Made by a program: the position numbers and the translations under genes
NCBI RefSeq assembly: GCF_015351245.1
Contig: NZ_JADKSO010000002.1
Coordinates: 62,001 to 126,000 of the forward strand
DNA: 64,000 nucleotides
Origin: Rathayibacter sp. VKM Ac-2879
Lineage (GTDB): Bacteria; Actinomycetota; Actinomycetes; Actinomycetales; Microbacteriaceae
Direction: 5' to 3'
Shown: positions 1-64,000 of the stretch, piece after piece
Layout: the number at the start of each line of letters is the position of its first letter
How positions within the stretch are numbered: the first letter of the stretch is position 1
The notes under the pieces: generated by a model
What the model was told of the DNA's origin: nothing
The model's input: the letters and a program-made list of their open reading frames with translations, nothing else
Databases searched by the model: none

Positions 1-403
1 CCAGCTCGACCTCGGTGAGACCGTCGTCGCCGCGATACTCGGAGCCGTCGGCGAGGCTCGCGCCGTACGGTCCGACGGAGGCGGCCACCCAGCCGCCGTG
101 CGCCTCCCGTGCCACGGCGACGCTGTCCAGGAGGGCGCGCTCGGCGAGACCGGCCGCGAGACCCGCCGTGGCGAACCCGCTCGCGGACACCTGATAGCTC
201 GCGGTCACCGCGACACGCGCTCCCGCGGCGGCGAACGCCCGATGGGCGGCTCGGACCCGCTCGGGCTCGTCGACGAGGACGCGTGCGCTCCAGAGCGCCG
301 AGTCGACACGGGCACCCTGTGCCTCCACCTCGGTCCCGAGGCCGCCGTCGAGCAGCACCGGCCGCTCCCGCGCCGCGGCGATCAGGGCGGCGGCGCTGCT
401 CAC
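1..403 (-). CDS. mmuM: Homocysteine S-methyltransferase, N-terminal part (cut by window edge)
   Basis: Reading the minus strand from a GTG at 403 gives about 134 residues before the window ends. The segment begins with the family's LLDGGLGTE motif near residue 18 and continues with an LWSARVL segment and VTASYQVSASGF, the start of the TIM barrel of MmuM-type S-methylmethionine:homocysteine methyltransferases. The zinc-binding cysteines lie in the missing C-terminal part, so activity cannot be judged. The GTG overlaps the stop codon of the upstream CsoR-family gene by four bases (GTGA), so the two are probably co-transcribed and translationally coupled. The family converts homocysteine to methionine; the link to a metal sensor is unusual but is seen here only as gene adjacency. 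Confidence 0.85.
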   Translation of the reverse strand, partial: MSSAAALIAAARERPVLLDGGLGTEVEAQGARVDSALWSARVLVDEPERVRAAHRAFAAAGARVAVTASYQVSASGFATAGLAAGLAERALLDSVAVAREAHGGWVAASVGPYGASLADGSEYRGDDGLTEVEL

Positions 404-678
404 GAGCGGTTGTTGGAGAGCTCGAAGACCTTCACGAGCTCGGCGATCGCGGCCTCGCGGGCCTCGCCGCCCTCCTCGAACATCGCCGTGATGTGCGTGC
501 GCAGGTGGTTCTCCACGATCAGCTTGTTGAGCGACCCGAGCGACTTCTGGATCGCGAGCGACTGCGTGACGATGTCGATGCAGTAGTCCTCGTTCTCGAT
601 CATCTTCTCGAGTCCGCGCAATTGGCCGCTCAGGATGCGGGCCCGGTGCAGAGAGCGCTTCTTGATGTCCTCGATCAC
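400..678 (-). CDS. CsoR/RcnR-family metal-sensing repressor
   Basis: A 92-residue all-helical protein of the DUF156 (CsoR/RcnR/FrmR) family. The ligand pattern visible is Cys33, His58 and His62, in the contexts EDYCID and ENHLRTH. Copper CsoR proteins carry Cys at the third position, whereas a His there is more like RcnR (nickel/cobalt), so I would not call it a copper sensor. Length matches the family. It is followed with a four-base overlap by mmuM, and a DUF6804 gene diverges from it. A G-tract inverted repeat at 704-720, of the kind these tetramers bind, lies about 26 bases upstream of its ATG, consistent with autoregulation. The metal or other inducer is not deducible. Confidence 0.9.
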   Translation of the reverse strand: MIEDIKKRSLHRARILSGQLRGLEKMIENEDYCIDIVTQSLAIQKSLGSLNKLIVENHLRTHITAMFEEGGEAREAAIAELVKVFELSNNRS

Positions 679-703
679 GCCGCCAGCCTACGCGCCGCAA
701 CGA

Positions 704-720
704 ATACCCGGGCGGGGTAT
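704..720. promoter_or_regulatory. Candidate CsoR-family operator
   Basis: The sequence reads ATACCC, five bases, GGGTAT: six-base inverted arms with a G/C core, the layout of type I CsoR/RcnR operators. It sits in the short region between the divergent CsoR-family gene (start 678) and the DUF6804 gene (start 742), so one site could control both. Function is inferred from architecture and position only. Confidence 0.6.
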
Positions 721-741
721 CTTGCCCCGTACGATCGCAGG

Positions 742-1101
742 ATGAGCGCCCGCCGACCCGCCCGCACGACCGACCGCTATCCCTCCCGGGCCACGGCGCG
801 GATGGCGCTCGCGCCGGGACTGCTGGGAGCGATCGTGGTGCTCGCGGGCTTCGCGTTGATCGGAGGCGATGCCTACGACGTCATCCGCTATCCCGTCGCG
901 ATCCTCGCGGCCGTCATCGGCTGGTTCGCGATCCAGGCGCGGGCGTTCCTGTGGCTGATCGGGCTCGTGCCTATCCTCGTGCTGTGGAACCCGGTGCTGC
1001 CGTTCGCCTTCCCCGATGCGGTGTGGTCCTCGCTCAGCCTCGCGGCCGTCGGCGTGTTCGTCGCGGCGGGGCTCGTCATCCGGGTGCCCACGCGGGAGTG
1101 A
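742..1101 (+). CDS. DUF6804 family small membrane protein
   Basis: A 119-residue protein with four hydrophobic segments (roughly residues 24-42, 48-64, 68-88 and 94-113) and a short charged N-terminus. The second half, with IRYPVAILAAVIGWFAIQAR and a WNPVLPF motif before the last helix, matches the DUF6804 family of actinobacterial membrane proteins; no biochemical role is known. The ATG at 742 is chosen because the residues upstream in frame are low-complexity Arg-rich sequence. It diverges from the CsoR-family gene across a candidate operator, so it may be a target of that sensor. Confidence 0.75.
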   Translation: MSARRPARTTDRYPSRATARMALAPGLLGAIVVLAGFALIGGDAYDVIRYPVAILAAVIGWFAIQARAFLWLIGLVPILVLWNPVLPFAFPDAVWSSLSLAAVGVFVAAGLVIRVPTRE

Positions 1102-1344
1102 CGCGCAGGGGAGTCAGGACGCGGGAACGACGCGGCGCCGCCTCCGGGCGCTCGGGGAGTAGACTTGCTGCGCACCCGCACGCCGGGGACGCTGCGACCG
1201 GGTCTCAGACCCGTTGCTCGGAGCTCCCGACGGCCGCCGGGAGCACCGACGCCCGACACCTCCGCGGAGGCGACGCGGCGGATGCAAGGCGACGGCAGAG
1301 CGCGGGAACCCCTCCTCCGCCCCCGTCACACGTCGAGGAGGAGC

Positions 1345-3501
1345 ATGGCTCGCAGCGGCCAGCGTCAGTCCGGTCAGTCGCGTCGACCCGCGACCGCCGC
1401 CGGGAGTCGGCCCCGATCGCGCGCACGCGGGATCGACAACGCCGGGATCATTCCGATCCTCGCGCGCCGGGTCCGCGAGGTGGAGGCGAAGGCCCAGACC
1501 GGCAAGGTCGGTCCCACGAACCGCACGAAGTTCCTGGTGATCGCGCTGCTCATGCGCGAGGAGCGCAAGCGGGTCAAGGTCGACTCCTCGCTCACCGAGG
1601 CCCAGCGCGCAGAAGAGATGAAGCGGCTCGACGGCATCGCGACGATCCTCGCCAAGACCGCCGCCCGCGACACCAGCCTCATCGCGCTGCTCGAGTCCGA
1701 GGCCGGGATCACCGCCGCAGCGCAGAAGCTGCGTCGTGACTGGCTGCTCGAGGCCGGCGCCGAGCTCACCCCCGACGAACTGCTCATCGTGACCGAGCCC
1801 GAGCCGCAGCCGGAGGTGCCTGAGAACCGCGTCGTCCCCCCCTCGGTGCGCGCTCGACAGCTCGCGAACCCCTTCCTCCCGCCGGACTTCTCGATCGCGC
1901 AGGCCGCGGCTCCCGCTCCCCGGGGGCGCCTGGACGACTGGGAGCTGCTCGGCCCGCTGTTCAAGGCGTTCGAGTACGGCGCCGGTGGTCGCGCCGCGAG
2001 CATGGAGCTGCCAGAGCCTCCGACGATCGACCGCGTCTCGCCGCGCGGACGCGAGCTGATGCCACACCAGGCGCGTTTCATCGAGAGCGCGCGGGAGGGG
2101 CATCGCAGCTTCCTGCTCGCTGACGAGCCAGGACTGGGAAAGACCGCGCAGAGCCTCCTCGCCGCCTCTGTTGTCGGTGCCTATCCGCTGCTCGCGGTCG
2201 TGCCCAACGTCGTGAAGATGAACTGGGCGCGCGAAGTCGAGCACTGGACCCCGCAGCGTCGCGCGACGGTTATCCATGGCGACGGCGGGACACTCGATGC
2301 CTTCGCCGACGTCGTGATCGTGAACTACGACATCCTCGATCGGCACATCGGCTGGCTCGGAAGCCTCGGCTTCCGCGGCATGGTCGTCGACGAGGCGCAC
2401 TTCATCAAGAACCTGCGCTCGCAGCGCTCGCAGAGCGTCCTCGCGCTCGCCGCGAAGATCCGCGAGACGACTCCCGGCCACGATCCGCTCATGATCGCGT
2501 TGACGGGCACGCCGCTCATCAACGACGTCGATGACTTCCGCGCCATCTGGCGCTTCCTGGGCTGGATCGACGAAGCCAAGCCGGGCGCGGAGCTGATGGC
2601 CCGACTCGAGGAGACGGGGCTCACTCCCGCCGACACCGGCTTCTACCCCGAGGCGCGCGAGGCGGTCATCGACCTCGGCATCGTGCGTCGTAAGAAGATC
2701 GACGTCGCGGCCGATCTGCCCTCGAAGCGGATCGTGGACCTGCCCGTCGAGCTCGACGACGACCTCGGCCGCTCGATCCAGAAGGCGGAGCGCGAGCTGG
2801 GCGCGCGGATGCTCCAGCGGTTCAGGGCGGTCACCGCCTCGATCGCCCACGAGCTCGACGACGACGAGAAGGAGCGGTTCATCCGCATCGTCGCGCAGAG
2901 CGAGCTCGAGGAGTCGAAGTCGGCGAAGACGGGCGAGAACGTCTTCACGATGGTCCGACGCATCGGTCAGGCGAAGGCGGCTCTCGCGGCCGACTACGCT
3001 TCGCAGCTCGCCCGCTCGGTGGGCAAGGTGGTGTTCTTCGCCAAGCACATCGACGTGATGGACCAGGCCGAGGACACTTTCGAGAAGCGCGAGCTCGCCT
3101 CCGTCTCGATCCGTGGCGACCAGACCGCCGCGTTCCGTCAGACCCAGATCGACGCGTTCAACGAGGACCCGGACGTCTCGGTCGCCGTCTGCTCGCTCAC
3201 GGCGGCGGGAGTTGGCGTGAACCTTCAGGCGTCGTCGAACGTCGTGCTGGCCGAGCTGTCGTGGACCTCGGCCGAGCAGACGCAGGCGATCGACCGCGTG
3301 CACCGCATCGGGCAGGAAGAGCCGGTCACCGCCTGGCGCATCATCGCGGCGCACACGATCGACGCGAAGATCGCCGAGCTGATCGACGCCAAGGCCGGTC
3401 TCGCCGCGCGCGCTCTCGACGGGGCCGACGCCGAGACGACCTCGGCCGACACAGTGCAGCTCGACGCGCTCATGCATGTGCTCCGGGAGGCGATCGGCTG
3501 A
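1345..3501 (+). CDS. SNF2-family DEAD/DEAH helicase-like ATPase
   Basis: A 718-residue Snf2-type translocase. Walker A is DEPGLGKT (residues 260-267), motif II is DEAH (349-352), motif III is LTGTP (386-390), and the C-terminal RecA lobe ends with motif VI, DRVHRIGQ. The first 240 residues are a poorly conserved N-terminal extension rich in Arg and Glu. The ATG at 1345 is preceded by a strong GAGGAGGAG ribosome site at 1335-1343, so longer readings upstream are rejected. The family remodels or translocates on double-stranded DNA; the specific role is unknown. Its last 48 coding bases are duplicated at 29475-29522 with one synonymous change, which marks the edge of a large duplication/insertion. 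Confidence 0.9.
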   Translation: MARSGQRQSGQSRRPATAAGSRPRSRARGIDNAGIIPILARRVREVEAKAQTGKVGPTNRTKFLVIALLMREERKRVKVDSSLTEAQRAEEMKRLDGIATILAKTAARDTSLIALLESEAGITAAAQKLRRDWLLEAGAELTPDELLIVTEPEPQPEVPENRVVPPSVRARQLANPFLPPDFSIAQAAAPAPRGRLDDWELLGPLFKAFEYGAGGRAASMELPEPPTIDRVSPRGRELMPHQARFIESAREGHRSFLLADEPGLGKTAQSLLAASVVGAYPLLAVVPNVVKMNWAREVEHWTPQRRATVIHGDGGTLDAFADVVIVNYDILDRHIGWLGSLGFRGMVVDEAHFIKNLRSQRSQSVLALAAKIRETTPGHDPLMIALTGTPLINDVDDFRAIWRFLGWIDEAKPGAELMARLEETGLTPADTGFYPEAREAVIDLGIVRRKKIDVAADLPSKRIVDLPVELDDDLGRSIQKAERELGARMLQRFRAVTASIAHELDDDEKERFIRIVAQSELEESKSAKTGENVFTMVRRIGQAKAALAADYASQLARSVGKVVFFAKHIDVMDQAEDTFEKRELASVSIRGDQTAAFRQTQIDAFNEDPDVSVAVCSLTAAGVGVNLQASSNVVLAELSWTSAEQTQAIDRVHRIGQEEPVTAWRIIAAHTIDAKIAELIDAKAGLAARALDGADAETTSADTVQLDALMHVLREAIG

Positions 3502-4034
3502 GGCCGCCTGTGGAGGGGCTTCGCTCAGCCGCCCACGTGCGAACCGAAACCCGACTTCCCGGTGCCGCCGAAGCCTCCGGAGAGGGTCGCCTTCGAGCCG
3601 ACCTTCGCGCCTGCGGGCGCCCTCTGCACGACGTCCGGCTGCGTCGCTCCGTGGGCCGCGAAGCCTCCGGTCGATACGGGAGCCCAGCTCGACGGGCGCG
3701 CCGAGCTCCACCGTGAGGAGGGGTAGATGATCGGGCCGAGCCAGTAGCCGCCGCCGTAGTAGCCGTGGTAGTCGTCACTCGACTCGCACAGCTGCTCCGG
3801 GTCGCGGGCGAGCTCGGCGCGCGCCTGGTAGACGAAGCCCTCCTCGCCATAGCCCCCGCCCGCCTCCGCGATGACGGAGCCGTCTGCGTCGAGGATCGTG
3901 ACGTTCGCCCCCTCCCGCCCGAGGCGCGGCTTGCGCACCTGCGCGATGCCGGCGAGCGACTCGGCCGACGCGGGAAGCAGGTGCGGGTGGCCGGGGAACA
4001 GCTCCCAGAGCACCACGAGCAGCTGCTTGTTGCT
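3454..4034. repeat. Left copy of the large direct repeat (deleted version)
   Basis: These 581 bases match 29475-29825 joined directly to 30403-30633, in the same orientation, with only two mismatches (positions 3464 and 3889 approximately). The copy therefore contains the end of the helicase gene, the end of the ygiB-like gene and an internal piece of the ygiC-like gene, with 578 bp missing at 3804. Homology stops abruptly at 4034, where accessory DNA begins. Confidence 0.95.
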
Positions 4035-4070
4035 TGTGAATCGCGACGATAACTGTCGTGTTTTTCGCAC
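3525..4070 (-). pseudogene. In-frame fusion remnant of ygiC-like and ygiB-like genes
   Basis: An open frame of 181 codons whose middle (about residues 13-88) is identical to an internal segment of the glutathionylspermidine-synthase-like protein encoded at 30169-31455, and whose remainder is identical to the C-terminal 93 or so residues of the YgiB-like protein at 29546-30172. A 578-bp deletion joined them at 3804. The first dozen codons are foreign sequence from beyond the repeat. The ATP-grasp fold is mostly missing and the lipoprotein-like N-terminus of YgiB is gone, so this is best read as a deletion remnant that happens to remain open. Confidence 0.85.
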
Positions 4071-4210
4071 CGTCTCGCGTCTTCACGACGCGGCGGGATC
4101 ATGCTGCTGGCGCACCAGTCCTGCAGACGAGTTGCGAGTCCCGAGGCGTCTCCGCGGGAGCTAACTGCAGCGCGTATCCAACGCGCGCGAGACTCTCCGG
4201 GCGCGCCGCC

Positions 4211-4240
4211 TTGACGGCGCGCACAGCCGGACCCTTATCC
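4211..4240 (+). promoter_or_regulatory. Possible promoter of the DUF2975/XRE/GT87 operon
   Basis: TTGACG at 4211-4216 and TTATCC at 4235-4240, 18 bases apart, resemble a housekeeping -35/-10 pair. The 27-bp palindrome starts two bases downstream, so a bound repressor would cover the start of transcription. Pattern-based only. Confidence 0.4.
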
Positions 4241-4241
4241 T

Positions 4242-4268
4242 GTCATTTGTTGATATTCAATAAATGAC
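4242..4268. promoter_or_regulatory. 27-bp near-perfect palindrome, candidate operator
   Basis: The arms GTCATTT and AAATGAC flank a TTGATATTCAA core; 11 of 12 base pairs across the dyad match, the exception being 4249/4261. It is AT-rich in a GC-rich genome and lies 16 bases before the GTG of the first gene of an operon that encodes two Cro/C1-type helix-turn-helix domains. A binding site for one of those domains is the obvious inference. Confidence 0.65.
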
Positions 4269-4283
4269 GGATGGGGTCAGCTC

Positions 4284-4910
4284 GTGAAAGTCCAGCAGAG
4301 CTATGTCATCGCGGGCCGTGTTGCTCTGGTCGCAGCCATAGCTGTGACGATGATCTGCGCGGCGACCGCCACTGTCTTCGCCGTCGGACACTTGGCCGAC
4401 GCGATCGGCGGCCGCGCCGAGGTCACAGTCCCAACGCTCACCAACATCGAGCCGGGCAGCATTGGACCCGACGTGGAGTGGGCGCGCTACGCAGGAGTGA
4501 CGATGTTCGTCACGAGTACCGCGGACGGGAGTTCGCTCCTCACAGGTTCAGCGCTGTTATCGCTGGGGTCGATCGTGGTCAGTGCTACGGCCATCGTTCT
4601 CCTCTGCGTCAGCCTGCTTCGAGCACGCCCGTTCGACGTGTCAGTGATCGTCGCCTGGTTCATGGCGGCGATTGTCACTCTGGCGTCTGGGATCGTCGGG
4701 CCGGTGCTGCGCGGACAGGCGATCGAACGCATTGTTCGGTCGTTGCCCGCGCCTTCGCCGTCGGATCTGATCGGGCGCGGCGACACTGCCCTCTACGTCG
4801 CACACGAACTGGCTGCGCTTCCGTTACTGGTGGGTGGGGCCTTCGGCTTGGTTGCCGTCGCACTCACAGTGGCTCGAAAGCTCCGTCGTGACGCCGACGG
4901 GATCGTCTAG
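4284..4910 (+). CDS. DUF2975-like four-helix membrane protein
   Basis: A 208-residue membrane protein: helix 1 at residues 12-34, an outward-facing loop of about 50 residues, then helices near 92-112, 117-138 and 172-195, and a short basic tail. The layout and the LLRARPF segment before helix 3 resemble DUF2975 proteins, which are commonly encoded beside a small YozG-type Cro/C1 regulator, exactly as here. Family assignment is moderate because the sequence is divergent. The start is a GTG with only a weak GGGG ribosome site. Its stop overlaps the next start by one base (TAGTG). Function of the family is unknown; coupling of a membrane signal to the neighbouring regulator is an inference. Confidence 0.6.
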   Translation: MKVQQSYVIAGRVALVAAIAVTMICAATATVFAVGHLADAIGGRAEVTVPTLTNIEPGSIGPDVEWARYAGVTMFVTSTADGSSLLTGSALLSLGSIVVSATAIVLLCVSLLRARPFDVSVIVAWFMAAIVTLASGIVGPVLRGQAIERIVRSLPAPSPSDLIGRGDTALYVAHELAALPLLVGGAFGLVAVALTVARKLRRDADGIV

Positions 4911-5179
4911 TGCCGTCCACTGGCGCTCCCGACCGCCATGTGCATTGCCGGCTGACGGAACTGCTCGACGAGCGCGGAATGAGCCTGACTGAGCTCAGCG
5001 AACGGGTCGGGGTCACGATCGCGAACCTTTCGATCCTCAAGAACGACCACGCCAAGGCGATCCGCTTCACAACCCTGACCGCCATCTGCGATGTCCTCGA
5101 CTGCACGGCGGGGGAACTCTTCGTGATCGTCGCAGGCCCTCTTCCCGCGCGCAAAAGGCGAAAGGGCGGTGCCGAATGA
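4910..5179 (+). CDS. XRE/Cro-C1 family transcriptional regulator (YozG-like)
   Basis: An 89-residue protein made almost entirely of one helix-turn-helix domain: RLTELLDERGMSLTELSERV, then VTIANLSILKN as the recognition region, and a final helix ending in CTAGELF. This is the short YozG-like type often paired with DUF2975 proteins. Translation starts at a GTG that shares one base with the preceding stop, and its own stop overlaps the next ATG by four bases, so the three genes are one transcript. It is the best candidate to bind the palindrome at 4242-4268. Confidence 0.88.
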   Translation: MPSTGAPDRHVHCRLTELLDERGMSLTELSERVGVTIANLSILKNDHAKAIRFTTLTAICDVLDCTAGELFVIVAGPLPARKRRKGGAE

Positions 5180-6642
5180 CACCCACCATCACTCGGGGAC
5201 GTGTCGTCCTGAGCACGGGCTTTTCCGGCCTGCTGACCGATCGTGGGATTACGGTCGACGAACTCAGCGACCAGGCCGGCATCCCCGTCGAGGAGCTGAA
5301 CAGGTTCGCGTCCGGTCACGCGGCCGGCATCCGCTTCGACAGCCTCCTGACCATCTCTGACGTCCTGGGCTGTGACATCGATGAGCTGTTGCCGCTCGCG
5401 ACCAAGCCCGGCGACTCGCCACAGGTGAAGCCCCAGCGCACCGTGACGCGCCCGCCCGCTCACTGGCGCTTCGCCCTCGGCGGCAGCGCGGTCTCGCTAT
5501 TCGTCGTGTGGGTTCTCACCGCGATCATCAGCGCCGTCAATCCGGTCGATTTCCTGGTCTACCGCTACGGCTCGGCCGGAGCTCTCGCAGGAAACGACAT
5601 CTACAACGGCAACCTGGCCGGGCCCATGATGCCGGCCGAGGGGCTTCCCTTCACCTACACTCCGTTCGCGGCGCTGACGCTGCTTCCTACGAATGTGTTC
5701 GCGCCGATCACCGCGTTCGTGGTCTGGTCGCTGCTGACGATGGCGCTGCTCGCGTGGGTGATCTGGCGTTGCACCCCGCCGGGGCCATCGCGTGTTCGCC
5801 ACGCGCTGATCGCCTTCGCCCTCAGCGGGTTCTCGATCGTCGTCGCCAGCCACATCATTTTCGGCCAGATCAACATCCTGCTCATGACCCTGTGCCTTGC
5901 AGACATCGCCCGCAGCCCGCACAGCCGGCTGGGCCGCCTAATTCCTCCGGGCGTGCTCGTCGGAGTCGCGGCCGCGATCAAGCTCACACCGGCGCTCTTC
6001 ATCGTCTACTTCGCCGTCACGCGCCAATGGCGGCGCACGTGGTGGAGCATCGCCGCCGCGGGCACCTGCACACTCGCCGCGGCCACCATCTACCCCGCCG
6101 CGAGCCGCACATTCTTCGCGGAGACGGTCTGGCACCTCAGCGACAAGGTCGACCTGGGTGGCCTCTTCGCCACGTCGGGCAATAATTCCATCCAAGGCGC
6201 CCTCGCCTACTTCAACGTACATCCCCTTCTCGCCGCTCTACTGGCGCTGGGAGCAGGTGCGCTCGGCATCCTCGCAGCGCACGCGACCTACACCCGCGGA
6301 CACGCTCTTGACGCCGCCGTCATTGTGGGAATCACCGCCTGCCTGGTATCACCCGTCAGCTGGCTACACCATTGGGTCTACCTCGTTCCCGCGCTGGTCA
6401 TCCTCTCGGTGAACCGTTCACGCAGCTCCCGCCGCTTTGTCTGTGTGGCATCGCTCGTGATTCTCGCCACAGGTCCGACGGTCGGCGACGTGCTCCTTGG
6501 TACCGGCTTGGCGTGGGTGTGGCCGTTCGCCATCATCCTTCGTGAATCGCTACTTCTCATCGGCATCATGGCCGCGGTTCTGCTCTGGCGAAGGGCTACT
6601 GGTGCTCCTTATTCCGGTGTGTCCATGATCGACCGTTCATGA
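5176..6642 (+). CDS. HTH domain fused to a GT87-type membrane glycosyltransferase
   Basis: A 488-residue protein with two parts. Residues about 1-75 are a second, degenerate copy of the Cro/C1 helix-turn-helix found in the preceding gene; both end with an aligned IRF, two to three residues, then a short helix and an acidic xELL/xELF end. After a Pro-rich linker (residues 76-95) follow about ten membrane helices with the hallmarks of DUF2029/GT87 polyprenyl-phosphate-sugar-dependent transferases: an Asp after the first helix (NPVDFLVYR), a DIYNG segment, FTYTPFAALTLLP and a later SPVSWLHHW segment. GT87 enzymes add mannose or arabinose outside the membrane. A cytoplasmic DNA-binding domain fused to such an enzyme is not something I know of; it may act as a membrane-tethered regulator or as a regulated enzyme. 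Confidence 0.8.
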   Translation: MTPTITRGRVVLSTGFSGLLTDRGITVDELSDQAGIPVEELNRFASGHAAGIRFDSLLTISDVLGCDIDELLPLATKPGDSPQVKPQRTVTRPPAHWRFALGGSAVSLFVVWVLTAIISAVNPVDFLVYRYGSAGALAGNDIYNGNLAGPMMPAEGLPFTYTPFAALTLLPTNVFAPITAFVVWSLLTMALLAWVIWRCTPPGPSRVRHALIAFALSGFSIVVASHIIFGQINILLMTLCLADIARSPHSRLGRLIPPGVLVGVAAAIKLTPALFIVYFAVTRQWRRTWWSIAAAGTCTLAAATIYPAASRTFFAETVWHLSDKVDLGGLFATSGNNSIQGALAYFNVHPLLAALLALGAGALGILAAHATYTRGHALDAAVIVGITACLVSPVSWLHHWVYLVPALVILSVNRSRSSRRFVCVASLVILATGPTVGDVLLGTGLAWVWPFAIILRESLLLIGIMAAVLLWRRATGAPYSGVSMIDRS

Positions 6643-6722
6643 GGCAGTCGGCACTTTCCTCGCTCAGTTCGGCGTGTGAACCGCAGCGCTGGACGGCGGC
6701 GTCCTGTGATCGCTCTGTGTCG

Positions 6723-7139
6723 TCAGGTGCGGCTGAGTGTGGTGGTTTCCTGCTCGGTCCGAGCGAGCTTCGCGCTCGTCTCCATTTCTGCCATATGCGG
6801 GGCGCGGTGGTGGCGGGGTGAGGAGTCGACGGAGTGTTCGGCTTGGTAGATCGCGTCGGTGACGAGTTGGCGGGCGTGTTCGTCGATGAGGCGGTAGTAG
6901 ACGCGGGTGCCGTCGTGGCGGGTGGTGACCATGCGGGCCAGGCGGAGTTTCGCGAGGTGTTGGGAGACGGCGGTGGGTGTCTTGTCGACGAGGCCGGCGA
7001 GTTCGGTGACGGAGCGTTCGTTCTCGCGCAGCGCGAGGATGATGCGCACGCGGGTGGCGTCGGCGAGCATCGCGAAGACCTCGACGGCGAGTTCGACGTA
7101 CTGGCTGTCGTGCTCGGCCGTGGCGTGGTCGTCTTCCAT
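6723..7139 (-). CDS. ArsR/SmtB-family metal-responsive repressor (copy 1)
   Basis: A 138-residue winged-helix protein: helix-turn-helix VTELAGLVDKTPTAVSQHLA around residues 44-63 and a wing at DGTRVYYRL. The alpha-5 helix has Asp86, His88, Gln99 and His102, the exact spacing of the Asp/His/His/His zinc site of CzrA/NmtR-type sensors but with Gln in place of one His. A basic, His-containing tail follows. It is closely similar to the second ArsR at 13241-13630; the two bracket the metal module. A hairpin at 7170-7206 separates it from the CopC gene upstream, so it probably has its own promoter. Confidence 0.88.
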   Translation of the reverse strand: MEDDHATAEHDSQYVELAVEVFAMLADATRVRIILALRENERSVTELAGLVDKTPTAVSQHLAKLRLARMVTTRHDGTRVYYRLIDEHARQLVTDAIYQAEHSVDSSPRHHRAPHMAEMETSAKLARTEQETTTLSRT

Positions 7140-7169
7140 GTGCCGATCCTGCCACGGGCAGAAGAAGGA

Positions 7170-7206
7170 GGTCCTGCCTGCTCGCCGTTGACGAGCGGGC
7201 AGGACC
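7170..7206 (-). terminator. Hairpin terminator downstream of the CopC-like gene
   Basis: GGTCCTGCCTGCTCG pairs with CGAGCGGGCAGGACC (15 base pairs with one wobble) around a seven-base loop, directly after the stop codon of the CopC-like gene on the minus strand. There is no long U tract, as is common in high-GC actinobacteria. Confidence 0.7.
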
Positions 7207-7211
7207 CTGGG

Positions 7212-7820
7212 TTAGCTTCGGCGCATCCGGCGGACGAGGAAGACGGTGAGCGCGGCCACGACCGCGGCCACTCCGGCTCCGATCGAGAGTCCGAGGACCA
7301 CACCGGAGGGCGCGGCTTCCGACGCCGTGGACGCGGGAGCATCCTCTTCTGCCGCGGCGCTGTCCTGCTCCGTCGGCTCTTGCCCGCAGGCGGGAACGCT
7401 GGAGGCTCCGTCGGAGCTCGGGGTTCCGTCGGCGGGCGCGTAGTCGAAGGTGTACGTCTCGGAGATGGGGTGCCCGTCGGCGGAGACGACCTGCCAGAGG
7501 ACCTCGTACTCGCCCGCGCCGCCGAGGGCGGCGGGTGCGGTGATGGTGGGTCCGATGAGGGTGGTGCAGCCGTCGCTGTAGTGGCGGCCGTCGGGGCCGA
7601 TGACCTGGATCGCGAAGGCGTTGCTCTCGCCGCCGAGGTTGAGCAGGTTGTCGGTGAAGGTGAGCGAGATCTCGCTCACCGCACTCGTGCTTTCGCCGGC
7701 CGCCGGAACCGTCTCCAGCAGCGAGTCGTGCGCGGCCGCGGGACCCGCCGCACCGAGGACGAGCAGAGCGGCGGCACCGGCGGCGGTGAGGCCGCCGGCG
7801 ACCATGATCCGGCGCGTCAT
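7212..7820 (-). CDS. CopC-domain periplasmic/extracellular copper-binding protein
   Basis: A 202-residue protein with a signal peptide cleaved after AAA at residue 30, leaving His31 as the mature N-terminus, a CopC beta-barrel, an acidic Ser/Glu-rich linker (about 130-170) and a C-terminal helix with RRMRRS anchor. The Cu(II) ligand set of CopC proteins is visible as His31 plus the DGH motif (Asp115, His117). It overlaps the YcnI-like gene by four bases, the usual YcnI-CopC pairing. There is no CopD-like domain in this gene or next to it. Role: surface copper binding or delivery, by family. Confidence 0.88.
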   Translation of the reverse strand: MTRRIMVAGGLTAAGAAALLVLGAAGPAAAHDSLLETVPAAGESTSAVSEISLTFTDNLLNLGGESNAFAIQVIGPDGRHYSDGCTTLIGPTITAPAALGGAGEYEVLWQVVSADGHPISETYTFDYAPADGTPSSDGASSVPACGQEPTEQDSAAAEEDAPASTASEAAPSGVVLGLSIGAGVAAVVAALTVFLVRRMRRS

Positions 7821-8575
7821 GCGGCGCGCTTGCGGCCGAACAGCGCGAGAGCGCCGAGGACGGCGCCGACCGCCGCAAGCACGAGAGCCGCGATCGACAG
7901 GCCCAGCGGCAACGCCGTGTCGGAAGAGTCAGCGGTCTGCGCCGAGGTGGTCTCGGTGGTAGCGCCGTGGCTGTCACCTGAGGCCGCCTCCTCGTCGGCG
8001 CTGCCGCCGTGGTGGCCGTCCTTGACCTCGTCCTCGATGAACAGGACGGGCGCGGGCTTGAGGGTGTCGTCCGCGTCGAGCTCTTCTGCGGAGGCGGTCC
8101 AGTTCGCGATTTCCCCGTCGTCGTAGGTCTGAATTGAGGGCAGCAGCAGGCTGCCCGTCTCCGGGATCGGACCGAGCGACACGGTCCAGCTCTGGAACGC
8201 TCCCGGGCGGATGCCGCCGCCGGCGTCGGCGGTGAACACGATGCTCATCGGCGCTTCGGTGAGGGTGTTCCCGGACACCTCGACCGGCTCGGGAAGCGTC
8301 CCGGTGATGACCTCGGTGCTCCAGCCGGGGGTGGCCTGGTAGCGGACGGAGGAGATCGGGGTGTCGGTGGGCAGGGCGACCTCGAGCTTCACGGTCGAGG
8401 CGGTCGCGGATTCATTGAGCGCCTGGATCACGAAGTTCTGCGAGGCGCCGGGGTCGGCCTGGTTCGGGGTGATGGACACGTGCGCGGACGCGGCGAGGGG
8501 CGCAGTGACTGCGAGGGCGACGCCGGCGCCCAGGCCGAGGAGGGTGGTGGACAGGGTGCGGGTGGTGGAGGTCAT
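7817..8575 (-). CDS. YcnI family (DUF1775) copper-associated membrane-anchored protein
   Basis: A 252-residue secreted protein. The signal peptide ends at ASA (residue 31) and the mature chain begins with His32-Val-Ser, the conserved YcnI metal-binding N-terminus. The DUF1775 beta domain runs to about residue 150 and contains the conserved SWTVSLGP segment. A long acidic region with HHGG and SHG follows, then a transmembrane helix (about 226-246) and GRKRAA. The downstream CopC-like gene overlaps by four bases. Family knowledge points to copper uptake or storage at the cell surface. Confidence 0.88.
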   Translation of the reverse strand: MTSTTRTLSTTLLGLGAGVALAVTAPLAASAHVSITPNQADPGASQNFVIQALNESATASTVKLEVALPTDTPISSVRYQATPGWSTEVITGTLPEPVEVSGNTLTEAPMSIVFTADAGGGIRPGAFQSWTVSLGPIPETGSLLLPSIQTYDDGEIANWTASAEELDADDTLKPAPVLFIEDEVKDGHHGGSADEEAASGDSHGATTETTSAQTADSSDTALPLGLSIAALVLAAVGAVLGALALFGRKRAA

Positions 8576-8665
8576 GACACGTCGTTTCGTGGACGGCGAA
8601 CGCGTTCAGCGACGGCGCGGCCGTCGGGCGTTCGCAAGAAGAAAAGAAGGAAGGGCAGGGGGCGC

Positions 8666-9274
8666 TCAGGCGCACGCGAGTGGCGGTCCGCGATGCCGCA
8701 TCGATCCCAGCACCACGAGCCGCGGGGCGAGCCTCGCGGGACGCCCGGCCGGCGCCGGCACGTGCTCAGCGACGGCGGGGCGCAGGGCGCCGAGGGTGAG
8801 GAGCGCGGCGGCGATCGGGAAGCCGGTGCGCTGCAGCAGCTCCCAGAACAGTCCCTCCGCGTAGCGGAGGACGGCGAAGGTGAGCGCGGCAGCGATCACG
8901 TGCGCCAGCCACATGCCGGCGTCGTGATCGGCATGCCCGGCACTCTCCCCGAGCACGAGGACGCTCGACGGCGCGGAGCCGTGATGCCCGACGTGAGCGC
9001 TGCTTCCCGTGCTCGTCGCGAGGGACGCGTCGCCCCAGCTCATCGTCGTGTGGAACACCGTCTGGCTTGCGGCGATCGCGACCGCGAGGCGCCCGCGGGA
9101 CAGGGTCTTCCCGGCGAGGAGCGTGCAGACGGGGACCGCGAACGCGAGGGTGATGATCACGCCGAGAGCGTTCGGCGTGCAGCCGTCGGCGATCGCGTGG
9201 AAGAACACCGCGAGGAACGTGGCGACCACGGCTGCGATCGTGCCGCGAGCGGCCCGGGCGCCTCTGCTGCGCAC
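8666..9274 (-). CDS. His-rich membrane protein of the copper gene cluster, unknown family
   Basis: About 202 residues from a GTG at 9274, chosen because GAGGGGG lies seven to eight bases upstream on the minus strand; readings further upstream are rejected. There are four or five hydrophobic helices, FFHAIADGC near the N-terminus, an extracytoplasmic loop with HVGHHG and HADHDAG, and a basic tail. I do not recognise a named family. The His-rich loop and position 90 bases upstream of ycnI/copC suggest a metal-related membrane protein transcribed with them. Confidence 0.65.
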   Translation of the reverse strand: MRSRGARAARGTIAAVVATFLAVFFHAIADGCTPNALGVIITLAFAVPVCTLLAGKTLSRGRLAVAIAASQTVFHTTMSWGDASLATSTGSSAHVGHHGSAPSSVLVLGESAGHADHDAGMWLAHVIAAALTFAVLRYAEGLFWELLQRTGFPIAAALLTLGALRPAVAEHVPAPAGRPARLAPRLVVLGSMRHRGPPLACA

Positions 9275-9351
9275 GCCGCCACCCCCTCGCTCGCTACCGG
9301 TAGAGCGCCGGAAGCTGCCTCCATTCTGCCCGACTCCTGCGAACCTTCTAA

Positions 9352-9369
9352 CCTGCACGATCGTGCAGG
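9352..9369. promoter_or_regulatory. 18-bp perfect palindrome, candidate operator
   Basis: CCTGCACGATCGTGCAGG is perfectly self-complementary and lies in the divergent region between the minus-strand copper gene cluster and the plus-strand MFS gene. It is a plausible repressor site for either set. The cognate regulator is unknown; the two ArsR proteins of the module are candidates. Confidence 0.6.
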
Positions 9370-9405
9370 GATAGGGTGGTGCCGTCCGATGTCAGGAGTC
9401 CTCCC

Positions 9406-10662
9406 GTGCTGTCCGTTCTGCGCTCTCGCGCCTACCGCTCGCTGTTCGCCGCCCAGGTGATCGCGCTGATCGGCACGGGCCTGCTCACCGTCGCGCTCGG
9501 CCTGCTCGCCTACGACCTCGCCGGCGCGCAGGCGGGCGCCGTCCTCGGCACGGCGCTGACGATCAAGATGGTCGCCTACGTCGGCGTCGCCCCCGTCATC
9601 GCGGCACTCGTGCATCGGCTGCCGAAGAAGGTCGTCCTCGTCAGCGCCGACCTGATCCGCGCCGCCGTCGCGCTGTCGCTGCCGTTCCTGACGGACGTGT
9701 GGCAGATCTACGTCCTGGTGTTCGTCCTCCAAGCCGCGTCCGCGACGTTCACTCCCGCCTTCCAGTCGCTCATCCCGGTGGTGCTCCCGGACGAGCGCGA
9801 GTACACGAAGGCGCTGTCCCTCTCCCGTCTCGCCTACGACCTCGAGGCGCTGGTCAGCCCGATCCTCGCGGCGGTCCTGCTGACGGTGATCAGCTCCAGC
9901 AACCTCTTCCTCGGTACCGTCGTCGGGTTCCTCTGCTCCGCGGTCCTCGTCGTGACGACGCGGCTCCCGGGCCGGCCCGAGGTGGCCGCCCCCGGGAACC
10001 TCTGGCAGCGCACCACCGCGGGGGTGCGCGTGTTCGCGCGCACCCCGTCGCTGCGGTTCCTGATGGGGCTGAACCTCACCGTCGGCGCTGCGACCGCCCT
10101 CGTCCTGGTGAACACCGTCGTCTACGCCCGCGACGTGTTCGCGCTGAATGACTCCAGCCTCGCCCTCGCGCTCGCCTGCTACGGCAGCGGCTCCCTCCTC
10201 GTCGCCCTGAACGTCCCGCGGCTGATCGACCGGTACGGCGACCGGCGGGTCATGCTCGCCGGCAGCGTCCTCGCGATCACCGGCCTCACACTCGCGATCG
10301 CGATGACCCTCGCCTCCGCGACCTGGGCGGGCGCCTGGTGGCTGCTCCTCGCGACGTGGGCGGTCCTCGGCGCCGGGAACTCCCTCATCGGCACCCCCTC
10401 GTCGCGACTGCTGATGCGCGCAGCGACGGAGGAGAACCGCAGCGCGATCTACACCGCGCAGTTCTCCCTCTCCCACGCCTGCTTCCTGATCACCTACCCC
10501 CTCGCCGGCTGGATCGGCGCCGTCAACCTCACCGCCGCCGCGACCACGCTCCTCGCCCTCGCCCTGCTCGGCGCCCTCCTCGCCCTCCGCTCCTGGCCCG
10601 CCCGGGAGCCGGCCGAGCAGGCCGCTGCACCTCAGCCCGCCCCGGCTCAGGGGCGCTCGTGA
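9406..10662 (+). CDS. MFS transporter (MFS_3-type exporter)
   Basis: A 418-residue protein with about twelve membrane helices. It has the LIDRYGDRRVM loop typical of the half-way cytoplasmic loop in MFS exporters and overall resembles the enterobactin-exporter-like MFS_3 group. The GTG at 9406 is preferred over the in-frame GTG at 9376 because AGGAG lies at 9394-9398. It overlaps the DUF305 gene by four bases, so both are co-transcribed and lie in the metal module. Substrate unknown; a metal, metallophore or drug is possible. Confidence 0.85.
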   Translation: MLSVLRSRAYRSLFAAQVIALIGTGLLTVALGLLAYDLAGAQAGAVLGTALTIKMVAYVGVAPVIAALVHRLPKKVVLVSADLIRAAVALSLPFLTDVWQIYVLVFVLQAASATFTPAFQSLIPVVLPDEREYTKALSLSRLAYDLEALVSPILAAVLLTVISSSNLFLGTVVGFLCSAVLVVTTRLPGRPEVAAPGNLWQRTTAGVRVFARTPSLRFLMGLNLTVGAATALVLVNTVVYARDVFALNDSSLALALACYGSGSLLVALNVPRLIDRYGDRRVMLAGSVLAITGLTLAIAMTLASATWAGAWWLLLATWAVLGAGNSLIGTPSSRLLMRAATEENRSAIYTAQFSLSHACFLITYPLAGWIGAVNLTAAATTLLALALLGALLALRSWPAREPAEQAAAPQPAPAQGRS

Positions 10663-11318
10663 CCAGCTCCGGGCGACCGAGCAGGGGAATGCGGGCGGCC
10701 GCGACCGCAGGAGTCACGCTCCTCGTCGGCGTCCTGATCGGACTGCTGATCACGGGCGGACCGTGGGCGCCCCGCCCGGTCGACGGGTCCAGCGCTGAGG
10801 CCGGCTTCGCCCGCGACATGCAGACCCACCACCTCCAGGGCGCCGAGATGGCACTCCTCATCCGCGACCGCACGAGCGACGACGAGGTCCGCTACCTCGC
10901 GACCGACCTGCTCCTCACCCAGCAACAGCAGTCCGGACAGCTCTTCGGCTGGCTCAACAGCTGGGGCCTCCCGCAGGCCTCCACCGACGACGCGATGCAC
11001 TGGATGAGCGCACCGCGCGACGCGGACAATCACGAGCAGATGCAGGGCCACAGCTCCGGCGACGACGAAGTGATGGCGATGCCGGGCCTGGCGACGCCTG
11101 CTCAGATCAGCGAGCTCACCGCCGCTACCGGAGCCGACGCCGACGTGCTGTTCCTGGAGCTGATGATCACCCACCACGAGGGCGCACTGACGATGTCCGA
11201 CGCCGTGATCCAGCGCGGTGAGGACCCGATGGTCCTCACCTTCGCCGACGTGATCGCCACCTCGCAGCGCCTGGAGATCGAGCAGATGCGCGACATGCTC
11301 ACCGCCCGCCGCCCCTGA
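10659..11318 (+). CDS. DUF305 family ferritin-like extracytoplasmic protein
   Basis: A 219-residue protein with an N-terminal membrane anchor (residues 11-33) and two DUF305 repeats: FARDMQTHHLQGAEMA near residue 47 and LELMITHHEGALTM near 166. The paired HH motifs in four-helix-bundle context are the presumed metal site. A Met/His-containing loop (MQGHSSGDDEVMAM) joins the repeats. Start GTG at 10659 overlaps the MFS stop by four bases. DUF305 proteins are often found in copper and other metal-resistance clusters, which agrees with the neighbours. Confidence 0.9.
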   Translation: MTSSGRPSRGMRAAATAGVTLLVGVLIGLLITGGPWAPRPVDGSSAEAGFARDMQTHHLQGAEMALLIRDRTSDDEVRYLATDLLLTQQQQSGQLFGWLNSWGLPQASTDDAMHWMSAPRDADNHEQMQGHSSGDDEVMAMPGLATPAQISELTAATGADADVLFLELMITHHEGALTMSDAVIQRGEDPMVLTFADVIATSQRLEIEQMRDMLTARRP

Positions 11319-11345
11319 CACTGGAGCATCACGAGCTGCGAGGCG

Positions 11346-13244
11346 TCACTTCCAGGCGCTGCGGCGCAGCAGCCGGAGTCCGTTCAGCGCGACGATGACC
11401 GTGGATCCCTCGTGGCCGGCGACCGCCAGCGGCAGGGGCAGCGTCGAGATCAGGTCCCAGGTCACCAGGACCGTGATGAAGGTACCCGCGATGATCAGGT
11501 TCGCGACGACGTAGCGGTGCGCGCGGCGCGAGAGGGCGATCACCTTCGGGATCACCGTCAGATCGTCCCGGATGATCACGGCGTCCGCGGTGTCCAGGGC
11601 GAGATCGGATCCGTGGCGGCCCATCGCGATGCCGGTGCTGGCCGACGCGAGGGCGGGTGCGTCGTTGACGCCGTCGCCGACGAGGAGCACCGGGATCCCG
11701 CGTTCCTCGAGCTCGCGCACGGTCGCGGCTTTGTCCGCGGGCAGCAGTCGCGCGCGCACTTCGCTGATGCCGGTGCGTCCGGCGATGTCCGCGGCCGTGC
11801 GCTCGTTGTCACCGGTCAGCAGATACACCGGTTCGCTCGTCAGCGCCGCCGTCTGCGCGACGGCGGCGGCCGCATCGAAGCGCAGGGCGTCCTCGAGCAC
11901 GACCGTGCCCACGTGGGCTTCGTCGGCGATGACGTCGACGACGGTTCCGAGGATGTCCGGATGCTCGGCCGACTGCACGACGCGCACCAGCACGCCGTCG
12001 ACGCGCCCCTCGACGCCGTGACCGGGCAGGGCACGGAAGTCGGCGGCGGGAGCGATACCCGGGCCGGCGGCGCGGACGAGCGCGCGTCCGAGCGGGTGCT
12101 CGCTGTGCTGCTCGACCGCGGCGGCAAAGCGCAGCACTTCCTCCTCCGAAACGCCGGGGGCGGGTGAGATGCGGTGGACGACGGGTGCACCCTCGGTGAG
12201 GGTGCCCGTCTTGTCGAACGCGACGAGCCGGGTGCGGCCCAGACGCTCCATGACCGTCGCCGACTTCACGAGCACCCCGTGACGGCCCGCGTTCGCGATC
12301 GCCGCGAGCAACGGCGGCATCGTCGACAGCACCACCGCGCACGGGGACGCGACGATCATGAACGTGATCGCCCGCAGCAGCGCGTTGCGGAAGTCCTCCC
12401 CGAACGCCAGCGGCAGCGCGAAGACGAGTAGCGTCGCCGCGACCACGCCGAGTGAGTACCGCTGCTCGACCTTCTCGATGAACATCTGCCGTGTCGACTT
12501 CGTCTCTGACGCCTCCGCGACCAGCGTCACCACCCGCGCAATGACCGAGTCGGCCGCCGCCCGCTCGATGCGGACGGAGAGTGCACCGGTGCCGTTGACC
12601 GTGCCCGAGAGCACGGGGTCGCCGGGTCCGCGCCGCACGGGCACCGATTCACCGGTCATCGCGGCCTGGTCGACCTCGCTGACTCCGTCGACCACGACCC
12701 CGTCGCCGCCGATCCGCTCGCCCGGGCGCACCAGGATCAGATCCCCGACCGCGAGCTGCGCCGTCGGGACCACCTCGAGATCCTCCCCGTCTGCCGTCCC
12801 GCGCAGCCGGGTCGCCTGCTCCGGAGCGAGCGTGAGCAGGCTCGACACCGAGTCAGCCGTCCGCTGCGTCACGAGCGCCTCCAAGGCGCCACTGGTCGCG
12901 AAGATCACGATGAGCAGAGCCCCATCAAACACCTGCCCAATCGACGCGGCCGCGATCGCCGCGACGATCATCAACAGATCAACGTCGAGCACCTTCTCCC
13001 GCAGCGCGGAAAGCCCGGCCCACGCCGGCTCCCAGCCGCCCGCGACGTAGCAAGCGAGATAGAGCGTCCACCACACCGGCGCCGGAGCGCCGGCCAGCTG
13101 CAGAGGCCACGCGATCAGGAACAGCAGCAGCGCCAAAGCCGCCCACCGCACCTCCGGCAGCCGCGCACCAGTGACGAAGATCGACGGCGCCTTCGCCAGC
13201 ACTCGACCACCTTCGCGCAACGGCGCCTGCGTCAACGCGCTCAC
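11346..13244 (-). CDS. P1B-4-type heavy-metal-transporting ATPase
   Basis: A 632-residue P-type ATPase lacking an N-terminal metal-binding domain. Motifs: TGES (197-200), SPC in the sixth-type metal-binding helix (300-302), DKTGT phosphorylation site (344-348), HP locus at 383-384, GDGVND (523-528) and HEGST in the last helix (611-615). SPC together with HEGST defines the P1B-4 class, whose members export Co(II), and in some cases Ni, Fe, Zn or Cd, rather than Cu (which uses CPC). It is preceded with a four-base overlap by the second ArsR gene, a standard sensor-pump operon. Confidence 0.93.
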   Translation of the reverse strand: MSALTQAPLREGGRVLAKAPSIFVTGARLPEVRWAALALLLFLIAWPLQLAGAPAPVWWTLYLACYVAGGWEPAWAGLSALREKVLDVDLLMIVAAIAAASIGQVFDGALLIVIFATSGALEALVTQRTADSVSSLLTLAPEQATRLRGTADGEDLEVVPTAQLAVGDLILVRPGERIGGDGVVVDGVSEVDQAAMTGESVPVRRGPGDPVLSGTVNGTGALSVRIERAAADSVIARVVTLVAEASETKSTRQMFIEKVEQRYSLGVVAATLLVFALPLAFGEDFRNALLRAITFMIVASPCAVVLSTMPPLLAAIANAGRHGVLVKSATVMERLGRTRLVAFDKTGTLTEGAPVVHRISPAPGVSEEEVLRFAAAVEQHSEHPLGRALVRAAGPGIAPAADFRALPGHGVEGRVDGVLVRVVQSAEHPDILGTVVDVIADEAHVGTVVLEDALRFDAAAAVAQTAALTSEPVYLLTGDNERTAADIAGRTGISEVRARLLPADKAATVRELEERGIPVLLVGDGVNDAPALASASTGIAMGRHGSDLALDTADAVIIRDDLTVIPKVIALSRRAHRYVVANLIIAGTFITVLVTWDLISTLPLPLAVAGHEGSTVIVALNGLRLLRRSAWK

Positions 13245-13630
13245 GCCGAAACCTCCGCCGGATGAGCGTGGTGGTGACGGGGAGAGCCGCCCAGAGCGTG
13301 CTCCGCCTGGAAGATCGCGTCGCGCACGAGCTGCGACGCGTGCTCGTTCTCCAACCGGTAGAACACCCGGGTCCCGTCCTGCCGCGTCGACACCATCCGC
13401 GCCAGCCGCATCTTCGCCAAATGCTGCGACACCCCCGCCGGAGTCTTCTCCACCACCTCCGCGAGACGGTTCACCGACATCTCACCCGCATCTCTCAACG
13501 CCAGAATCAGCCGCACCCGCGTCGCATCCGCCAGCATCGCGAACACTTCGACCGCGAGCTCCACATAATCACTCTCGGGCAGACGACCACATACCCGCAA
13601 ACCTTCATGCATGCGCAGATCATTGCACAT
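13241..13630 (-). CDS. ArsR/SmtB-family metal-responsive repressor (copy 2)
   Basis: A winged-helix protein of up to 129 residues, with helix-turn-helix VNRLAEVVEKTPAGVSQHLA and wing DGTRVFYRL. The alpha-5 positions equivalent to the CzrA/NmtR site are Asn95, His97, Gln108 and His111, so two of the four usual ligands are replaced; a His-rich tail (PRHHHAHP) follows. The start is uncertain: ATG at 13630 or 13612 both lie before the conserved YVELAVEVFAMLADATR block. The stop overlaps the P1B-4 ATPase start by four bases, indicating a co-transcribed repressor and exporter. Confidence 0.88.
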   Translation of the reverse strand: MCNDLRMHEGLRVCGRLPESDYVELAVEVFAMLADATRVRLILALRDAGEMSVNRLAEVVEKTPAGVSQHLAKMRLARMVSTRQDGTRVFYRLENEHASQLVRDAIFQAEHALGGSPRHHHAHPAEVSA

Positions 13631-13690
13631 CGAGGGTCACACGAGAACCTGCGTACGGATGAAGGTACGAGATGTGAAAAGGTGGCGATT

Positions 13691-14026
13691 GTGGGAAAGC
13701 TGATCTATGGACCGGGAACCGTCTACGAGATGGACGACCGCACTCTCGCTCACGTGAAGCTCGCCCTGACCGCGAAACTGCGCCGACAGGAGAGCTTCCT
13801 GCTGTCCTGGCCGATCCCCGCCGCTCAAGGGGCGGGGCGGACGTCGCTGTGGATCGCTCCGATGATCCCGCTGCAATTCCAGTTCTCCGGCAGCAGGCCG
13901 CCCGGGATCAACCGTCAGTGGATCGTCTCGATGCTCGATGGGTCGCACAGCGACCGCGGCATGATCATCCTCTTCGAAGCCGACGCCGCAAAAATCGCCT
14001 CGACCACCGCTGCCGCCCAGCCCTGA
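13691..14026 (+). CDS. DUF7882 family small protein
   Basis: A 111-residue soluble protein that begins GKLIYG and contains DDRTLAHVK, LRRQESFLLSW and PLQFQFSGSRPPGINR, the conserved blocks of DUF7882, a family abundant in Microbacteriaceae and sometimes mislabelled as ATP-dependent DNA ligase; there is no ligase motif. GTG at 13691 is chosen because the family starts exactly there and AAAAGG lies eight bases upstream. It diverges from the ArsR-ATPase pair. Function unknown. Confidence 0.85.
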   Translation: MGKLIYGPGTVYEMDDRTLAHVKLALTAKLRRQESFLLSWPIPAAQGAGRTSLWIAPMIPLQFQFSGSRPPGINRQWIVSMLDGSHSDRGMIILFEADAAKIASTTAAAQP

Positions 14027-14090
14027 CCTTCCAAGTGCGGACGATGCGCGAGCACCCTCCGCACTCAGGCCGTGTCGGCGAGCCTCGAGT

Positions 14091-14216
14091 TCAGGCGATT
14101 CGACGGCGGAGCCGGGGGCAGTCCGTGATGAACCAGAGGATGAGGAGGGCGATGACGCTGACGGCCGCGGAGGAAGCCAGGCTGCTCTGTCCCACGAGCC
14201 TAAGCACCCACCCCAC
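14091..14216 (-). CDS. Possible small membrane peptide downstream of the CNNM/CBS genes
   Basis: A 41-codon frame from GTG 14216 with one hydrophobic stretch ([16 protein letters not shown]) followed by [11 protein letters not shown]. It lies 53 bases after the CNNM/CBS stop on the same strand. No ribosome site is clear, and the frame remains open further upstream without a good start. I report it with low confidence because the hydrophobic-then-basic pattern looks protein-like. Confidence 0.3.
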
Positions 14217-14269
14217 GAACCCGTCGTAGCCCTCGCTCGGGCGCAGGTCGTCAGCGGGCGTGGGGAGGG

Positions 14270-15313
14270 TCAGACGCGGGTGGCGTCGTCGACCTCGCCG
14301 ACGAGCTCCTCGATGATGTCCTCGAGGAAGAGCACCCCGGTCGTGGCGCCGTCCGCGTCGTAGACGCGGGCGACGTGGGCGCCGGTGCGGCGCATCGTGG
14401 CGAGGACGTCCTCGAGGTCGCTGCCGTGGAACGCGGACGCGAGCCGGCGGATCCGCTTGCCCGGGACGGGCGCGGTGAACGCGGCGGGGTCAGTGAGGTC
14501 CATCACGTCCTTGAGGTGCAGATACCCGGTGGGGTCGCCGTCCTCGTTGGTGAGGATGTAGCGGGAGTAGCCGTGCTCGGTGACGGCCGCCTGGATGTCT
14601 GCGGGGGAGGAGCCGGCGGGCAGGAGCACCATCTCGCTGATGGGCACTTCGACGTCGGCGACGGTCTTCGACGTGAACTCGAACGCGGCGGTCAGGGCGC
14701 CGGTCCTGTCCAGCAGCAGGCCCTCGCGGGTGGACTGCTGCACGATGTTCGCCACCTCGTCCAGGGTGAACGCCGACGTCGCCTCATCCTTGGGCTCGAC
14801 CTTGAACAGCCGCAGGATCGCGTTCGCGAGCGCGTTCAACGTCCAGATGACCGGGTTGAAGATTCGCGCGACGAGCACCAGCGGCGGCGCGAGAATCAGC
14901 GCCGCGCGGGTGGGAACCGAGAAGGAGATGTTCTTGGGGACCATCTCACCCAGCACCACATGCAGGAACGTGACCAGCAGCAGCGCGACGATGAACGCGA
15001 TCACGCCGATCACCTCTCCGGAGAGGCTGGTGAAGCCGAGCGGGATCTCGAGCAGGTGGTGGATGGCGGGCTCAGAGACGTTGAGGATCACCAGCGAGCA
15101 GACGGTGATGCCCAGCTGGCTGGTCGCGAGCATGAGCGTCGCGTGCTCCATCGCCCACAGGGTCGTCTTCGCGGCCTTGCTGCCCGCTTCGGCCTTGGGC
15201 TCGATCTGGGAGCGGCGGGCGGAGATCACCGCGAACTCGGCGCCGACGAAGAACGCGTTGACGACCAGGAGGATCACCAGCCAGATGATGCCGGGGAGGT
15301 ACTCGCCCATCAC
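14270..15313 (-). CDS. CNNM/CBS-domain membrane protein (hemolysin-C-like), short form
   Basis: A 347-residue protein with an N-terminal CNNM (DUF21) membrane domain of three to four helices ([15 protein letters not shown] and [20 protein letters not shown] motifs) and a CBS-pair domain from about residue 200 to the end, but no CorC/HlyC domain. It starts at GTG 15313 or ATG 15310, overlapping the stop of the longer paralogue just upstream, so the two form an operon and perhaps a heteromer. The family is linked to magnesium or cobalt efflux and divalent-cation tolerance. Confidence 0.9.
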
Positions 15314-16671
15314 TTCACGTCCTTCGTCATCTGCGTCACGATCCGGTCATGCGGACTCTCGAGTCCCGGCTGCCCTTCGGCTGCCGAGGGGGTGAACCGG
15401 ATCCGGTCCACCCTCGTCCCGTCGACCCGTTCCACGCGCAGCACGCCCTCGGCGACCTCGACCTCATCGCCCAGCTCGGGGATGCGGTCGAGCCGGTCGG
15501 TGACGAACCCGGCGACGGTGTCGTACTCCTCGTCCTCGGGAACCGTGACGCCGGCGCGTTCGAGCAGCTCGTCGGGTCGGAGGGACGCGTCGAACGTGAT
15601 CGAGCGGCCGACCTTGACGACTCCGGTGCGGGCGCGGTCGTGCTCGTCCTCGAGCTCACCGACGAGCTCCTCGACCAGGTCCTCGAGGGTGACGATGCCG
15701 GCGGTGCCGCCGTACTCGTCGGACACGATCGCGACCTGCAGGCCCTCCGCACGCAGGAGCCCGAGGAGCGTGTCGACGCCCATCGATTCCGGCACACGGG
15801 TCGGCGCTGACATCAGCTCACCGGCCGTCACGTCGGAACGGCGGTCGAGGGCGACCGCGAACGCCTGCTTCACGTGCAGAACCCCCAGGATGTCGTCGGA
15901 GTCGCGGCCGATGACCGGGAACCGGGAGAACCCGGTGGCGCTGGCCACCCGCACGATCTCCTCCGCCGTGTCGAACACGCGCACCGAGATCATCCGGGTG
16001 CGCGGAGTCATCACATCATCCGCGGAACGCTCCGTAAAGCGCAGCGTGCGGGAGAGCAGCGTCGCGTGGTCCGCATCCAGCACCCCCTCCAGAGCGGAAC
16101 GGCGCACCAGCGAGGACAGCTCCTCCGCGCTGCGGGCACCGGAGAGCTCCTCCTTCGGCTCGATGCCGAACGAGCGGATGATCGCATTCGCCGTGTTGTT
16201 GAACAGGGCGATCACCGGACGGAACACCGTCGTGAACAGCGTCTGGAACGGCACGACGAAGTGCGCCGTGGCCAGTGGCAGAGCGAGGGCGAAGTTCTTC
16301 GGGACCAGCTCGCCGATCACCATCGAGAAGATCGTCGCGAGGAAGATCCCGACCACCGCGCCGATCCCGGGGACGACCGCCTCCGGGACGCCGACGGAGA
16401 GCAGCGGGCCGGCGAGCAGCGAGGAGATCGCAGGCTCGAAGGTGTATCCGGTGAGCAGCGTCGTCAGGGTGATGCCCAGCTGCGCGCCGGAGAGGTGCGT
16501 GGACGTGATCCGTAGCGCCTTGATCGTCGGCCCGAGCCGCTTCTCGCCCCGCGCCTGCCGCGCCTCGAGGTCGTGCCGGTCCAAGTTCACCAGAGCGAAC
16601 TCCGACGCGACGAACATGCCGGTCCCGGCCGTCAGGACCAGACCGATCCCGACCATCAGCCACTCAGACAT
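15310..16671 (-). CDS. CNNM/CBS/CorC-HlyC-domain membrane protein, full-length form
   Basis: A 453-residue paralogue of the following gene with all three domains: the CNNM membrane domain (residues 1-200, including [15 protein letters not shown] and [17 protein letters not shown]), a CBS pair (about 215-335, with [20 protein letters not shown]) and a C-terminal CorC/HlyC domain (about 350-430, with [11 protein letters not shown]). These proteins act as Na-coupled or regulated divalent-cation (Mg/Co) exporters or modulators. In this metal-rich segment a role in Co or Mg balance is plausible. Confidence 0.92.
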
Positions 16672-16814
16672 CGAACAGCCCCTCTCCGTTCACGAGAGTG
16701 AGTGCGGAGCGGGGCGTGGACCTATGACCGGGTCTATCCATGATGAAAGGATCGTAACGACCTGCGACTGTGAAAGCCCACTCAGGAACCAGGATCGTCG
16801 TGTGCCGTTCACAG

Positions 16815-16849
16815 GTGACGGCGACGCCCCTGTAGAGCGTCGCCGTCAC
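16815..16849 (-). terminator. Perfect 13-bp hairpin after csbD
   Basis: GTGACGGCGACGC and GCGTCGCCGTCAC are exact reverse complements around a nine-base loop, starting 18 bases after the CsbD stop on the minus strand. No U tract is visible. It separates the csbD transcript from the CNNM genes further down. Confidence 0.75.
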
Positions 16850-16866
16850 TAGCGTTCGTCGGCTGC

Positions 16867-17037
16867 TTACTTGAAGACGTCCTTGACGTCCTCGCCGACC
16901 TTCTTGGTCGAGGCGGCAGCCTGGTCCTTCTGGCCTTCGGCCTTCAGGCTGTCGTCGTTCTTGTGGTCGCCGACGGCCTCTTTCGCCTTGCCGGCGATGT
17001 CCTGAGCGGCGTTCTTGATCTTGTCATCGAGCCCCAT
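16867..17037 (-). CDS. CsbD family general-stress protein
   Basis: A 56-residue, Lys/Asp/Ala-rich, helix-forming protein: GLDDKIKNAAQDIAGKAKEA then a short KNDD segment and KAEGQKDQAAASTKK, the CsbD signature. ATG at 17037 is chosen over an upstream in-frame ATG (17070) because AAGGAGG precedes it at normal spacing. CsbD proteins are small, abundant stress-induced proteins of unknown mechanism. Confidence 0.92.
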   Translation of the reverse strand: MGLDDKIKNAAQDIAGKAKEAVGDHKNDDSLKAEGQKDQAAASTKKVGEDVKDVFK

Positions 17038-17340
17038 AGTGGTGCCTCCTTCGTTCGATCGTGGCCCCACTCTAGAAGCGCTTTTGTGAGCGGAACTGAG
17101 AGAGATCTGGTGGTTCAGTGATTACCAGCTCCGTGCTGACCTGCCGTCGGGGCGGAGGGGTTTCTCGCAGGCGCGACCAGGCGGAGGACGATTGCCGCTA
17201 CCGCATCCGATGGGAGCGGACGAAGTCGTTTGTAGAGAGCGGGGTCGTGCTCGCCGTCGTCGCCGATGAAGACTCAGCTGATGTGCGGGAGCCCTCCCCC
17301 CCTGCGGGTATCGAGCGGGACCGCCGCAATGACGGATCTT
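17038..17340. other. Intergenic region without a recognisable gene
   Basis: About 300 bases between csbD (leaving on the minus strand) and the end of the following hypothetical gene. The part next to csbD must hold its promoter. Open frames here lack ribosome sites and protein-like composition; I see no hairpin or repeat worth naming. Confidence 0.5.
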
Positions 17341-17808
17341 TCAGCGGCGCGGATCGACACCGATCGCCGTGCGCGGCAGGGAACGCGGGTCGATCGCCTC
17401 CCCGATCCGGTGGACTCGCCAACCGACGCGCGGGAGCACCGCGATCTCCGGTCGCCAGACGAGCGTCACGATCGCATGCTCAGGAGCCTTGCGGTTCGGG
17501 ACGATCCACTCATCCGTGAAGACCAGACGAACGTAGGCCACATCGGACGCGTCCCGGGCATAAATCGGTGCGGTACTGATCTTCGAATCGCTTCTCGCCC
17601 ACGCCCGAGCCTCTGAGAAACCGCCCCACCAGTCGACAGATTCAGGCGTCACGAACGCCTCCGCCAGCACCCTGTCAGCCCCCGGATGCTGCAGGTGAAG
17701 CGCCGTCCTGAAGTGATTGACGAACAGAGAAGGATGCCAGTCCGGCAGACCCTCGGCGATCACCGCTGCGTCATCCTCCTCGGTCCACCGCTGCTGATCA
17801 TCAACCAC
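17341..17808 (-). CDS. Hypothetical protein, 155 aa
   Basis: A soluble, Trp-rich protein of ordinary composition, beginning VDDQQRWTEEDDAAVIAEGL and containing WGGFSEARAWARSD and a Val/Leu-rich strand pattern near the C-terminus (HAIVTLVWRPEIAVL). No signal peptide or membrane helix, and I do not recognise the family. Neighbouring genes are unrelated stress or unknown genes and give no clue to function. Confidence 0.65.
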   Translation of the reverse strand: MVDDQQRWTEEDDAAVIAEGLPDWHPSLFVNHFRTALHLQHPGADRVLAEAFVTPESVDWWGGFSEARAWARSDSKISTAPIYARDASDVAYVRLVFTDEWIVPNRKAPEHAIVTLVWRPEIAVLPRVGWRVHRIGEAIDPRSLPRTAIGVDPRR

Positions 17809-18213
17809 GCTCTAACGCTAGGGGGGCGCGGCCTCGGCCGCACTCACGCTCTCGTGAGAAGACACCTCGATCTCCCGCGACCGGCCGGGTAACAGCGAGG
17901 GCGATCCCGGCCGCTCTTAGCCCGACGGTCACGAGCTGTCGGGCGACTGTCGGCGTAGGTCGCAACCTCTCTGTTCCCTCAGGACGCAGCCACTCGCCTC
18001 ACGTCCGAGCGGCCAAATCTGAAGGCCGAGGGCCGACGCCCCGGCCACCGCGACCGCTCCAAACGCGGCCGCCGACATTGTCGTGTCCGCCTGGGGTGCC
18101 GACATGGCTGTGACCGCCTCCGGCAGGCCCGCGAACACACGAAGAAGGTCGACGAGCACTCCTTGTCGCCATCTCTCCACGATGGATCGTCAGAAACTCT
18201 GAGGATCGCTCCG
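17809..18213. other. Intergenic stretch, nothing recognisable
   Basis: About 400 bases between the hypothetical gene and the DUF6766 gene, both on the minus strand. Possible short frames (for example 17929-18180, minus) have Arg/Ala-rich composition but no family similarity that I can see; possibly decayed DNA. Confidence 0.45.
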
Positions 18214-18939
18214 CTATTCGTCGCCGCCGGTCTCGGCGTGGGGGGCGCCGACCGCCTTCGACTCGGGCGAGCCGCGCTCACGCAGGTAGATCGAGAGCGC
18301 GGCCATGCTGCCCACCGCGAGGAATTCGGACTGCCAGTTCTGCAGCGTGCGGTTCCAGAAATCAGAGGAGGCGAGGTACTCGGCCCAGGACACCGGCACC
18401 GAGAGGTCCATCAGTTGCTGCTCGTCATACGCGATGTGCCCGGCGATCGACTGCGCGAACCACGAGCCCGCGAAAATGACACCCATCACGATCAACAGCG
18501 AGTGCGAGTAGAACCAGCGCCGCGGACCGCCCGGGAGCTTCGCGGACCGCGGAGATGACTCCTCGGCCCACGGGCCCATCCGCTGCTCCTCGTCGGAGGC
18601 CCGGCCCCGCTGCTCAAGCGTCTTCGACTCGGACGATCCGCGTTGCACGAACCAGACCGTCGCGCCGATGTAGAGGAAGAACTGCAGGTACTCCGACTGC
18701 CAGTTCTCGGCGACGTCCGCGGCGAAGCTCGACGACGTCAGGTACCGCAGGTATGGCACCGGGTCGAGCCCGGCTGTGCGCAGGTCCTGCAGGTAGACGA
18801 AGAAGCCCGCGATCGACTGGCCGACGAGAGAGAGGAGGAACAGGGCGCCGAAGACCAGGGTCAGCGAATTGTCCCGCAGGAAGGTGCGACCCGGGGCGTG
18901 CTGCCGGATCGGGCCGAGAAGTCGCACGACAGCGCTCAT
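18214..18939 (-). CDS. DUF6766 family membrane protein
   Basis: A 241-residue protein built from two similar halves. Each half has a helix (VFGALFLLSLVGQSIAGFFV and the equivalent LLIVMGVIFAGSWFAQSIAG), a YL.SS.F segment, a WQSE(Y/F)L motif, a second helix and a basic RGS(S/P)ESK end. This internal duplication and the repeated GQSIAG/AQSIAG and WQSE motifs identify DUF6766. Its ATG overlaps the stop of a 27-codon gene by four bases, which itself overlaps the lipoprotein gene, giving a tight three-gene operon. Function unknown. Confidence 0.85.
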   Translation of the reverse strand: MSAVVRLLGPIRQHAPGRTFLRDNSLTLVFGALFLLSLVGQSIAGFFVYLQDLRTAGLDPVPYLRYLTSSSFAADVAENWQSEYLQFFLYIGATVWFVQRGSSESKTLEQRGRASDEEQRMGPWAEESSPRSAKLPGGPRRWFYSHSLLIVMGVIFAGSWFAQSIAGHIAYDEQQLMDLSVPVSWAEYLASSDFWNRTLQNWQSEFLAVGSMAALSIYLRERGSPESKAVGAPHAETGGDE

Positions 18940-19019
18940 CGGTGCAGCACCCCCACCACTATGAAGAAGACGAGTCCCGCCGACACGATGCTCAGGCAGC
19001 CCGCGAACACGGCGCGCAT
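18936..19019 (-). CDS. 27-aa single-helix membrane peptide
   Basis: The 27-codon frame begins MRAVFAGCLS, continues as one hydrophobic helix (IVSAGLVFFIVVGVL) and ends HR. Its ATG shares one base with the lipoprotein stop (TGATG) and its stop overlaps the DUF6766 start by four bases (ATGA). That double coupling leaves no spare bases between the flanking genes and strongly supports translation. No family is known to me; it may be a subunit or modulator of the DUF6766 protein. Confidence 0.7.
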   Translation of the reverse strand: MRAVFAGCLSIVSAGLVFFIVVGVLHR

Positions 19020-19456
19020 CACGAACCGTCGATCACACAGTCGAGGGGAAGATCCTCGCCGGAGATTGTGCAGCCCGCCGCGCGCACCCGCCAGCCGTCC
19101 CCGCTCGCCGCGAGGAACACCGTGTCGCCCTCGAGCTCGACGATGGCGGCCTGGCCGTAAGCCTCAGCACGGGGCGCGCCCGTCGCCTCGGCGAGGTCGA
19201 GGGTGACGATCGCCTCAGCGCAACTCCCGGCGCCTTCGACTGCGTCCACTACGGCCTGGGCCGCTCGCGGGGTCAGCGCGGCGCAGGCAGTGGCGCCATC
19301 AGCCGCGGCCACCGCAGCCTCGAAGGCCATCGCGGTCGTGCCGGCGGCCACCGTGTCGGGAGCGAGGCCGGCGCATCCTGCGAGCAGCAGGGCCGGCACG
19401 CTCAAGGAGGCGAGGACGGCCCCCCTCAGCAACGACGAGGCGTGTGGACGGGACAT
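19019..19456 (-). CDS. Small lipoprotein of unknown function
   Basis: A 145-residue protein with a lipoprotein signal peptide whose lipobox is LLAGC (Cys28), followed by an Ala-rich helical region and a compact domain with four further cysteines (TACAAL, GSCAE, AAGCT and LDCVIDGS). The composition resembles small NTF2-like secreted proteins of actinobacteria, but I cannot name the family. It is the first gene of the operon with the 27-aa peptide and DUF6766. Confidence 0.78.
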   Translation of the reverse strand: MSRPHASSLLRGAVLASLSVPALLLAGCAGLAPDTVAAGTTAMAFEAAVAAADGATACAALTPRAAQAVVDAVEGAGSCAEAIVTLDLAEATGAPRAEAYGQAAIVELEGDTVFLAASGDGWRVRAAGCTISGEDLPLDCVIDGS

Positions 19457-19941
19457 TGAACGACCTCCTCGCGGCGGGCCAGACGACCACCCTCATGCTC
19501 ACAGTAGGCCGCACCCCGAGCGCCAACGAGTCGGTTGACAGCCGTAGTGGAAGCGACCGGTCAACGGCACAAGATCTCGACGACGGGCCGTTTCGCCTAC
19601 CCGTCGGCGGCAAGTCTGCAGAAGGCAAGAGTGCAGCTGGGCGCCCCGGTGGCGCTCACCGGCGGCTCGGAGATTGGCCCCGCTGCCACGCGCGCAGAAC
19701 CCTATTAGTCGTCCCGGCCGAGAGTAGAACCGCGCCGAAACGAGCATCGGCTCGAACGGGCACGGGAGTTCAAAGCTCGTGCAGACGGCTCCTAAGTGGG
19801 AGCCCGTTCGTCCGCAACCGAATGTCTATGAAAGCGCGCGTGCACGGCCGCGCGCGGATGGCAGCGCTCAATGGCGGTGTCCCGATCTCACTCTGGGTCC
19901 GTGTGGGCGGCCGCGGATCGTCGAGTCTGTTGTAGAGGGGG
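19457..19941. other. Intergenic region between the lipoprotein operon and modC
   Basis: Nearly 500 bases that must contain the promoter of the minus-strand lipoprotein operon and the end of the mod transcript. Base composition looks a little less GC-rich than the flanks. I see no convincing gene; short frames on both strands lack ribosome sites. Confidence 0.5.
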
Positions 19942-20988
19942 TCAGCGGGCGCGGTAGAGGGCGACCGTGGTGGGGTCGATCGTGAAATCGACGTGGTCCC
20001 CGATCCCGGCGCCGAGTGCTGCGAGGGCGGAGGGGGTAAGGTCTGCGGCGAGGGTGTCCGAGCGCACTCGGATGATGTCGCCGCGGCGTTCCAGATCTCG
20101 GATCTGATCACGGATCTCGTTCGGATGCGGAGTGCTCTCGTGGGCTGGAGTGATGGTGACGGTCGCGGGTCGGAATGAGGCGACGACGTCGAGTCCAGGA
20201 GCGATGGTTCGATCGGCGGCGAGCCGGAGTTCATGTCCGTGGGTGTCGCGGAGGCCGGTTCCGGTGGAGGTGCCGGTGAGGAGGTTCAGGCCGGCGAGTT
20301 CGGCGGTGAACGGGTTCTGCGGTCGCTCGAGGACGTCGTGCGTGAGCCCCTGCTCGATGAGCTTCCCCTTGCGGAGAATGATGACGCGGTCGGCGAGGGT
20401 GTAGGCGTCGAGGACGTCGTGGGTGATGAGGATGGTGGTGCGTTCGCGCAGCACATCGCGCAGCATCCGCCGCAGCTGCGGAGCGACGGAGACATCGAGG
20501 GCAGCCATCGGTTCGTCGAGCAGGAGCAGGGCGGGACTGGGCGCGAGCGCGCGCGCGAGGGCGACGCGTTGCGCCTGCCCGCCCGAGAGCGCAGCCGGCC
20601 GCCGAGAGGCGAATTCCTCCGCGTCGACGGCCGCCAGCCATCGGCGCGCGCCAGCCTCCGCGACCGATCGTTTCGCGCCGGCGCTGCGGGGACCGAAAGC
20701 GACGTTGTCCAGGACGGTGAGGTGCGGGAAGAGCAGTGGGTCCTGCGCGAGGAGCCCGATGCTGCGCCGGTGAGGCGGCACGTGCACGTTGCGGCCGGTG
20801 TCGAACAGGGTCGTACCGGTGAGGACGGCGCTGCCGTCGTCGGGGCGGAGCAGCCCGGCGAGCAAGTTCACGAGCGTGGATTTACCCGCACCGTTGGGGC
20901 CGAGCACTGCCGTGGTCGTCCCCGCGTCGAGGTGCAGATCGACGTCGAAGTCGCGCTCGCGCACTCGCGCGGAGAACTGCAGCGTCAT
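19942..20988 (-). CDS. modC: Molybdate ABC transporter ATP-binding protein
   Basis: A 348-residue ABC ATPase: Walker [10 protein letters not shown], signature [16 protein letters not shown], Walker [13 protein letters not shown], switch His in [11 protein letters not shown], then a C-terminal extension from about residue 240 with a TOBE-like beta domain (the region [20 protein letters not shown]). The combination of neighbours (ModB, Mop-type regulator, ModA) makes molybdate the substrate. ATG at 20988 overlaps modB by four bases. Confidence 0.92.
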
Positions 20989-21791
20989 CGGGTGGGCTCT
21001 GGGCTCTGGGTGGGGACGCGAGAACGGGTGTGGGCGAGGCCGATGACGAGGACGGCGACGAGGACGAGGACGAGGGAGAGCGCGACAGCCGCGTCGGGGT
21101 CGGTTTCGCGCTGGAGGTAGATCTCCAACGGAAGGGTGCGGGTGACACCTTCGAGGCTGCCGGCGAAGGTCAGCGTGGCTCCGAACTCTCCCAGCGCGCG
21201 GGCGAAGGAGAGGATCGCTCCCGAGAGCAGCCCGGGCAGGATCAGCGGCAAGGTGACCCTGCGCAGGACCGTCGAGGGCCGCGCGCCGAGGGTCGCGGCG
21301 ACGCTCTCGTACCGGTCGCCGGCGGAGCGCAGCGCCCCTTCGAGACTGAGGACGAGAAAGGGCAGCGCGACGAAGGTCTGCGCGAGGATCACTGCCGTGG
21401 TGGAGAACGCGATCTGGATTCCCAACGCCTGCAGGGTGCTGCCGAGCAGACCGAGCCGACCGAAGGTGTAGAGCAGCGCGATGCCGCCGACCACTGGTGG
21501 CAGCACCAGCGGCAGCAGCACGAGCGAGCGGACGAGGCCCTGTCCGGGGAACGTGGTGCGCGCGAGGGTCAGCGCCATCGGCACGCCGATCGCAATGCAC
21601 AGCAGGGTCGCTGCGGCCGCGGTCCGAAGACTCAGCAGCAGCGCCGCGATCGAGGACTCCGAGGTGATCAGCGGAACGAAGTGGACCCAGTCGACGCGAG
21701 AGAGGATTCCCGCCAACGGCAGCAACACGAATACGCTGCCGAGGACCGCGACGGCGATCACCCACCGCGGGAGTCCGGAGGAGCTGATCAC
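20985..21791 (-). CDS. modB: Molybdate ABC transporter permease
   Basis: A 268-residue permease with about six helices and the ABC-coupling EAA loop at [20 protein letters not shown] (about 185-204), followed by [12 protein letters not shown], the pattern of ModB/CysT-type permeases. The start is a GTG 25 bases after the HTH-Mop regulator stop. It overlaps modC by four bases, so regulator-modB-modC form one transcript. Confidence 0.92.
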
Positions 21792-21816
21792 TGACGGAGT
21801 CCGAGTAGGTCGCAGG

Positions 21817-22230
21817 TCACGCCTTGCCGTTCGGGGTCTCGACGACGACCATGGTCGCCTTCACGACAGCGATCGCCGGGGTGCCGGGCTCAAGGCCCAG
21901 CTCTCGCACGGCTTCGGCGGACATCAGCGAAACGACGCGGTGCGGGCCGCACTGCAGCTCGACCTGCGCCATCACCGCGTCCGAGACGATCTCCGTGACG
22001 ATGCCGACAAACCGGTTCCGGGCGGACCGGCCGACGTCGCTGGGGTCCACGGGCAGAATCGCGTTCTTCTGCGCAAGGCGCGCCAGGGCCAGGCCGTCGA
22101 TGACGCTGCGCCCCGAGGCGTCCTTCGTGCTGTCCAGAGTGCCGTTGTCGATCCAGCGTCGCACGGTGTCGTCACTGACACCCAAGTAGTCGGCGGCGTT
22201 CCTGATCCGGATCTGCGGCATGTATTCCAT
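21817..22230 (-). CDS. Molybdate-responsive regulator: HTH plus molbindin (TOBE) domain
   Basis: A 137-residue two-domain protein. Residues 5-50 form an excisionase/MerR-like helix-turn-helix ([20 protein letters not shown]), and residues about 68-133 form one Mop/TOBE molybdate-binding domain ([20 protein letters not shown] to [10 protein letters not shown]). This domain order is that of the actinobacterial ModE-like group rather than classical ModE with a LysR-type wing. It lies between modA and modB on the same strand and probably controls both. Confidence 0.85.
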
Positions 22231-22291
22231 CGTAGAACCGAGAAGGCGGAAAAGGATCCCGCCTATGGCACCCGCACCAGTGGAGGTGAGA

Positions 22292-22336
22292 CGCCGATCG
22301 CCCCGTCCCTTCGAGGAGGGAGCGGGGCGATCGGCG
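22292..22336 (-). terminator. Strong hairpin after modA
   Basis: CGCCGATCGCCCCG (22292-22305) pairs perfectly with CGGGGCGATCGGCG (22323-22336), with TCCC/GGGA extending the stem towards an eight-base loop. It begins 18 bases after the modA stop on the minus strand and separates modA from the regulator-modBC transcript. Confidence 0.85.
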
Positions 22337-22353
22337 GGCAGGAGCAGGAGTGA

Positions 22354-23166
22354 TCAGGGGGCGCCGAAGCCGGCGGCGGCGAGGACTTTCAGGCCGGCGT
22401 CGCTGGTGACGTACTCCGCGAACGCGGCCGCGACCTCGGGGTTCGCGGCGGCCTTCACCGGCGCGATCGGGTAGGTGTTGACCGCTTCGGAGGACTCGGC
22501 GAACGTGATGCCCTTCACTGCGTCGCCGGCTGCGGTGACGTCGGTGACGTAGACCAGGCCCGCATCGGCCTCGCCGGAGGTCACCTTGCCGAGCACGTCG
22601 GTGACCGAGGACTCCTCGCTGACCGGCTGGATGTCGACGCCGGTGGCGCCCTCGACGGTGACCGTCGCCGCGCCGCACGGTACCTGCGCGGCGCAGATGA
22701 CGGTCTTCACGCCCTCCTTCGCGAGGTCAGCGAAGCCGGTGATCCCGGCCGGGTTCGTCGGGGGCACGGCGATCTCGAGGGTGTTCGTCGCGAAGTCGAC
22801 GGGCGCGCCCTCGATGAGGGCGGCGTCGATGAGCTTGACCATGTTCTTCTCATCCGCGGACGCGAACACGTCCGCGGGAGCGCCGTTCGTGATCTGCGTC
22901 ACCAGGTCAGATGACCCGGCGAAGTTCAACTCCACCGTGGTCCCCGGGTTCTCCTCCTCAAACGCCGACGCGAGCTCGGTGAACGTGCCCTTCAGCGACG
23001 CGGCCGCGAACACGGTGATCGAGCCCGACAGAGAACTGGTCGGCGTCGCGGACGCTGACGCGGACGCACTGCCCTCGGCGGTAGAAGTGCCTGCCGAGCA
23101 GCCTGCCAGCACCGTCAGAAGTGCGCCGGTCGCGGCAACCGAGGCGAAAGCTCGAGACACGTTCAT
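22354..23166 (-). CDS. modA: Molybdate ABC transporter substrate-binding lipoprotein
   Basis: A 270-residue lipoprotein: signal peptide with lipobox VLAGC, a Ser/Ala-rich linker, then a type II periplasmic-binding fold with ITVFAAASLKGTFTELASAF, NFAGSSDLVTQI and PADVFASADEKN, the conserved ModA blocks that bind the oxyanion. ATG at 23166 is chosen for its AAGGGA ribosome site and the correct signal peptide length. It is transcribed first, then terminated by a hairpin. Confidence 0.93.
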   Translation of the reverse strand: MNVSRAFASVAATGALLTVLAGCSAGTSTAEGSASASASATPTSSLSGSITVFAAASLKGTFTELASAFEEENPGTTVELNFAGSSDLVTQITNGAPADVFASADEKNMVKLIDAALIEGAPVDFATNTLEIAVPPTNPAGITGFADLAKEGVKTVICAAQVPCGAATVTVEGATGVDIQPVSEESSVTDVLGKVTSGEADAGLVYVTDVTAAGDAVKGITFAESSEAVNTYPIAPVKAAANPEVAAAFAEYVTSDAGLKVLAAAGFGAP

Positions 23167-23379
23167 GGGAGTCCCTTCAAGGAAAGCTCGACGCGACGAC
23201 TGCCACACCGGCCAAGTCCGCGAATGCGTCACAGAAGTGAGTCTAGATTAGCGAAAGCGGCGCGCAGGAGTGTTCGATTCCGCGAGAGAGGAACAGCAGC
23301 ACGCTTCCTCCACGCGGGACGGCGAGCTTGCAACTCACAGAAGTGCAAGACGTTCAGGCCTCCGGAGGAGACTCAGCCC

Positions 23380-23589
23380 ATGAGAATCAGCGCACGCAAC
23401 CGCCTCAAGGGCACCATCCTCGACATCACCAAGGGCGCCACGACTGCCCACGTCCGCATCGACGTCGGCGGATCCACCGTCACCGCATCCATCACCAACG
23501 AAGCCGTCGATGAACTCGGACTGGCCGTCGGCGGTCAGGCCTGGGCAGTGGTCAAGGCCTCCGACGTGATGGTGGCCGTCGACGGCTGA
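23380..23589 (+). CDS. Mop-domain molbindin (single TOBE domain)
   Basis: A 69-residue protein that is one Mop domain: ARNRLKGTILDITKGATTAH, then a VTASIT.EAVDELGL block and AVVKASDVMVAVDG. These small proteins assemble into hexamers that bind molybdate in the cytoplasm. GGAGGAG lies about ten bases before the ATG. It diverges from modA, so the 210-base gap holds promoters for both and is the natural place for the molybdate regulator to act. Confidence 0.92.
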   Translation: MRISARNRLKGTILDITKGATTAHVRIDVGGSTVTASITNEAVDELGLAVGGQAWAVVKASDVMVAVDG

Positions 23590-24058
23590 CCCATCGCCAC
23601 CCATCCCTCTTGACCGTGGCCGACGAAACTCCTCATCGGCCCGAGATCGCTGTATTCGGGGTCTTGAAAAACAGTTGTTTTGTGAGTGGCGACGATGCTG
23701 CGCACTAGTTTGCGATCGGCAAGTTGAGCGCAGGCGTTGGTCGTGGACGTCCTTCCGCACGCGTCCGCTGCCTCAGATGGCGCTTTACTGAGTCCTAGTC
23801 GGGGCAGGGCTTCACCCGAAGAAGCCCTGCCTCGCGCGCCTACATCTGGTCCGTTCCGTCGATCTGCATCGACACGGACCACATTGGCGCGGAGGCGACG
23901 GTCTGCCCTACCGAAGGCGACCTCGGCATGAGAGGCCGCGTTCCTCCGCCCGCCATGGAGACCGTCTACGTCGCTTGACACCATCGCCGATCGCTCGTCA
24001 TCATGCTGGGACGACCGGCGGCAGCGGGCCACCGGGACCCGGAAGAAACGGTGTACCG
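23590..24058. other. Gene-free stretch of mixed origin
   Basis: About 470 bases without a convincing gene. At 23680-23696 it contains TTGTGAGTGGCGACGAT, which matches 15 of 17 bases at 4034-4050, the exact point where accessory DNA starts on the left. The composition around 23640-23700 is locally AT-richer. This may be a trace of a lost mobile element. Confidence 0.45.
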
Positions 24059-24511
24059 ATGCCCACCACGATCTTCGTCAACCTGGCCGTCAGCGATCTA
24101 GCAAGATCCCGGGCGTTCTACGAATCGCTCGGCTACTCCATCAACGAGGGCTTCAGCGACGACAACGCCGTCAGCGTCGTGATCAGCGACACGATCACCG
24201 CGATGCTGCTCACACGGGAGTTCTTCGCCGAGTTCACCAGCAAGCCGATCATCGACGCCACCACCTCGACCGAGGTGCAGCTCGCCCTCAGCGCCGAGAG
24301 CAAGGCGGAGGTCGACACCGTTCACGGGAAGGCCGTCGCCGCGGGCGCGACGGACGCCGGTACCCAGGACCACGGCTTCATGTACTCGAAGAGCTTCGAC
24401 GACCCGGACGGCCACCACTGGGACTACGTCTGGATGGACCCGGAGGCCGCCGCCGGCGGAGCGCCTGAGATCAGCCTCGAGGAGATCCGAGAGAACACGA
24501 CGCACAGCTGA
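24059..24511 (+). CDS. VOC (glyoxalase/bleomycin resistance) family protein
   Basis: A 150-residue protein of the extended VOC type: TIFVNLAVSDLARSRAFYES at the N-terminus, FTSKPIIDA in the middle, and DHGFMYSKSFDDPDGHHWD near the C-terminus, the pattern of PhnB-like/lactoylglutathione-lyase-like proteins. The start at 24059 follows GGAAG at a rather long spacing. Substrate is unknown; no metal-ligand set can be assigned with certainty. Confidence 0.87.
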   Translation: MPTTIFVNLAVSDLARSRAFYESLGYSINEGFSDDNAVSVVISDTITAMLLTREFFAEFTSKPIIDATTSTEVQLALSAESKAEVDTVHGKAVAAGATDAGTQDHGFMYSKSFDDPDGHHWDYVWMDPEAAAGGAPEISLEEIRENTTHS

Positions 24512-24712
24512 GCCTCCTCTGGCTACCACGCCGCCCGCGGATCCGGCGGCGAACCTCAGGTGAGGTGACTTACCAGCGAATCCGCCACTGCCGTCGCGGC
24601 GCGCATGTTCTACTGATCGTTGCGAAAGTCTTCGCACCGCTCGGCGAAGGCCTTGAAGTCCTTCATGTGCTGCTGCGACTGCTTGACTGCTCCGTAGGCG
24701 AGAGGACGACGG

Positions 24713-25065
24713 TCAGGCGTGGCCCGCGAGACCGACGACATTGCCCTGCGGATCCGCGAACTGCGCGATGACCACCGTCCCATCGGGACGAACGGACGGC
24801 TGGACCACGATCGTCGCGCCGAGCTCGACCGTGCGGGCCAGGCGTTCCGCGACGTCCTCCACGCCGACGTAGAACACCACTGCGGAGACGAATCCCTCTC
24901 CGCCGCCGAGACCGATGGGCACAGGGCCGGCGGCCGAAGCGGGCGGTTGAAGGCGTAGGCATCGGGCTGTGACACGGCCGGAGCGACCGGGGCACCCGGC
25001 TCCGAGGACCAGCCGAAGAGCGCTGAGTAGAACTCGCGCAGCAGGGGAAGGACGTCCGTCGGCTC
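24713..25065 (-). pseudogene. Frameshifted VOC-family protein gene
   Basis: Two frames on the minus strand make up one VOC domain. The N-terminal part reads LLREFYSALFGWSSEPG and then AFNRPLRPP in one frame; the C-terminal part reads PIGLGGGEGF, VVFYVGVEDV and IAQFADPQGNVVGL in another. A one- or two-base indel near 24925 separates them. The expected first residues before REFY are also missing a clear start. It is either a decayed gene or a sequencing error at that point. Confidence 0.75.
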
Positions 25066-25171
25066 GGGCCTCTGCTCGGACGACGCAGCTGCGCGAGCAC
25101 GAGTGGTGGCGACCGAGGAGCGCTGTCGATCACCTCTTGGCGCGCGCCTCGTCCGGTGCCACCCTGGAGAC

Positions 25172-25606
25172 GTGACTGAGGACACTGCGGCAGCGGAACT
25201 CCGGGCTCTCATCGACGAGCGTGTGCAGGCGATCGCGGCGCGCGATGCGCGGTACCTCGCCGACGTGCAGGATCCCGAGGTCCTCGCCTTCAACGTGCTG
25301 CCTCCCCTGCGACTCCGTGGATCGGACCTGGTGGCGGAGCAGACGCGGGCCTGGTTCGACGGCTACTCCCGCGGACCCGGCTACGAGGTGCACGATCTGC
25401 GGATCGACGTGGACGGGAGCGTCGGTTCGACGGCGTTCCTCTACCACGTCACCGGGACCCTGCACTCGGGCGACGAGGTCTCGATGTGGGTGCGCGCCAC
25501 GCTGGTCTGGAAGAAGATCGACGGCAGGTGGAGGATCGTCCACGATCACGAATCCATCCCCTGGGATCCGAGCACCGGCCGGGGTCTGGCCTCCCTCGAA
25601 CCCTGA
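25172..25606 (+). CDS. SnoaL/NTF2-like domain protein (nuclear-transport-factor-2 fold)
   Basis: A 144-residue protein: helix RALIDERVQAIAARDARYLA, PEVLAFNVLPPLRLRG, and C-terminal strands VSMWVRATLVWKKIDGRWRIV followed by HDHESIPWDP, the typical pattern of SnoaL-like or ketosteroid-isomerase-like DUF4440/SgcJ domains. The start is GTG 25172, where the family alignment begins. Such proteins are small enzymes or ligand-binding domains; no specific function can be assigned. Confidence 0.85.
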   Translation: MTEDTAAAELRALIDERVQAIAARDARYLADVQDPEVLAFNVLPPLRLRGSDLVAEQTRAWFDGYSRGPGYEVHDLRIDVDGSVGSTAFLYHVTGTLHSGDEVSMWVRATLVWKKIDGRWRIVHDHESIPWDPSTGRGLASLEP

Positions 25607-25664
25607 CGCGGCCCGATCTCCTCCGCGCGATCCCGTCGATTCCCGCCTGGCTTACCCGCCGGGC

Positions 25665-26381
25665 TCAGCTCTCAGAGGGAGTGGTCGTGGCGGAGGGGGC
25701 GGGTTCCGTGTACTCGTCGTGACGGCGCATCCAGAACGCGTGCGGCGCCTGCGGCCAGTCCTCGGGGACGTCCGCGCCCTCCATCTGGCTGCCGTAGGGG
25801 GTGAGTGAGAGGAGGCTGTTGACGCTGCCGACACCGCCGACGACGGTCCCGTTCTGGAGGAAGTACGTGCGGTACACCTTGTCGCCGTCGCGGAGGAAGA
25901 CGTTGAGGGCGAACCACTCCGTCGCCCCGAAGTCACTGGTGAAGGAGGGCGTCCTGATCGTGTACCAGGGCACGTCGTCCCAGCCCATCCGCGCCTTGTA
26001 CGCCGCGAGCTGCGGCTGCGCGGCGGGCGACGCCATGGCGAAGGTGACGTCGTGCGCGTGGACGAGTCCGAGGTCGCCGACGCCGTCGGCCCACGACGAG
26101 CAGCCCGCGCACCCGGCGTCCGGCCAGCCTGCGACGCCCTCCTCGAAGAAGAAGCGGTAGAGGATCAGCTGGCTGCGACCCTCGAAAAGGTCGACCAGCC
26201 GCACGACGCCCTCCAGGCCCTCGAACAGGTACTCGTCCTCGACGAGGACCATCGGCATCCGCTTGCGCGCCGCGGAGGTCTCCTCAAGCACGGCGGCCAG
26301 ACGCTCCTCCTGCTCGCGGAGGGTGGCGAGGGAGGCGTCCCACTCGGACGCGGAGACGACGGGAGGCTTCGCGATGCTCAT
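25665..26381 (-). CDS. DUF899 family protein (thioredoxin-like fold)
   Basis: A 238-residue protein with the DUF899 blocks PPVVSASEWDASLATLREQE, LFEGRSQLILYRFFF, a WPDAGCAGCSSWADG segment with two cysteines in a CxxC arrangement, and WYTIRTPSFTSDFG. The C-terminal part ends with WMRRHDEY. The ATG at 26381 is chosen because the family starts with this segment. DUF899 proteins have a thioredoxin-like fold and unknown function; they are common accessory genes. Confidence 0.88.
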   Translation of the reverse strand: MSIAKPPVVSASEWDASLATLREQEERLAAVLEETSAARKRMPMVLVEDEYLFEGLEGVVRLVDLFEGRSQLILYRFFFEEGVAGWPDAGCAGCSSWADGVGDLGLVHAHDVTFAMASPAAQPQLAAYKARMGWDDVPWYTIRTPSFTSDFGATEWFALNVFLRDGDKVYRTYFLQNGTVVGGVGSVNSLLSLTPYGSQMEGADVPEDWPQAPHAFWMRRHDEYTEPAPSATTTPSES

Positions 26382-26427
26382 GCCCGCATCGTAGGCACTC
26401 GTGGCGTCCGCGATCCAGGAATCGGCG

Positions 26428-26943
26428 TCAAGACTCTGCACCGGATGCCGACAGCGTCTTGCGCAGCTCCACCTCGGCGTAGTGACGGCCGCGGATCTCG
26501 CCATTGCGCCGCTCGCCGGTCGGCGTGTATCCGGCGGAGGCGTAGACGTGCTGAGCGCGGGTGTCGGCGTCGTGAGTCCACAGGAACACCCCGTGCCGGC
26601 CGCGAGCGCGCAGGTCCGCCTCCGCCGCTTCGAGCAGGCGCCGCCCGATCCCGCGCCTGCCGGCAGCGGGATGAACGAACAGGACGTACAGCTCGCCGTC
26701 GTCGCCGTGGGTCCCGGAGTATCCGACGACGCGGCCGTCGAGCTCGGCCACGAGCAGGACGTCCGAGGGTCCCGTCTCGGCCACGGCCTCGACCCAGAAC
26801 TCCGGCGGGAACATCGGCACGATCTCCTCGATGCGCTCGAGATGCGTCCACCCGTCGAGCACCGCCGCGTCGAAGACCTCGCCCAACCGCGGCGCGTCGC
26901 TCGCGACCGCGTTTCTCACCACTGCACCACCGTCGATCCCCAT
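26428..26943 (-). CDS. GNAT family N-acetyltransferase
   Basis: A 171-residue acetyltransferase: RNAVASDAPRLGEVF at the N-terminus, LYVLFVHPAAGRRGIGRRLL containing the acetyl-CoA-binding R-R-G-I-G motif A, and a final strand-helix HVYASAGYTPTGE typical of motif B. The start could be ATG 26943 or a GTG eight codons later. Substrate unknown. Confidence 0.87.
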   Translation of the reverse strand: MGIDGGAVVRNAVASDAPRLGEVFDAAVLDGWTHLERIEEIVPMFPPEFWVEAVAETGPSDVLLVAELDGRVVGYSGTHGDDGELYVLFVHPAAGRRGIGRRLLEAAEADLRARGRHGVFLWTHDADTRAQHVYASAGYTPTGERRNGEIRGRHYAEVELRKTLSASGAES

Positions 26944-27008
26944 GGACCGACGCTACGACGGACTCCGGATCGACCGCCACTTCTCCGAGGGACATCGAGG
27001 AGACCAAC

Positions 27009-27527
27009 ATGGGCGTTGCTCACCACGGGAGTGCTCGGCATCCTGAGTCGATGAACGAACTCCACGATCTTCTGGACCGATTCACCGGCACGTGGCGATC
27101 CGAGGGCCGGATCGTCGACGGCGGCGAGCACGACGGCGAGCGGTGGCACGGCTGGGACGTCTACGAGTGGTTCCCGGGCGAGCGGCACCTGGTACACCGC
27201 GTCGACGTCGAGATCTTCGGCGCCCGCAGGGAAGCGCTCGAGATATTCACCCCGCGCCCCGGAGCGCCGCGCACCTTCGACCAGACCTCGTTCGACGCCG
27301 ACGGGAGCATCGAGCACGCGCTGGGCCGGTTCGACGCGGACGGGACGTACCGCAGCGGGAACGAGAGCGCACGAGCGACCCTGACCTTCGACGCTCCCGG
27401 CGCGATGACGGCGCGATGGGAGATACGCCGCGACGACGGCAGCTGGGGCGAGTGGATGACCGTCGCCTTCACCAGGATCGGCGAACCGCGCATCCAGGTG
27501 CGCTCCACGCGTGAGCACGAAGGCTGA
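27009..27527 (+). CDS. DUF1579-like / lipocalin-type domain protein
   Basis: A 172-residue soluble beta-rich protein. After a short N-terminal stretch comes LLDRFTGTWRSEGRIVDGG, followed by alternating strands ending in WEIRRDDGSWGEWMTVAFTR, the layout of DUF1579-type lipocalin-like domains in actinobacteria. ATG at 27009 is preferred over 27051 because GAGGAGA lies at 26997-27003. Function unknown. Confidence 0.75.
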   Translation: MGVAHHGSARHPESMNELHDLLDRFTGTWRSEGRIVDGGEHDGERWHGWDVYEWFPGERHLVHRVDVEIFGARREALEIFTPRPGAPRTFDQTSFDADGSIEHALGRFDADGTYRSGNESARATLTFDAPGAMTARWEIRRDDGSWGEWMTVAFTRIGEPRIQVRSTREHEG

Positions 27528-27572
27528 CGCGGGCACTGGAACCGGGCGGGGCGGACTCGCTAGCGTCGGGGC

Positions 27573-28160
27573 ATGAGCAGACTCGTCGTCTCCGTCCTCA
27601 CCTCCCTCGACGGCTACTACGAGGGCCCCGAGCACGACCTCTCGACCCTCCCGTTCGAGGACACGTTCAACGACCACAACCTCGAACTGCTGAGGCGGGC
27701 GGGCACTCTCGTCTACGGGAGCCGCTGGTTCCGCGGCAACTGGGACAGCTGGAGTGCCGTCGCTGCCGACGACTCCGCTGGCGACCGCGACCACGAGATC
27801 GCCCGCCTCGTCACCACGCTCGACTCCCTCGTCATCAGCGACTCCCTCACCCTCGATCCCGACGCTCCCTGGGCCGCCACCACACGGATCGTTCCACGCG
27901 ATGACGCGGCGGCTGAGATCGGTGCACTCAAGGCGGCCGGTGACCGCGACCTCCTGATGTTCGGCAGCGGGACGACCTGGAACCCGCTGCTCGAGGAGGG
28001 CCTCGTCGACGAGCTGATCGTCCTCGTCGGAGCCGGACTCGCCGGCGGCGGTTCCTCCCTCTACTCCGGAGCACCGCATCCCGGCCTCACGCTCGTCGAC
28101 GCGGTCGTGCTCCCTGGATCCGAGCTCGTCCGGCTCCGCTACGACGCGAGCAGCAGATGA
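27573..28160 (+). CDS. RibD C-terminal-domain (dihydrofolate-reductase-like) protein, copy 1
   Basis: A 195-residue protein with the RibD_C/DHFR-like fold: LVVSVLTSLDGYYEGP at the N-terminus, VYGSRWFRGNW, LLMFGSGTTWNPLLEEGLVDEL and a final ELVRLRY strand. The GSG and DEL motifs are those of the NADPH-binding reductase family that is frequently amplified in actinobacteria. It overlaps the next paralogue by four bases. Not the riboflavin enzyme itself, since no deaminase domain is present; substrate unknown. Confidence 0.88.
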   Translation: MSRLVVSVLTSLDGYYEGPEHDLSTLPFEDTFNDHNLELLRRAGTLVYGSRWFRGNWDSWSAVAADDSAGDRDHEIARLVTTLDSLVISDSLTLDPDAPWAATTRIVPRDDAAAEIGALKAAGDRDLLMFGSGTTWNPLLEEGLVDELIVLVGAGLAGGGSSLYSGAPHPGLTLVDAVVLPGSELVRLRYDASSR

Positions 28161-28747
28161 CCGCCACGTACACCTGGGACGTCTTCTCCACCCTCGACGG
28201 CTACGGGTCCTACGACACGGGCCCGGACGGCGCCGACTGGGGCGGCTACTGGTCGAAGCAGGGCCCCGAGCTCCTCGACTGGCGGGCAGGGCTCTTCGTC
28301 GAGCCGCTGCGCATGGTCTACGGGGCGACGACCTTCCGCGAGGTCGCCGGGATCTTCGCCGCCGGCGTCGACCCGAACGCCCTCGACGAGTGGAACCGCC
28401 GGTTGCACGCGATGCCCGCCACCGTCGTCTCCTCGACGCTGCACGACACGCTGGGCTGGCCCGACGCGACGATCGAGTCGGGCGACGCAGTGGACATCAT
28501 CGGACGGCTCAAGGAGACGTCGGAGCTGCCGCTGCGCTCTCAGGCCAGCCTGTCTCTGAATTGGTCGCTGCTCGCCGCAGGACTCGTGGACCGCATCGAA
28601 GTGACCGTCTTCCCCGTCATCACCGGCAGCACCGGAGTCAGCCCGATCTACGCAGGACTGGCCGACTACGACCTCGAGCTGCTCGACACCCGCACACTCG
28701 ACGGGAAGACCGTCGCCCTGACCTACAGGCCGTCCGTGCGCGGCTAG
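28157..28747 (+). CDS. RibD C-terminal-domain (dihydrofolate-reductase-like) protein, copy 2
   Basis: A 196-residue paralogue translated from an ATG overlapping the preceding stop. It shows WDVFSTLDGYGSYDTGPDGA, RMVYGATTFREVAGI, TVVSSTLHDTLGWPDATI and the C-terminal LLAAGLVDRIEVTVFPVITG block. The two tandem reductases may act together or as a heterodimer. Specific substrate unknown. Confidence 0.87.
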   Translation: MTATYTWDVFSTLDGYGSYDTGPDGADWGGYWSKQGPELLDWRAGLFVEPLRMVYGATTFREVAGIFAAGVDPNALDEWNRRLHAMPATVVSSTLHDTLGWPDATIESGDAVDIIGRLKETSELPLRSQASLSLNWSLLAAGLVDRIEVTVFPVITGSTGVSPIYAGLADYDLELLDTRTLDGKTVALTYRPSVRG

Positions 28748-28749
28748 CA

Positions 28750-29415
28750 TCCTCACAGTTTGGTGCCCGCACGCCGAACTGATCGCCTCGTTGCAGCCGG
28801 CGACCGCGCCTCGCGCGCAGCCGCCGCGAGGGACAGCGCTCGACCACGTACTGGGCGATCAGCACCCCGGTCGTGGTGGCGACACTGCGCTGCAGGGTCA
28901 GAGACGCCCGGTCGGAGTCCCCGAAGAGGCGTTGCCCCGAGCCGAGCGCGATCGGGTGGATCTGCAGGACGTACTCGTCGACGAGACCCGCGCGGTGGAG
29001 CGCGCGGACGAGCTCGCCGCTCCCGAGGACGGTGGTCTCCGTCGAAGAAGTCGCGCAGCGCAGCGACCTTCTGCACCGCATCGCCCGCGAGCAGCGTCGA
29101 GTTCGGATAGCCCAGCTTCGTCACGGCAGAGCGGGACACCACATACTTCGGCGCCTGGGTGAGCAGGTCGGTGAACGGGTTCGGTTCCGCGGTCGTGGTC
29201 CGGTAGCCGAGGAGGTCCTCGTAGGTGCGGCGTCCGAAGAGCATCGCTCCCTCGCCCGTCATCCCCTCGGCCATGAACGCCATCGACACCTCGTCCTGGT
29301 AGCCGTTCCCCCACCCTCCGTGGGCGAAGCCCCCACGAGTGTCCTCGTCCCGGCGCCCGGGCCCCTGCATGACTCCGTCGAGGCTGACGCTCTCCGTCGC
29401 GCTGATCCGTCCCAC
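28750..29415 (-). pseudogene. Frameshifted third RibD/DHFR-like gene
   Basis: From a GTG at 29415 the frame encodes a normal N-terminal half (VSLDGVMQGPGRRDEDTRGG, LLGYRTTTAEPNPF, KYVVSRSA, STLLAGDAVQKVAALRDFFDGD). At about 29033 the frame shifts: the continuation TTVLGSGELVRALHRAGLVD, IHPIALGSGQRLFGD and GVLIAQYV lies in another frame. The reading suggests two bases are missing (or one added) after GGAGACC. Convergent to the two intact copies and lying next to the right repeat, it looks like a recently broken gene. Confidence 0.85.
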
Positions 29416-29474
29416 AGTCGAGTCTCACCGATGAGTGCGATGTCTCGACGCTGGACCGGCGAGCCGCGTGAGTG

Positions 29475-30633
29475 GTGCAGCTCGATGCGCTCATGCATGT
29501 GCTCCGGGAGGCGATCGGCTGAGGCCGCCTGTGGAGGGGCTTCGCTCAGCCGCCCACGTGCGAACCGAAACCCGACTTCCCGGTGCCGCCGAAGCCTCCG
29601 GAGAGGGTCGCCTTCGAGCCGACCTTCGCGCCTGCGGGCGCCCTCTGCACGACGTCCGGCTGCGTCGCTCCGTGGGCCGCGAAGCCTCCGGTCGATACGG
29701 GAGCCCAGCTCGACGGGCGCGCCGAGCTCCACCGTGAGGAGGGGTAGATGATCGGGCCGAGCCAGTAGCCGCCGCCGTAGTAGCCGTGGTAGTCGTCACT
29801 CGACTCGCACAGCTGCTCCGGGTCGTCGCCGACCGGCTCGCCCTGAGCCTGGAGCGTCGCGATCTGCTCCCGGATGTCGGCGAGGCATTCCTCGCGGGAG
29901 TGATAGATCGGGCGCTCGGCGTTCTCGGGGATGACATAGTCCTGGCCGTCGGCGCCGGTCGCGACGACGCCGTCGGGCGACTGGTTCGCGGAGGCGAGCG
30001 CCGCGGCGATCCCGATCGCTCCGATCACGACGGCGCCTCCGACGATCAGGCCGCGTCGCCTCGACGCGATGCCGCTGATGCCCACCGAGCCGGAGCGGCG
30101 CGGGCGCGCGCGGGTGGCGCCGGTCGCGTCCTGGACCGGGTGCGCGGCGGGGGAGCGCTCGGGCTCGGTCATCGGGTCTCCTCGTCCTGGGGACGGTCCG
30201 GTCGCGCATCCTGCGGGCGAGCAGGCTCCGCGCGGCCTAAGACCGGCACCGCTGCGTCGCGATCGATCCGACCGCCCTCGATGAAGTGTGGGACGAACTC
30301 GGCGAGGTCGCCCGTGATCGGACCGCTGGTCTCGCGCACGTCGATACCCGCCGGCGTCTCGCCGACGATCCAGCTGCCGAGGACGACGGTCTTGCCGTCG
30401 AGGCGGGCGAGCTCGGCGCGCGCCTGGTAGACGAAGCCCTCCTCGCCATAGCCCCCGCCCGCCTCCGCGATGACGGAGCCGTCGGCGTCGAGGATCGTGA
30501 CGTTCGCCCCCTCCCGCCCGAGGCGCGGCTTGCGCACCTGCGCGATGCCGGCGAGCGACTCGGCCGACGCGGGAAGCAGGTGCGGGTGGCCGGGGAACAG
30601 CTCCCAGAGCACCACGAGCAGCTGCTTGTTGCT
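29475..30633. repeat. Right copy of the large direct repeat (complete version)
   Basis: The segment 29475-29825 plus 30403-30633 matches 3454-4034 with two mismatches; the 577-578 bases in between are present only here. The first 48 bases are the end of the helicase gene, without the rest of that gene, showing that the junction at 29474/29475 is a recombination product rather than an original gene border. Confidence 0.95.
29546..30172 (-). CDS. YgiB/DUF1190-like protein
   Basis: A 208-residue protein with a basic cytoplasmic N-terminus (RPRRSGSVGISGIASRRR), one membrane helix (about 44-65) and an extracytoplasmic domain with IYHSREECLADI, EQLCESS, a Tyr/Gly-rich run (YHGYYGGGYWLGP) and a Gly/Ser-rich C-terminus ending FGSHVGG. 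The two-cysteine segment followed by Tyr/Gly-rich sequence is the DUF1190 (YgiB) pattern. Its ATG overlaps the ygiC-like stop by four bases, reproducing the ygiB-ygiC pairing known from proteobacteria. Function of YgiB is not established. Confidence 0.75.
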   Translation of the reverse strand: MTEPERSPAAHPVQDATGATRARPRRSGSVGISGIASRRRGLIVGGAVVIGAIGIAAALASANQSPDGVVATGADGQDYVIPENAERPIYHSREECLADIREQIATLQAQGEPVGDDPEQLCESSDDYHGYYGGGYWLGPIIYPSSRWSSARPSSWAPVSTGGFAAHGATQPDVVQRAPAGAKVGSKATLSGGFGGTGKSGFGSHVGG

Positions 30634-31455
30634 CAGCAGCAGCTTCCACGCCGGCTCCACCCAGCGCGTGCGCTCTCGCCGGTCGAGCAGGAGCCCGCCG
30701 AACTGCTCGCCGAGCATCCACTCCCACGGGTACAGCTTGAAGACGTGTCGGAGGGGCTCGCCGTCGGCGTCGAGGAAGCCCGCGCCGTCGAGCTCGTAGC
30801 GGATGTCCTCGATGAAGACGAGCTTCGGGTCGAAGCCCGCCTGGGCGGCGGTCTCGGCCATGTAGGCGACGGTATCGGCGTCCTCGACGATCAGCTCGCC
30901 GTCGCCGGAGTCGTGCAGCGAGGCGAGATGCAGGCGGGCGCCCTCGTCGAGCTGCCAGCGGTCGACCCGGAGGTGCCGCCACTGCTCGACGAGCTGCTCG
31001 TGCAGGCTGTTGAACTGATCGGCGTCAGGCCCCTGCGTCTCGACCAGCCACTGCCACTGCGCGGCAGCCGTCTCGACGAGCGAGGTCGGCGTGTCGGCAT
31101 TGAACTCGAGAAGCTTTACCGTGTGCTCGTTGTCATAGGCGAGATCGAAGCGGCCGTAGACGGTCGGGTCGTCCTCGTCCCACGAGGTGCGGACGAGCTC
31201 GTGGAAGCGCGCCGGGATACCGAACTCCGCGAAGCGCCCGGTCCGCACGACATGCTCGCACGCGTCCATGCAGCGGTCGAAGAGCTCCTGCGTCGCGCCC
31301 TCGATCGTCTCGATCTCGGCGGCCGTGAAGCCGTACGCCGCCGACTCGTTCCAGTACGGCCGTCCGCCCTCGGACGGCAGGTCGTAGAAGCTGAAGCCCA
31401 CCTCGTCGCAGCGGGCTCGCCAGTCGGGGCGCGGGGTGAGGGTGTAGCGGCGCAT
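30169..31455 (-). CDS. Glutathionylspermidine-synthase-family ATP-grasp protein (YgiC/YjfC-like)
   Basis: A 428-residue protein of the GSP synthase C-terminal ATP-grasp family: YWNESAAYGFT near residue 35, GRFDLAYDNEHTVKLLEFNA and DTPTSLVETAA as the substrate/ATP-binding blocks, KLYPWEWMLGEQFG, and a C-terminal KPRLGREGANVTI loop that would cover ATP. It lacks the amidase domain of true glutathionylspermidine synthase; YgiC-like proteins are predicted amide ligases of unknown substrate. ATG at 31455 is the first residue of the conserved MRRYTL start. Internal sequence is repeated in the deletion remnant at 3525-4070. Confidence 0.9.
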   Translation of the reverse strand: MRRYTLTPRPDWRARCDEVGFSFYDLPSEGGRPYWNESAAYGFTAAEIETIEGATQELFDRCMDACEHVVRTGRFAEFGIPARFHELVRTSWDEDDPTVYGRFDLAYDNEHTVKLLEFNADTPTSLVETAAAQWQWLVETQGPDADQFNSLHEQLVEQWRHLRVDRWQLDEGARLHLASLHDSGDGELIVEDADTVAYMAETAAQAGFDPKLVFIEDIRYELDGAGFLDADGEPLRHVFKLYPWEWMLGEQFGGLLLDRRERTRWVEPAWKLLLSNKQLLVVLWELFPGHPHLLPASAESLAGIAQVRKPRLGREGANVTILDADGSVIAEAGGGYGEEGFVYQARAELARLDGKTVVLGSWIVGETPAGIDVRETSGPITGDLAEFVPHFIEGGRIDRDAAVPVLGRAEPARPQDARPDRPQDEETR

Positions 31456-31498
31456 GGTCCCGATCAGTGTAGGGCGAAGGGGCGCCGGCGCCTTCCTC

Positions 31499-32971
31499 TC
31501 ACTCCCCTCCGCGGATGCGCTCGAGAGGTGCCGCGAAGAAGTCGCGTTCGAACGCGCTCGAGCGCAGGAAGGCGTCGCGCATCGCGGCACGCTCGATGGG
31601 TGTCGCCCTGCGCGCCGCCTCCTCCGCGACGGCGATGGCTCGGTCGGTCGCCGTGACGAACGCGGGGTCGGCGTAGGTGCGCAGCCAGTCCTCGTAGGGG
31701 TGACCTGGCCGGTTCGCGGCGCTCAGGCGCACCCCGACATCGGCGTAGAGCCAGAAGCAGGGCAGCAGAGCCGCGACGATCTCGCCATAGCCGCCCCTCG
31801 CGCAAGAGGCGAGGAGGTGGTCGAGGTAGGCGCGCGTCGTGGAGGAGGGGGGCGCCGTCCGCGTGCCGAGGCGGTCTCGGTGCAGCTGCGCCTCCGCGGC
31901 AAGCGCGGACGCCGAGCTCTCGGCCCACAGGACCTGCTCCTGCGTCGTGGGCGCGCGCTGCGCCGCGACCGCCAGAACCCGGGCGTACTCGATGAGGTAG
32001 AGCGCATCCTGCTCCAGATACCACTCGAAGTCCTCGCGGTCGAGCGACCCGTCGCCGAGCGCCCGCACGAAGGGCAACTCGTCGATCTCTCGGCGCAGCT
32101 CGCGTGTCTCCTCCCACACCGCCGCGCAGAACGCGGGCGGACGGAGGCGATGGAAGTGGTCGATCGGGCCGTTGCCGCTGCCGACCTCGAGCGTGTCGGC
32201 CGCGCGGAGGGCGCCGGTGAGCCACTCCTTTGCCTCGACGAGAGCCTCGGCGAGGGCGGCGGAGGCGGAGCCACGACCCGCCAGCAGCGTCGCCATCGCC
32301 GACGACAGCGAGCACCCCGTCCCGTGCGTGCTCGTCGTGGCGACGCGCTCGCCGAGCGCCTCGAACACGTCGCCGTCGGGCGAGACGACCGCGTCGGGCG
32401 CCACCCCACCCTCGAGGTGACCGCCCTTCACGAGGACCGCGGTGCCGAGCGCACGCGCGAGACCGCTCGCCTGCTCGAGCGCGGTGCCCCAGTCTGAGGC
32501 GGTCGACGCCCCCGCGAGCACGCCCAGCTCCGCGAGGTTCGGAGTCACCAGGTGGGCGCGGCGCACGAGGGCACGCACCGCCGCCTCGGCGTCGGGATCG
32601 AGCAGCCGGTGCCCGCTGGTCGACACCATCACGGGATCGAGGACGACGACCGGCGGCCGCACCCGGTCGAGCCACTCGGCGACGACGGCGGCGTAGTCGG
32701 CGGTGGCGATCATCCCGATCTTCACCGCGTCGATCTCGACGTCGTCGCTCACGGCGTCGAGCTGCTCGCGGAGGAAAGAGGCCGGCGGCAGGTGCACCGA
32801 GCGGACCCCGTGCGTGTTCTGGGCGACGAGGGCAGTGACGACGGCCATCCCGTAGCCGCCGAGGGCTCCGATCGACTTGAGGTCGGCCTGGATGCCGGCA
32901 CCCCCGGTGGGGTCCGTGCCGGCGATGCTGAGGATGCGGGGCGTCCGGGGCGCGGCGGGGAGGAGGGTCAT
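31499..32971 (-). CDS. thiD: Hydroxymethylpyrimidine kinase fused to TenA thiaminase-like domain
   Basis: A 490-residue bifunctional protein. Residues 1-265 are ThiD (SIAGTDPTGGAGIQADLKS, VLDPVMVSTSGHRLL, VKGGHLEGG and THGTGCSLSSAMA, with the catalytic Cys in GTGC), which phosphorylates HMP and HMP-P. Residues about 285-490 are TenA/PQQC-like (FEWYLEQDALYLIEYARVLA, GGYGEIVAALLPCFWLYADV, the latter with the active-site Cys), which salvages degraded pyrimidine. It overlaps thiE by four bases and is the last gene of the TPP-controlled operon. Confidence 0.95.
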   Translation of the reverse strand: MTLLPAAPRTPRILSIAGTDPTGGAGIQADLKSIGALGGYGMAVVTALVAQNTHGVRSVHLPPASFLREQLDAVSDDVEIDAVKIGMIATADYAAVVAEWLDRVRPPVVVLDPVMVSTSGHRLLDPDAEAAVRALVRRAHLVTPNLAELGVLAGASTASDWGTALEQASGLARALGTAVLVKGGHLEGGVAPDAVVSPDGDVFEALGERVATTSTHGTGCSLSSAMATLLAGRGSASAALAEALVEAKEWLTGALRAADTLEVGSGNGPIDHFHRLRPPAFCAAVWEETRELRREIDELPFVRALGDGSLDREDFEWYLEQDALYLIEYARVLAVAAQRAPTTQEQVLWAESSASALAAEAQLHRDRLGTRTAPPSSTTRAYLDHLLASCARGGYGEIVAALLPCFWLYADVGVRLSAANRPGHPYEDWLRTYADPAFVTATDRAIAVAEEAARRATPIERAAMRDAFLRSSAFERDFFAAPLERIRGGE

Positions 32972-33612
32972 CGGTCCCACTCCGTCCGGAAGCGGCGGGC
33001 GATCGCGGCCGGATCCTCCGCCGTGCACAGGGCCGAGACCACGGCGAGCCCGGCGGCTCCCGCAGCGCGCAGCCGTGCCGCGTCGGCCACGCCGATGCCG
33101 CCGATGGCCACGCACGGGAGGGTGGTCGCGGCGGCGAGGGCAGCGAAGCCGTCGTGGCCCACGGGGGCGGGATGATCGGCCTTGGTGGCGGTGGGCCGGA
33201 TCACTCCGATGCCCAGGTAGTCGACCGTGCCGGGAGGCAGGGCGTGCACGGCATCGAGGTGGGCGGGCGTGTTCGCGGTGAGCCCCAGGACCGAATCCCG
33301 CCCGAGGATCTCGCGGGCGGCGAGGACCGGGAGGTCGGACTGGCCGAGGTGGGCGCCGTCGACGCGTGCTCCCGATAGGCGCGCGGCGAGGACGACATCG
33401 ACGCGGTCGTCGACGAGCAGGGTGGTCCGCTCGTCGAGGACGGCGGCGACGGCGCAGGTGAGGGCGACGAGCTCGGCGGCCGACGCCGCGTGGTCTCTGA
33501 CTTGGACGGTCGAGACTCCGCCCGCGACCGCTGCGGCCACGACGGCGGGAACCCCCCGCGCGCCGCACTGCGCCGTGTCGGTGACGAGGTAGAGGGAGAG
33601 GTCGAGGCTCAT
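32968..33612 (-). CDS. thiE: Thiamine-phosphate synthase
   Basis: A 214-residue TIM-barrel enzyme: YLVTDT at the N-terminus, [14 protein letters not shown] (usual V-Q-x-R), [58 protein letters not shown] and a closing AIGGIGV phosphate-binding turn. It couples HMP-PP with hydroxyethylthiazole phosphate. Overlaps both neighbours by four bases. Confidence 0.95.
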
Positions 33613-34466
33613 GCGGCCGGCCCGCCCACGATCCGCGCCCCCGCGGCGACATCCGCCGCGTCGAGGGAGGCGAGTGCGTCGAGAAGCCCGACGGCGAAGG
33701 AGCCGGGGCCGGAGGCCTGCGCGGCGGCGCGTTCGGCGGCGAGCCCCCAGACGACGGAGGCGGCGACCGCGGCCCGGAGCGGGTCGTGCTCGCCCGAGCC
33801 CACGAAGGCGGCCATCGCGGCGCCGAGTGCGCAGCCGCCTCCCGTGACGCGCGTGAGCAGCGGGTGCCCACCCGAGACGCGGACGAGCTGCTTTCCGTCG
33901 GTGATCACGTCGACCGCTCCCGACACGGCCACGACCGCGCCGAAGCGACGAGCGAGGGCGAGCGCCGCGTCGAGCGCCTGCTCCGCGGTGTCGACCGAGT
34001 CGACGCCGCGCCCGCCCCCGCCGACACCGGCCAGCGCCCGGATCTCGGAGGCGTTGCCGCGGATGATCGCCGGACGCGCCTCGAGCAGTTCGACGGCCAG
34101 GGCGGTGCGCACGGGCAAAGGACCGACGGCGACGGGATCGAGCACCCAGGGCGTGCCGACGCGCGAGGCCGCGGCGACCGCCTCCCTCGCCCCCTCGCGC
34201 TGCTCGGCGCCGGGGGTGCCGAGGTTGACGAGCGTGGCGGAGGCGACGTTCGCGAACACGCCGGCCTCGCCCGGCAGATCGCACATCGCCGGTGAGGCGC
34301 CGAGCGCGAGGAGGCTGTTCGCCGTGAATCCGGTGACGACGGCGTTGGTGATGCACTGCACGAGCGGTGTCGCGGCGCGCAGCGCGTCGAGGTCGCGACC
34401 GACCGAGGCCGCATCGGGCGTCCTGTCGGCGGGGAGGGTCGGGTGGACAGGCGTGCGAATGCTCAT
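33609..34466 (-). CDS. thiM: Hydroxyethylthiazole kinase
   Basis: A 285-residue ribokinase-like enzyme: [41 protein letters not shown] and the catalytic [15 protein letters not shown] block with Cys. It phosphorylates the thiazole alcohol for salvage. ATG at 34466 is preferred to the ATG three codons upstream because the AAGGG ribosome site then has workable spacing. First gene of the operon; the TPP riboswitch lies immediately upstream. Confidence 0.94.
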
Positions 34467-34474
34467 TCGCGACA

Positions 34475-34550
34475 TCCCTTCGCTAGTACGAACTAGATCA
34501 GGTTCGACGGGTGTCTTCTCAGCCCTCGGCGGGCACCCCGTGTCACTGGC
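34475..34550 (-). promoter_or_regulatory. TPP riboswitch (THI element)
   Basis: On the minus strand the conserved TPP-aptamer blocks occur in order: ACGGGGTGCC, then GGGCTGAGA, ACACCCGTCGAACCTGATC, and the closing CTAGCGAAGGGA. The last block contains the AAGGGA that serves as the thiM ribosome site, so ligand binding would hide it: translational control is the simplest reading. Confidence 0.93.
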
Positions 34551-34593
34551 GTCGACCCTAGCAGCGGGTCGAGCGCACTCGACTCTCGCCGCC

Positions 34594-37548
34594 TCAGCTC
34601 GGGAGGATCGTGCTGTCGCCGCGCGGCTCGACGACGACCCGCAAGCCGACCGGGAGGCGTTCGCGCATCGCATCGACGTGGCTGATCAGGCCGATGGTCC
34701 GGCCGCCCGTGCGCAGCGAGTCGAGGGTCCCCAGCGCCGTCTCGAGGGTTTCGGCATCGAGCGAGCCGAATCCTTCGTCGATGAACATCGTCTCGAGCGA
34801 GACGCCTCCCGATTGCGCGGTCACGACGTCGGCCAGCCCGAGGGCGAGCGCGAGGGAGACGAGGAAGGTCTCGCCGCCCGAGAGCGAGGCGGGTTGTCGG
34901 CGGACACCGGTGAACGCGTCGAGGACGTCGATGCCGAGGCCCGAGGCGCCGCCGTGATAGGCGAGGGAGTCACTGTGCGCGAGGGCGTAGCGCCCGCTCG
35001 TCATCGCGTCGAGGCGGAGGTTGGCGGCCGCGACGATCTCTTCGAGTCGTCCGGCGAGGGCGAAGGCCTCGAGGTCCATCCGTCGCGTGTTCTGCCCGCG
35101 ACCCGAGACGGTCTCGGCGAGCGCGCGCAGCTCGTCGTGGCGGCGCAGACGCTCGTCGAGCACGCTCAGCGTCCTCGTCGCTCGGCGTGCGAGCTCGGCG
35201 AGCCGTGCGGACCGGTGCTCGAGCACCGAGAGCCGGTCGCGCGCCTCGTCGCGGCGGGTGGAGGCGGCGCGTGCCTCTTCGTCGGCGCCCGCCACGTCGA
35301 CGGGGCCGCTCGGGATCGCGTGGAGCTCCGGATCGGCGAGCGTCGCCTCCGTGGCGCTACGGCGGCGGTCGTGCTCGGCGACGGTAGCCTCGGCCCGCGC
35401 CCGCTCGCCGGAGGTGAGGGCTGCGCTCTCGGCCTCGTCGGCCGTGGCGAAGCCGTGCTCCGCGAGCACCGTGGCGAGCTGCGCCCGCGCCTCGCGAGCG
35501 GTCTCTTCGCGTGACGACGCGGTGTCGTGCGCCTCTACCAGGGCCTCGGCGCTCTCGCGCTGTGCCGTGAGGGCCTCGACGCGCGCCGCGATGCTCTCGG
35601 CCCCGTCGCGGGAGGCCTCGACACGCGCGCGGAGGAGCCGGAGCGCCTCTGCCGCGAGGGTCGCCTCGCCCGCGAGCCGCTGGTGCTCCGTGCGCGCCTC
35701 GTCTCGCTCTCGGCCGAGCGTCTCGATGCGCTCGCGGACCGAGACGCGCTCGTGGCGCACCGTCTCGGTGCGGGCGAGGGCGGCATGGGAGGCGGCGAGC
35801 CGCTCCTCGGCCTCGGCGTGCAGCAGGACGAGGTCGTCGAGGGTCTCGTCTCCTGCCCGCTCGTCGAGGGAGGCGAGGGTGAGCGCCGCGGTGCGCTCGT
35901 GCTCGCGTGCAGCCTCGATCTCGGCGGCGGCCTTCTCGAGGGAGGCGCGAGCGCGATCGAGGTCGCCGGCGCCGACCGGGGCGAGGTCGCCGGGCTCGGC
36001 GGGGTGCGGGTGTTCGCACGAGCCGCACACGGGACACGGCTCGCCCGGCGAGAGCCGCGCGGCGAGCTCTCCCGAGAACCCCGCGAAGCGCCGCGTGATG
36101 AGGCTCGCCTGCTCGGCGGCCCGAGCGACGTGAACCCGCGCCGCCTCCGTGAGGGCGGCCCGCCGCTCGCTGAGACGTGTCGTGGCGCTCTCTCGCTCGC
36201 GAGCCGCCTCGATCCTTGTGGCCAGCGTCGCCTGCGCCTCGGCGCGGACCGCGACGGCAGCCGCCTCGGTGGCGAGCGACGCCTCTTCTGCCTCGAGAGC
36301 GTCGAGGCGCGCGGGCAGCTCGCGTAGTGAGTCGTCGAGCGCCGCGAGCGCCCTGGCGGCGCTCTGCTCGGCGTGTTCGGCGCGCGCGGTCTGGCGCTCG
36401 ACCGCGGGGATCCGGCGTTCCTCGGCCAGGACCTCGGCGAGGGCGCCGAGGAGAGCGCCGATCCGCTCGGCGGAGGCGGAGGCGTCAACACGCTCGCCGG
36501 CCTCGCCGAGGGCGGTGCGGTAGGCGTCGGCGGCGAGATCGCGCTGCGAGGCGGCCGCTTGCGCCGCGGCCTCGCTGGCGCGCGTCGACCGCAGCAACGG
36601 CAGGACGGCGTCGGCCCGCCGGGAGTCGTCGATCCGCCCGCGCAGCTCGATCACGTGCGCCTCGGCGGCGGCGAGTCCCTCGACCTCGATCAGCGCGAGC
36701 CGCCGCCGCTCCTGCGCGCGACTGACGCGACGGGCCTCGTCGAGGGCGGTCGCCGCGTCGCGGCTCGCGGAGTCGGCGGCGACCGCCTCGGCGCGCGCCC
36801 GCTCGAGGGGCTCGGCGAGCCGGGCGGGAAGGCCCGAGAACCACGCGGCGTCGTGCGGGATGTCGGCGTCCGCCGCCTCCTCGCCGGCGAGCCTCGCCGC
36901 CTCGTCGGCCAGCGCCGAGACTCCCGCGCGATCCTCCTCGAGGCCGCTCGCGCTCGCATCGCGCTGCTCGAGGAGGCGTCGGCGCAGCAGCTCGTACCGC
37001 TCGGTCGCGAAGAGCGTGCGCAGCAGACGCTGGCGGTCGTCGTTCTTCGCCAGGAGGAACTCGTGGAAGCGGTTCTGCGCGAGCAGGATCACCTGGAGGA
37101 ACTGGTCTTTCGTGAGGCCGACGATGCGGCCGATGTCGGCGCCCACCTCTTTCGTGCTCGACGAGAGACCCGTCCACGCACCGTCGACGTGTTCGTGCAG
37201 TTCGACCTTCGCCGCTTGGGTCGTCGTGCCGGTGCCGCGCCGCTTCGGTCGTTCGAACTCGGGTGAGCGACGCACGCGGAAGAGCCTGCCGGCTGCCTCG
37301 AAATCGAGCTCGGCGTAGGTGTCGTCGCCGGGGCCGCTGTGATCGCTGCGCAAGCGTGTGGCCGCTCCGTCGAACCGGGGCACCGAACCGTAGAGGGCGA
37401 AGCTGATCGCGTCGAGGATCGTCGACTTGCCGGCGCCCGTGCGCCCGGCGATCAAAAAGATTCCGAGGTCTTCCAGGCGATCGAAGTCGACGAGCTGCTC
37501 GGTGCGGAACGGCCCCAGGCCGGCGAACGCGAGACGGCGGATCCTCAC
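34594..37548 (-). CDS. sbcC: Exonuclease SbcCD, subunit C (SMC-like ATPase)
   Basis: A 984-residue Rad50-type ATPase: N-terminal [11 protein letters not shown] and Walker [22 protein letters not shown] (about 35-55), Q-loop [13 protein letters not shown], two long Glu/Ala/Arg-rich coiled-coil arms with the zinc-hook [10 protein letters not shown] in the middle, then signature [20 protein letters not shown] and Walker [16 protein letters not shown]. Start GTG 37548 overlaps sbcD by four bases. Works with SbcD on hairpins and blocked double-strand ends. Confidence 0.95.
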
Positions 37549-38690
37549 CGCATCGCCTCGGCGTCGACCGCCGCGAGCCCCTCGAGCACCAGCGCGCGCT
37601 CGGCCGGGCTGGCTCCCTGGCCGCGGACGTGCGTGAGGAAGTCGTCGACCACCTCGATGTCGGTGCGCCCGCGCACGCGCTCGGCGTACGCCCGCTGCTC
37701 GCCCGCCGCGGGGGGCGGACGGTGCTCGAGCGTGGCGCAGCCGGGGAAGCGGGTCTGCAGGCGCGCCATCGCGTCGAGCGGGCGCACCGGATCGGTCAGC
37801 ACGGCCGACACCCAGTCGTCCTCGCTCTCGGCGAGCGAGGGGTCGTGCAGCAGCTCGTCGAGCTCGCCCTCGATCACGCGGAGACGCCGAGGCACGGGGA
37901 GCGGAGACCACTCGACGCCGTCGAGCCCCTCGGCTCCGATCGAGACGAGCCACCCTCCGCGAGGCTTCGCGGCCTCGCCGAAGGAGTAGTGCAGGGGAGC
38001 ACCGGAGTAGCGCACGTGCGGTCGAAGCTCGGCACGCCCGTGGAGGTGGCCGAGCGCTGCGTAGTCGGCCGCGGTGAAGTGCTCGACCGACACGTAGTCG
38101 AGACCGCCGGCCGTGATGTCGCGCTCGAGCGTCGCCGCGGGCGCCCCGACGGCGAAGCAGTGCGCGAGCACGACCCACGGCCTGCCGGCCGCTTCGGCGT
38201 GGCGGCGCACGCGCCCCATGGCGAAGGCGAGGACCTCGTCGTGGCGGCGCAGAGCTTCTTCCGGGTGCCGATGGCGGTAGAGCGCCGGCTCGAGGTAGGG
38301 GATTCCGTAGACCCCGACCTCGACTCCGTGGCCGTCGCGCAGCACGACCGGCTCGGCGTAGGCGTCGGGATCGGTGAGCACGTGGACGCCGGAGGAGCGC
38401 AGCAGCCCCGCCTGAAAGCCCAGCCGGGCGGGGGAGTCGTGGTTTCCGCTCGTGAGAACGACCTCGGCCCCGGCCTCCCGAATGGCCTCGAGCGTGCTGG
38501 TGAGCAGGGTGTAGTGCTCGGCTGCGGGCACGGCCGAGTCGAACACGTCGCCGGAGACGAGCACCGCGTCGACCTCGTCGCGGCGCACGGTCTCGACGAG
38601 CGCCTCGAGCACCTGGCTCAGGGCCGCGACGGTCGAGTGGCCGTGGAAGGCGCGGCCGATGTGCCAGTCGGAGGTGTGCAGCAGCTTCAC
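37545..38690 (-). CDS. sbcD: Exonuclease SbcCD, subunit D (Mre11-like nuclease)
   Basis: A 381-residue metallophosphoesterase nuclease: LLHTSDWHIGR at the N-terminus, VSGDVFDSAVP, TSGNHDSPARLGF and the later GHLHGRAEL, giving the two-metal ligand set. GTG at 38690 is chosen because SbcD proteins begin right there and GAGGAC lies seven bases upstream. Forms the nuclease core with SbcC. Confidence 0.95.
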   Translation of the reverse strand: MKLLHTSDWHIGRAFHGHSTVAALSQVLEALVETVRRDEVDAVLVSGDVFDSAVPAAEHYTLLTSTLEAIREAGAEVVLTSGNHDSPARLGFQAGLLRSSGVHVLTDPDAYAEPVVLRDGHGVEVGVYGIPYLEPALYRHRHPEEALRRHDEVLAFAMGRVRRHAEAAGRPWVVLAHCFAVGAPAATLERDITAGGLDYVSVEHFTAADYAALGHLHGRAELRPHVRYSGAPLHYSFGEAAKPRGGWLVSIGAEGLDGVEWSPLPVPRRLRVIEGELDELLHDPSLAESEDDWVSAVLTDPVRPLDAMARLQTRFPGCATLEHRPPPAAGEQRAYAERVRGRTDIEVVDDFLTHVRGQGASPAERALVLEGLAAVDAEAMR

Positions 38691-38831
38691 GAGCGTCCTC
38701 TCGATCGGGGTGGGCCGGGTGCGTGACCAGGCTAGTGAGGACCTCCGACATCGCCGCCTCGCCCGCCGAGTCACCTGCCGTTCACCCGGAGGTGCACAAT
38801 GGGGCGTCGACGAAGGCGAGAGGAGTCGGCC

Positions 38832-39965
38832 GTGAAGCTACCCCGAGTGCCCGCGACGCTCCTCGGGCTCGGCTCCCGCACGCGGGCGGCGGCCGAGGAC
38901 ACCGCCCCGGTCCCGCGGCTCGCGCCCGACGAGGAGCCGACCCGGACCAGCACGGTCGACAACGCCATCTACCAGGACGGCCGCCGCGTCGTCTCGCCCC
39001 ACAGCATCCCGGAGGCGCTGGCCGCCCTCGAACGGCTCCCCGACGCGATGGCGTGGATCGGGCTCTACCGCCCGAACGCCGCGGAGCTCGCCGCCCTCGA
39101 GGACGAGTTCTCGATGCATCCGCTCGCCCTGGAGGACGCGATCTCGGCGCACCAGCGCCCCAAGCTCGAGCGCTACGGCACCGACATGTTCGTGGTGCTG
39201 CGAGCCGCGAGCTACTCGGACCAGCGTGAGGAGGTCGACTTCGGCGAGCTGCACCTTTTCGTGGGCGCCAATTTCGTGGTCACGGTGCGCCACTCCGAGA
39301 AGCCCGACCTCTCGCTCGTGCGTCGCCGCATGGAGGCCGACCCGGATCTGCTCCGGGTGGGGCCGGTCGCCGTCCTCTACGCGATCCTCGACGCGGTGGT
39401 CGACCAGTACGCGCCCGTCGTGGCCGGACTCGAGAACGACATCGACGAGATCGAGGCGCAGGTCTTCGAGGGCGACCCGGCCGTGTCGCGACGCATCTAC
39501 GAGCTGAGCCAGGAGGTCCTCGACTTCCAACGGGCGACCTCCCCTCTGACCGGCATGCTCGGCCGCCTGGTCACCGATTTCGAGGTCTTCCAGTCCGATG
39601 TCGAGCTGCGCCGCTACATCCGCGACGTCGCCGACCACGTCGCCGTCGTCGACGAGCGCGTCGAGGGGTTCCGCACCACTCTGCGCGAGATCCTCGCCGT
39701 CAACGCGACCCTCGTCGCGCAGCGGCAGAACGAAGACATGAAGCGGCTCGCGGAGGCGGGCTACCAGCAGAACGACGAGGTCAAGCGCATCTCGGCGTGG
39801 GCGGCCATCTTCTTTGCGCCGACGATGATCTCGAGCATCTACGGCATGAACTTCGACGTGATGCCGGAGTTGCACGTCGCGTGGGGCTATCCGGCTGCGC
39901 TCGCCGCGATGGTCGCGTCCAGCGTCGTCCTGCACCGTCTGTTCAAACGCTGGGGCTGGCTCTGA
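38832..39965 (+). CDS. corA: CorA family magnesium/cobalt transporter
   Basis: A 377-residue protein with a long cytoplasmic domain and two C-terminal helices. The signature YGMNFD lies at the end of the first helix (ISSIYGMNF), and the last residues are FKRWGWL. The GTG at 38832 follows AGGAG at 38821-38825. CorA homologues import Mg2+, some export or take up Co2+ or Zn2+; here the substrate cannot be told apart. The first 60 residues form an actinobacterial N-terminal extension. Confidence 0.93.
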   Translation: MKLPRVPATLLGLGSRTRAAAEDTAPVPRLAPDEEPTRTSTVDNAIYQDGRRVVSPHSIPEALAALERLPDAMAWIGLYRPNAAELAALEDEFSMHPLALEDAISAHQRPKLERYGTDMFVVLRAASYSDQREEVDFGELHLFVGANFVVTVRHSEKPDLSLVRRRMEADPDLLRVGPVAVLYAILDAVVDQYAPVVAGLENDIDEIEAQVFEGDPAVSRRIYELSQEVLDFQRATSPLTGMLGRLVTDFEVFQSDVELRRYIRDVADHVAVVDERVEGFRTTLREILAVNATLVAQRQNEDMKRLAEAGYQQNDEVKRISAWAAIFFAPTMISSIYGMNFDVMPELHVAWGYPAALAAMVASSVVLHRLFKRWGWL

Positions 39966-40063
39966 TCCTCCGCCGGCCGCTCTGTCAACGCCCTGACGCC
40001 CTGCTGGCGTCCGCGTAGCGTCGATCCGGAGCCGCCGCCGGAGCGGACGAGCGGAGCGTCCCG

Positions 40064-41587
40064 ATGAGCACGAGCACCAGCCACGATGTCCAGATGCCCC
40101 CGGCACGCTCCCTCTGGCTGCGCGACGCGCGACCGATCCCCGGCGATCCCTTCGTGGAAGGTGCCCACTACGAGGACGTGGTCGTCGGAGCGGGGCTCTC
40201 GGGGCTCGTGACTGCGCTCCTACTCCAGCGCAGCGGTCGCCGAGTCGTCGTGGTGGAGGCGCGCGAGGTCGGTGCCGTCGCCACCGGCAACACGACGGCC
40301 AAGCTGAGCCTGCTGCAGGGATCGCACCTCTCGAGGATCGCGGCGCGCAACCTCCCCTCGGTCACGCGCGCGTATGTCGCCGCCAACCTCGCCGGCTTCA
40401 CGTGGCTGATGGACTATCTCGCCGAGGCCGGCGTGGCCGTGCAGCGCCGCACCGCCTACAGCTATGCGCAGACCCCGCAGGGAGTCGACGCCGTGCTCCG
40501 CGAGCACGAGACGGCACGGCGTCTCGGCCTCGCGACGCGTCTCGTCGGCGAGCTGGACACCCCCTTCCCGAGCACGGCCGCCGTCGCCCTCGATGACCAG
40601 GCGCAGTTCGACCCGATGGAGGTGCTGACGGCGCTCGCGGCCGACTTCCGTGCGGCGGGCGGCACCCTGGTCCAGGGCGTCCGGGTGCTCGGGATGCGGG
40701 CTACGAGCCCCGTGCAGCTGCGCACGAGCGCCGGCCGCATCACGGGCGAGCGCGCCTACCTCCTCACGGGCACCCCGATCCTGGACCGCGGCCTGTACTT
40801 CTCGAAACTCGCGGCGCTGCGCTCGTACGCCGTGGCGTTCCGTGGAGCCGCGTCGATCCCCGGCGGGATGTACCTCTCCGTCGACGAGCCTTCGCGCTCG
40901 GTCCGCGATGCGGAGCGCGACGGCGAGCGCCTCCTCCTGGTCGGCGGCAACGGGCACCCCGTGGGTCGCCGTGCCGATGCGCTCGCGGCAGTGGAGGACC
41001 TCATCGCCTGGACCCGCCGTTCCTTCCCGGGAGCCGAGCCCGTCGCCCGCTGGAGCGCCCAGGACTACGAGTCGTTCCACCGGGTGCCCTTCGTGGGCTG
41101 GCTGCCGCGGGGTCGCGGACGGATCTTTTTGGCGACCGGGTACGACAAGTGGGGCATGACCAACGCGGTGCAGGCCGCCCTGACGCTCGTCGGGGACTCG
41201 CGGGGCGAGACTCCGCCGTGGGCGCGGACGCTGCACCGTCGGCCCACTCTCCCGCGGGTGCTCGCGGAGGGTCTGGGCGCTGGAGCGGCGGTCGGCGGCT
41301 GGTATGCGCGGGGCTGGTTCTCGGCGCTGCGGGCCCCGGGCTCCGCGAACGCGGCGCCGGAGGAGGGGCGGGGTCTGCTCGCGAGAGACGGCCTGCGGCC
41401 GGTCGCCGTGTCGACCGTCGGCGGGAGGCGCTGCGCCGTCTCGGCCGTCTGCCCGCACGTCGGCGGGATCGTCACCTGGAACGACGCCGAGCGCAGCTGG
41501 GACTGCCCGCTCCACGGCTCCCGGTTCGCGGCCGACGGCACGGTGCTCGAGGGCCCGGCGGTCTCTCCGCTCGCTCCAGCCACGTGA
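40064..41587 (+). CDS. FAD-dependent oxidoreductase with C-terminal Rieske [2Fe-2S] domain
   Basis: A 507-residue protein. Residues 25-400 are a DAO-type flavoprotein, with the dinucleotide motif VVVGAGLSGLVTALLLQRSG and the ATGYDKWGMTNA block typical of the group. The last 65 residues are a Rieske domain: CPHVGG and CPLHGSRF supply the Cys/His pairs of the 2Fe-2S cluster. Such fusions are found in actinobacteria and are related to gamma-glutamylputrescine-oxidase-like enzymes; the substrate is unknown. It stands alone between CorA and small unrelated genes. Confidence 0.9.
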   Translation: MSTSTSHDVQMPPARSLWLRDARPIPGDPFVEGAHYEDVVVGAGLSGLVTALLLQRSGRRVVVVEAREVGAVATGNTTAKLSLLQGSHLSRIAARNLPSVTRAYVAANLAGFTWLMDYLAEAGVAVQRRTAYSYAQTPQGVDAVLREHETARRLGLATRLVGELDTPFPSTAAVALDDQAQFDPMEVLTALAADFRAAGGTLVQGVRVLGMRATSPVQLRTSAGRITGERAYLLTGTPILDRGLYFSKLAALRSYAVAFRGAASIPGGMYLSVDEPSRSVRDAERDGERLLLVGGNGHPVGRRADALAAVEDLIAWTRRSFPGAEPVARWSAQDYESFHRVPFVGWLPRGRGRIFLATGYDKWGMTNAVQAALTLVGDSRGETPPWARTLHRRPTLPRVLAEGLGAGAAVGGWYARGWFSALRAPGSANAAPEEGRGLLARDGLRPVAVSTVGGRRCAVSAVCPHVGGIVTWNDAERSWDCPLHGSRFAADGTVLEGPAVSPLAPAT

Positions 41588-41629
41588 CGCGCGAGGCGGC
41601 GTCGCGCCTCTCGCCGTCCGCCGGGTGCG

Positions 41630-41779
41630 TCAGTCCTGGTCGTCCTCCGGCTCCGAGACCGTTCGTCCGTCGGCGCCCGAGGCGTCGCCCTCGACGTGCA
41701 GGTCGGTGTCTCCCGGGATGCTGAAGTCGCCCAGCGGGTCGAGGGGCTTCTTGTCGGCGGAGTCGTCGTGAGTGCTCAT
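41630..41779 (-). CDS. Small acidic protein, 49 aa, unknown function
   Basis: An ATG at 41779 begins STHDDSADKKPLDPLGDFSI, continues with IPGDTDLHVEGDASGADG and ends EPEDDQD: a strongly acidic, probably unstructured protein. The LDPLGDF block is reminiscent of short conserved Microbacteriaceae proteins, but I know no function. It lies 10 bases downstream of the maltokinase stop on the same strand, so it is probably co-transcribed. Confidence 0.5.
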   Translation of the reverse strand: MSTHDDSADKKPLDPLGDFSIPGDTDLHVEGDASGADGRTVSEPEDDQD

Positions 41780-41789
41780 GCCGTCCACC

Positions 41790-43163
41790 CTACGAGCGGC
41801 CGACGAGTCGCTGCACGGCGGTGACGGGGATGGACAGCCAGTCGGGGCGGTTGCGCGCCTCGTAGATCGCCTCGTAGATGGCTTTGTCGAGCTCGAAGGC
41901 GTCGAGCACGGCGCGATGCGCGGCGACCGCGTCTCCCGCGCGCTCGGCGTAGCCGTCGAGGAACGCGGCGCGAGCGGCGGCGGCCCACGACGCCCGGGAG
42001 GAGCCGGGCGCGCTCTGTTCGTGCGCCCCGGCCGCGTAGTCGAACGAGCGGAGCATCCCCGCCACGTCGCGCAGCGCGATGTCGGGGAGGCGTCGCTCGT
42101 GCATCGGCCGTAGCGGCTCGCCCTCGAAGTCGAGCAGCACCCAGCCTCGACCGGGCACCGAGAGCACCTGGCCGAGGTGGTAGTCGCCGTGGATCCGTTG
42201 CAGCGGCGGCCACGGCGCCGCTTCTGCCGCGCGGAACACGGCCTCGATCGCCTCCGCGTCGTCGGCGATCACGGGCACCTCGGCGGAGGCGATGCGCAGC
42301 CGGCGTCGCATGGTCGCGACCATCCGCTCGACGACCTCCGGCGTGGTGTCCTCCGTCGGCAGCAGCTCGGCGAGGGAGGCGTGCACCTCGGCCGTCGCGC
42401 GCCCCAGCTCCCGCGCGGGCTCGGTGAAATCGGAGTCGGCCGCGACGGCCTCGAGGGCCACTCGCCACGCGTCCTGCACGCCGGGCAAGAACTCTTGCGC
42501 GAACGCGAGGTGCCCGAATGCGCGTCCGTTCGGCTCGCCGTGGTCGTCCCACTCGCCGGTGACGTTGCCGATGACGGGCGGGACGAGGGTGCTGCCCGCA
42601 GCGTCGAGGGCCGACTGGACGGTCACGTCGGGGTTGTCGCCGTGGTGCAGAGCGCGGAACACCTTCACGATCACCGGTGTCGCCGGCGAGCCGTCCTCGG
42701 CCGTCGTCTGCACGATGATCGAGGTGTTCGATTGCTCGCCGCTGAGAATCCGCGACGAGGCGTAGGCGCCGATCGGGGCGCCCGGCTGCCGGTGCCCTTC
42801 GGCGAGCGCCGCGCCGTCCGCGCCGGCGTCATCCGACCGCCCGTCCTGCGCGATGAGCTCGAGCAGAGCCCTGGCGAAGACAGGGTCGCGGGCGCCGTCG
42901 TAGACGAAGCGATCGCCGTCGGAGACGATCAGCGCCTCCTCGAGGCCCGCCACCGGTGCGGAGCGCACCGTCACCGGCACCTGATACAGCACGGGACTCG
43001 TCCCGGCGTGGTCGATGACGAGGTAGTCGATCACCTCTGCCTCGGCGCGGTGCAGCCGCCACGCCCCCCGGATCTCGAGCTCCGGGCGACGCCCCTTGCT
43101 CGCGTACCACCGCTGGTCGGCCACCCAGGCGGCGACTCGGTCGATCGACAGGTCTGCGCTCAT
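41790..43163 (-). CDS. mak: Maltokinase
   Basis: A 457-residue aminoglycoside-phosphotransferase-like kinase. The N-terminal cap has DQRWYASKGR, diagnostic for maltokinases; the active site has RIHGDYHLGQVL (catalytic Asp) and WVLLDFEGEPLRP (metal Asp). ATG at 43163 follows GGAGGAG. It makes maltose 1-phosphate for GlgE-type alpha-glucan synthesis. The usual partners (treS, glgE, glgB) are not in this window. Confidence 0.92.
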   Translation of the reverse strand: MSADLSIDRVAAWVADQRWYASKGRRPELEIRGAWRLHRAEAEVIDYLVIDHAGTSPVLYQVPVTVRSAPVAGLEEALIVSDGDRFVYDGARDPVFARALLELIAQDGRSDDAGADGAALAEGHRQPGAPIGAYASSRILSGEQSNTSIIVQTTAEDGSPATPVIVKVFRALHHGDNPDVTVQSALDAAGSTLVPPVIGNVTGEWDDHGEPNGRAFGHLAFAQEFLPGVQDAWRVALEAVAADSDFTEPARELGRATAEVHASLAELLPTEDTTPEVVERMVATMRRRLRIASAEVPVIADDAEAIEAVFRAAEAAPWPPLQRIHGDYHLGQVLSVPGRGWVLLDFEGEPLRPMHERRLPDIALRDVAGMLRSFDYAAGAHEQSAPGSSRASWAAAARAAFLDGYAERAGDAVAAHRAVLDAFELDKAIYEAIYEARNRPDWLSIPVTAVQRLVGRS

Positions 43164-43299
43164 GCTCTTCTCCTCCGTCGGCACCCCGAACCCTACGCGT
43201 CGGCGGTGGTCGCGGGGTGGGGGTTGCGGCGGGGGCGGCGCTCCGCCCGGAAGCCCTCCGTCGGCCTCTGGCGCCCGGCCGGTGGGGGGCTCCGAGCGA

Positions 43300-45426
43300 T
43301 CAGGCGAGTCCGAGGACGTCGAGCATCCAGGCGTACTCGAACGCGATCTCGCGCCAGCGCTCGTAGCGGCCGCTCACGCCTCCGTGCCCCGCCGTCATCT
43401 CGACCTTGAGCAGCGCGGGCGCCCCCACCTCGCGCAGCCGCGCGACCCATTTCGCCGGCTCCACGTAGAGCACGCGCGTGTCGTTGAGGCTGGTCGTGGC
43501 CAGGATCCGCGGGTAGCGGACCCCCTCGCGCACGTTCTCGTAGGGCGAGTAGGTCTTCATGTAGGCGTACACCTCCGCGTCGTGCAGAGGGTCGCCCCAC
43601 TCGTCCCACTCGATCACGGTGAGGGGGAGCGACGGGTCGAGGATCGAGGTGAGCGCGTCGACGAACGGGACCTGCGCGAGGATCCCGGCGAACGCCTCCG
43701 GGGCGAGGTTGGCGACCGCGCCCATGAGCAGCCCACCCGCCGAGCCGCCCTGAGCGACCAGCCGCTCGGGCGTCGTGACGCCCGTCGCGACGAGGTGCTG
43801 CGCCGCGTCGACGAAGTCGGTGAACGTCGTGCGCTTGGAGAGGGTCTTGCCGTCCTCGTACCAGGAGCGGCCCATCTCGCCGCCTCCGCGCACGTGCGCG
43901 ATGGCGAAGACGACTCCGCGGTCGAGCAGCGACAGGCGCGGGATCGAGAAGCCCGGGTCGATGCTGGTCTCGTAGGAGCCGTACCCGTAGAGCACGACGG
44001 GTGCGGGGGACACGTCCGGGTCCGCGGCGTCCCGGCGCCAGACGAGAGAGAGGGGGATCCGCGTGCCGTCGTGCGCCGTCGCCCACTCGCGCCGCTGCTC
44101 GTAGCGCTCGGGGTCGTAGTCGCCGAGGACGGGCTGCTGCTTGAGCACTGTCCGCGTGCCACTCGCCACATCGAGCGCGAGCACGGTCGAGGGCGTGACG
44201 AACGAGGTGTACGCGAGGCGCAGCGAGGTCTGCTCCCACTCGGGATTGCCCGCGAGGCCGGCGTCGTAGAGCGGCTCGTCGAACGCGATCTCGTCGAGGC
44301 GGGCGTGCACCTCGCCCTCGTCGCGGAGGAGGCCGAGGCGGGTCGCGCCTTCGGAGCGGTACGAGACGACGACGTGGCCGGCGAAGGCGTCGACCCCCTC
44401 GATCCGGCGCCCGGGGACGTGCGGCACGACGACGCGGCGCTCGGCCGCGCGCTCCTCGGCGCTGCGCGAGAGGTCGGCGGGCTCCTCCACGATCTCGAAG
44501 TCGAGAGCCCGGTCGTTGTGCACGATGAGGAGGCGGTCGCGTCCGTCGACGATCGTGTGCTCGACTTCGTACTCCACCCCGTCGCGGCGCGGCCAGACCG
44601 AACGGAACTCCCCGGTCGGGTCGGCGGCGTCCAGGAGCAGGCACTCGCTGGTGATCTTGCTGCCGATCTCGATGACGAGGAACCGGCGGCTGCGGGTGAG
44701 GCCCACACCGATCCAGTAGCGCTCGTCGGGCTCCGAGAACACGACCTCGTCGGCCGAGGAGTCGGTGCCGACCGCATGACGCCAGACGGTGTCTGGGCGC
44801 CACGACTCGTCGACCGTCGGGTAGAAGACGAAGCGCGCGTCGGCGCCGAAGGTGGCGCCTCCTCCCGTCCCCTCGATGACGTCGGGCAGGTCTTCGCCGC
44901 TCTCGAGGTCGCGGATGCGAAGGGTGTAGCGCTCGTCGCCCTCGACGTCGGTGCCGAAAAGGAGGTACCGGCCGTCGGCCGACACGTCGAAGCTTCCGAG
45001 CGAGAAGAACTCGTGCCCCTCGGCCTCGACGTTGCCGTCGAGCACCAGCTGCTCGCCGTCGAGCGGGCCGCCGTCGGCGATCGACGGAGGAGTCCAGTCG
45101 TCTGGACCGTCGATCGGAGCGCGGCAGTGGACCGCGTACTGGCGGCCCTCGAACGAGCGCGAGAAGTACCACCACGACCCCTCGCGCACGGGGACCGACA
45201 GATCGGTCTCTTTGGTGCGCGAGCGGATCTCGTCGAAGAGCGTCTCGCGCAGGGGGGCGAGAGGTGCGAGGACGTCGTCGGTGTAGGCGTTCTCCGCCTC
45301 GAGGTGCGCGATGACCTCGGAGTCCTCTTTCTGCCGCAGCCACTCGTACTGGTCGACGAACAGATCGCCGTGATGGCGGCGTTCGAGAGGGACACGGCGG
45401 GCGGCGGGAGGGACGGGCGCGGTCAT
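43300..45426 (-). CDS. ptrB: Oligopeptidase B-type S9 peptidase
   Basis: A 708-residue protease with an N-terminal seven-bladed propeller (residues about 1-430) and a C-terminal alpha/beta-hydrolase. Catalytic triad: Ser in VAQGGSAGGLLMGA (about residue 560), Asp in TTSLNDTRVLYVEPAKW, His in TAGHGGVSGRYERW near the C-terminus. Start and length match PtrB. The family cleaves after Arg/Lys in short peptides, in the cytoplasm. Confidence 0.94.
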   Translation of the reverse strand: MTAPVPPAARRVPLERRHHGDLFVDQYEWLRQKEDSEVIAHLEAENAYTDDVLAPLAPLRETLFDEIRSRTKETDLSVPVREGSWWYFSRSFEGRQYAVHCRAPIDGPDDWTPPSIADGGPLDGEQLVLDGNVEAEGHEFFSLGSFDVSADGRYLLFGTDVEGDERYTLRIRDLESGEDLPDVIEGTGGGATFGADARFVFYPTVDESWRPDTVWRHAVGTDSSADEVVFSEPDERYWIGVGLTRSRRFLVIEIGSKITSECLLLDAADPTGEFRSVWPRRDGVEYEVEHTIVDGRDRLLIVHNDRALDFEIVEEPADLSRSAEERAAERRVVVPHVPGRRIEGVDAFAGHVVVSYRSEGATRLGLLRDEGEVHARLDEIAFDEPLYDAGLAGNPEWEQTSLRLAYTSFVTPSTVLALDVASGTRTVLKQQPVLGDYDPERYEQRREWATAHDGTRIPLSLVWRRDAADPDVSPAPVVLYGYGSYETSIDPGFSIPRLSLLDRGVVFAIAHVRGGGEMGRSWYEDGKTLSKRTTFTDFVDAAQHLVATGVTTPERLVAQGGSAGGLLMGAVANLAPEAFAGILAQVPFVDALTSILDPSLPLTVIEWDEWGDPLHDAEVYAYMKTYSPYENVREGVRYPRILATTSLNDTRVLYVEPAKWVARLREVGAPALLKVEMTAGHGGVSGRYERWREIAFEYAWMLDVLGLA

Positions 45427-45501
45427 CGTCCCAGCCTAGGCGCGAGCGCGTGCGGCGAGGCGGCGGTGCGAGGAGGCCCCGGGACCTGCGCAGAATGGAG
45501 C

Positions 45502-47061
45502 ATGGCCAGCGCAGAGACCACAGGCAGAGCAGACATCGCAGGGGAAGCGGAGGCGGACCGTGGGCTCGACGCGAGCACTCGGCAGCGGGCGCGCCGCCGA
45601 GTGCAGACCGAGGTCGAGCGCAAGTACGACGTCGGCGCCGACACCGTCCTGCCCCGCCTCGTCGGCGCGGGGGCCGTGGCGAGTGCCCGCGCCGAGCCGC
45701 CGATCGCCCTGAGCGCCGACTACTTCGACACCGCCGAGCGCGCCCTCTCGCGGGCACGGATCACGCTCCGCAGACGGGAGGGCGGCGAGGACGAGGGCTG
45801 GCACGTGAAGCTTCCGGGCTCCGCGGGCCGCACCGAGATCCACACCCCGCTCACCCCTCGCGGCTCCGTGCCCTCGAGTGTCCGCGAGCCCGTGCTCGGC
45901 TCGATCGGTCGCGCGCCCCTCGAGCCGCTCGCCCGACTCGAGACCGTCCGCGCGATCACTCGTGTCGCCGATGCCGACGGCCGGGTGCTGGCCGAGATCG
46001 CCGACGACCTCGTGACCGCGCTCGACGAACGCACGGGTCGCGAGCGTCGCTGGCGCGAATGGGAGGTCGAACTCGTCGATGCGCGAGGCGCCGCGGGCGA
46101 GGCCGTGCTCGATGCGATCGAGAAGCGCCTCCTCGCCGCGGGCGCCCGCCCGGCACGCAGCGCCTCCAAGCTCGCGCGGGCGACCGGCGGCCCGCTCGAG
46201 GACACCGTCCGTGCGCCGCGCGACGGTGGGGAGGCGGCCGTCGCCGCGGTCAGGGAACTCCTCGGCGAGTTGCGGGCGGTCGACCCGAGGGTCCGCCTCG
46301 AGACCGACGACGCCCTGCATCGGATGCGCACTCTCGCTCGGCGCCTCCGGAGCGTCCTGGCAGCCTCCCGCTCGGTGCTCGACCGGGCCTCCACCGATCC
46401 GATCCGCAGCGAGCTCCGCTGGCTCGGCCGCGTCCTCGGGGCCGCCCGCGATGAGGAGGTGCTCGCCGACCGGCTGCGCTCCGGGCTGGCGTCGACGGGC
46501 CTCGACGAGGGTAGCGCCGCCTCCCTCATCGAGGAGATCGAGCGGAGGCACGCGCTCGCGCTCCGCCGCGTCGCCCGCACCCTGCGCGGCGGCCGCTACC
46601 TCGCGCTGCTCGCCTCGATCGACGCCCTGCTCGCCTCGCCGCCGCGCACCGGGAAGGCCAAGCAGAGTGTGAAGAAGCTCGTGCGCCGCTCGGTCTCGCA
46701 CGAGCGCTCGCGCGTGCGGGAGGCTCGTCGTGCAGCCGAGGGGACGGAGGGGCGCCACGAGCTCCGCATAGCGGCGAAGCGGCTCCGGTACACCGTGGAG
46801 GCGTGGCGCGCGGTCGTTCCCGCGGCTGTCGGTCCTGCGCAGCGCTCCTGGGGTGCCGTGGGGGAGGAGCTGGCCGACGCCCTCGGCGACGAGCGTGACG
46901 CACTGGCCGCGCGGGAGCTCCTCGCGGGAGCGAGTCGCGTCGACTCCGCCGACGACGCCTTCGCGCGGGGAGCGCTCTGGGTGCGAGAGGGGCGCCGCGC
47001 CCGCCGTGCCACGAAGGCGGCCGAGAGGGCGCTCGCGCGGTTCGACGCGCTGGCGGGCTGA
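45502..47061 (+). CDS. CYTH and CHAD domain protein (triphosphate-related)
   Basis: A 519-residue two-domain protein. Residues 35-235 are a CYTH (triphosphate tunnel metalloenzyme) domain with TEVERKYDV, containing the ExExK signature, and later VSLDDxxG-like strands with WHVKLP. Residues about 240-519 are a CHAD helical domain with conserved basic/His residues (DDALHRMRTLARRLRSVLAA, RHELRIAAKRLRY). CYTH enzymes hydrolyse or form triphosphates; CHAD domains bind polyphosphate, so a polyphosphate-linked role is likely. The ATG at 45502 follows GGAG. Confidence 0.92.
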   Translation: MASAETTGRADIAGEAEADRGLDASTRQRARRRVQTEVERKYDVGADTVLPRLVGAGAVASARAEPPIALSADYFDTAERALSRARITLRRREGGEDEGWHVKLPGSAGRTEIHTPLTPRGSVPSSVREPVLGSIGRAPLEPLARLETVRAITRVADADGRVLAEIADDLVTALDERTGRERRWREWEVELVDARGAAGEAVLDAIEKRLLAAGARPARSASKLARATGGPLEDTVRAPRDGGEAAVAAVRELLGELRAVDPRVRLETDDALHRMRTLARRLRSVLAASRSVLDRASTDPIRSELRWLGRVLGAARDEEVLADRLRSGLASTGLDEGSAASLIEEIERRHALALRRVARTLRGGRYLALLASIDALLASPPRTGKAKQSVKKLVRRSVSHERSRVREARRAAEGTEGRHELRIAAKRLRYTVEAWRAVVPAAVGPAQRSWGAVGEELADALGDERDALAARELLAGASRVDSADDAFARGALWVREGRRARRATKAAERALARFDALAG

Positions 47062-47118
47062 GGCCCCCGCGGTCTCCCGAGCGGAGCGGCGACGGCGGTG
47101 CCTGGGAGGCGGCGGATA

Positions 47119-48672
47119 ATGGTGACCATGCCTTCCGTCCGTGCTCTCCCGTCGTCGCTCCTGCGCCCGCGCCACTTCGACCGCGATGACGTCGTCGTGC
47201 ATGCGGGCCTGTTCTCGCTGGTGAACTCGAGTACGACGCCGCGGGCCGCGTGGACTGAGGATCTCGTCGCTCTCGGCGAGGTGCTCGACGCCGCCGAGTT
47301 CCCCTACCGCCTCATCCGCGGGAGCGACGGCTCGCCGTTCCTCGCGGTAGACCGGGCGCTCGGCGCCGAGCTCGCGACCCTGCTCGCGCGCGCCTTCGCG
47401 ACCGAGCCCTTCTACGCGAAGACCCTCGACAAGCGCGGCACCCCGGCTCAGCTCCTCGCGGAGGGAGTGCTCGCGCCCTACCCGCGCGCCTCCGTGTTCA
47501 AGCTGTTCCGCCCGCGGGTCTCCTCGACCGGCTCCCTCCGCTACGGCGCCCGCAGCGGCGTGCGTCTCGAGCTGTGGAAGGTGGGGGAGGACGAAATCCT
47601 CACCCCGGCCGAGAACGCGCTCATGCGCAACCGTCTCCCCGTCGCCGAGGCGATCGACGCGCACGTCGAGGCGTACGGCCGCACCTGGCCGACGTTCGAG
47701 GGCATGTTCGAGCCGCTCGTCAGCGACATCCGCTTCGACGTGGACATCGTCTTCTCGTGGGTCGACGGCACCGATCTCGAGTTCCAGCGCGCTCGCGCCG
47801 CCAGGATGGCCAGCTATGTGGTCGGCGAGGGGGACGACGCCCCCGCGCGCTTCCGTCAGATCGACGAGCTCAAGTACGCGTTGCGCAGCGTCTACATGTA
47901 CGCGCCGTGGATCCGCCACATCTACATCGTCACCGACTCCCCTCGCCCGCACTGGCTCGACGAGCACCCCGACGTCACGCTCGTGCGCAGCGAAGACCAC
48001 TTCCGCGACCTGTCGGTGCTGCCGACCCACAATTCTCATGCGGTCGAGAGCCAGCTGCACCGCATCCCCGGCCTGTCGGAGCACTTCCTCTACTCCAACG
48101 ACGACATGTTCTTCGGTCGACCCATCGACCCGTCGATCTTCTTCTCGCCCGGAGGCGTCACCAAGTTCATCGAGGCGACGACGCGCATCGGCATGGGCGA
48201 CTCCAACGCCGCCCGCAGCGGCTTCGAGAACGCCGCCCGCGTCAACCGTCGCCTCTTGCGCGAGCGCTTCGGAGCGATGACCACCCGCCACCTCGAGCAC
48301 GCGGCAACGCCGCTGCGCAAGAGCGTCATGGCCGAGCTGGAGGCGGAGTTCGAGCCCGAGTTCACGGCGACCGCCGCGAGCCGCTTCCGCTCCGCGAGCG
48401 ACGTCTCCGTCACCAACTCGCTCTACCACTACTACGCGCTGATGACGGGGCGCGCGGTCGTGCAGGAGAACGCCTCCGTGAAGTACGTCGACACGACGAT
48501 GCACCAGGGGCTGAAGGACATGCGCAAGCTGCTGAAGAACCGCCACGTCGACTTCTTCTGCCTCAACGACGGCAGCTTCCCCGAGATCTCGGCGGAGGCG
48601 CGCACCAAAGCCGTCATCGGCTTCCTCGAGGAGTACTACCCGATCCCGGCGCCGTGGGAGCGCGAGGCCTGA
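47119..48672 (+). CDS. Stealth family sugar-phosphotransferase
   Basis: A 517-residue protein with the four Stealth regions: CR1 VDIVFSWVDGTD (about residue 211), CR2 RFRQIDELKYALRSVYMYAP to PRPHWLDEHP, CR3 with EHFLYSNDDMFFGRP, and CR4 near the C-terminus (DFFCLNDG). Stealth enzymes transfer sugar-1-phosphates to make phosphoglycan capsule or wall polymers and resemble human GlcNAc-1-phosphotransferase. ATG at 47119 follows GGGAGGCGG; 47128 is an alternative. Confidence 0.93.
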   Translation: MVTMPSVRALPSSLLRPRHFDRDDVVVHAGLFSLVNSSTTPRAAWTEDLVALGEVLDAAEFPYRLIRGSDGSPFLAVDRALGAELATLLARAFATEPFYAKTLDKRGTPAQLLAEGVLAPYPRASVFKLFRPRVSSTGSLRYGARSGVRLELWKVGEDEILTPAENALMRNRLPVAEAIDAHVEAYGRTWPTFEGMFEPLVSDIRFDVDIVFSWVDGTDLEFQRARAARMASYVVGEGDDAPARFRQIDELKYALRSVYMYAPWIRHIYIVTDSPRPHWLDEHPDVTLVRSEDHFRDLSVLPTHNSHAVESQLHRIPGLSEHFLYSNDDMFFGRPIDPSIFFSPGGVTKFIEATTRIGMGDSNAARSGFENAARVNRRLLRERFGAMTTRHLEHAATPLRKSVMAELEAEFEPEFTATAASRFRSASDVSVTNSLYHYYALMTGRAVVQENASVKYVDTTMHQGLKDMRKLLKNRHVDFFCLNDGSFPEISAEARTKAVIGFLEEYYPIPAPWEREA

Positions 48673-48690
48673 CGCAAGCGCCCGCCGCGA

Positions 48691-49644
48691 CTACGCGCTG
48701 ACGCCGATCCGTTCGACCTCCGGCGGGTACAGCGCCTCGTCCCGCTCCAGCGGAGCGATCGGCGCTGCCGCGATCTCGACGCCGTGCTCCGCGAGGATCC
48801 GCCGGGTCTCGGCCGGCGACACGTACGACACCGCGGTCGAGGCGCCGATCGGCACGACCGAGTGGAGCACCGTGTCCTCGTACACGTGGATGAGGTTGAA
48901 CGCCTGTGCTCCGTTGCGGGCGCGCGTCCCGCCCGTCGGCACGGTGAGGTCTTGGGTGTAGCACGTCGCGGAGGCGACCGAGACGGGAATGCCGGCGAAG
49001 GTGGCGGTCGACGAGTAGTGCAGGTGACCCGCGATGATGCCGCGCACATCGCTGCCCTCGAGCACCTCGGCCAGCGCCGCCTGATCGCGGAGCTCGACCA
49101 AGACCGCGAGGTCGAGCACGCTCGGCACGGGCGGATGGTGCAGTGCGAGGAGGGTGCCGTGCGGCGCGGGGCTCGAGAGCTCCTCCGCGAGCCAGTCGAG
49201 TTGCGCTCCGGTGATCTCGCCGTGGTGGGCGCCGGGCACGGTCGAGTCGAGCGCGACGATCCGCAGCCCGTTGACGTCGTGCACCCGGTCGACCGGCTGT
49301 GTCGTCGGCAGTTGGTCGAGCAGGCCGGAGCGGAAGGCCGCCCGGTCGTCGTGGTTGCCCATCACCCAGATCACCTCGGCGCCGAGGCGGGCCGCCGCCG
49401 GCTCGACCAGCGCACGGAGCTTGGCGTACGCCTCCGGCTCGCCCTTGTCGGCGAGGTCGCCGGTGATGACGAGGGCCTCGGGGCGGCCGCCCGACTCCTC
49501 GAGCTGATCGAAGAGGAGACGCAGCTGGGCTTCGCTGTCGACGTCGGAGCCGTAGAGGCCGCCGTCGCCGGCGATGAAGTGGGTGTCGCTGAGGTGAAGG
49601 ACGAAGTGATGGGGCCGGGGGTACTCGGCCTTGCGGAGGGACAT
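48691..49644 (-). CDS. Class III metallophosphodiesterase, CpdA/Rv0805-like
   Basis: A protein of about 317 residues (longer if the in-frame ATG at 49749 is used; I prefer 49644 with GAGG just upstream). All metal ligands of the calcineurin-like fold are visible: [43 protein letters not shown] and [12 protein letters not shown]. The family, including Rv0805, hydrolyses 2',3'- and 3',5'-cyclic nucleotides; the real substrate is not certain. Convergent with the Stealth gene. Confidence 0.88.
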
Positions 49645-49859
49645 GATCCTCGGGTTCCACGATCGGTGGGGCTGGACCGGATTCTCCAGCGTCGGCAGGT
49701 TCGGCATCGCGGGATCCGGAGGGTGCACCCGCAAAGGCCAGTCCATCATTGCGGGGTGAACGGGCGGCCAACATCGACCGGCGCGTCATCGAACGGTTTT
49801 CCCAGGATCCGGCGCGATCGTCCGAGAAAGTCCTCAGACATCGCGCCCCCGAACGAGCG

Positions 49860-51212
49860 TCAGAGACGTCGCAGCAGCCGCTCGTAGAAGACGATCGCCC
49901 GCTCGAACTGGTCGACCTCGATCGACTCGTCGACCCCGTGGATGCCGAGCTGCTGGCGCGGACTGATCTCGAACGGGATGAAGCGGTAGACGCCGTCGCT
50001 GATCGCGTGGAAGTGACGCGCGTCGCTCCCGCCGGTCTGCACGTAGGGGGCGACGATCGCCTCCGGGAACACCTCGTGGACGACGTCGCGCAGCACGTCG
50101 TACGGGCCGCCGTCTCCCTGCTCGCCGGTGGGCGACACGGGGGAGGGCTCGTGCGCGATCCGCACGCGCACGTCGACCTCTGCGTCGTCGATCACGGCGC
50201 GGATGCGTTCGACCACTCCGGCGACCGTGTCTCCGGGATTGATGCGGACGTTCGCGGTGGCGCTCGCGGTCGAGGCGAGGACGTTCGCGCCGGTCGAGCC
50301 GCGCAGCTCGGTGATCGCGACGGTGGTGCGCAGCATCGCTGCCGAGCGGTTGGAGTGGGCCGCGAGCGCGGCGATGACGGCGTCAGGGTGCGTCCGCGGC
50401 TCGCGGTACCAGACGGCGTGCGCGGGGTCTGCGTGCGGGGCCGCGGCGCGCACCAGCTCGGCGATCGGCTCGGGGAGCGTCGAGGGGAACGGGTTCTCCG
50501 TGAGCCGGTGGATCGCTCGGGCGAGCCGTTGCGTCGCGAGCAGGCCGGGCGGAGGGGGCGGGGCGGAGGCGTGACCGCCGGCGTCGCGGCAGACGATCTC
50601 GAGGTTCATGATCCCGCGCTCGGTGACCCCGACGACCGCGATCGGCGTCGAGACGCCGGGGACGATACCCCGGCGCACGTTGCCGCCCTCGTCGAGGACG
50701 AAGCGAGGACGGATCCCCCGCGCGTCCAGCAGCGAGACGATCGAGGGTGCGCCGTCGCCGGCCGTCTCCTCGTTGTGGGTGGAGACGAGGTACACGTCGT
50801 GCCGCGGGCGCTCGCCTCGCCGCACGGCCGCCTCCACCGCTTCGAGAAGGGCGACGAGCGAGCCCTTGTCGTCGAGGGCGCCGCGACCGATGACGGAGGT
50901 GCGACCGTCGGCCCCGACGACCGTGTCGGCCGCGAACGGCGGGTGCGACCACTCGACCGCGGTCACGCTGACCACGTCGTGATGCGCCATCAGCACGGAG
51001 GGCTCGCCCGGCTCCTCGCCGCGCCAGCGCCAGAGGAGCGAGTGCCCCGCGACGCTCTCACGCTCGAGTGCCCCGTGCAGCGCCGGGTAGAGCTCCTCGA
51101 GCAGCTGCGCGAACGCGGTGAAGCGGCTCCAGTCGGTCGCGGCCTCGTCGGAGTGCGACACCGTCTCGACCCGCAGCAGGGCCTGGAAGCGCTCGAGCGC
51201 GGTCGTCGTCAC
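49860..51212 (-). CDS. M20-family zinc metallopeptidase (PM20D1/carboxypeptidase-S-like)
   Basis: A 450-residue peptidase: LMAHHDVV (first metal His and Asp), GRGALDDKGSLVA (bridging Asp), STHNEETAGDG (catalytic Glu pair), FVLDEGG and a C-terminal TGGSDARHF segment (last metal His). An inserted dimerisation domain spans about residues 200-330. The MAHHDVV to GRGALDDKG spacing matches the carboxypeptidase S/aminoacylase branch. Substrate unknown. Confidence 0.92.
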   Translation of the reverse strand: MTTTALERFQALLRVETVSHSDEAATDWSRFTAFAQLLEELYPALHGALERESVAGHSLLWRWRGEEPGEPSVLMAHHDVVSVTAVEWSHPPFAADTVVGADGRTSVIGRGALDDKGSLVALLEAVEAAVRRGERPRHDVYLVSTHNEETAGDGAPSIVSLLDARGIRPRFVLDEGGNVRRGIVPGVSTPIAVVGVTERGIMNLEIVCRDAGGHASAPPPPPGLLATQRLARAIHRLTENPFPSTLPEPIAELVRAAAPHADPAHAVWYREPRTHPDAVIAALAAHSNRSAAMLRTTVAITELRGSTGANVLASTASATANVRINPGDTVAGVVERIRAVIDDAEVDVRVRIAHEPSPVSPTGEQGDGGPYDVLRDVVHEVFPEAIVAPYVQTGGSDARHFHAISDGVYRFIPFEISPRQQLGIHGVDESIEVDQFERAIVFYERLLRRL

Positions 51213-51269
51213 CGGGCTAGCCTACGACGGCGGCGCCGAGCCCTCGGCCCGCGCGGAGGGAGGCGGCGC

Positions 51270-51749
51270 ATGGCAGTCCCCGAGGTGTGCGTCGTCTACG
51301 TGCTGCGCGAGGGTGCCCGCGGCACCGAGGTGCTGCTGGGCCGCAAGCGCCGTGGTCTCGGCGAGGGGCGCCTCGTCGCTCCCGGCGGCAAGCTCGAGCC
51401 GGGGGAGTCGCCGGCGCTCGCCGCCGTCCGCGAGCTCGAGGAAGAAGCGGGTTTGCTCGCGCTCCCCGAGGATCTCGAACCGCGTGGCGTGCTCGACTAC
51501 TCCTTCCCCTCCCGACCCGCGTGGAGCCAGCGCTCGCACGTGTTCCTCTGCCGGCGGTGGAGCGGCGAGGTCCGGGAGTCCAGCGAGCTCGCCGCGGAGT
51601 TCGTGCCGGTCGACGAGGTGGTGTTCGAGCAGATGTGGGACGACGCGCGCCTCTGGCTCCCATCCGTATTGCGCGGCGGTCCCCCGGTGCACCTCGCGTT
51701 CGAGTTCGGCGCCGATCTCGCGACCGTGGTGCCACCTGCCACCGGCTGA
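51270..51749 (+). CDS. Nudix hydrolase (8-oxo-dGTPase-like)
   Basis: A 159-residue Nudix protein with the complete box GGKLEPGESPALAAVRELEE followed by EAG, and an LGRKRRGLGEGRLVAPGGKL approach typical of MTH1/MutT-like members. GGAGGGAGG precedes the ATG. It diverges from the M20 peptidase gene. Confidence 0.92.
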   Translation: MAVPEVCVVYVLREGARGTEVLLGRKRRGLGEGRLVAPGGKLEPGESPALAAVRELEEEAGLLALPEDLEPRGVLDYSFPSRPAWSQRSHVFLCRRWSGEVRESSELAAEFVPVDEVVFEQMWDDARLWLPSVLRGGPPVHLAFEFGADLATVVPPATG

Positions 51750-51818
51750 ACCGGCACTGCTGACCGCGCGGGCGCCTTCTCGGGCCGAGGGCCGTCGCGA
51801 GATCAGTGAGGGTGGGGT

Positions 51819-53261
51819 CTAGACGACGGCGCCTGCGACGAGAAGAGCGAGCAGCGAGACCACCGAGGCGATCGAGAGCGTCAGCGAGTACGCCTTGAAG
51901 GTGCCGCGCACGCTCAGGCCGAGGACCGACTTGAACAGCCAGAAGGCGTTCGCGTTCACCATTCCGAGCAGGAGCGCGCCGGAGCCCGCCGCGAGCGCGA
52001 TGAGGGCCGGGTCGACTCCGAGCACCGGGATCAGGGGCGCGACGATACCCGCGGCCGTGAGGGCGGCGGTCGACACCGAGCCGATGGCGGCGTGCAGCAC
52101 GGCAGCGATCAGCCAGGTGAGGAGGATCGGTGACAGCGAATGGCCGTCGAACACCGAGGTGAGGGCCTTCGCCGCTCCCGTGCCGCCGACGACCGCCGCG
52201 AGGCTCCCGCTCACTCCGGTGAGGATGATCACCGGGCCGGCCTGCTTGAGGGCAGAGGCGAGCGCGGTCGAGACGACGCCCGCAGGGAGCGTGCGCAGAG
52301 CCGTGACGTAGGCGAGGACGAGGCCCGCGAGCAGCGCGATGTGGGCGTCGCCGAGAAACTGCAGCACGGGCGCGTCGATCGAGACGAGCTGCGTGAGCGA
52401 GTTCGCGGCGATGAGCAGGAGCGTGAGGGCGATCGGAGCGATGGCCCAGCCGAGCGGGACCCGGGGAGCGGTGGCGGTGGCGACCGCGGTGGCGACGGCC
52501 TCCGCGCGGCGGGCGGAGGCGGTGGACCCCTTGGGGTCTTCGTCCGCGGCGAGGGCCAGATCGGGCGCGGCTGACCCCCCGTTCGCTTCGGCGGCGGTGG
52601 CGGCCTCGCTCACGGTCGCATCGAGGTCGCGCGCGTCGTCCCAGCCGCCCCGCTTCACGATGACGCTGAAGACGAGGACGGTGACGACGATCGTGACGAT
52701 TCCGAGCGGGGCGCCGATCGCCAGCATCGACGGGAGCGAGGCTCCGGTGATCCCCGCCGTCGCGAGCGCGGCCGCTCCGGGCACGACGAAGACGACTCCG
52801 ACGATCATGCCCGCGATGGAGGATCCCGCGAGCAGGCCGTACCCTCTCGGTCCCATGCCGCGGGAGGCCAGACGCGTCAAGGGCGCGCTCATCACGACGA
52901 GCACGTCCGAGTAGATGGAGGGGAACGCCACGCCCAGCGTCAGCGCGTACGCGACGGGAAGTCCGCGCCGTCCGAACCTCGCCACCAGCCAGCGGGCGAG
53001 GAGGGGCGCCACGCCCAGCGCGTCCAGGAGCGCGCCCAGGAGCAGGCCCAGCGCGATGAGGAGGCCGATGTCGCCGAGCACCGAGCCGAAACCCGAGGTC
53101 ATGGTCGTCACGGTGCCCTCGCCGCCCTGCCCGGTGATCACGCCGAGCCCGAGAGCCGAGACGAGCAGGGCGATGACGGGCTCGACTTTGACGACCACGA
53201 CGAGTGTCACGACGACGACGATGGTCAAGGCTATGGCGACGACGGGCCAGTAGTCGATCAC
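51819..53261 (-). CDS. GntP-family gluconate:H+ symporter-like permease
   Basis: A 480-residue membrane protein with about twelve helices. Characteristic blocks are IYSDVLVVMSAPLTRLASRG, GLLAGSSIAGMIVGVVFVVP, LHAAIGSVSTAALTAAGIVAP and GMVNANAFWLFKS, all GntP/DsdX-type. A charged loop of about 90 residues (AATAAEANGGSAAPDLALAA) interrupts the middle. The GTG at 53261 is chosen; reading further upstream gives non-membrane sequence. Substrate gluconate-like, unproven. Confidence 0.88.
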   Translation of the reverse strand: MIDYWPVVAIALTIVVVVTLVVVVKVEPVIALLVSALGLGVITGQGGEGTVTTMTSGFGSVLGDIGLLIALGLLLGALLDALGVAPLLARWLVARFGRRGLPVAYALTLGVAFPSIYSDVLVVMSAPLTRLASRGMGPRGYGLLAGSSIAGMIVGVVFVVPGAAALATAGITGASLPSMLAIGAPLGIVTIVVTVLVFSVIVKRGGWDDARDLDATVSEAATAAEANGGSAAPDLALAADEDPKGSTASARRAEAVATAVATATAPRVPLGWAIAPIALTLLLIAANSLTQLVSIDAPVLQFLGDAHIALLAGLVLAYVTALRTLPAGVVSTALASALKQAGPVIILTGVSGSLAAVVGGTGAAKALTSVFDGHSLSPILLTWLIAAVLHAAIGSVSTAALTAAGIVAPLIPVLGVDPALIALAAGSGALLLGMVNANAFWLFKSVLGLSVRGTFKAYSLTLSIASVVSLLALLVAGAVV

Positions 53262-53717
53262 GGGAATCCACTCTTCTCTCGGTGGCGATCGCTCGAGGAC
53301 TCGGCGAGGAGGGCTGAACTCTATCGATTCGTCGGAGCTGCGCACTACCCATGCGACACAATTCTTCATCCCTGTCGACGATGTTGCTCCGTGCCGAGGC
53401 TGTGCTAGTTTCTCAGTGCTCATTCGGTCGGGGAATCGAATCAGCTCGGGGAACGACGGCCGTCCGGGGAAACGGTCCTTTATCGTTGATCGCGCGCCGA
53501 GACGAGGCGCTCGATCTCCGTTGTGCGCGCTTTCGTCGAAGAGGGGACACCGGGTGGATCCGACTTTGTCGATGGCATCGGTATCGACGAAGTCGAGGGA
53601 GTCGGAACGACGCAAGTGCGGCTCATCGCGTCGTCGACGGACCGCCTCGTCCGTGACGATCGTCGCGGACGAGGCGCCCCCTCCGCATTACCGCTCATCA
53701 TCACGAGAAGGAACGAC
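53262..53717. other. Promoter region between gntP-like gene and the YrdC cluster
   Basis: About 450 bases without a convincing gene, between divergent genes. It must contain the promoters of both. Composition is slightly less GC-rich near 53340-53430. I see no clear palindrome, leader peptide or riboswitch. Confidence 0.5.
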
Positions 53718-54359
53718 ATGACCGCCACGATCATCGATGCGAACGATCTCGACGCCCTGCGTCGGGTGGGGGAGGATCTCCGGGACGGGGCGACCGTCAT
53801 CGCGCAGACCGACACCAATTACGGGGTCTTCGCGAGTCCCTTCTCGAAGAGTGCGTGCGAGCGGCTGTATGCCATGAAGAAGCGCGACGGAGCGAAGCCG
53901 CTGACGCTGTTCCTGTCGACTCCCGCCGACTGGGTCACCTGGGCCCATGCGCCGCAGGGGATCGACATGGATCGGCTGGTCTCGGCATTCTGGCCCGGCC
54001 CGCTCAACGTGATCCTCGAGAAGAAGCCCGTCGTACCCGAGTGGGTCACCTCCGGCCAGTCGACCGTGTCGGTCGTGCACAACCTCAGTGCGCCGATCAA
54101 CCTTCTCTCGATCTTCAGCGGGCTCCCGCTCGCCGCGACCTCCGCCAACATCAGCGGGACGGTGTCCACAGGGCTCGTCGACTTCGATCTCGCTCTCGAG
54201 CATCTCGGTCGTGACACGGACTACATCGTCCGGAGCGGGCAGGTCCCCGAGTCGACCATGAGCAGCACGATCATCACGCTGGTGGGCACTCCGACGGTCG
54301 TCCGTCAGGGTGACCTCAGCGCCGAGGCCCTGCGCCGGGTGGTGCCGACCCTTGTCTGA
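53718..54359 (+). CDS. YrdC/Sua5-domain protein, cluster member 1
   Basis: A 213-residue protein consisting of a YrdC-like domain: GATVIAQTDTNYGVFASPFS, then ERLYAMKKRDGAKPLTLFLS (the K-x-R basic loop of Sua5/YrdC), SAFWPGPLNVIL and LAATSANISG, the conserved SANxSG motif. Sua5/TsaC enzymes form threonylcarbamoyl-AMP from threonine, bicarbonate and ATP. This copy lacks the Sua5 C-terminal domain, departs from the housekeeping TsaC sequences, and heads an operon with an exporter and an oxygenase, so a biosynthetic rather than tRNA-modifying role is likely. AAGGA precedes the ATG. Confidence 0.85.
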   Translation: MTATIIDANDLDALRRVGEDLRDGATVIAQTDTNYGVFASPFSKSACERLYAMKKRDGAKPLTLFLSTPADWVTWAHAPQGIDMDRLVSAFWPGPLNVILEKKPVVPEWVTSGQSTVSVVHNLSAPINLLSIFSGLPLAATSANISGTVSTGLVDFDLALEHLGRDTDYIVRSGQVPESTMSSTIITLVGTPTVVRQGDLSAEALRRVVPTLV

Positions 54360-55560
54360 GCGGACGCTGCCGGCACCGCAGCGGGCCGCTGGAGCTGCGC
54401 TCGTCACGGCGTACCGCGTGGTGTCGCGCGCCTACTTCCACCTCCCCGTGGTCGCCGTCTTCCTCCTCGCGCAGGGCTATTCCGTGGTGGCCGTAGCCTT
54501 GCTCCTCGCGCTCTACGGAGTCGTCGCCGCGCTCGCCGACGGACCTCTGGCCCCGGTGACGCGTCGGCTCTCCTCGGCGGGAGCCCTCGTCGCGGGCGAG
54601 GCCGTGAAGGTGGTCGGCCTCGTCCTTCTCGTCTTGAGCGTCGACCCGGTCGCCGTCCTCCTCAGCCAGGTGCTCGCCGGCTGCGGGTTCGCCCTGACCG
54701 CGGGGCGCGACGCGGCTCTCGCGTCCTCGCTGCGCGGCGGAGGGGATGCGCGCGCTCAGGAGAGCGGCGTGCAGAGCGGGATGTTCCTCGCGTCCTTCAC
54801 GGCCGGGGTCCTCGGCGCGATCTCTCTGACGGTATGGGACCGGCTGCCGTTCCTCCTGAGCGCGATCGTCTCGACCGTCGCGCTCGTCCTCGTCCTCGCT
54901 TCGCGCCTCCCGGTGCGCGAGCAGGAGGCGCGCGCCGCGACCCGTTCGCGAGCTCGGCCCGTCGGACTCCCCGCGACCATCCGATTCTGGTCGCTCTACT
55001 ACTCCGTCAACAGGGCGCTGCTCCTCGCCGCATACACCTTCCTCATCCCGCTCCTCCTGTTCTCCGAGCTCCGGCTCTCTCTGCCCGCCTTCGGAGCGGT
55101 GCTCGGCCTTTACACCCTCGCGGGCCTTCTCGCCGCTCGATTGTCGCCGCTCGTCGCGGGAAAGCCTCTCGTGTTCTGGCTCACGGCCTCGGCGCAGATC
55201 GTGGGACTCGCGTTGATGACCTTCGGCGTCCTCGGTGCGGCGATCGCCGGCCTCGCGCTTCTGGGAATAGCGGGAGGATTCGTCCGGCCGGCGACGATGA
55301 TCACGCTCGCCCCGGCGATGGACGCTCTCGACGATCGAGCGCGAGTGGCCGTCATGAGAGGCCTGGAGCGCCATCAGGGAATCCTGCAGGCCGTGCTCCT
55401 GGTGGGAGCGGGAATCGTCGTTGCCGCAACGGGGACGACCGCTTTGACAATGACGGCATATGTCGTTCTCGCCGTGATTGCGCAAGTCGTCGGCGCTATT
55501 CTCATTCTCGGTCCAGAGAGGCGCAAAAGGCGTCTCTCGACCGTTTCCGTGACAGAGTGA
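54352..55560 (+). CDS. MFS transporter, probable product exporter
   Basis: A 402-residue membrane protein with about twelve helices; recognisable MFS features are the FHLPVVAVFLLAQGYSV first helix region and RRKRRLS tail. The start is probably TTG 54352, overlapping the YrdC stop by eight bases; no ATG or GTG lies in a better position. As the only transporter of the cluster it is the natural exporter of, or immunity factor for, the product. Confidence 0.8.
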   Translation: MSERTLPAPQRAAGAALVTAYRVVSRAYFHLPVVAVFLLAQGYSVVAVALLLALYGVVAALADGPLAPVTRRLSSAGALVAGEAVKVVGLVLLVLSVDPVAVLLSQVLAGCGFALTAGRDAALASSLRGGGDARAQESGVQSGMFLASFTAGVLGAISLTVWDRLPFLLSAIVSTVALVLVLASRLPVREQEARAATRSRARPVGLPATIRFWSLYYSVNRALLLAAYTFLIPLLLFSELRLSLPAFGAVLGLYTLAGLLAARLSPLVAGKPLVFWLTASAQIVGLALMTFGVLGAAIAGLALLGIAGGFVRPATMITLAPAMDALDDRARVAVMRGLERHQGILQAVLLVGAGIVVAATGTTALTMTAYVVLAVIAQVVGAILILGPERRKRRLSTVSVTE

Positions 55561-55617
55561 CATATCGGGAGAAGCGGTCGACATCGACCGCTGACTCCCT
55601 CGACAAGGAGAGAAGAC

Positions 55618-56625
55618 ATGCAACCCATCTACACGTTCTCCGATTCCGATCGGAAAGATCTCCACGATTCCCTGCTCGCGATCGATCTCGATCCCTATAA
55701 GGACTACGACCGGTTCCGCGATGCGATCACGGCCCTCATCGACAGCGGTGCCGTGCCGCAGGGATTCGTCGACGCCCTCGCTCGCATCCGCCGCGAGCGC
55801 GCCGACAAGATCACCTATGCGCACCTGATCGCCAACAATCCCGTCGACGACGAGATCCCGTGGCTCGACCAGGACGACGCCCTCGCGGACAAGTACCGCA
55901 AGAAGCTCACCTTCGTGGGCGAGGGACTGCTCGAACTGCAGTCGCAGTACCTCGGTTCGCCCTTGTTGGCCTACGCGACCCGCAACAACGGCGACTTCTT
56001 CCAGGACGTCTATGCCGACAACCGTTTCTCGGGCACTCAGACCCAGAAGACCGACGGCGAGCTGTACTGGCACAACGAGCGCACCGCGCACCCCGTGCGC
56101 GCCGACTTCATCTCGCTCCTGGGGCTGCGTACGCCCGAGACCGACCTGGTCTACACGAAGTACGTCGACGGCCGCGAGATCCTCCGCTTCATCTCGCCCG
56201 AGAACCAGGCGCTCCTGCGCGAGGCGGTCTACATCACCCCGTTCGACGAGCTCTCGAAGGCGCAGAACAAGAACCAGATCGTCTCCGAGCAGCACGCCCT
56301 GCTCGAGAACGAGCACAGCTTCCGCTATTACGACACCCGCACCGTGCCGGCGGACCCGGACGACATCGTCCACTACCGCGCGCTCTGGCAGTTCCGCGAC
56401 GCGCTCTCGAAGGTCAACGAGCAATACCACCGCATCCGTGACGCGGAGCTCCTCATCATCGCGAACCAGGACGGTCTGCACAGCCGTCAGCTCGTCGACG
56501 TCCAGGACCGTGAGAAGACCCGCTTCCGCTGGCTGCTCAAGACCTACTCGTTCCGCGACAGTGCCACCTCCGACCGACACTCCGACTACTGGCTCGACGG
56601 CGTCCGCGGCCGGGTCAAGGACTGA
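55618..56625 (+). CDS. Clavaminate-synthase-like Fe(II)/2-oxoglutarate oxygenase
   Basis: A 335-residue non-haem iron oxygenase. The metal triad is visible as His152-x-Glu154 (YWHNERTAH) and the distal His288 (QDGLHSRQ), followed by Arg302 or Arg304 for 2-oxoglutarate. The H-x-E form rather than H-x-D, and the ERTAHPVRADFISLLGLR segment, are those of the clavaminate synthase/VioC/AsnO group, which hydroxylate or desaturate free amino acids, often arginine or asparagine. An AGGAGAG-type ribosome site lies before the ATG. Third gene of the cluster. Confidence 0.85.
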   Translation: MQPIYTFSDSDRKDLHDSLLAIDLDPYKDYDRFRDAITALIDSGAVPQGFVDALARIRRERADKITYAHLIANNPVDDEIPWLDQDDALADKYRKKLTFVGEGLLELQSQYLGSPLLAYATRNNGDFFQDVYADNRFSGTQTQKTDGELYWHNERTAHPVRADFISLLGLRTPETDLVYTKYVDGREILRFISPENQALLREAVYITPFDELSKAQNKNQIVSEQHALLENEHSFRYYDTRTVPADPDDIVHYRALWQFRDALSKVNEQYHRIRDAELLIIANQDGLHSRQLVDVQDREKTRFRWLLKTYSFRDSATSDRHSDYWLDGVRGRVKD

Positions 56626-56640
56626 GAGAAAGGAAACACC

Positions 56641-57138
56641 ATGGTCGATCTCACACGAGGGGTCCCGCCCCACCCGCTCGAGTTCCTTCCGCCTGTCGCG
56701 CCGCTCGAGGTCGGCAGCGACGACGTCACCGACGGCGCCGAGCTCGCCGAGGCCCAGCGCGGAGGCGACACCAGCCCCGCCCTGCGCTGGTCGCCGGGCC
56801 CGGAGGGGACCGCCTCCTACGCCGTGACGGTGTTCGATGCCGACGCACCCACCCTCGGCGGCATCTACCACTGGGTGCTCGTCGACATCCCGAGCACGGT
56901 CACCGAGCTGCCGGCGGGGGTGACGGACGTCGGACGCCCGGCCCGCAACGACCTCGGCACGACGACCTTCGTCGGCGCCGCGCCGCCCCCGGGGGACCGG
57001 CCGCACCGCTACCTCTTCACGGTGCATGCCCTCCAGGCGGAGTCGCTGCCAATCGACGAGCAGACGCCCGCTGCGCTCGTGGGCTTCCACCTCACCGTGA
57101 ACACGATCGCCCGCGGGTCGATCACCGCGACGGCCTGA
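56641..57138 (+). CDS. YbhB/YbcL-type phosphatidylethanolamine-binding-protein (PEBP) homologue
   Basis: A 165-residue PEBP protein: SPALRWSPGPEGTASYAVTV, FDADAPTLGGIYHWVLVDIP (the D-D-A-P and HW pocket motifs) and RYLFTVHAL near the C-terminus. It begins 15 bases after the oxygenase stop, with GAGAAAGGAA as ribosome site. PEBP proteins bind phosphate-containing ligands; a catalytic or protective role in the cluster is unknown. A very strong hairpin follows. Confidence 0.9.
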   Translation: MVDLTRGVPPHPLEFLPPVAPLEVGSDDVTDGAELAEAQRGGDTSPALRWSPGPEGTASYAVTVFDADAPTLGGIYHWVLVDIPSTVTELPAGVTDVGRPARNDLGTTTFVGAAPPPGDRPHRYLFTVHALQAESLPIDEQTPAALVGFHLTVNTIARGSITATA

Positions 57139-57144
57139 GCGCCT

Positions 57145-57202
57145 CGACCGGGCGCGCGCACCCGGCCGGCCCGATGGCCGGCTCCGTGCGCGCGCCCGGT
57201 CG
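57145..57202 (+). terminator. Very long hairpin closing the cluster
   Basis: CGACCGGGCGCGCGCAC (57145-57161) and GTGCGCGCGCCCGGTCG (57186-57202) are perfect 17-base complements, and the 24-base interior contains CCGGCC/GGCCGG forming a second stem. It follows the PEBP stop by six bases and precedes the second YrdC gene by 100 bases. No U tract. Confidence 0.85.
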
Positions 57203-57302
57203 GCACGAGCGGGGGAGCTCCAGCCGCCCTGACGGCATGGGCTAGGCTTCCGCACGGCCAGGGCCGAGCCCATGGCGTTCTGGACACCACGAAAGGGAAA
57301 GA

Positions 57303-58082
57303 ATGACCAGCACGAGCGTGATCGAGTGGCGTGAGCAGACTCCCGCGGAGGCGGTGGAGGCGCTCGCCGCTCCCGGCGGGCTCGTCGTGTGCGCCACCAA
57401 GGTCGGCTACATCCTCATGACCACCGACGGCGCCGGCCTCGAGCGCAAGTTCTCGGCCAAGCAGCGCAACCGCAACAAGCCCGGCGTCGTCCTCTGCTCG
57501 AGCATCGAGCAGCTGACCGAGCTGGCCGAGCTCAACGACGAGATCCTGGCGTTCTACCAGGCGCACTGGGACCAGGACATCCTGCTCGGCTGCATCCTCC
57601 CGTGGAAGCCGGAGGCCGTCGACCTGATCGACGAGGACGCCCGCGAGCTCGTGCGCGACGGACGCGGCACCAGCTGCTTCGTCATCCGCTTCGGCCGCCC
57701 GGCCGAGCAGCTCGTCACCACCCTGTGGGAGCAGAGCCGCACCCTCACCTTCGCGAGCTCCGCCAACCCCTCGGGCGTCGGCAACCGCGGCCGCGTCGCC
57801 AACATCGGCGAGCGGATCGAGAACGAGGCCGACATCATCGTCGCCGCCGACGGCTACGTCGCATCGATCCAGCCGGACAAGGACGAGGAGTCGCGCCACG
57901 AGCAGGGCGTCATGGTCTCGATGGTCGACGCCTCCGGCGCGCTCGTCCCGGCGCAGGGCGGCCAGCGCTCGATCACGCCCGGCCCGGTGCTCATCCGTCG
58001 TGGCCTCGACTACGAGCGCATCATGGTCAACCTCGCCGAGCACTTCACCTCGTGGGACTACCGCCAGGGCGAGTACTACTGA
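57303..58082 (+). CDS. YrdC/Sua5-domain protein, cluster member 2
   Basis: A 259-residue YrdC-like protein: GGLVVCATKVGYILMTTDGA, KFSAKQRNRNKPGVVLCSS (K-x-R loop in KQRNRNKP) and LTFASSANPSGVGNRGRVAN with the SANPSG motif. It is clearly divergent from both cluster member 1 and housekeeping TsaC. AAAGGGAAAGA precedes the ATG. It is separated from the cluster by a terminator but lies next to it on the same strand. Likely makes an aminoacyl- or carbamoyl-adenylate; substrate unknown. Confidence 0.85.
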   Translation: MTSTSVIEWREQTPAEAVEALAAPGGLVVCATKVGYILMTTDGAGLERKFSAKQRNRNKPGVVLCSSIEQLTELAELNDEILAFYQAHWDQDILLGCILPWKPEAVDLIDEDARELVRDGRGTSCFVIRFGRPAEQLVTTLWEQSRTLTFASSANPSGVGNRGRVANIGERIENEADIIVAADGYVASIQPDKDEESRHEQGVMVSMVDASGALVPAQGGQRSITPGPVLIRRGLDYERIMVNLAEHFTSWDYRQGEYY

Positions 58083-58166
58083 TCCCGTCGACACGCTGAC
58101 ACCGGCGACGCCGGCGCTCGGAGGCGACTTCGCCTCGACGCCGGCGTTCGTCGTCCCCTGCGTCGG

Positions 58167-58805
58167 CTACAGCTCCAGGACGTCCCCGGGGGCCAGGGCG
58201 TGGTACTCGCCGCCGCCCTCGCGCGTCGCCCAGCCGAGGCGGTCGTGCGCCAGGGAGACCCCCGCCTCCGACAGCACGCGCTCGTGGGTGGCGAACGCGT
58301 GGCGCGGGGCCACGTCGAGGACGAAGTCCATCGCCTCCGCGATCTTCATCCACGGCGCTCCCGCCGGTGCGGCCAGTACGTCGACGTCGATTCCCGTGGG
58401 GATCGTGAACGAGTCCCCCGCGTAGTAGAGCCGAGCGTCGACGAGCACGCCCACGTTGTCGACCACGGGAATGGTCCGGTGGATCACCGCGTGTCGCGAG
58501 CCGAAGAACCGCAGTTCGAACGGGCCCACCCTCACCACGTCGCCCTCGGCCACCGTCTCGACGTCGAAGCCGTGCGCTGCGGCGGCCACTCCGGCCGGTC
58601 CGAAGATGCGGAGGGAGGGATTCGCGGCCCGCAGGCGCTCGAGCTGCTCGGCGGTCCAGTGGTCGGCGTGCTCGTGGGTGATCACCACCGCGACAGTGGC
58701 ACTCGTGCCCTCCACGGGGCGAGTGAAGGAGCCGGGGTCGAGGACGAGCCGCGCGCCCGCCTCCTCGACAAGGACGGTCGCGTGCTCGAGTTTCGTCAGT
58801 CGCAT
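58167..58805 (-). CDS. MBL-fold metallohydrolase
   Basis: A 212-residue beta-lactamase-fold protein of the UlaG/YtnP-like group: LEHATVLVEEAGARLVLDPG, ITHEHADHW (zinc ligands H-x-H-x-D-H), YYAGDSF and a late FATHERVL with the final His. Hydrolase of unknown substrate. Convergent with the YrdC gene. Confidence 0.9.
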   Translation of the reverse strand: MRLTKLEHATVLVEEAGARLVLDPGSFTRPVEGTSATVAVVITHEHADHWTAEQLERLRAANPSLRIFGPAGVAAAAHGFDVETVAEGDVVRVGPFELRFFGSRHAVIHRTIPVVDNVGVLVDARLYYAGDSFTIPTGIDVDVLAAPAGAPWMKIAEAMDFVLDVAPRHAFATHERVLSEAGVSLAHDRLGWATREGGGEYHALAPGDVLEL

Positions 58806-58947
58806 GGCGTCGAGCTAAGCGCGCGACTCCGCGCCTGGCAAGCGGGAAGGTCGAGCGGGGGAGGCCCGGGGGTGCCCAGTCCGCGCTCGCCGCCCGATTT
58901 GCATCCCCGGCAATCGATGTGCCACACTCTTCGAGTTGCAAAAACGC

Positions 58948-59023
58948 GGCCCCATCGTTTAGCGGCCTAGGACGTCGCCCTCTCACGGCGGTAACGCGGG
59001 TTCAAATCCCGCTGGGGTCACCA
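58948..59023 (+). tRNA. tRNA-Glu (anticodon CUC)
   Basis: The cloverleaf folds completely: acceptor GGCCCCA/TGGGGTC, D arm TTTAGCGGCCTAGGAC, anticodon arm CGCCC-T-CTC-A-CGGCG with anticodon CTC (58980-58983 region), T arm GCGGG-TTCAAAT-CCCGC, discriminator A59020, and an encoded CCA at 59021-59023. Confidence 0.97.
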
Positions 59024-59033
59024 CGACAACACC

Positions 59034-59068
59034 AAAAGAACCTCCGGTTTTCCGGGGGTTCTTTTGCG
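59034..59068 (+). terminator. Rho-independent terminator after tRNA-Glu
   Basis: AAAAGAACC.CCGG pairs with CCGG.GGTTCTTTT around a short T-rich loop; the descending arm ends in TTCTTTT. Being AT-flanked and symmetric it could serve transcription from both directions. Confidence 0.88.
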
Positions 59069-59132
59069 TTTCCGGAGGTGCTGCGCGCGCCGCTCGATGA
59101 GCGCGCGCCCGACGGCGGCGCTAGGATCGCTG

Positions 59133-59262
59133 TCGCGAAGGGGAGTATCCCGACCTTCCTGCTCCCGTCAGTACGCATCGCCCCAGCGCGGTGCCGGGGC
59201 CAGGGCGGGCGACGCGGGCCGGCTCGGCCGTCCGCTCCCCGGGGAGAGACTTTCGGAACCCC
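59133..59262 (+). promoter_or_regulatory. yybP-ykoY manganese riboswitch
   Basis: The two conserved loops of the Mn2+ riboswitch are present in order: AAGGGGAGTATCCCGACC at 59138-59155 and CCGGGGAGAGACTTTCGG at 59239-59256, separated by GC-rich stem sequence. Downstream at 59282 lies a TerC-family gene, a known target class of this riboswitch. Confidence 0.85.
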
Positions 59263-59281
59263 GCTCACCCGGAAGGCCCTC

Positions 59282-60319
59282 ATGCTCGATCTGCCCCTCT
59301 GGTTCGTGGTCGGCTCCTTCGTCGTCCTCGTCGTGATCCTCGCCGCCGACCTCCTGCTGGTCTTCGCGCGCCCGCACGTGCCGAGCCTCAAGGAGTCGAG
59401 CCTCTGGGTCGGCTTCTACGTCGCGCTCGCGCTCGTGTTCGCCCTCGTCCTGATGGTGATGGGCGGCGGCGAGACCGCCGGCCAGTTCGTCGCCGGCTGG
59501 CTCACCGAGTACAGCCTCTCGATCGACAACCTGTTCGTCTTCGTCATCATCGTGGGCCGCTTCGCGGTGCCCGCGAAGCTGCAGCAGCAGGTGCTGATGG
59601 TGGGCATCATCGTCGCGCTCGTCTTCCGCGGCATCTTCATCCTGCTCGGCGCGCAGCTCATCGAGAGCTTCAGCTGGATCTTCTACCTCTTCGGCGCCTT
59701 CCTCGTCTACACGGCCGTCAAGCAGGCGTTCGGCAAGGAGGACGAAGACGAGGGGACCGACAACGTCCTGATCCGTCTCCTGCGCCGGCGCGTGAACATC
59801 TCGGACAGCTTCGACGGCTCGAAGCTCCGCACGACGATCGACGGCACGCGCTACTTCACTCCGATGGTGATCGTGTTCCTCGCCATCGGATCGACGGATC
59901 TGCTCTTCGCGCTCGACTCGATCCCGGCGATCTTCGGCATCACCGAGAGCCCGTTCATCGTCTTCACCGCCAACCTCTTCGCCTTGATGGGCCTGCGCCA
60001 GCTCTACTTCCTCCTCGGCGGCCTCATCGACAAGCTCGACTACCTCAAATACGGGATCGCGTTCATCCTCGCCTTCATCGGCGTCAAGCTGGTGTTGCAC
60101 GCCCTGCACGAGAACGAGCTGCCCTTCCTCAACGGAGGCGAGGGCGTGCCGGTGTGGGACATCGACACCGTGACCTCGCTCGTGGTCATCCTCGCCAGCA
60201 TGACCGTCGCGACCGGGGCGAGTCTGGTGAAGATGCGCCGCGAGCACCGCCACATCGAACTGCACGACGGACACCCGGAGGTCGTCGCCGACGCCCCCGT
60301 CCGTCCCGACCAGAAGTGA
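59282..60319 (+). CDS. TerC family membrane protein (Alx-like)
   Basis: A 345-residue TerC protein with about nine helices; LSIDNLFVFVIIV and the later STDLLFALDSIPAIFGIT are the paired acidic motifs of the family. Both YTAVKQAF and KLVLHAL follow as expected. Under a manganese riboswitch, the likely role is Mn2+ export or metalation of secreted proteins, as in MeeF/YkoY. The ATG lies seven bases after a GGAAGG-like site. Confidence 0.93.
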   Translation: MLDLPLWFVVGSFVVLVVILAADLLLVFARPHVPSLKESSLWVGFYVALALVFALVLMVMGGGETAGQFVAGWLTEYSLSIDNLFVFVIIVGRFAVPAKLQQQVLMVGIIVALVFRGIFILLGAQLIESFSWIFYLFGAFLVYTAVKQAFGKEDEDEGTDNVLIRLLRRRVNISDSFDGSKLRTTIDGTRYFTPMVIVFLAIGSTDLLFALDSIPAIFGITESPFIVFTANLFALMGLRQLYFLLGGLIDKLDYLKYGIAFILAFIGVKLVLHALHENELPFLNGGEGVPVWDIDTVTSLVVILASMTVATGASLVKMRREHRHIELHDGHPEVVADAPVRPDQK

Positions 60320-60326
60320 GCACCGG

Positions 60327-61103
60327 ATGACCTCCACCTCCGTCGAGCTGCCCCAGGGCGTGTTGCGGCTCTCGGTGACCAGCAGCACCGATGTCGGCTC
60401 GGTGCGTCGGGTCAACGAGGACGCCCTCCTCGTCGAGGACGCGCTCGTCGCCGTCGCCGACGGCATGGGCGGGCACGCGCGGGGCGACCTCGCGAGTGCG
60501 ACCGCCGTGGCCGCGCTCCGCGCCCATGCCCCGGCCCGGCCCGGCCCGGTGGAGGCGGTCTTCGATCTGGTCGAGTCCGCCAACGCCGCGGTGCGCGGCC
60601 TCGACGTCGGAGGCGCGCTCTGCGGCACGACCCTCACCGGGCTGACGCTCGTGAGCGCCGAGGGCGGCGGGCCGGCGCGCTGGGCTCTCTTCAACGTCGG
60701 CGACTCGCGGGTGTACCGCTGGGACGGGGTGGGGATCGAGCAGCTGACCGTCGATCACTCGGCGGTGCAGGAGCTGGTCGCCGCGGGCCTTCTCACGCGC
60801 GAGTCGGCGGAGTCGCATCCCGACCGCAACATCGTCACGCGTGCCCTGGGCGCCGACGACGAGGTGGAGACCGACGTCTGGACCCTGCCCATCGTGGCGC
60901 GCGCGAGCTATCTCCTGTGCTCGGACGGTCTCACGAAGGAGCTCAGCGACGAGCGGATCGCCGCGCTCTTCGCGCGGCGCGACTCCGGCTCTCTCGCCTC
61001 CACCGGCCTCGCGTCGGCGCTCGTGGGGGCCGCCGTCCAGGCGGGCGGACGCGACAACGTGACCGTCGTCGTCGTCGACGCCGTGCTCGAGCCCCGCACC
61101 TGA
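60327..61103 (+). CDS. PP2C-type serine/threonine protein phosphatase
   Basis: A 258-residue soluble PP2C: NEDALLVEDALVAVADGMGG (the D-G-x-G metal Asp), LFNVGDSRVYRWDG, SHPDRNIVTRALGADD and GGRDNVTVVVVD, the four metal-binding blocks of the family. Starts seven bases after terC, so probably co-transcribed. Target kinases or substrates are unknown. Confidence 0.92.
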   Translation: MTSTSVELPQGVLRLSVTSSTDVGSVRRVNEDALLVEDALVAVADGMGGHARGDLASATAVAALRAHAPARPGPVEAVFDLVESANAAVRGLDVGGALCGTTLTGLTLVSAEGGGPARWALFNVGDSRVYRWDGVGIEQLTVDHSAVQELVAAGLLTRESAESHPDRNIVTRALGADDEVETDVWTLPIVARASYLLCSDGLTKELSDERIAALFARRDSGSLASTGLASALVGAAVQAGGRDNVTVVVVDAVLEPRT

Positions 61104-61175
61104 TCGCCCTCCCCACCCGCGGAAGCGTCCCAGTTGCACCTGCGATACGTGCCAGAGCCTTGACATACTGGTCGG

Positions 61176-61742
61176 ATGGACACAGTCGAAGCTCTCGACC
61201 GCGCGAAGACGCGCTTCGCAGAGGGTGACGTCCGGGGCGCCGTCTCGCTGCTCGAGCGTTGTGTCGAAGCCGACCCGACCTGGCTGGATCCGCGAATCCT
61301 CCTCTCTGAGCTGTACCGCCGTTCGGGTGACCTGATCGAGGCCGGACGCTGGGGCTACCTGATCGAGAGCGGCGCCGCCCCGGAGGAGCTGCACGCCTTC
61401 GAACGCGCGCTCGTGCGTTCTGAGGAGGATCCCTTCGAGCTTGCGGAACGCGCCCTCGTGCAGCCCCTCGAGCTCGCCTCCGAATCGGAGCACGCGGCAA
61501 AGATGCTGGCTGCTCTGCCCGGCAGGCTCGAGGCGGCGGCGCGGCTCGAGGCCGAGGCGCCGGACCCCGGCGAGGGGGAGTGGTACGAGCACGAGGCGCT
61601 CGCGCCCCCGCGTCGCGGTGGCATCGTCGGGATGCTCGGCGCGGCGGTCGGCGCCGTCTTCGTGGTGATCGGCGTGGTGGTGGGGGCCGCGGCGCTGCTC
61701 GTCGTGCCCGCTCTGCTGATCGCCATGCTGGTCTCGCCGTGA
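61176..61742 (+). CDS. DUF6584 family protein
   Basis: A 188-residue protein: residues 5-60 are a TPR-like pair of helices (AKTRFAEGDVRGAVSLLERC, DLIEAGRWGYLIESG), then a Glu-rich region and a C-terminal hydrophobic segment (about 152-185) that would anchor it. The start matches DUF6584. Function unknown. Confidence 0.75.
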   Translation: MDTVEALDRAKTRFAEGDVRGAVSLLERCVEADPTWLDPRILLSELYRRSGDLIEAGRWGYLIESGAAPEELHAFERALVRSEEDPFELAERALVQPLELASESEHAAKMLAALPGRLEAAARLEAEAPDPGEGEWYEHEALAPPRRGGIVGMLGAAVGAVFVVIGVVVGAAALLVVPALLIAMLVSP

Positions 61743-61807
61743 CTCCGGGGAGGCGCCGCTCTCGCGCCTCCCGCCTCCGCGCGGGGACGCGATGCTATCC
61801 TCGGGCA

Positions 61808-61858
61808 ATGCTGCTGGGCCGGTTCCTCCTTCTCCGCCGCGGCGAGACCTCGATCTGA
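61808..61858 (+). CDS. Leucine-codon-rich leader peptide before leuC
   Basis: A 16-codon frame, MLLGRFLLLRRGETSI, with five leucine codons (two CTG, two CTC, one CTT) within the first nine. It sits 65 bases upstream of leuC, and TATCCT at about 61795 could be its -10, leaving a leaderless or nearly leaderless mRNA. Leucine-sensing leader peptides are used to control leu genes in actinobacteria. I could not draw the competing stems with confidence. Confidence 0.72.
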   Translation: MLLGRFLLLRRGETSI

Positions 61859-61922
61859 CAGGCCTCCCCTCGTCGCGGTGTCTCTCGTGGGCTGACCACC
61901 ACATCGGAAAAGGAAGCACGAC

Positions 61923-63380
61923 ATGACCGACAGCGCGAACGAGACATCTCAGCGCCCGCGCACCCTGGCCGAAAAGGTGTGGGACGACCACGTCGTCGTC
62001 CGCGGGGAGGGCGGTGCGCCCGATCTGATCTACATCGATCTCCACCTCCTGCACGAGGTGACGAGCCCGCAGCCCTTCGATGCCCTGCGTGCGGCCGGGC
62101 GCCCCCTGCGCCGCCCGGATCTCACGATCGCCACCGAGGACCACAACACGCCGACTCTCGAGATCGGCCGCAGGATCGACGACGACATCAGCCGCACCCA
62201 GATCGAGGCGTTGCGGCGCAACGCCGCCGAGTTCGGCGTGCGACTCCACTCGCTCGGCGACGTCGAGCAGGGGATCGTGCACGTCGTCGGCCCGCAGCTC
62301 GGACTGACCACGCCCGGAGCGACCGTCGTGTGCGGCGACTCGCACACCTCGACCCACGGCGCCTTCGGGGCGATGGCCTTCGGGATCGGCACGAGCGAGG
62401 TCGAGCACGTCATGGCCACGCAGACCCTGCCGCTCACGCCCTTCAAGACGATGGCGGTCACGGTCGAGGGCACCCTGCGCGAGGGCGTGACCGCGAAGGA
62501 CATCATCCTGGCCGTCATCGCGAAGATCGGCACGGGAGGCGGCCAGGGCTACGTCCTCGAGTACCGCGGCTCCGCGATCCGCGCGCTCTCGATGGAGGGC
62601 CGCATGACCATCTGCAACATGTCGATCGAGGCCGGTGCTCGCGCCGGCATGGTCGCGCCAGACGAGACGACGTTCGCCTACCTCCGTGGCCGTCCGCACG
62701 CCCCGTCCGGCGACGACTGGGACGCGGCGGTCGCCTACTGGCGCACCCTGCCCACCGACGAGGGCGCCGTCTTCGACGCCGAGGTCGTCCTCGATGCAGA
62801 CACGCTCGAGCCCTTCGTCACCTGGGGCACCAACCCCGGCCAGGGCGTCTCTCTCTCGCAGTCGGTCCCCGACCCGGAGGCGATCGCCGACCCGAACGAG
62901 CGGGCGAGCGCCCTGCGCGCCCTCGAGTACATGGACCTCGCCGCAGGCACTCCGATGAAGGAGATCCCCGTCGACGTCGTGTTCATGGGCTCGTGCACCA
63001 ACTCGCGCATCGAGGATCTGCGCGAGTTCGCCGCCGTGGTCAAGGGCCGGAGCAAGGCGCCCGGCGTGCGGGTGATGGTCGTGCCCGGCTCGGCTCGCGT
63101 GCGGATCGAGGCCGAGGCGGAGGGCCTCGACAAGGTGTTCACCGAGTTCGGTGCCGAGTGGCGGTTCGCCGGCTGCTCGATGTGTCTCGGGATGAACACC
63201 GACCAGCTCCTTGCGGGCGAGCGCTGCGCCTCCACCTCGAACCGCAACTTCGAGGGACGGCAGGGCAAGGGCGCGCGCACGCACCTGGTGTCGCCCCTGG
63301 TCGCGGCGGCCACCGCCGTCCGCGGCACCCTCTCCAGCCCGTCCGATCTCGAGCCGGTCCGCGAGACGGTGGGAGCCTGA
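61923..63380 (+). CDS. leuC: 3-isopropylmalate dehydratase large subunit
   Basis: A 485-residue aconitase-fold subunit: [10 protein letters not shown] at the start, [27 protein letters not shown], and the Fe-S ligands in [14 protein letters not shown] and [11 protein letters not shown]. It isomerises isopropylmalate in leucine synthesis together with LeuD. The AAGGAAGC site precedes the ATG. Confidence 0.97.
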
Positions 63381-63382
63381 GC

Positions 63383-63979
63383 ATGCAGAAGTTCGAGACC
63401 GTCACCGCGATCGCGGCGCCGCTGAAGCGCAGCAACGTCGACACCGACCAGATCCTCCCGGGGGTGTTCCTCCGCCGCGTGACGCGGACCGGATTCGACG
63501 ACGCGCTCTTTTACGGCTGGCGCCAGGATCCGGAGTTCGTCCTCAACCAGGACCGCTACCGCGGCGCGGGCATTCTGGTCGCCGGGCACGACTTCGCCAT
63601 CGGGTCCAGCCGGGAGCACGCGGTCTGGGCGCTGCGCGATTTCGGTTTCCGCGTCGTGATCGCGCCACGTTTCGGCGACATTTTCCGCGGCAACGCCGGC
63701 AAGCAGGGCTTGCTCGCCGCGGTGGTCTCGGAGGAGGGCGTCGAGCGCCTGTGGGAGATCATCGAGGCCACCCCGGGAATAGAAGCGACGGTCGATCTGG
63801 TTGCGCGTACGGTGACCGCGGGCGGAGAGACCTTCCCTTTCGAGATCGACGACTACACTCGTTGGCGCCTGATCGAGGGGCTCGACGACATCGGGCTGAC
63901 CCTGCGCGACGAAGCGCTCATTTCCGAATTCGAGACCCGTCGCGAGAGCTGGCGGCCCAAGACATTGCCGGTGAAATAG
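63383..63979 (+). CDS. leuD: 3-isopropylmalate dehydratase small subunit
   Basis: A 198-residue Leu[38 protein letters not shown] and [13 protein letters not shown] are the conserved substrate-loop blocks. It begins two bases after the leuC stop. Confidence 0.97.
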
Positions 63980-63980
63980 C

Positions 63981-64000
63981 GTGAACACACTTCTCCAGGA
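63981..64000 (+). CDS. Start of an unidentified gene (cut by window edge)
   Basis: A GTG two bases after the leuD stop opens a frame reading VNTLLQ before the window ends. The close spacing suggests co-transcription with leuCD. In related actinobacteria murA often follows leuD, and a short N-terminus of this kind would fit, but six residues are not enough to identify it. Confidence 0.35.

Follow-up and report, generated by a model that had tools for sequence, protein, structure and literature searches.

What do YrdC-type proteins do at a locus where two of their genes flank those for a transporter, an oxygenase, and a PEBP-family protein? The locus lies in a 64,000-nucleotide stretch of Rathayibacter sp. 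VKM Ac-2879 DNA, here called the window; Rathayibacter is a plant-associated bacterium. No described pathway with this gene set was found in the literature searched, in agreement with the initial annotation. We tentatively read the locus as a horizontally variable small-molecule cassette, with YrdC1 and a linked MFS transporter as its core. The PEBP protein may be a partner, and the oxygenase would be a clade-specific addition. We give this reading a probability of roughly 0.4.

Gene Organization

The locus and the edges of the site it occupies comprise the following features.

51270..51734, + strand: left edge of the insertion site by site comparison; a gene that we take to be NUDIX-like from the look of its sequence
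51819..53243, - strand: GntP-family permease, at the opposite end of the insertion; PF02447, 188.9 bits; start codon chosen by us
53718..54359, + strand: YrdC1, 213 aa; Sua5_yciO_yrdC (PF01300), 121.4 bits (cut-off 25.1)
54352..55560, + strand: MFS transporter, 402 aa, TTG start; MFS_1, 39.2 bits
55618..56625, + strand: clavaminate-synthase-like Fe(II)/2-oxoglutarate oxygenase, 335 aa; TauD, 27.3 bits (cut-off 27)
56641..57138, + strand: PEBP (YbhB/YbcL-like) protein, 165 aa; PBP (PF01161), 111.8 bits
57139..57215, + strand: GC-rich hairpin closing the four-gene unit; 30 pairs, MFE -63.1 kcal/mol (RNA fold prediction without shuffle control)
57303..58082, + strand: YrdC2, SMU.1377c-type, 259 aa; Sua5_yciO_yrdC, 41.5 bits
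58167..58805, - strand: metallo-beta-lactamase-fold gene (PF13483), right edge of the insertion site; present in 15 of 15 genus genomes

The five genes proposed initially are real and stand at the positions claimed for them, all on the + strand. The tight packing ascribed to the first four was borne out, with an 8-base overlap between YrdC1 and the MFS gene and gaps of 57 bases (MFS to oxygenase) and 15 bases (oxygenase to PEBP), spacing that suggests co-transcription. The dN/dS ratios between the window and R. tanaceti were 0.12-0.26 across the five genes (0.15-0.16 for two flanking genes), so the five are not chance ORFs; by this measure all are under purifying selection. The strong hairpin reported after the fourth gene was likewise predicted here, but there is no T-run in the sequence 3' of it, and it is therefore not a textbook intrinsic terminator. 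YrdC2, behind the hairpin, is probably its own transcription unit. The description of YrdC2 as divergent holds for its sequence but not for its direction, which is that of the other four genes.

YrdC1 Groups in a Separate Clade with a Putatively Altered Side-chain Pocket

YrdC1 resembles TsaC and Sua5 in its PF01300 fold, and its best solved matches are TC-AMP synthases. When residues were mapped, by alignment only, onto those given in the available part of PMC10321239, the catalytic set was found to be kept in YrdC1: K54xR56, S142xN144, T31, S182/S183, R196, and T141, the last being the TsaC-type threonine before S-x-N. YrdC1 differs from TsaC and Sua5 in clade and in the residues expected to face the side chain. 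In the tree it falls outside the 28 other rows sampled and groups (99/97) with proteins of Staphylococcus aureus, Skermanella, and Halobellus in what we call the DTN clade, although branches are long and the tool warns that long-branch joins may be false, which counts against the cassette reading. The pair T33-N34 is found in six of six DTN-clade members, and T-V in all 28 of the others compared; YrdC1 thus has Asn-34 in place of valine and lacks the T-V-Y-G substrate loop seen across those 28 sequences. Phe-65 aligns with Sua5 His-67, where the Sua5 residue binds the threonine hydroxyl. The catalytic set is not uniform within the clade, in that serine replaces Thr-31 in Skermanella and Halobellus and the serine pair is missing in Halobellus.

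The initial annotation held that neither YrdC protein looks like the housekeeping enzyme, and the profile scores agree. Both fall under the NCBIfam TsaC equivalog cut-off (TIGR00057, 123.2 bits), YrdC1 with 101.8 bits and YrdC2 with 42.6 bits. R. tanaceti encodes, besides these, a third, T-V-Y-G-type YrdC beside a group-4 glycosyltransferase gene and near the ATP synthase genes. From this third copy we infer a housekeeping TsaC elsewhere in the window's strain, and on that basis YrdC1 or YrdC2 as the essential TsaC was rejected.

TobZ and HypF contain further domains. Pfam detects a single PF01300 domain and nothing else in each of YrdC1 and YrdC2, and a TobZ-like carbamoyltransferase was rejected on this ground. 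A YrdC-type domain does serve outside tRNA modification in TobZ and HypF (PMC10321239, available part), but these enzymes use carbamoyl phosphate, and YrdC1 is a lone 213-residue domain. We propose, from the aligned residues, that YrdC1 is an amino-acid N-carboxy-adenylate synthase with an altered side-chain pocket.

Linkage of YrdC to an MFS Transporter

The MFS protein belongs to a 'YRxxSRxYF' subfamily. YrdC1 or its relative adjoins a homologous MFS gene in Rathayibacter and in S. aureus, and the two are one gene apart in Skermanella; YrdC-MFS linkage was found in three phyla. A further actinobacterial locus (G768), of the order YrdC/GCV_T/MFS/aminotransferase, also has a homologous MFS gene one gene from YrdC. 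Several observations count against the cassette reading. The YrdC of this last locus is T-V-type and lies outside the DTN clade, and the Halobellus DTN YrdC has no annotated MFS gene within 6 kb. Among 246 genomes of the phylum, the MFS profile matched only R. tanaceti. Plasmid searches with P0001 and with the G768 MFS gave no matches, which is likewise unfavorable. In favor of the cassette, the Skermanella MFS had a single match besides itself among 72,556 plasmid records at E<=1e-5, namely the S. aureus cassette; the S. aureus MFS hit nothing but itself there.

The S. aureus operon, LeuA-like-YrdC-MFS-PEBP, lies between clpB and fabH. It resembles the window in having a same-clade YrdC followed by a homologous MFS and a PEBP-family gene, and differs in having a LeuA-like gene rather than an oxygenase. 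The PEBP proteins of the two loci are both PF01161 but gave no BLAST match at 1e-3, a further point against the cassette reading. The S. aureus record contains no match to YrdC2, and no tblastn match to the LeuA-like protein of S. aureus or Streptomyces was found in the window at 1e-4. No paper on the function of the operon was found in the literature searched. The LysR gene on its clpB side is SAOUHSC_00913 of PMC7448277, a tag that we matched to the S. aureus record by inference; the available part of that paper reports a mouse infection screen in which the mutant was depleted from the kidneys.

The Oxygenase and the PEBP Protein

The H-x-E motif claimed for the oxygenase is present as His-152-Asn-153-Glu-154, and His-152 and the distal His-288 are invariant in six aligned homologues. 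Its assignment to the hydroxylases of free amino acids also stands, as judged by PDB profile matches to arginine, lysine, and asparagine hydroxylases. The oxygenase shares with VioC, AsnO, lysine 3-hydroxylase, and clavaminate synthase the core profile match, the H-x-E/D motif, and the distal histidine, but reaches the cut-off of no named equivalog (GntD, 51.2 of 345 bits; Cs1, 38.1 of 450; VioC, 31.9 of 418.6). A structure prediction had a mean pLDDT of 46.6, and the model was not usable.

Relatives of the oxygenase, 39-52% identical and homologous over the full length, occur mainly in LeuA/aminotransferase clusters without YrdC. These clusters (in G222, G331, G638, Streptomyces NBC_01003, and S. 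epidermidis pML7049-5) encode LeuA-like, aminotransferase, isochorismatase, PF13454-type, and oxygenase proteins, mostly with LeuCD and a cupin. The fetched stretches of these loci contain no match to YrdC1, the PEBP protein, or the window MFS, and the absence of YrdC1 counts against the cassette. No named product for such clusters was found in the literature searched. The PEBP protein scores 97.5 bits with TIGR00481 (cut-off 57.75), and 15 of 15 genus genomes encode a PEBP with about 50% identity to this one.

YrdC2

The nearest solved relative of YrdC2 is SMU.1377c (PDB 3l7v, E 8.7e-100). Relatives at E<=1e-30 were found in 16 of 199 Microbacteriaceae, and homologues 60-64% identical are carried on Rhizobium and enterobacterial plasmids. 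Their contexts are varied and mostly stand-alone. Among 10 proteins in the seven loci scanned of 11 fetched from Microbacteriaceae, no neighbor was common to all (row L047 was left out of alignment A7); GatB lies nearby in two of the seven (L051 and L054). By sequence, YrdC2 looks like a family distinct from YrdC1 and a separate gene travelling with the island.

Distribution of the Island

The site is occupied in the window and in three of 15 sampled Rathayibacter genomes; in the other 12, all five families are absent from it. The five genes had been put forward as one unit whose families might co-occur in relatives, and this did not hold. Among the genomes searched, the full set is confined to the window and R. 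tanaceti, which counts against the cassette and led us to reject a conserved five-gene operon, and G264, G222, and S. aureus each carry a differing subset. At the Rathayibacter site, G264 has YrdC1-MFS-YrdC2 and G222 has MFS-PEBP-YrdC2. Both are awkward for the cassette, as G264 keeps YrdC1 and MFS with neither oxygenase nor PEBP at the site and G222 keeps MFS and PEBP with no intact YrdC1. However, a 24-codon YrdC1 remnant lies upstream of MFS in G222, an indication that YrdC1 was formerly present there. The GntP-family permease is also found in R. tanaceti; none of the 14 remaining syntenic loci has a match to it at E<=1e-10.

Viral cargo was rejected, as viral contigs contain no relatives of the oxygenase, the DTN YrdC, or YrdC2, and plasmid cargo was rejected because positions 51600-58900 have no near DNA match among plasmids. 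Direct repeats across the island fall into at least 60 families, and the 20 largest were weak GC-rich matches only, with no convincing insertion borders.

Discussion

The most likely role of YrdC1, judged from its kept catalytic residues and altered pocket, is activation of an amino acid other than threonine for an exported product, with the oxygenase as a variable add-on. The chemistry that we infer would run as follows. YrdC1 would use ATP and bicarbonate to turn a non-threonine amino acid into an N-carboxy-aminoacyl adenylate, and trapping of this intermediate would give a carbamate, a urea, or a cyclic carbamate. An amino-acid isocyanate is reported as a breakdown product of TC-AMP (PMC9654439, available part), and we suggest that a hydroxyl could trap it. 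The oxygenase would act on the free amino acid, hydroxylating it ahead of the YrdC1 step or following it and possibly supplying the hydroxyl for ring closure, and the MFS protein would export the product. Against this scheme, the island encodes no obvious carbamoyl-accepting partner enzyme.

The strongest competing explanation, which we consider somewhat unlikely, is that YrdC1-MFS, oxygenase-PEBP, and YrdC2 serve separate functions and came to rest at a single permissive site. In this view the oxygenase does no more than make a hydroxy-amino acid, presumably like its relatives. The differing losses among relatives, the hairpin that sets YrdC2 apart, the varied contexts of YrdC2 relatives, and the other clusters that house oxygenase relatives are all in keeping with a mosaic, as is the higher similarity between the window and R. 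tanaceti for the oxygenase (92%) and YrdC2 (90%) than for YrdC1 (80%) and MFS (71-77%). However, the spacing of the first four genes suggests one transcript, the YrdC-MFS linkage recurs in three phyla, and the flank-gene tree is compatible with all five genes having arrived once and some having been lost afterward.

It is quite improbable that the extra YrdC proteins serve self-protection, keeping t6A synthesis or another YrdC-dependent step running despite a threonine-like hydroxy-amino acid, from the oxygenase or a neighbor, that the MFS protein pumps out. Beta-hydroxy amino acids resemble threonine, the TsaC catalytic residues are kept in YrdC1, and two additional YrdC genes accompany a transporter, all as such a bypass would have it. 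Nevertheless, the position of YrdC1 outside the 28 sampled rows and its changed side-chain positions would be odd for a spare TsaC, and the S. aureus locus and G264 have YrdC-MFS without the oxygenase. Action of both YrdC proteins on RNA or protein, with the MFS and oxygenase genes adjacent by accident, is very unlikely. In its favor, the PF01300 paralogue YciO of E. coli shows weak TC-AMP activity and is suspected of acting on RNA, with a part in rRNA metabolism suggested (PMC12506659, available part). Against it, the best solved matches of YrdC1 are TC-AMP synthases; YciO matches YrdC1 so weakly (7.6e-05) that YrdC1 as a YciO was rejected, and it does not match YrdC2 at 0.01. This reading would also leave the recurrent MFS linkage across phyla to chance.

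The cassette reading admits a broader form, which we regard as doubtful. The DTN YrdC proteins would be a new class of stand-alone amino-acid N-carboxylating and adenylating enzymes with a dedicated 'SRxYF' MFS exporter. In several phyla, the S. aureus operon included, enzyme and exporter would together yield secreted amino acids of the carbamate, urea, or oxazolidinone type, with swappable oxygenase, LeuA-like, or ketosynthase proteins setting the substrate.

Public records annotate DTN-branch proteins as 'L-threonylcarbamoyladenylate synthase' (three of three), and the branch is easily overlooked for that reason. To our knowledge, tRNA t6A synthesis is the only process known to activate an amino acid with bicarbonate and ATP. 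If the proposal is true, a conserved non-tRNA branch with its transporter would represent a new way of making carbamates or ureas out of free amino acids, and would offer a means of approaching the little-studied S. aureus operon that neighbors the LysR gene of the mouse infection screen (PMC7448277, available part).

Gene Cluster and Its Distribution

The five-gene cluster claimed in the initial annotation was borne out by ORF analysis, with all five ORFs found where it had placed them. Their Pfam assignments are, in order, YrdC, MFS_1, TauD, PBP, and YrdC.

53718-54359, + strand, YrdC1
54352-55560, + strand, MFS protein
55618-56625, + strand, oxygenase
56641-57138, + strand, PEBP
57303-58082, + strand, YrdC2

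The first four genes are tightly packed, with an 8-base overlap between YrdC1 and MFS followed by gaps of 57 bases (MFS-oxygenase) and 15 bases (oxygenase-PEBP). A 77-base sequence 3' of PEBP has a predicted fold of -63.1 kcal/mol (one fold prediction, of the native sequence), and YrdC2 starts 164 bases past the PEBP end on the same strand as the four upstream genes. Between the window and Rathayibacter tanaceti, dN/dS was 0.21 for YrdC1, 0.18 for MFS, 0.12 for the oxygenase, 0.26 for PEBP, and 0.15 for YrdC2; the values of two flanking genes were 0.15 and 0.16.

The island site is bordered by an M20/NUDIX-like pair on one side and, on the other, by a metallo-beta-lactamase-fold gene present in 15/15 genus genomes. 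The gene set is shared by R. tanaceti VKM Ac-2596, where gene content and order are as in the window, comprising all five genes and a GntP permease. It is not shared across the genus: two relatives have partial sets, and in 12 of 15 genomes none of the five families was matched at the site (11-12 kb fetched, E ≤ 0.05). The partial sets are YrdC1-MFS-YrdC2 in relative G264 and MFS-PEBP-YrdC2 in relative G222, where MFS directly adjoins PEBP and 24 codons immediately upstream of MFS match the YrdC1 C terminus (62.5%, E 5.7e-4). Among 16 loci compared, the GntP-family permease gene (window 51819-53243) was seen at the site only in the window and R. tanaceti. A Stealth-family protein (CR1-CR4; window 47098-48669) was matched beside the site in 15/15 genus genomes.

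R. tanaceti was the sole oxygenase-bearing relative in a genome-contig scan. Two of 299 Microbacteriaceae genomes, those of R. tanaceti and G222, encode the oxygenase, as do 3 of 396 sampled across the phylum, R. tanaceti again among them; six of the 15 genus genomes fall within the family sample, and the other nine were checked at the island site only. YrdC1 with >75% identity occurs in 2/15 genus genomes, as does PEBP with >70% identity, a ~50%-identical PEBP being present in 15/15. YrdC2 occurs in 3/15 genus genomes and in 16/199 family genomes at E ≤ 1e-30. Within the order, at least 2 of 396 genomes have MFS (maximally four candidates scored per genome), and within the phylum 1 of 246, R. 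tanaceti.

A tree built from four concatenated flanking proteins grouped the window with R. tanaceti, G264, and G222 (99/100), the window lying outside (R. tanaceti,(G264,G222)) and the G264-G222 pair having support of 85/80. The simplest reading is that the full set arrived once and was followed by losses. Alternatively, the oxygenase may have been gained later, because its identity between the window and R. tanaceti is 92% (YrdC2, 90%), against 80% for YrdC1 and 71-77% for MFS.

YrdC2 and the Oxygenase

YrdC2 is of the SMU.1377c type (PDB 3l7v, E 8.7e-100). Its homologues on Rhizobium and enterobacterial plasmids are 60-64% identical, and its neighbors differ between records on those plasmids (5/8 records) and in Microbacteriaceae (7/11 fetched loci). 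We treat YrdC2 as an independent gene traveling with the island. At two loci (L047 and L048) YrdC2 relatives adjoin T5orf172/DUF4041 and Schlafen-type helicase genes, families frequent in phage or defense regions.

The best solved relatives of the oxygenase in a profile search were 6daw, arginine and lysine hydroxylases, and asparagine oxygenase; it scores far under the cut-off for the NCBIfam equivalogs GntD, Cs1, and VioC. Homologues with 37-52% identity are encoded by genomes G222, G331, and G638 and by plasmids of Streptomyces NBC_01003, Staphylococcus epidermidis (pML7049-5), and Vibrio halioticoli. As metal motif, the window oxygenase and its R. tanaceti and G222 counterparts carry H-x-E, and all three plasmid-borne homologues carry H-x-D. 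The five non-Vibrio loci among these six, in actinobacteria and on the S. epidermidis plasmid, are LeuA-like/aminotransferase/isochorismatase/oxygenase clusters.

L010 (G222:C1:372000-391999), L138, L139, L002, L003

All five also hold an FAD/NAD(P)-binding gene (assigned PF13454 in G222), and in the fetched stretches LeuC plus LeuD, cupin, LysR-type, and MFS genes were each found in 4/5. In the Vibrio locus (L004 3959-14836) the oxygenase relative sits between an NRPS module and MFS; these are followed by an 844-amino acid putative double ATP-grasp protein, labeled by sequence inspection, and by LysR, LeuC, and LeuD. No YrdC1 match was present in the fetched stretches of the six loci, and none of the R. 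tanaceti PF00682 genes is closely related to the LeuA-like gene of these clusters. In the open-access literature we recognized no description of an isopropylmalate dehydratase/isochorismatase/clavaminate-synthase set, nor was a product name found.

YrdC1 and Its Linkage to MFS

R. tanaceti has three PF01300 genes, the third being of T-V-Y-G type, adjoining a group-4 glycosyltransferase gene and close to those for ATP synthase subunits A and C. The earlier view that neither cluster YrdC looks like the housekeeping enzyme is supported by this third copy, which makes it likely that neither is the essential TsaC, the threonylcarbamoyl-AMP (TC-AMP) synthase for tRNA t6A; for the window this is extrapolated from R. 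tanaceti.

In a 34-row tree, which included 3 of the 55 plasmid records matching YrdC1, YrdC1 of the window, R. tanaceti, and G264 formed a clade with Staphylococcus aureus, Skermanella mucosa, and Halobellus proteins (99/97; 98% of 200 bootstrap trees), although the tree has long branches whose joins may be false. All six members have D-T-N where the other 28 rows have T-V (28/28). Excerpts of PMC10321239 give K-x-R/S-x-N as the ATP residues and T/S/R as the threonine residues of TsaC/Sua5 enzymes; in Sua5 a His binds the hydroxyl of threonine, and TsaC has a signature Thr. In alignment the signature Thr and the residues that bind ATP and threonine are retained in YrdC1, whereas N34 replaces Val and F65 stands where Sua5 has His. 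This pattern suggests intact chemistry with an altered side-chain pocket.

In S. aureus a LysR gene is followed by an operon between clpB and fabH.

L065 4821-8198 (S. aureus CP052031.1, record labeled plasmid), LeuA-like, YrdC, MFS, and PEBP

The stretch is probably chromosomal, since clpB, fabH, and fabF are on the same record. We take SAUSA300_0879 to be its LeuA-like gene. Disruption of leuA-like SAUSA300_0879 is reported, in part of PMC10019231, to raise the linoleic acid MIC. Excerpts of PMC7448277 describe a mutant of SAOUHSC_00913, a LysR gene lying downstream of clpB, as depleted in kidneys only and list leuA2 among genes altered in expression, apparently upwards, on SAOUHSC_00913 induction; we infer leuA2 to be the operon's LeuA-like gene. 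No description of a YrdC-MFS pathway or of the function of this operon was recognized in the open-access literature.

The Skermanella order is adenylate-forming enzyme, YrdC, HlyD, MFS. The S. aureus and Skermanella MFS proteins are 25 and 28% identical to that of the window, and a five-row alignment has 46 invariant columns; on sequence, the three are homologous. Against 72,556 plasmid records the Skermanella MFS matched only its own record and the S. aureus one, the S. aureus MFS matched only itself, and the MFS proteins of the window and genome G768 had no match. The G768 order is YrdC, GCV_T, MFS, aminotransferase (L140 6664-10982, with a radical SAM/B12 gene nearby), a further YrdC-MFS locus with other partners; its MFS is 34% identical to that of the window, and its YrdC is of T-V type, outside the D-T-N clade. 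No annotated MFS was found within 6 kb of the Halobellus D-T-N YrdC. PEBP is an uncertain third member of the pair, because the S. aureus and window proteins share a Pfam family but gave no BLAST match at 1e-3.

Proposed Role

The main rival explanation is a mosaic of unlinked functions, which we consider somewhat less likely than the reading that follows. The reading considered most likely, at a tentative probability of about 0.4, is that YrdC1 activates an amino acid toward a trapped and exported carbamate or urea. According to part of PMC9654439, TC-AMP breaks down in minutes, giving AMP and threonine isocyanate. YrdC1 would make a TC-AMP-like intermediate from a non-threonine amino acid and so provide a carbamoylating species. 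A second amine, or a hydroxyl that the oxygenase introduces, could trap this species as a cyclic carbamate or urea, which would then be exported.
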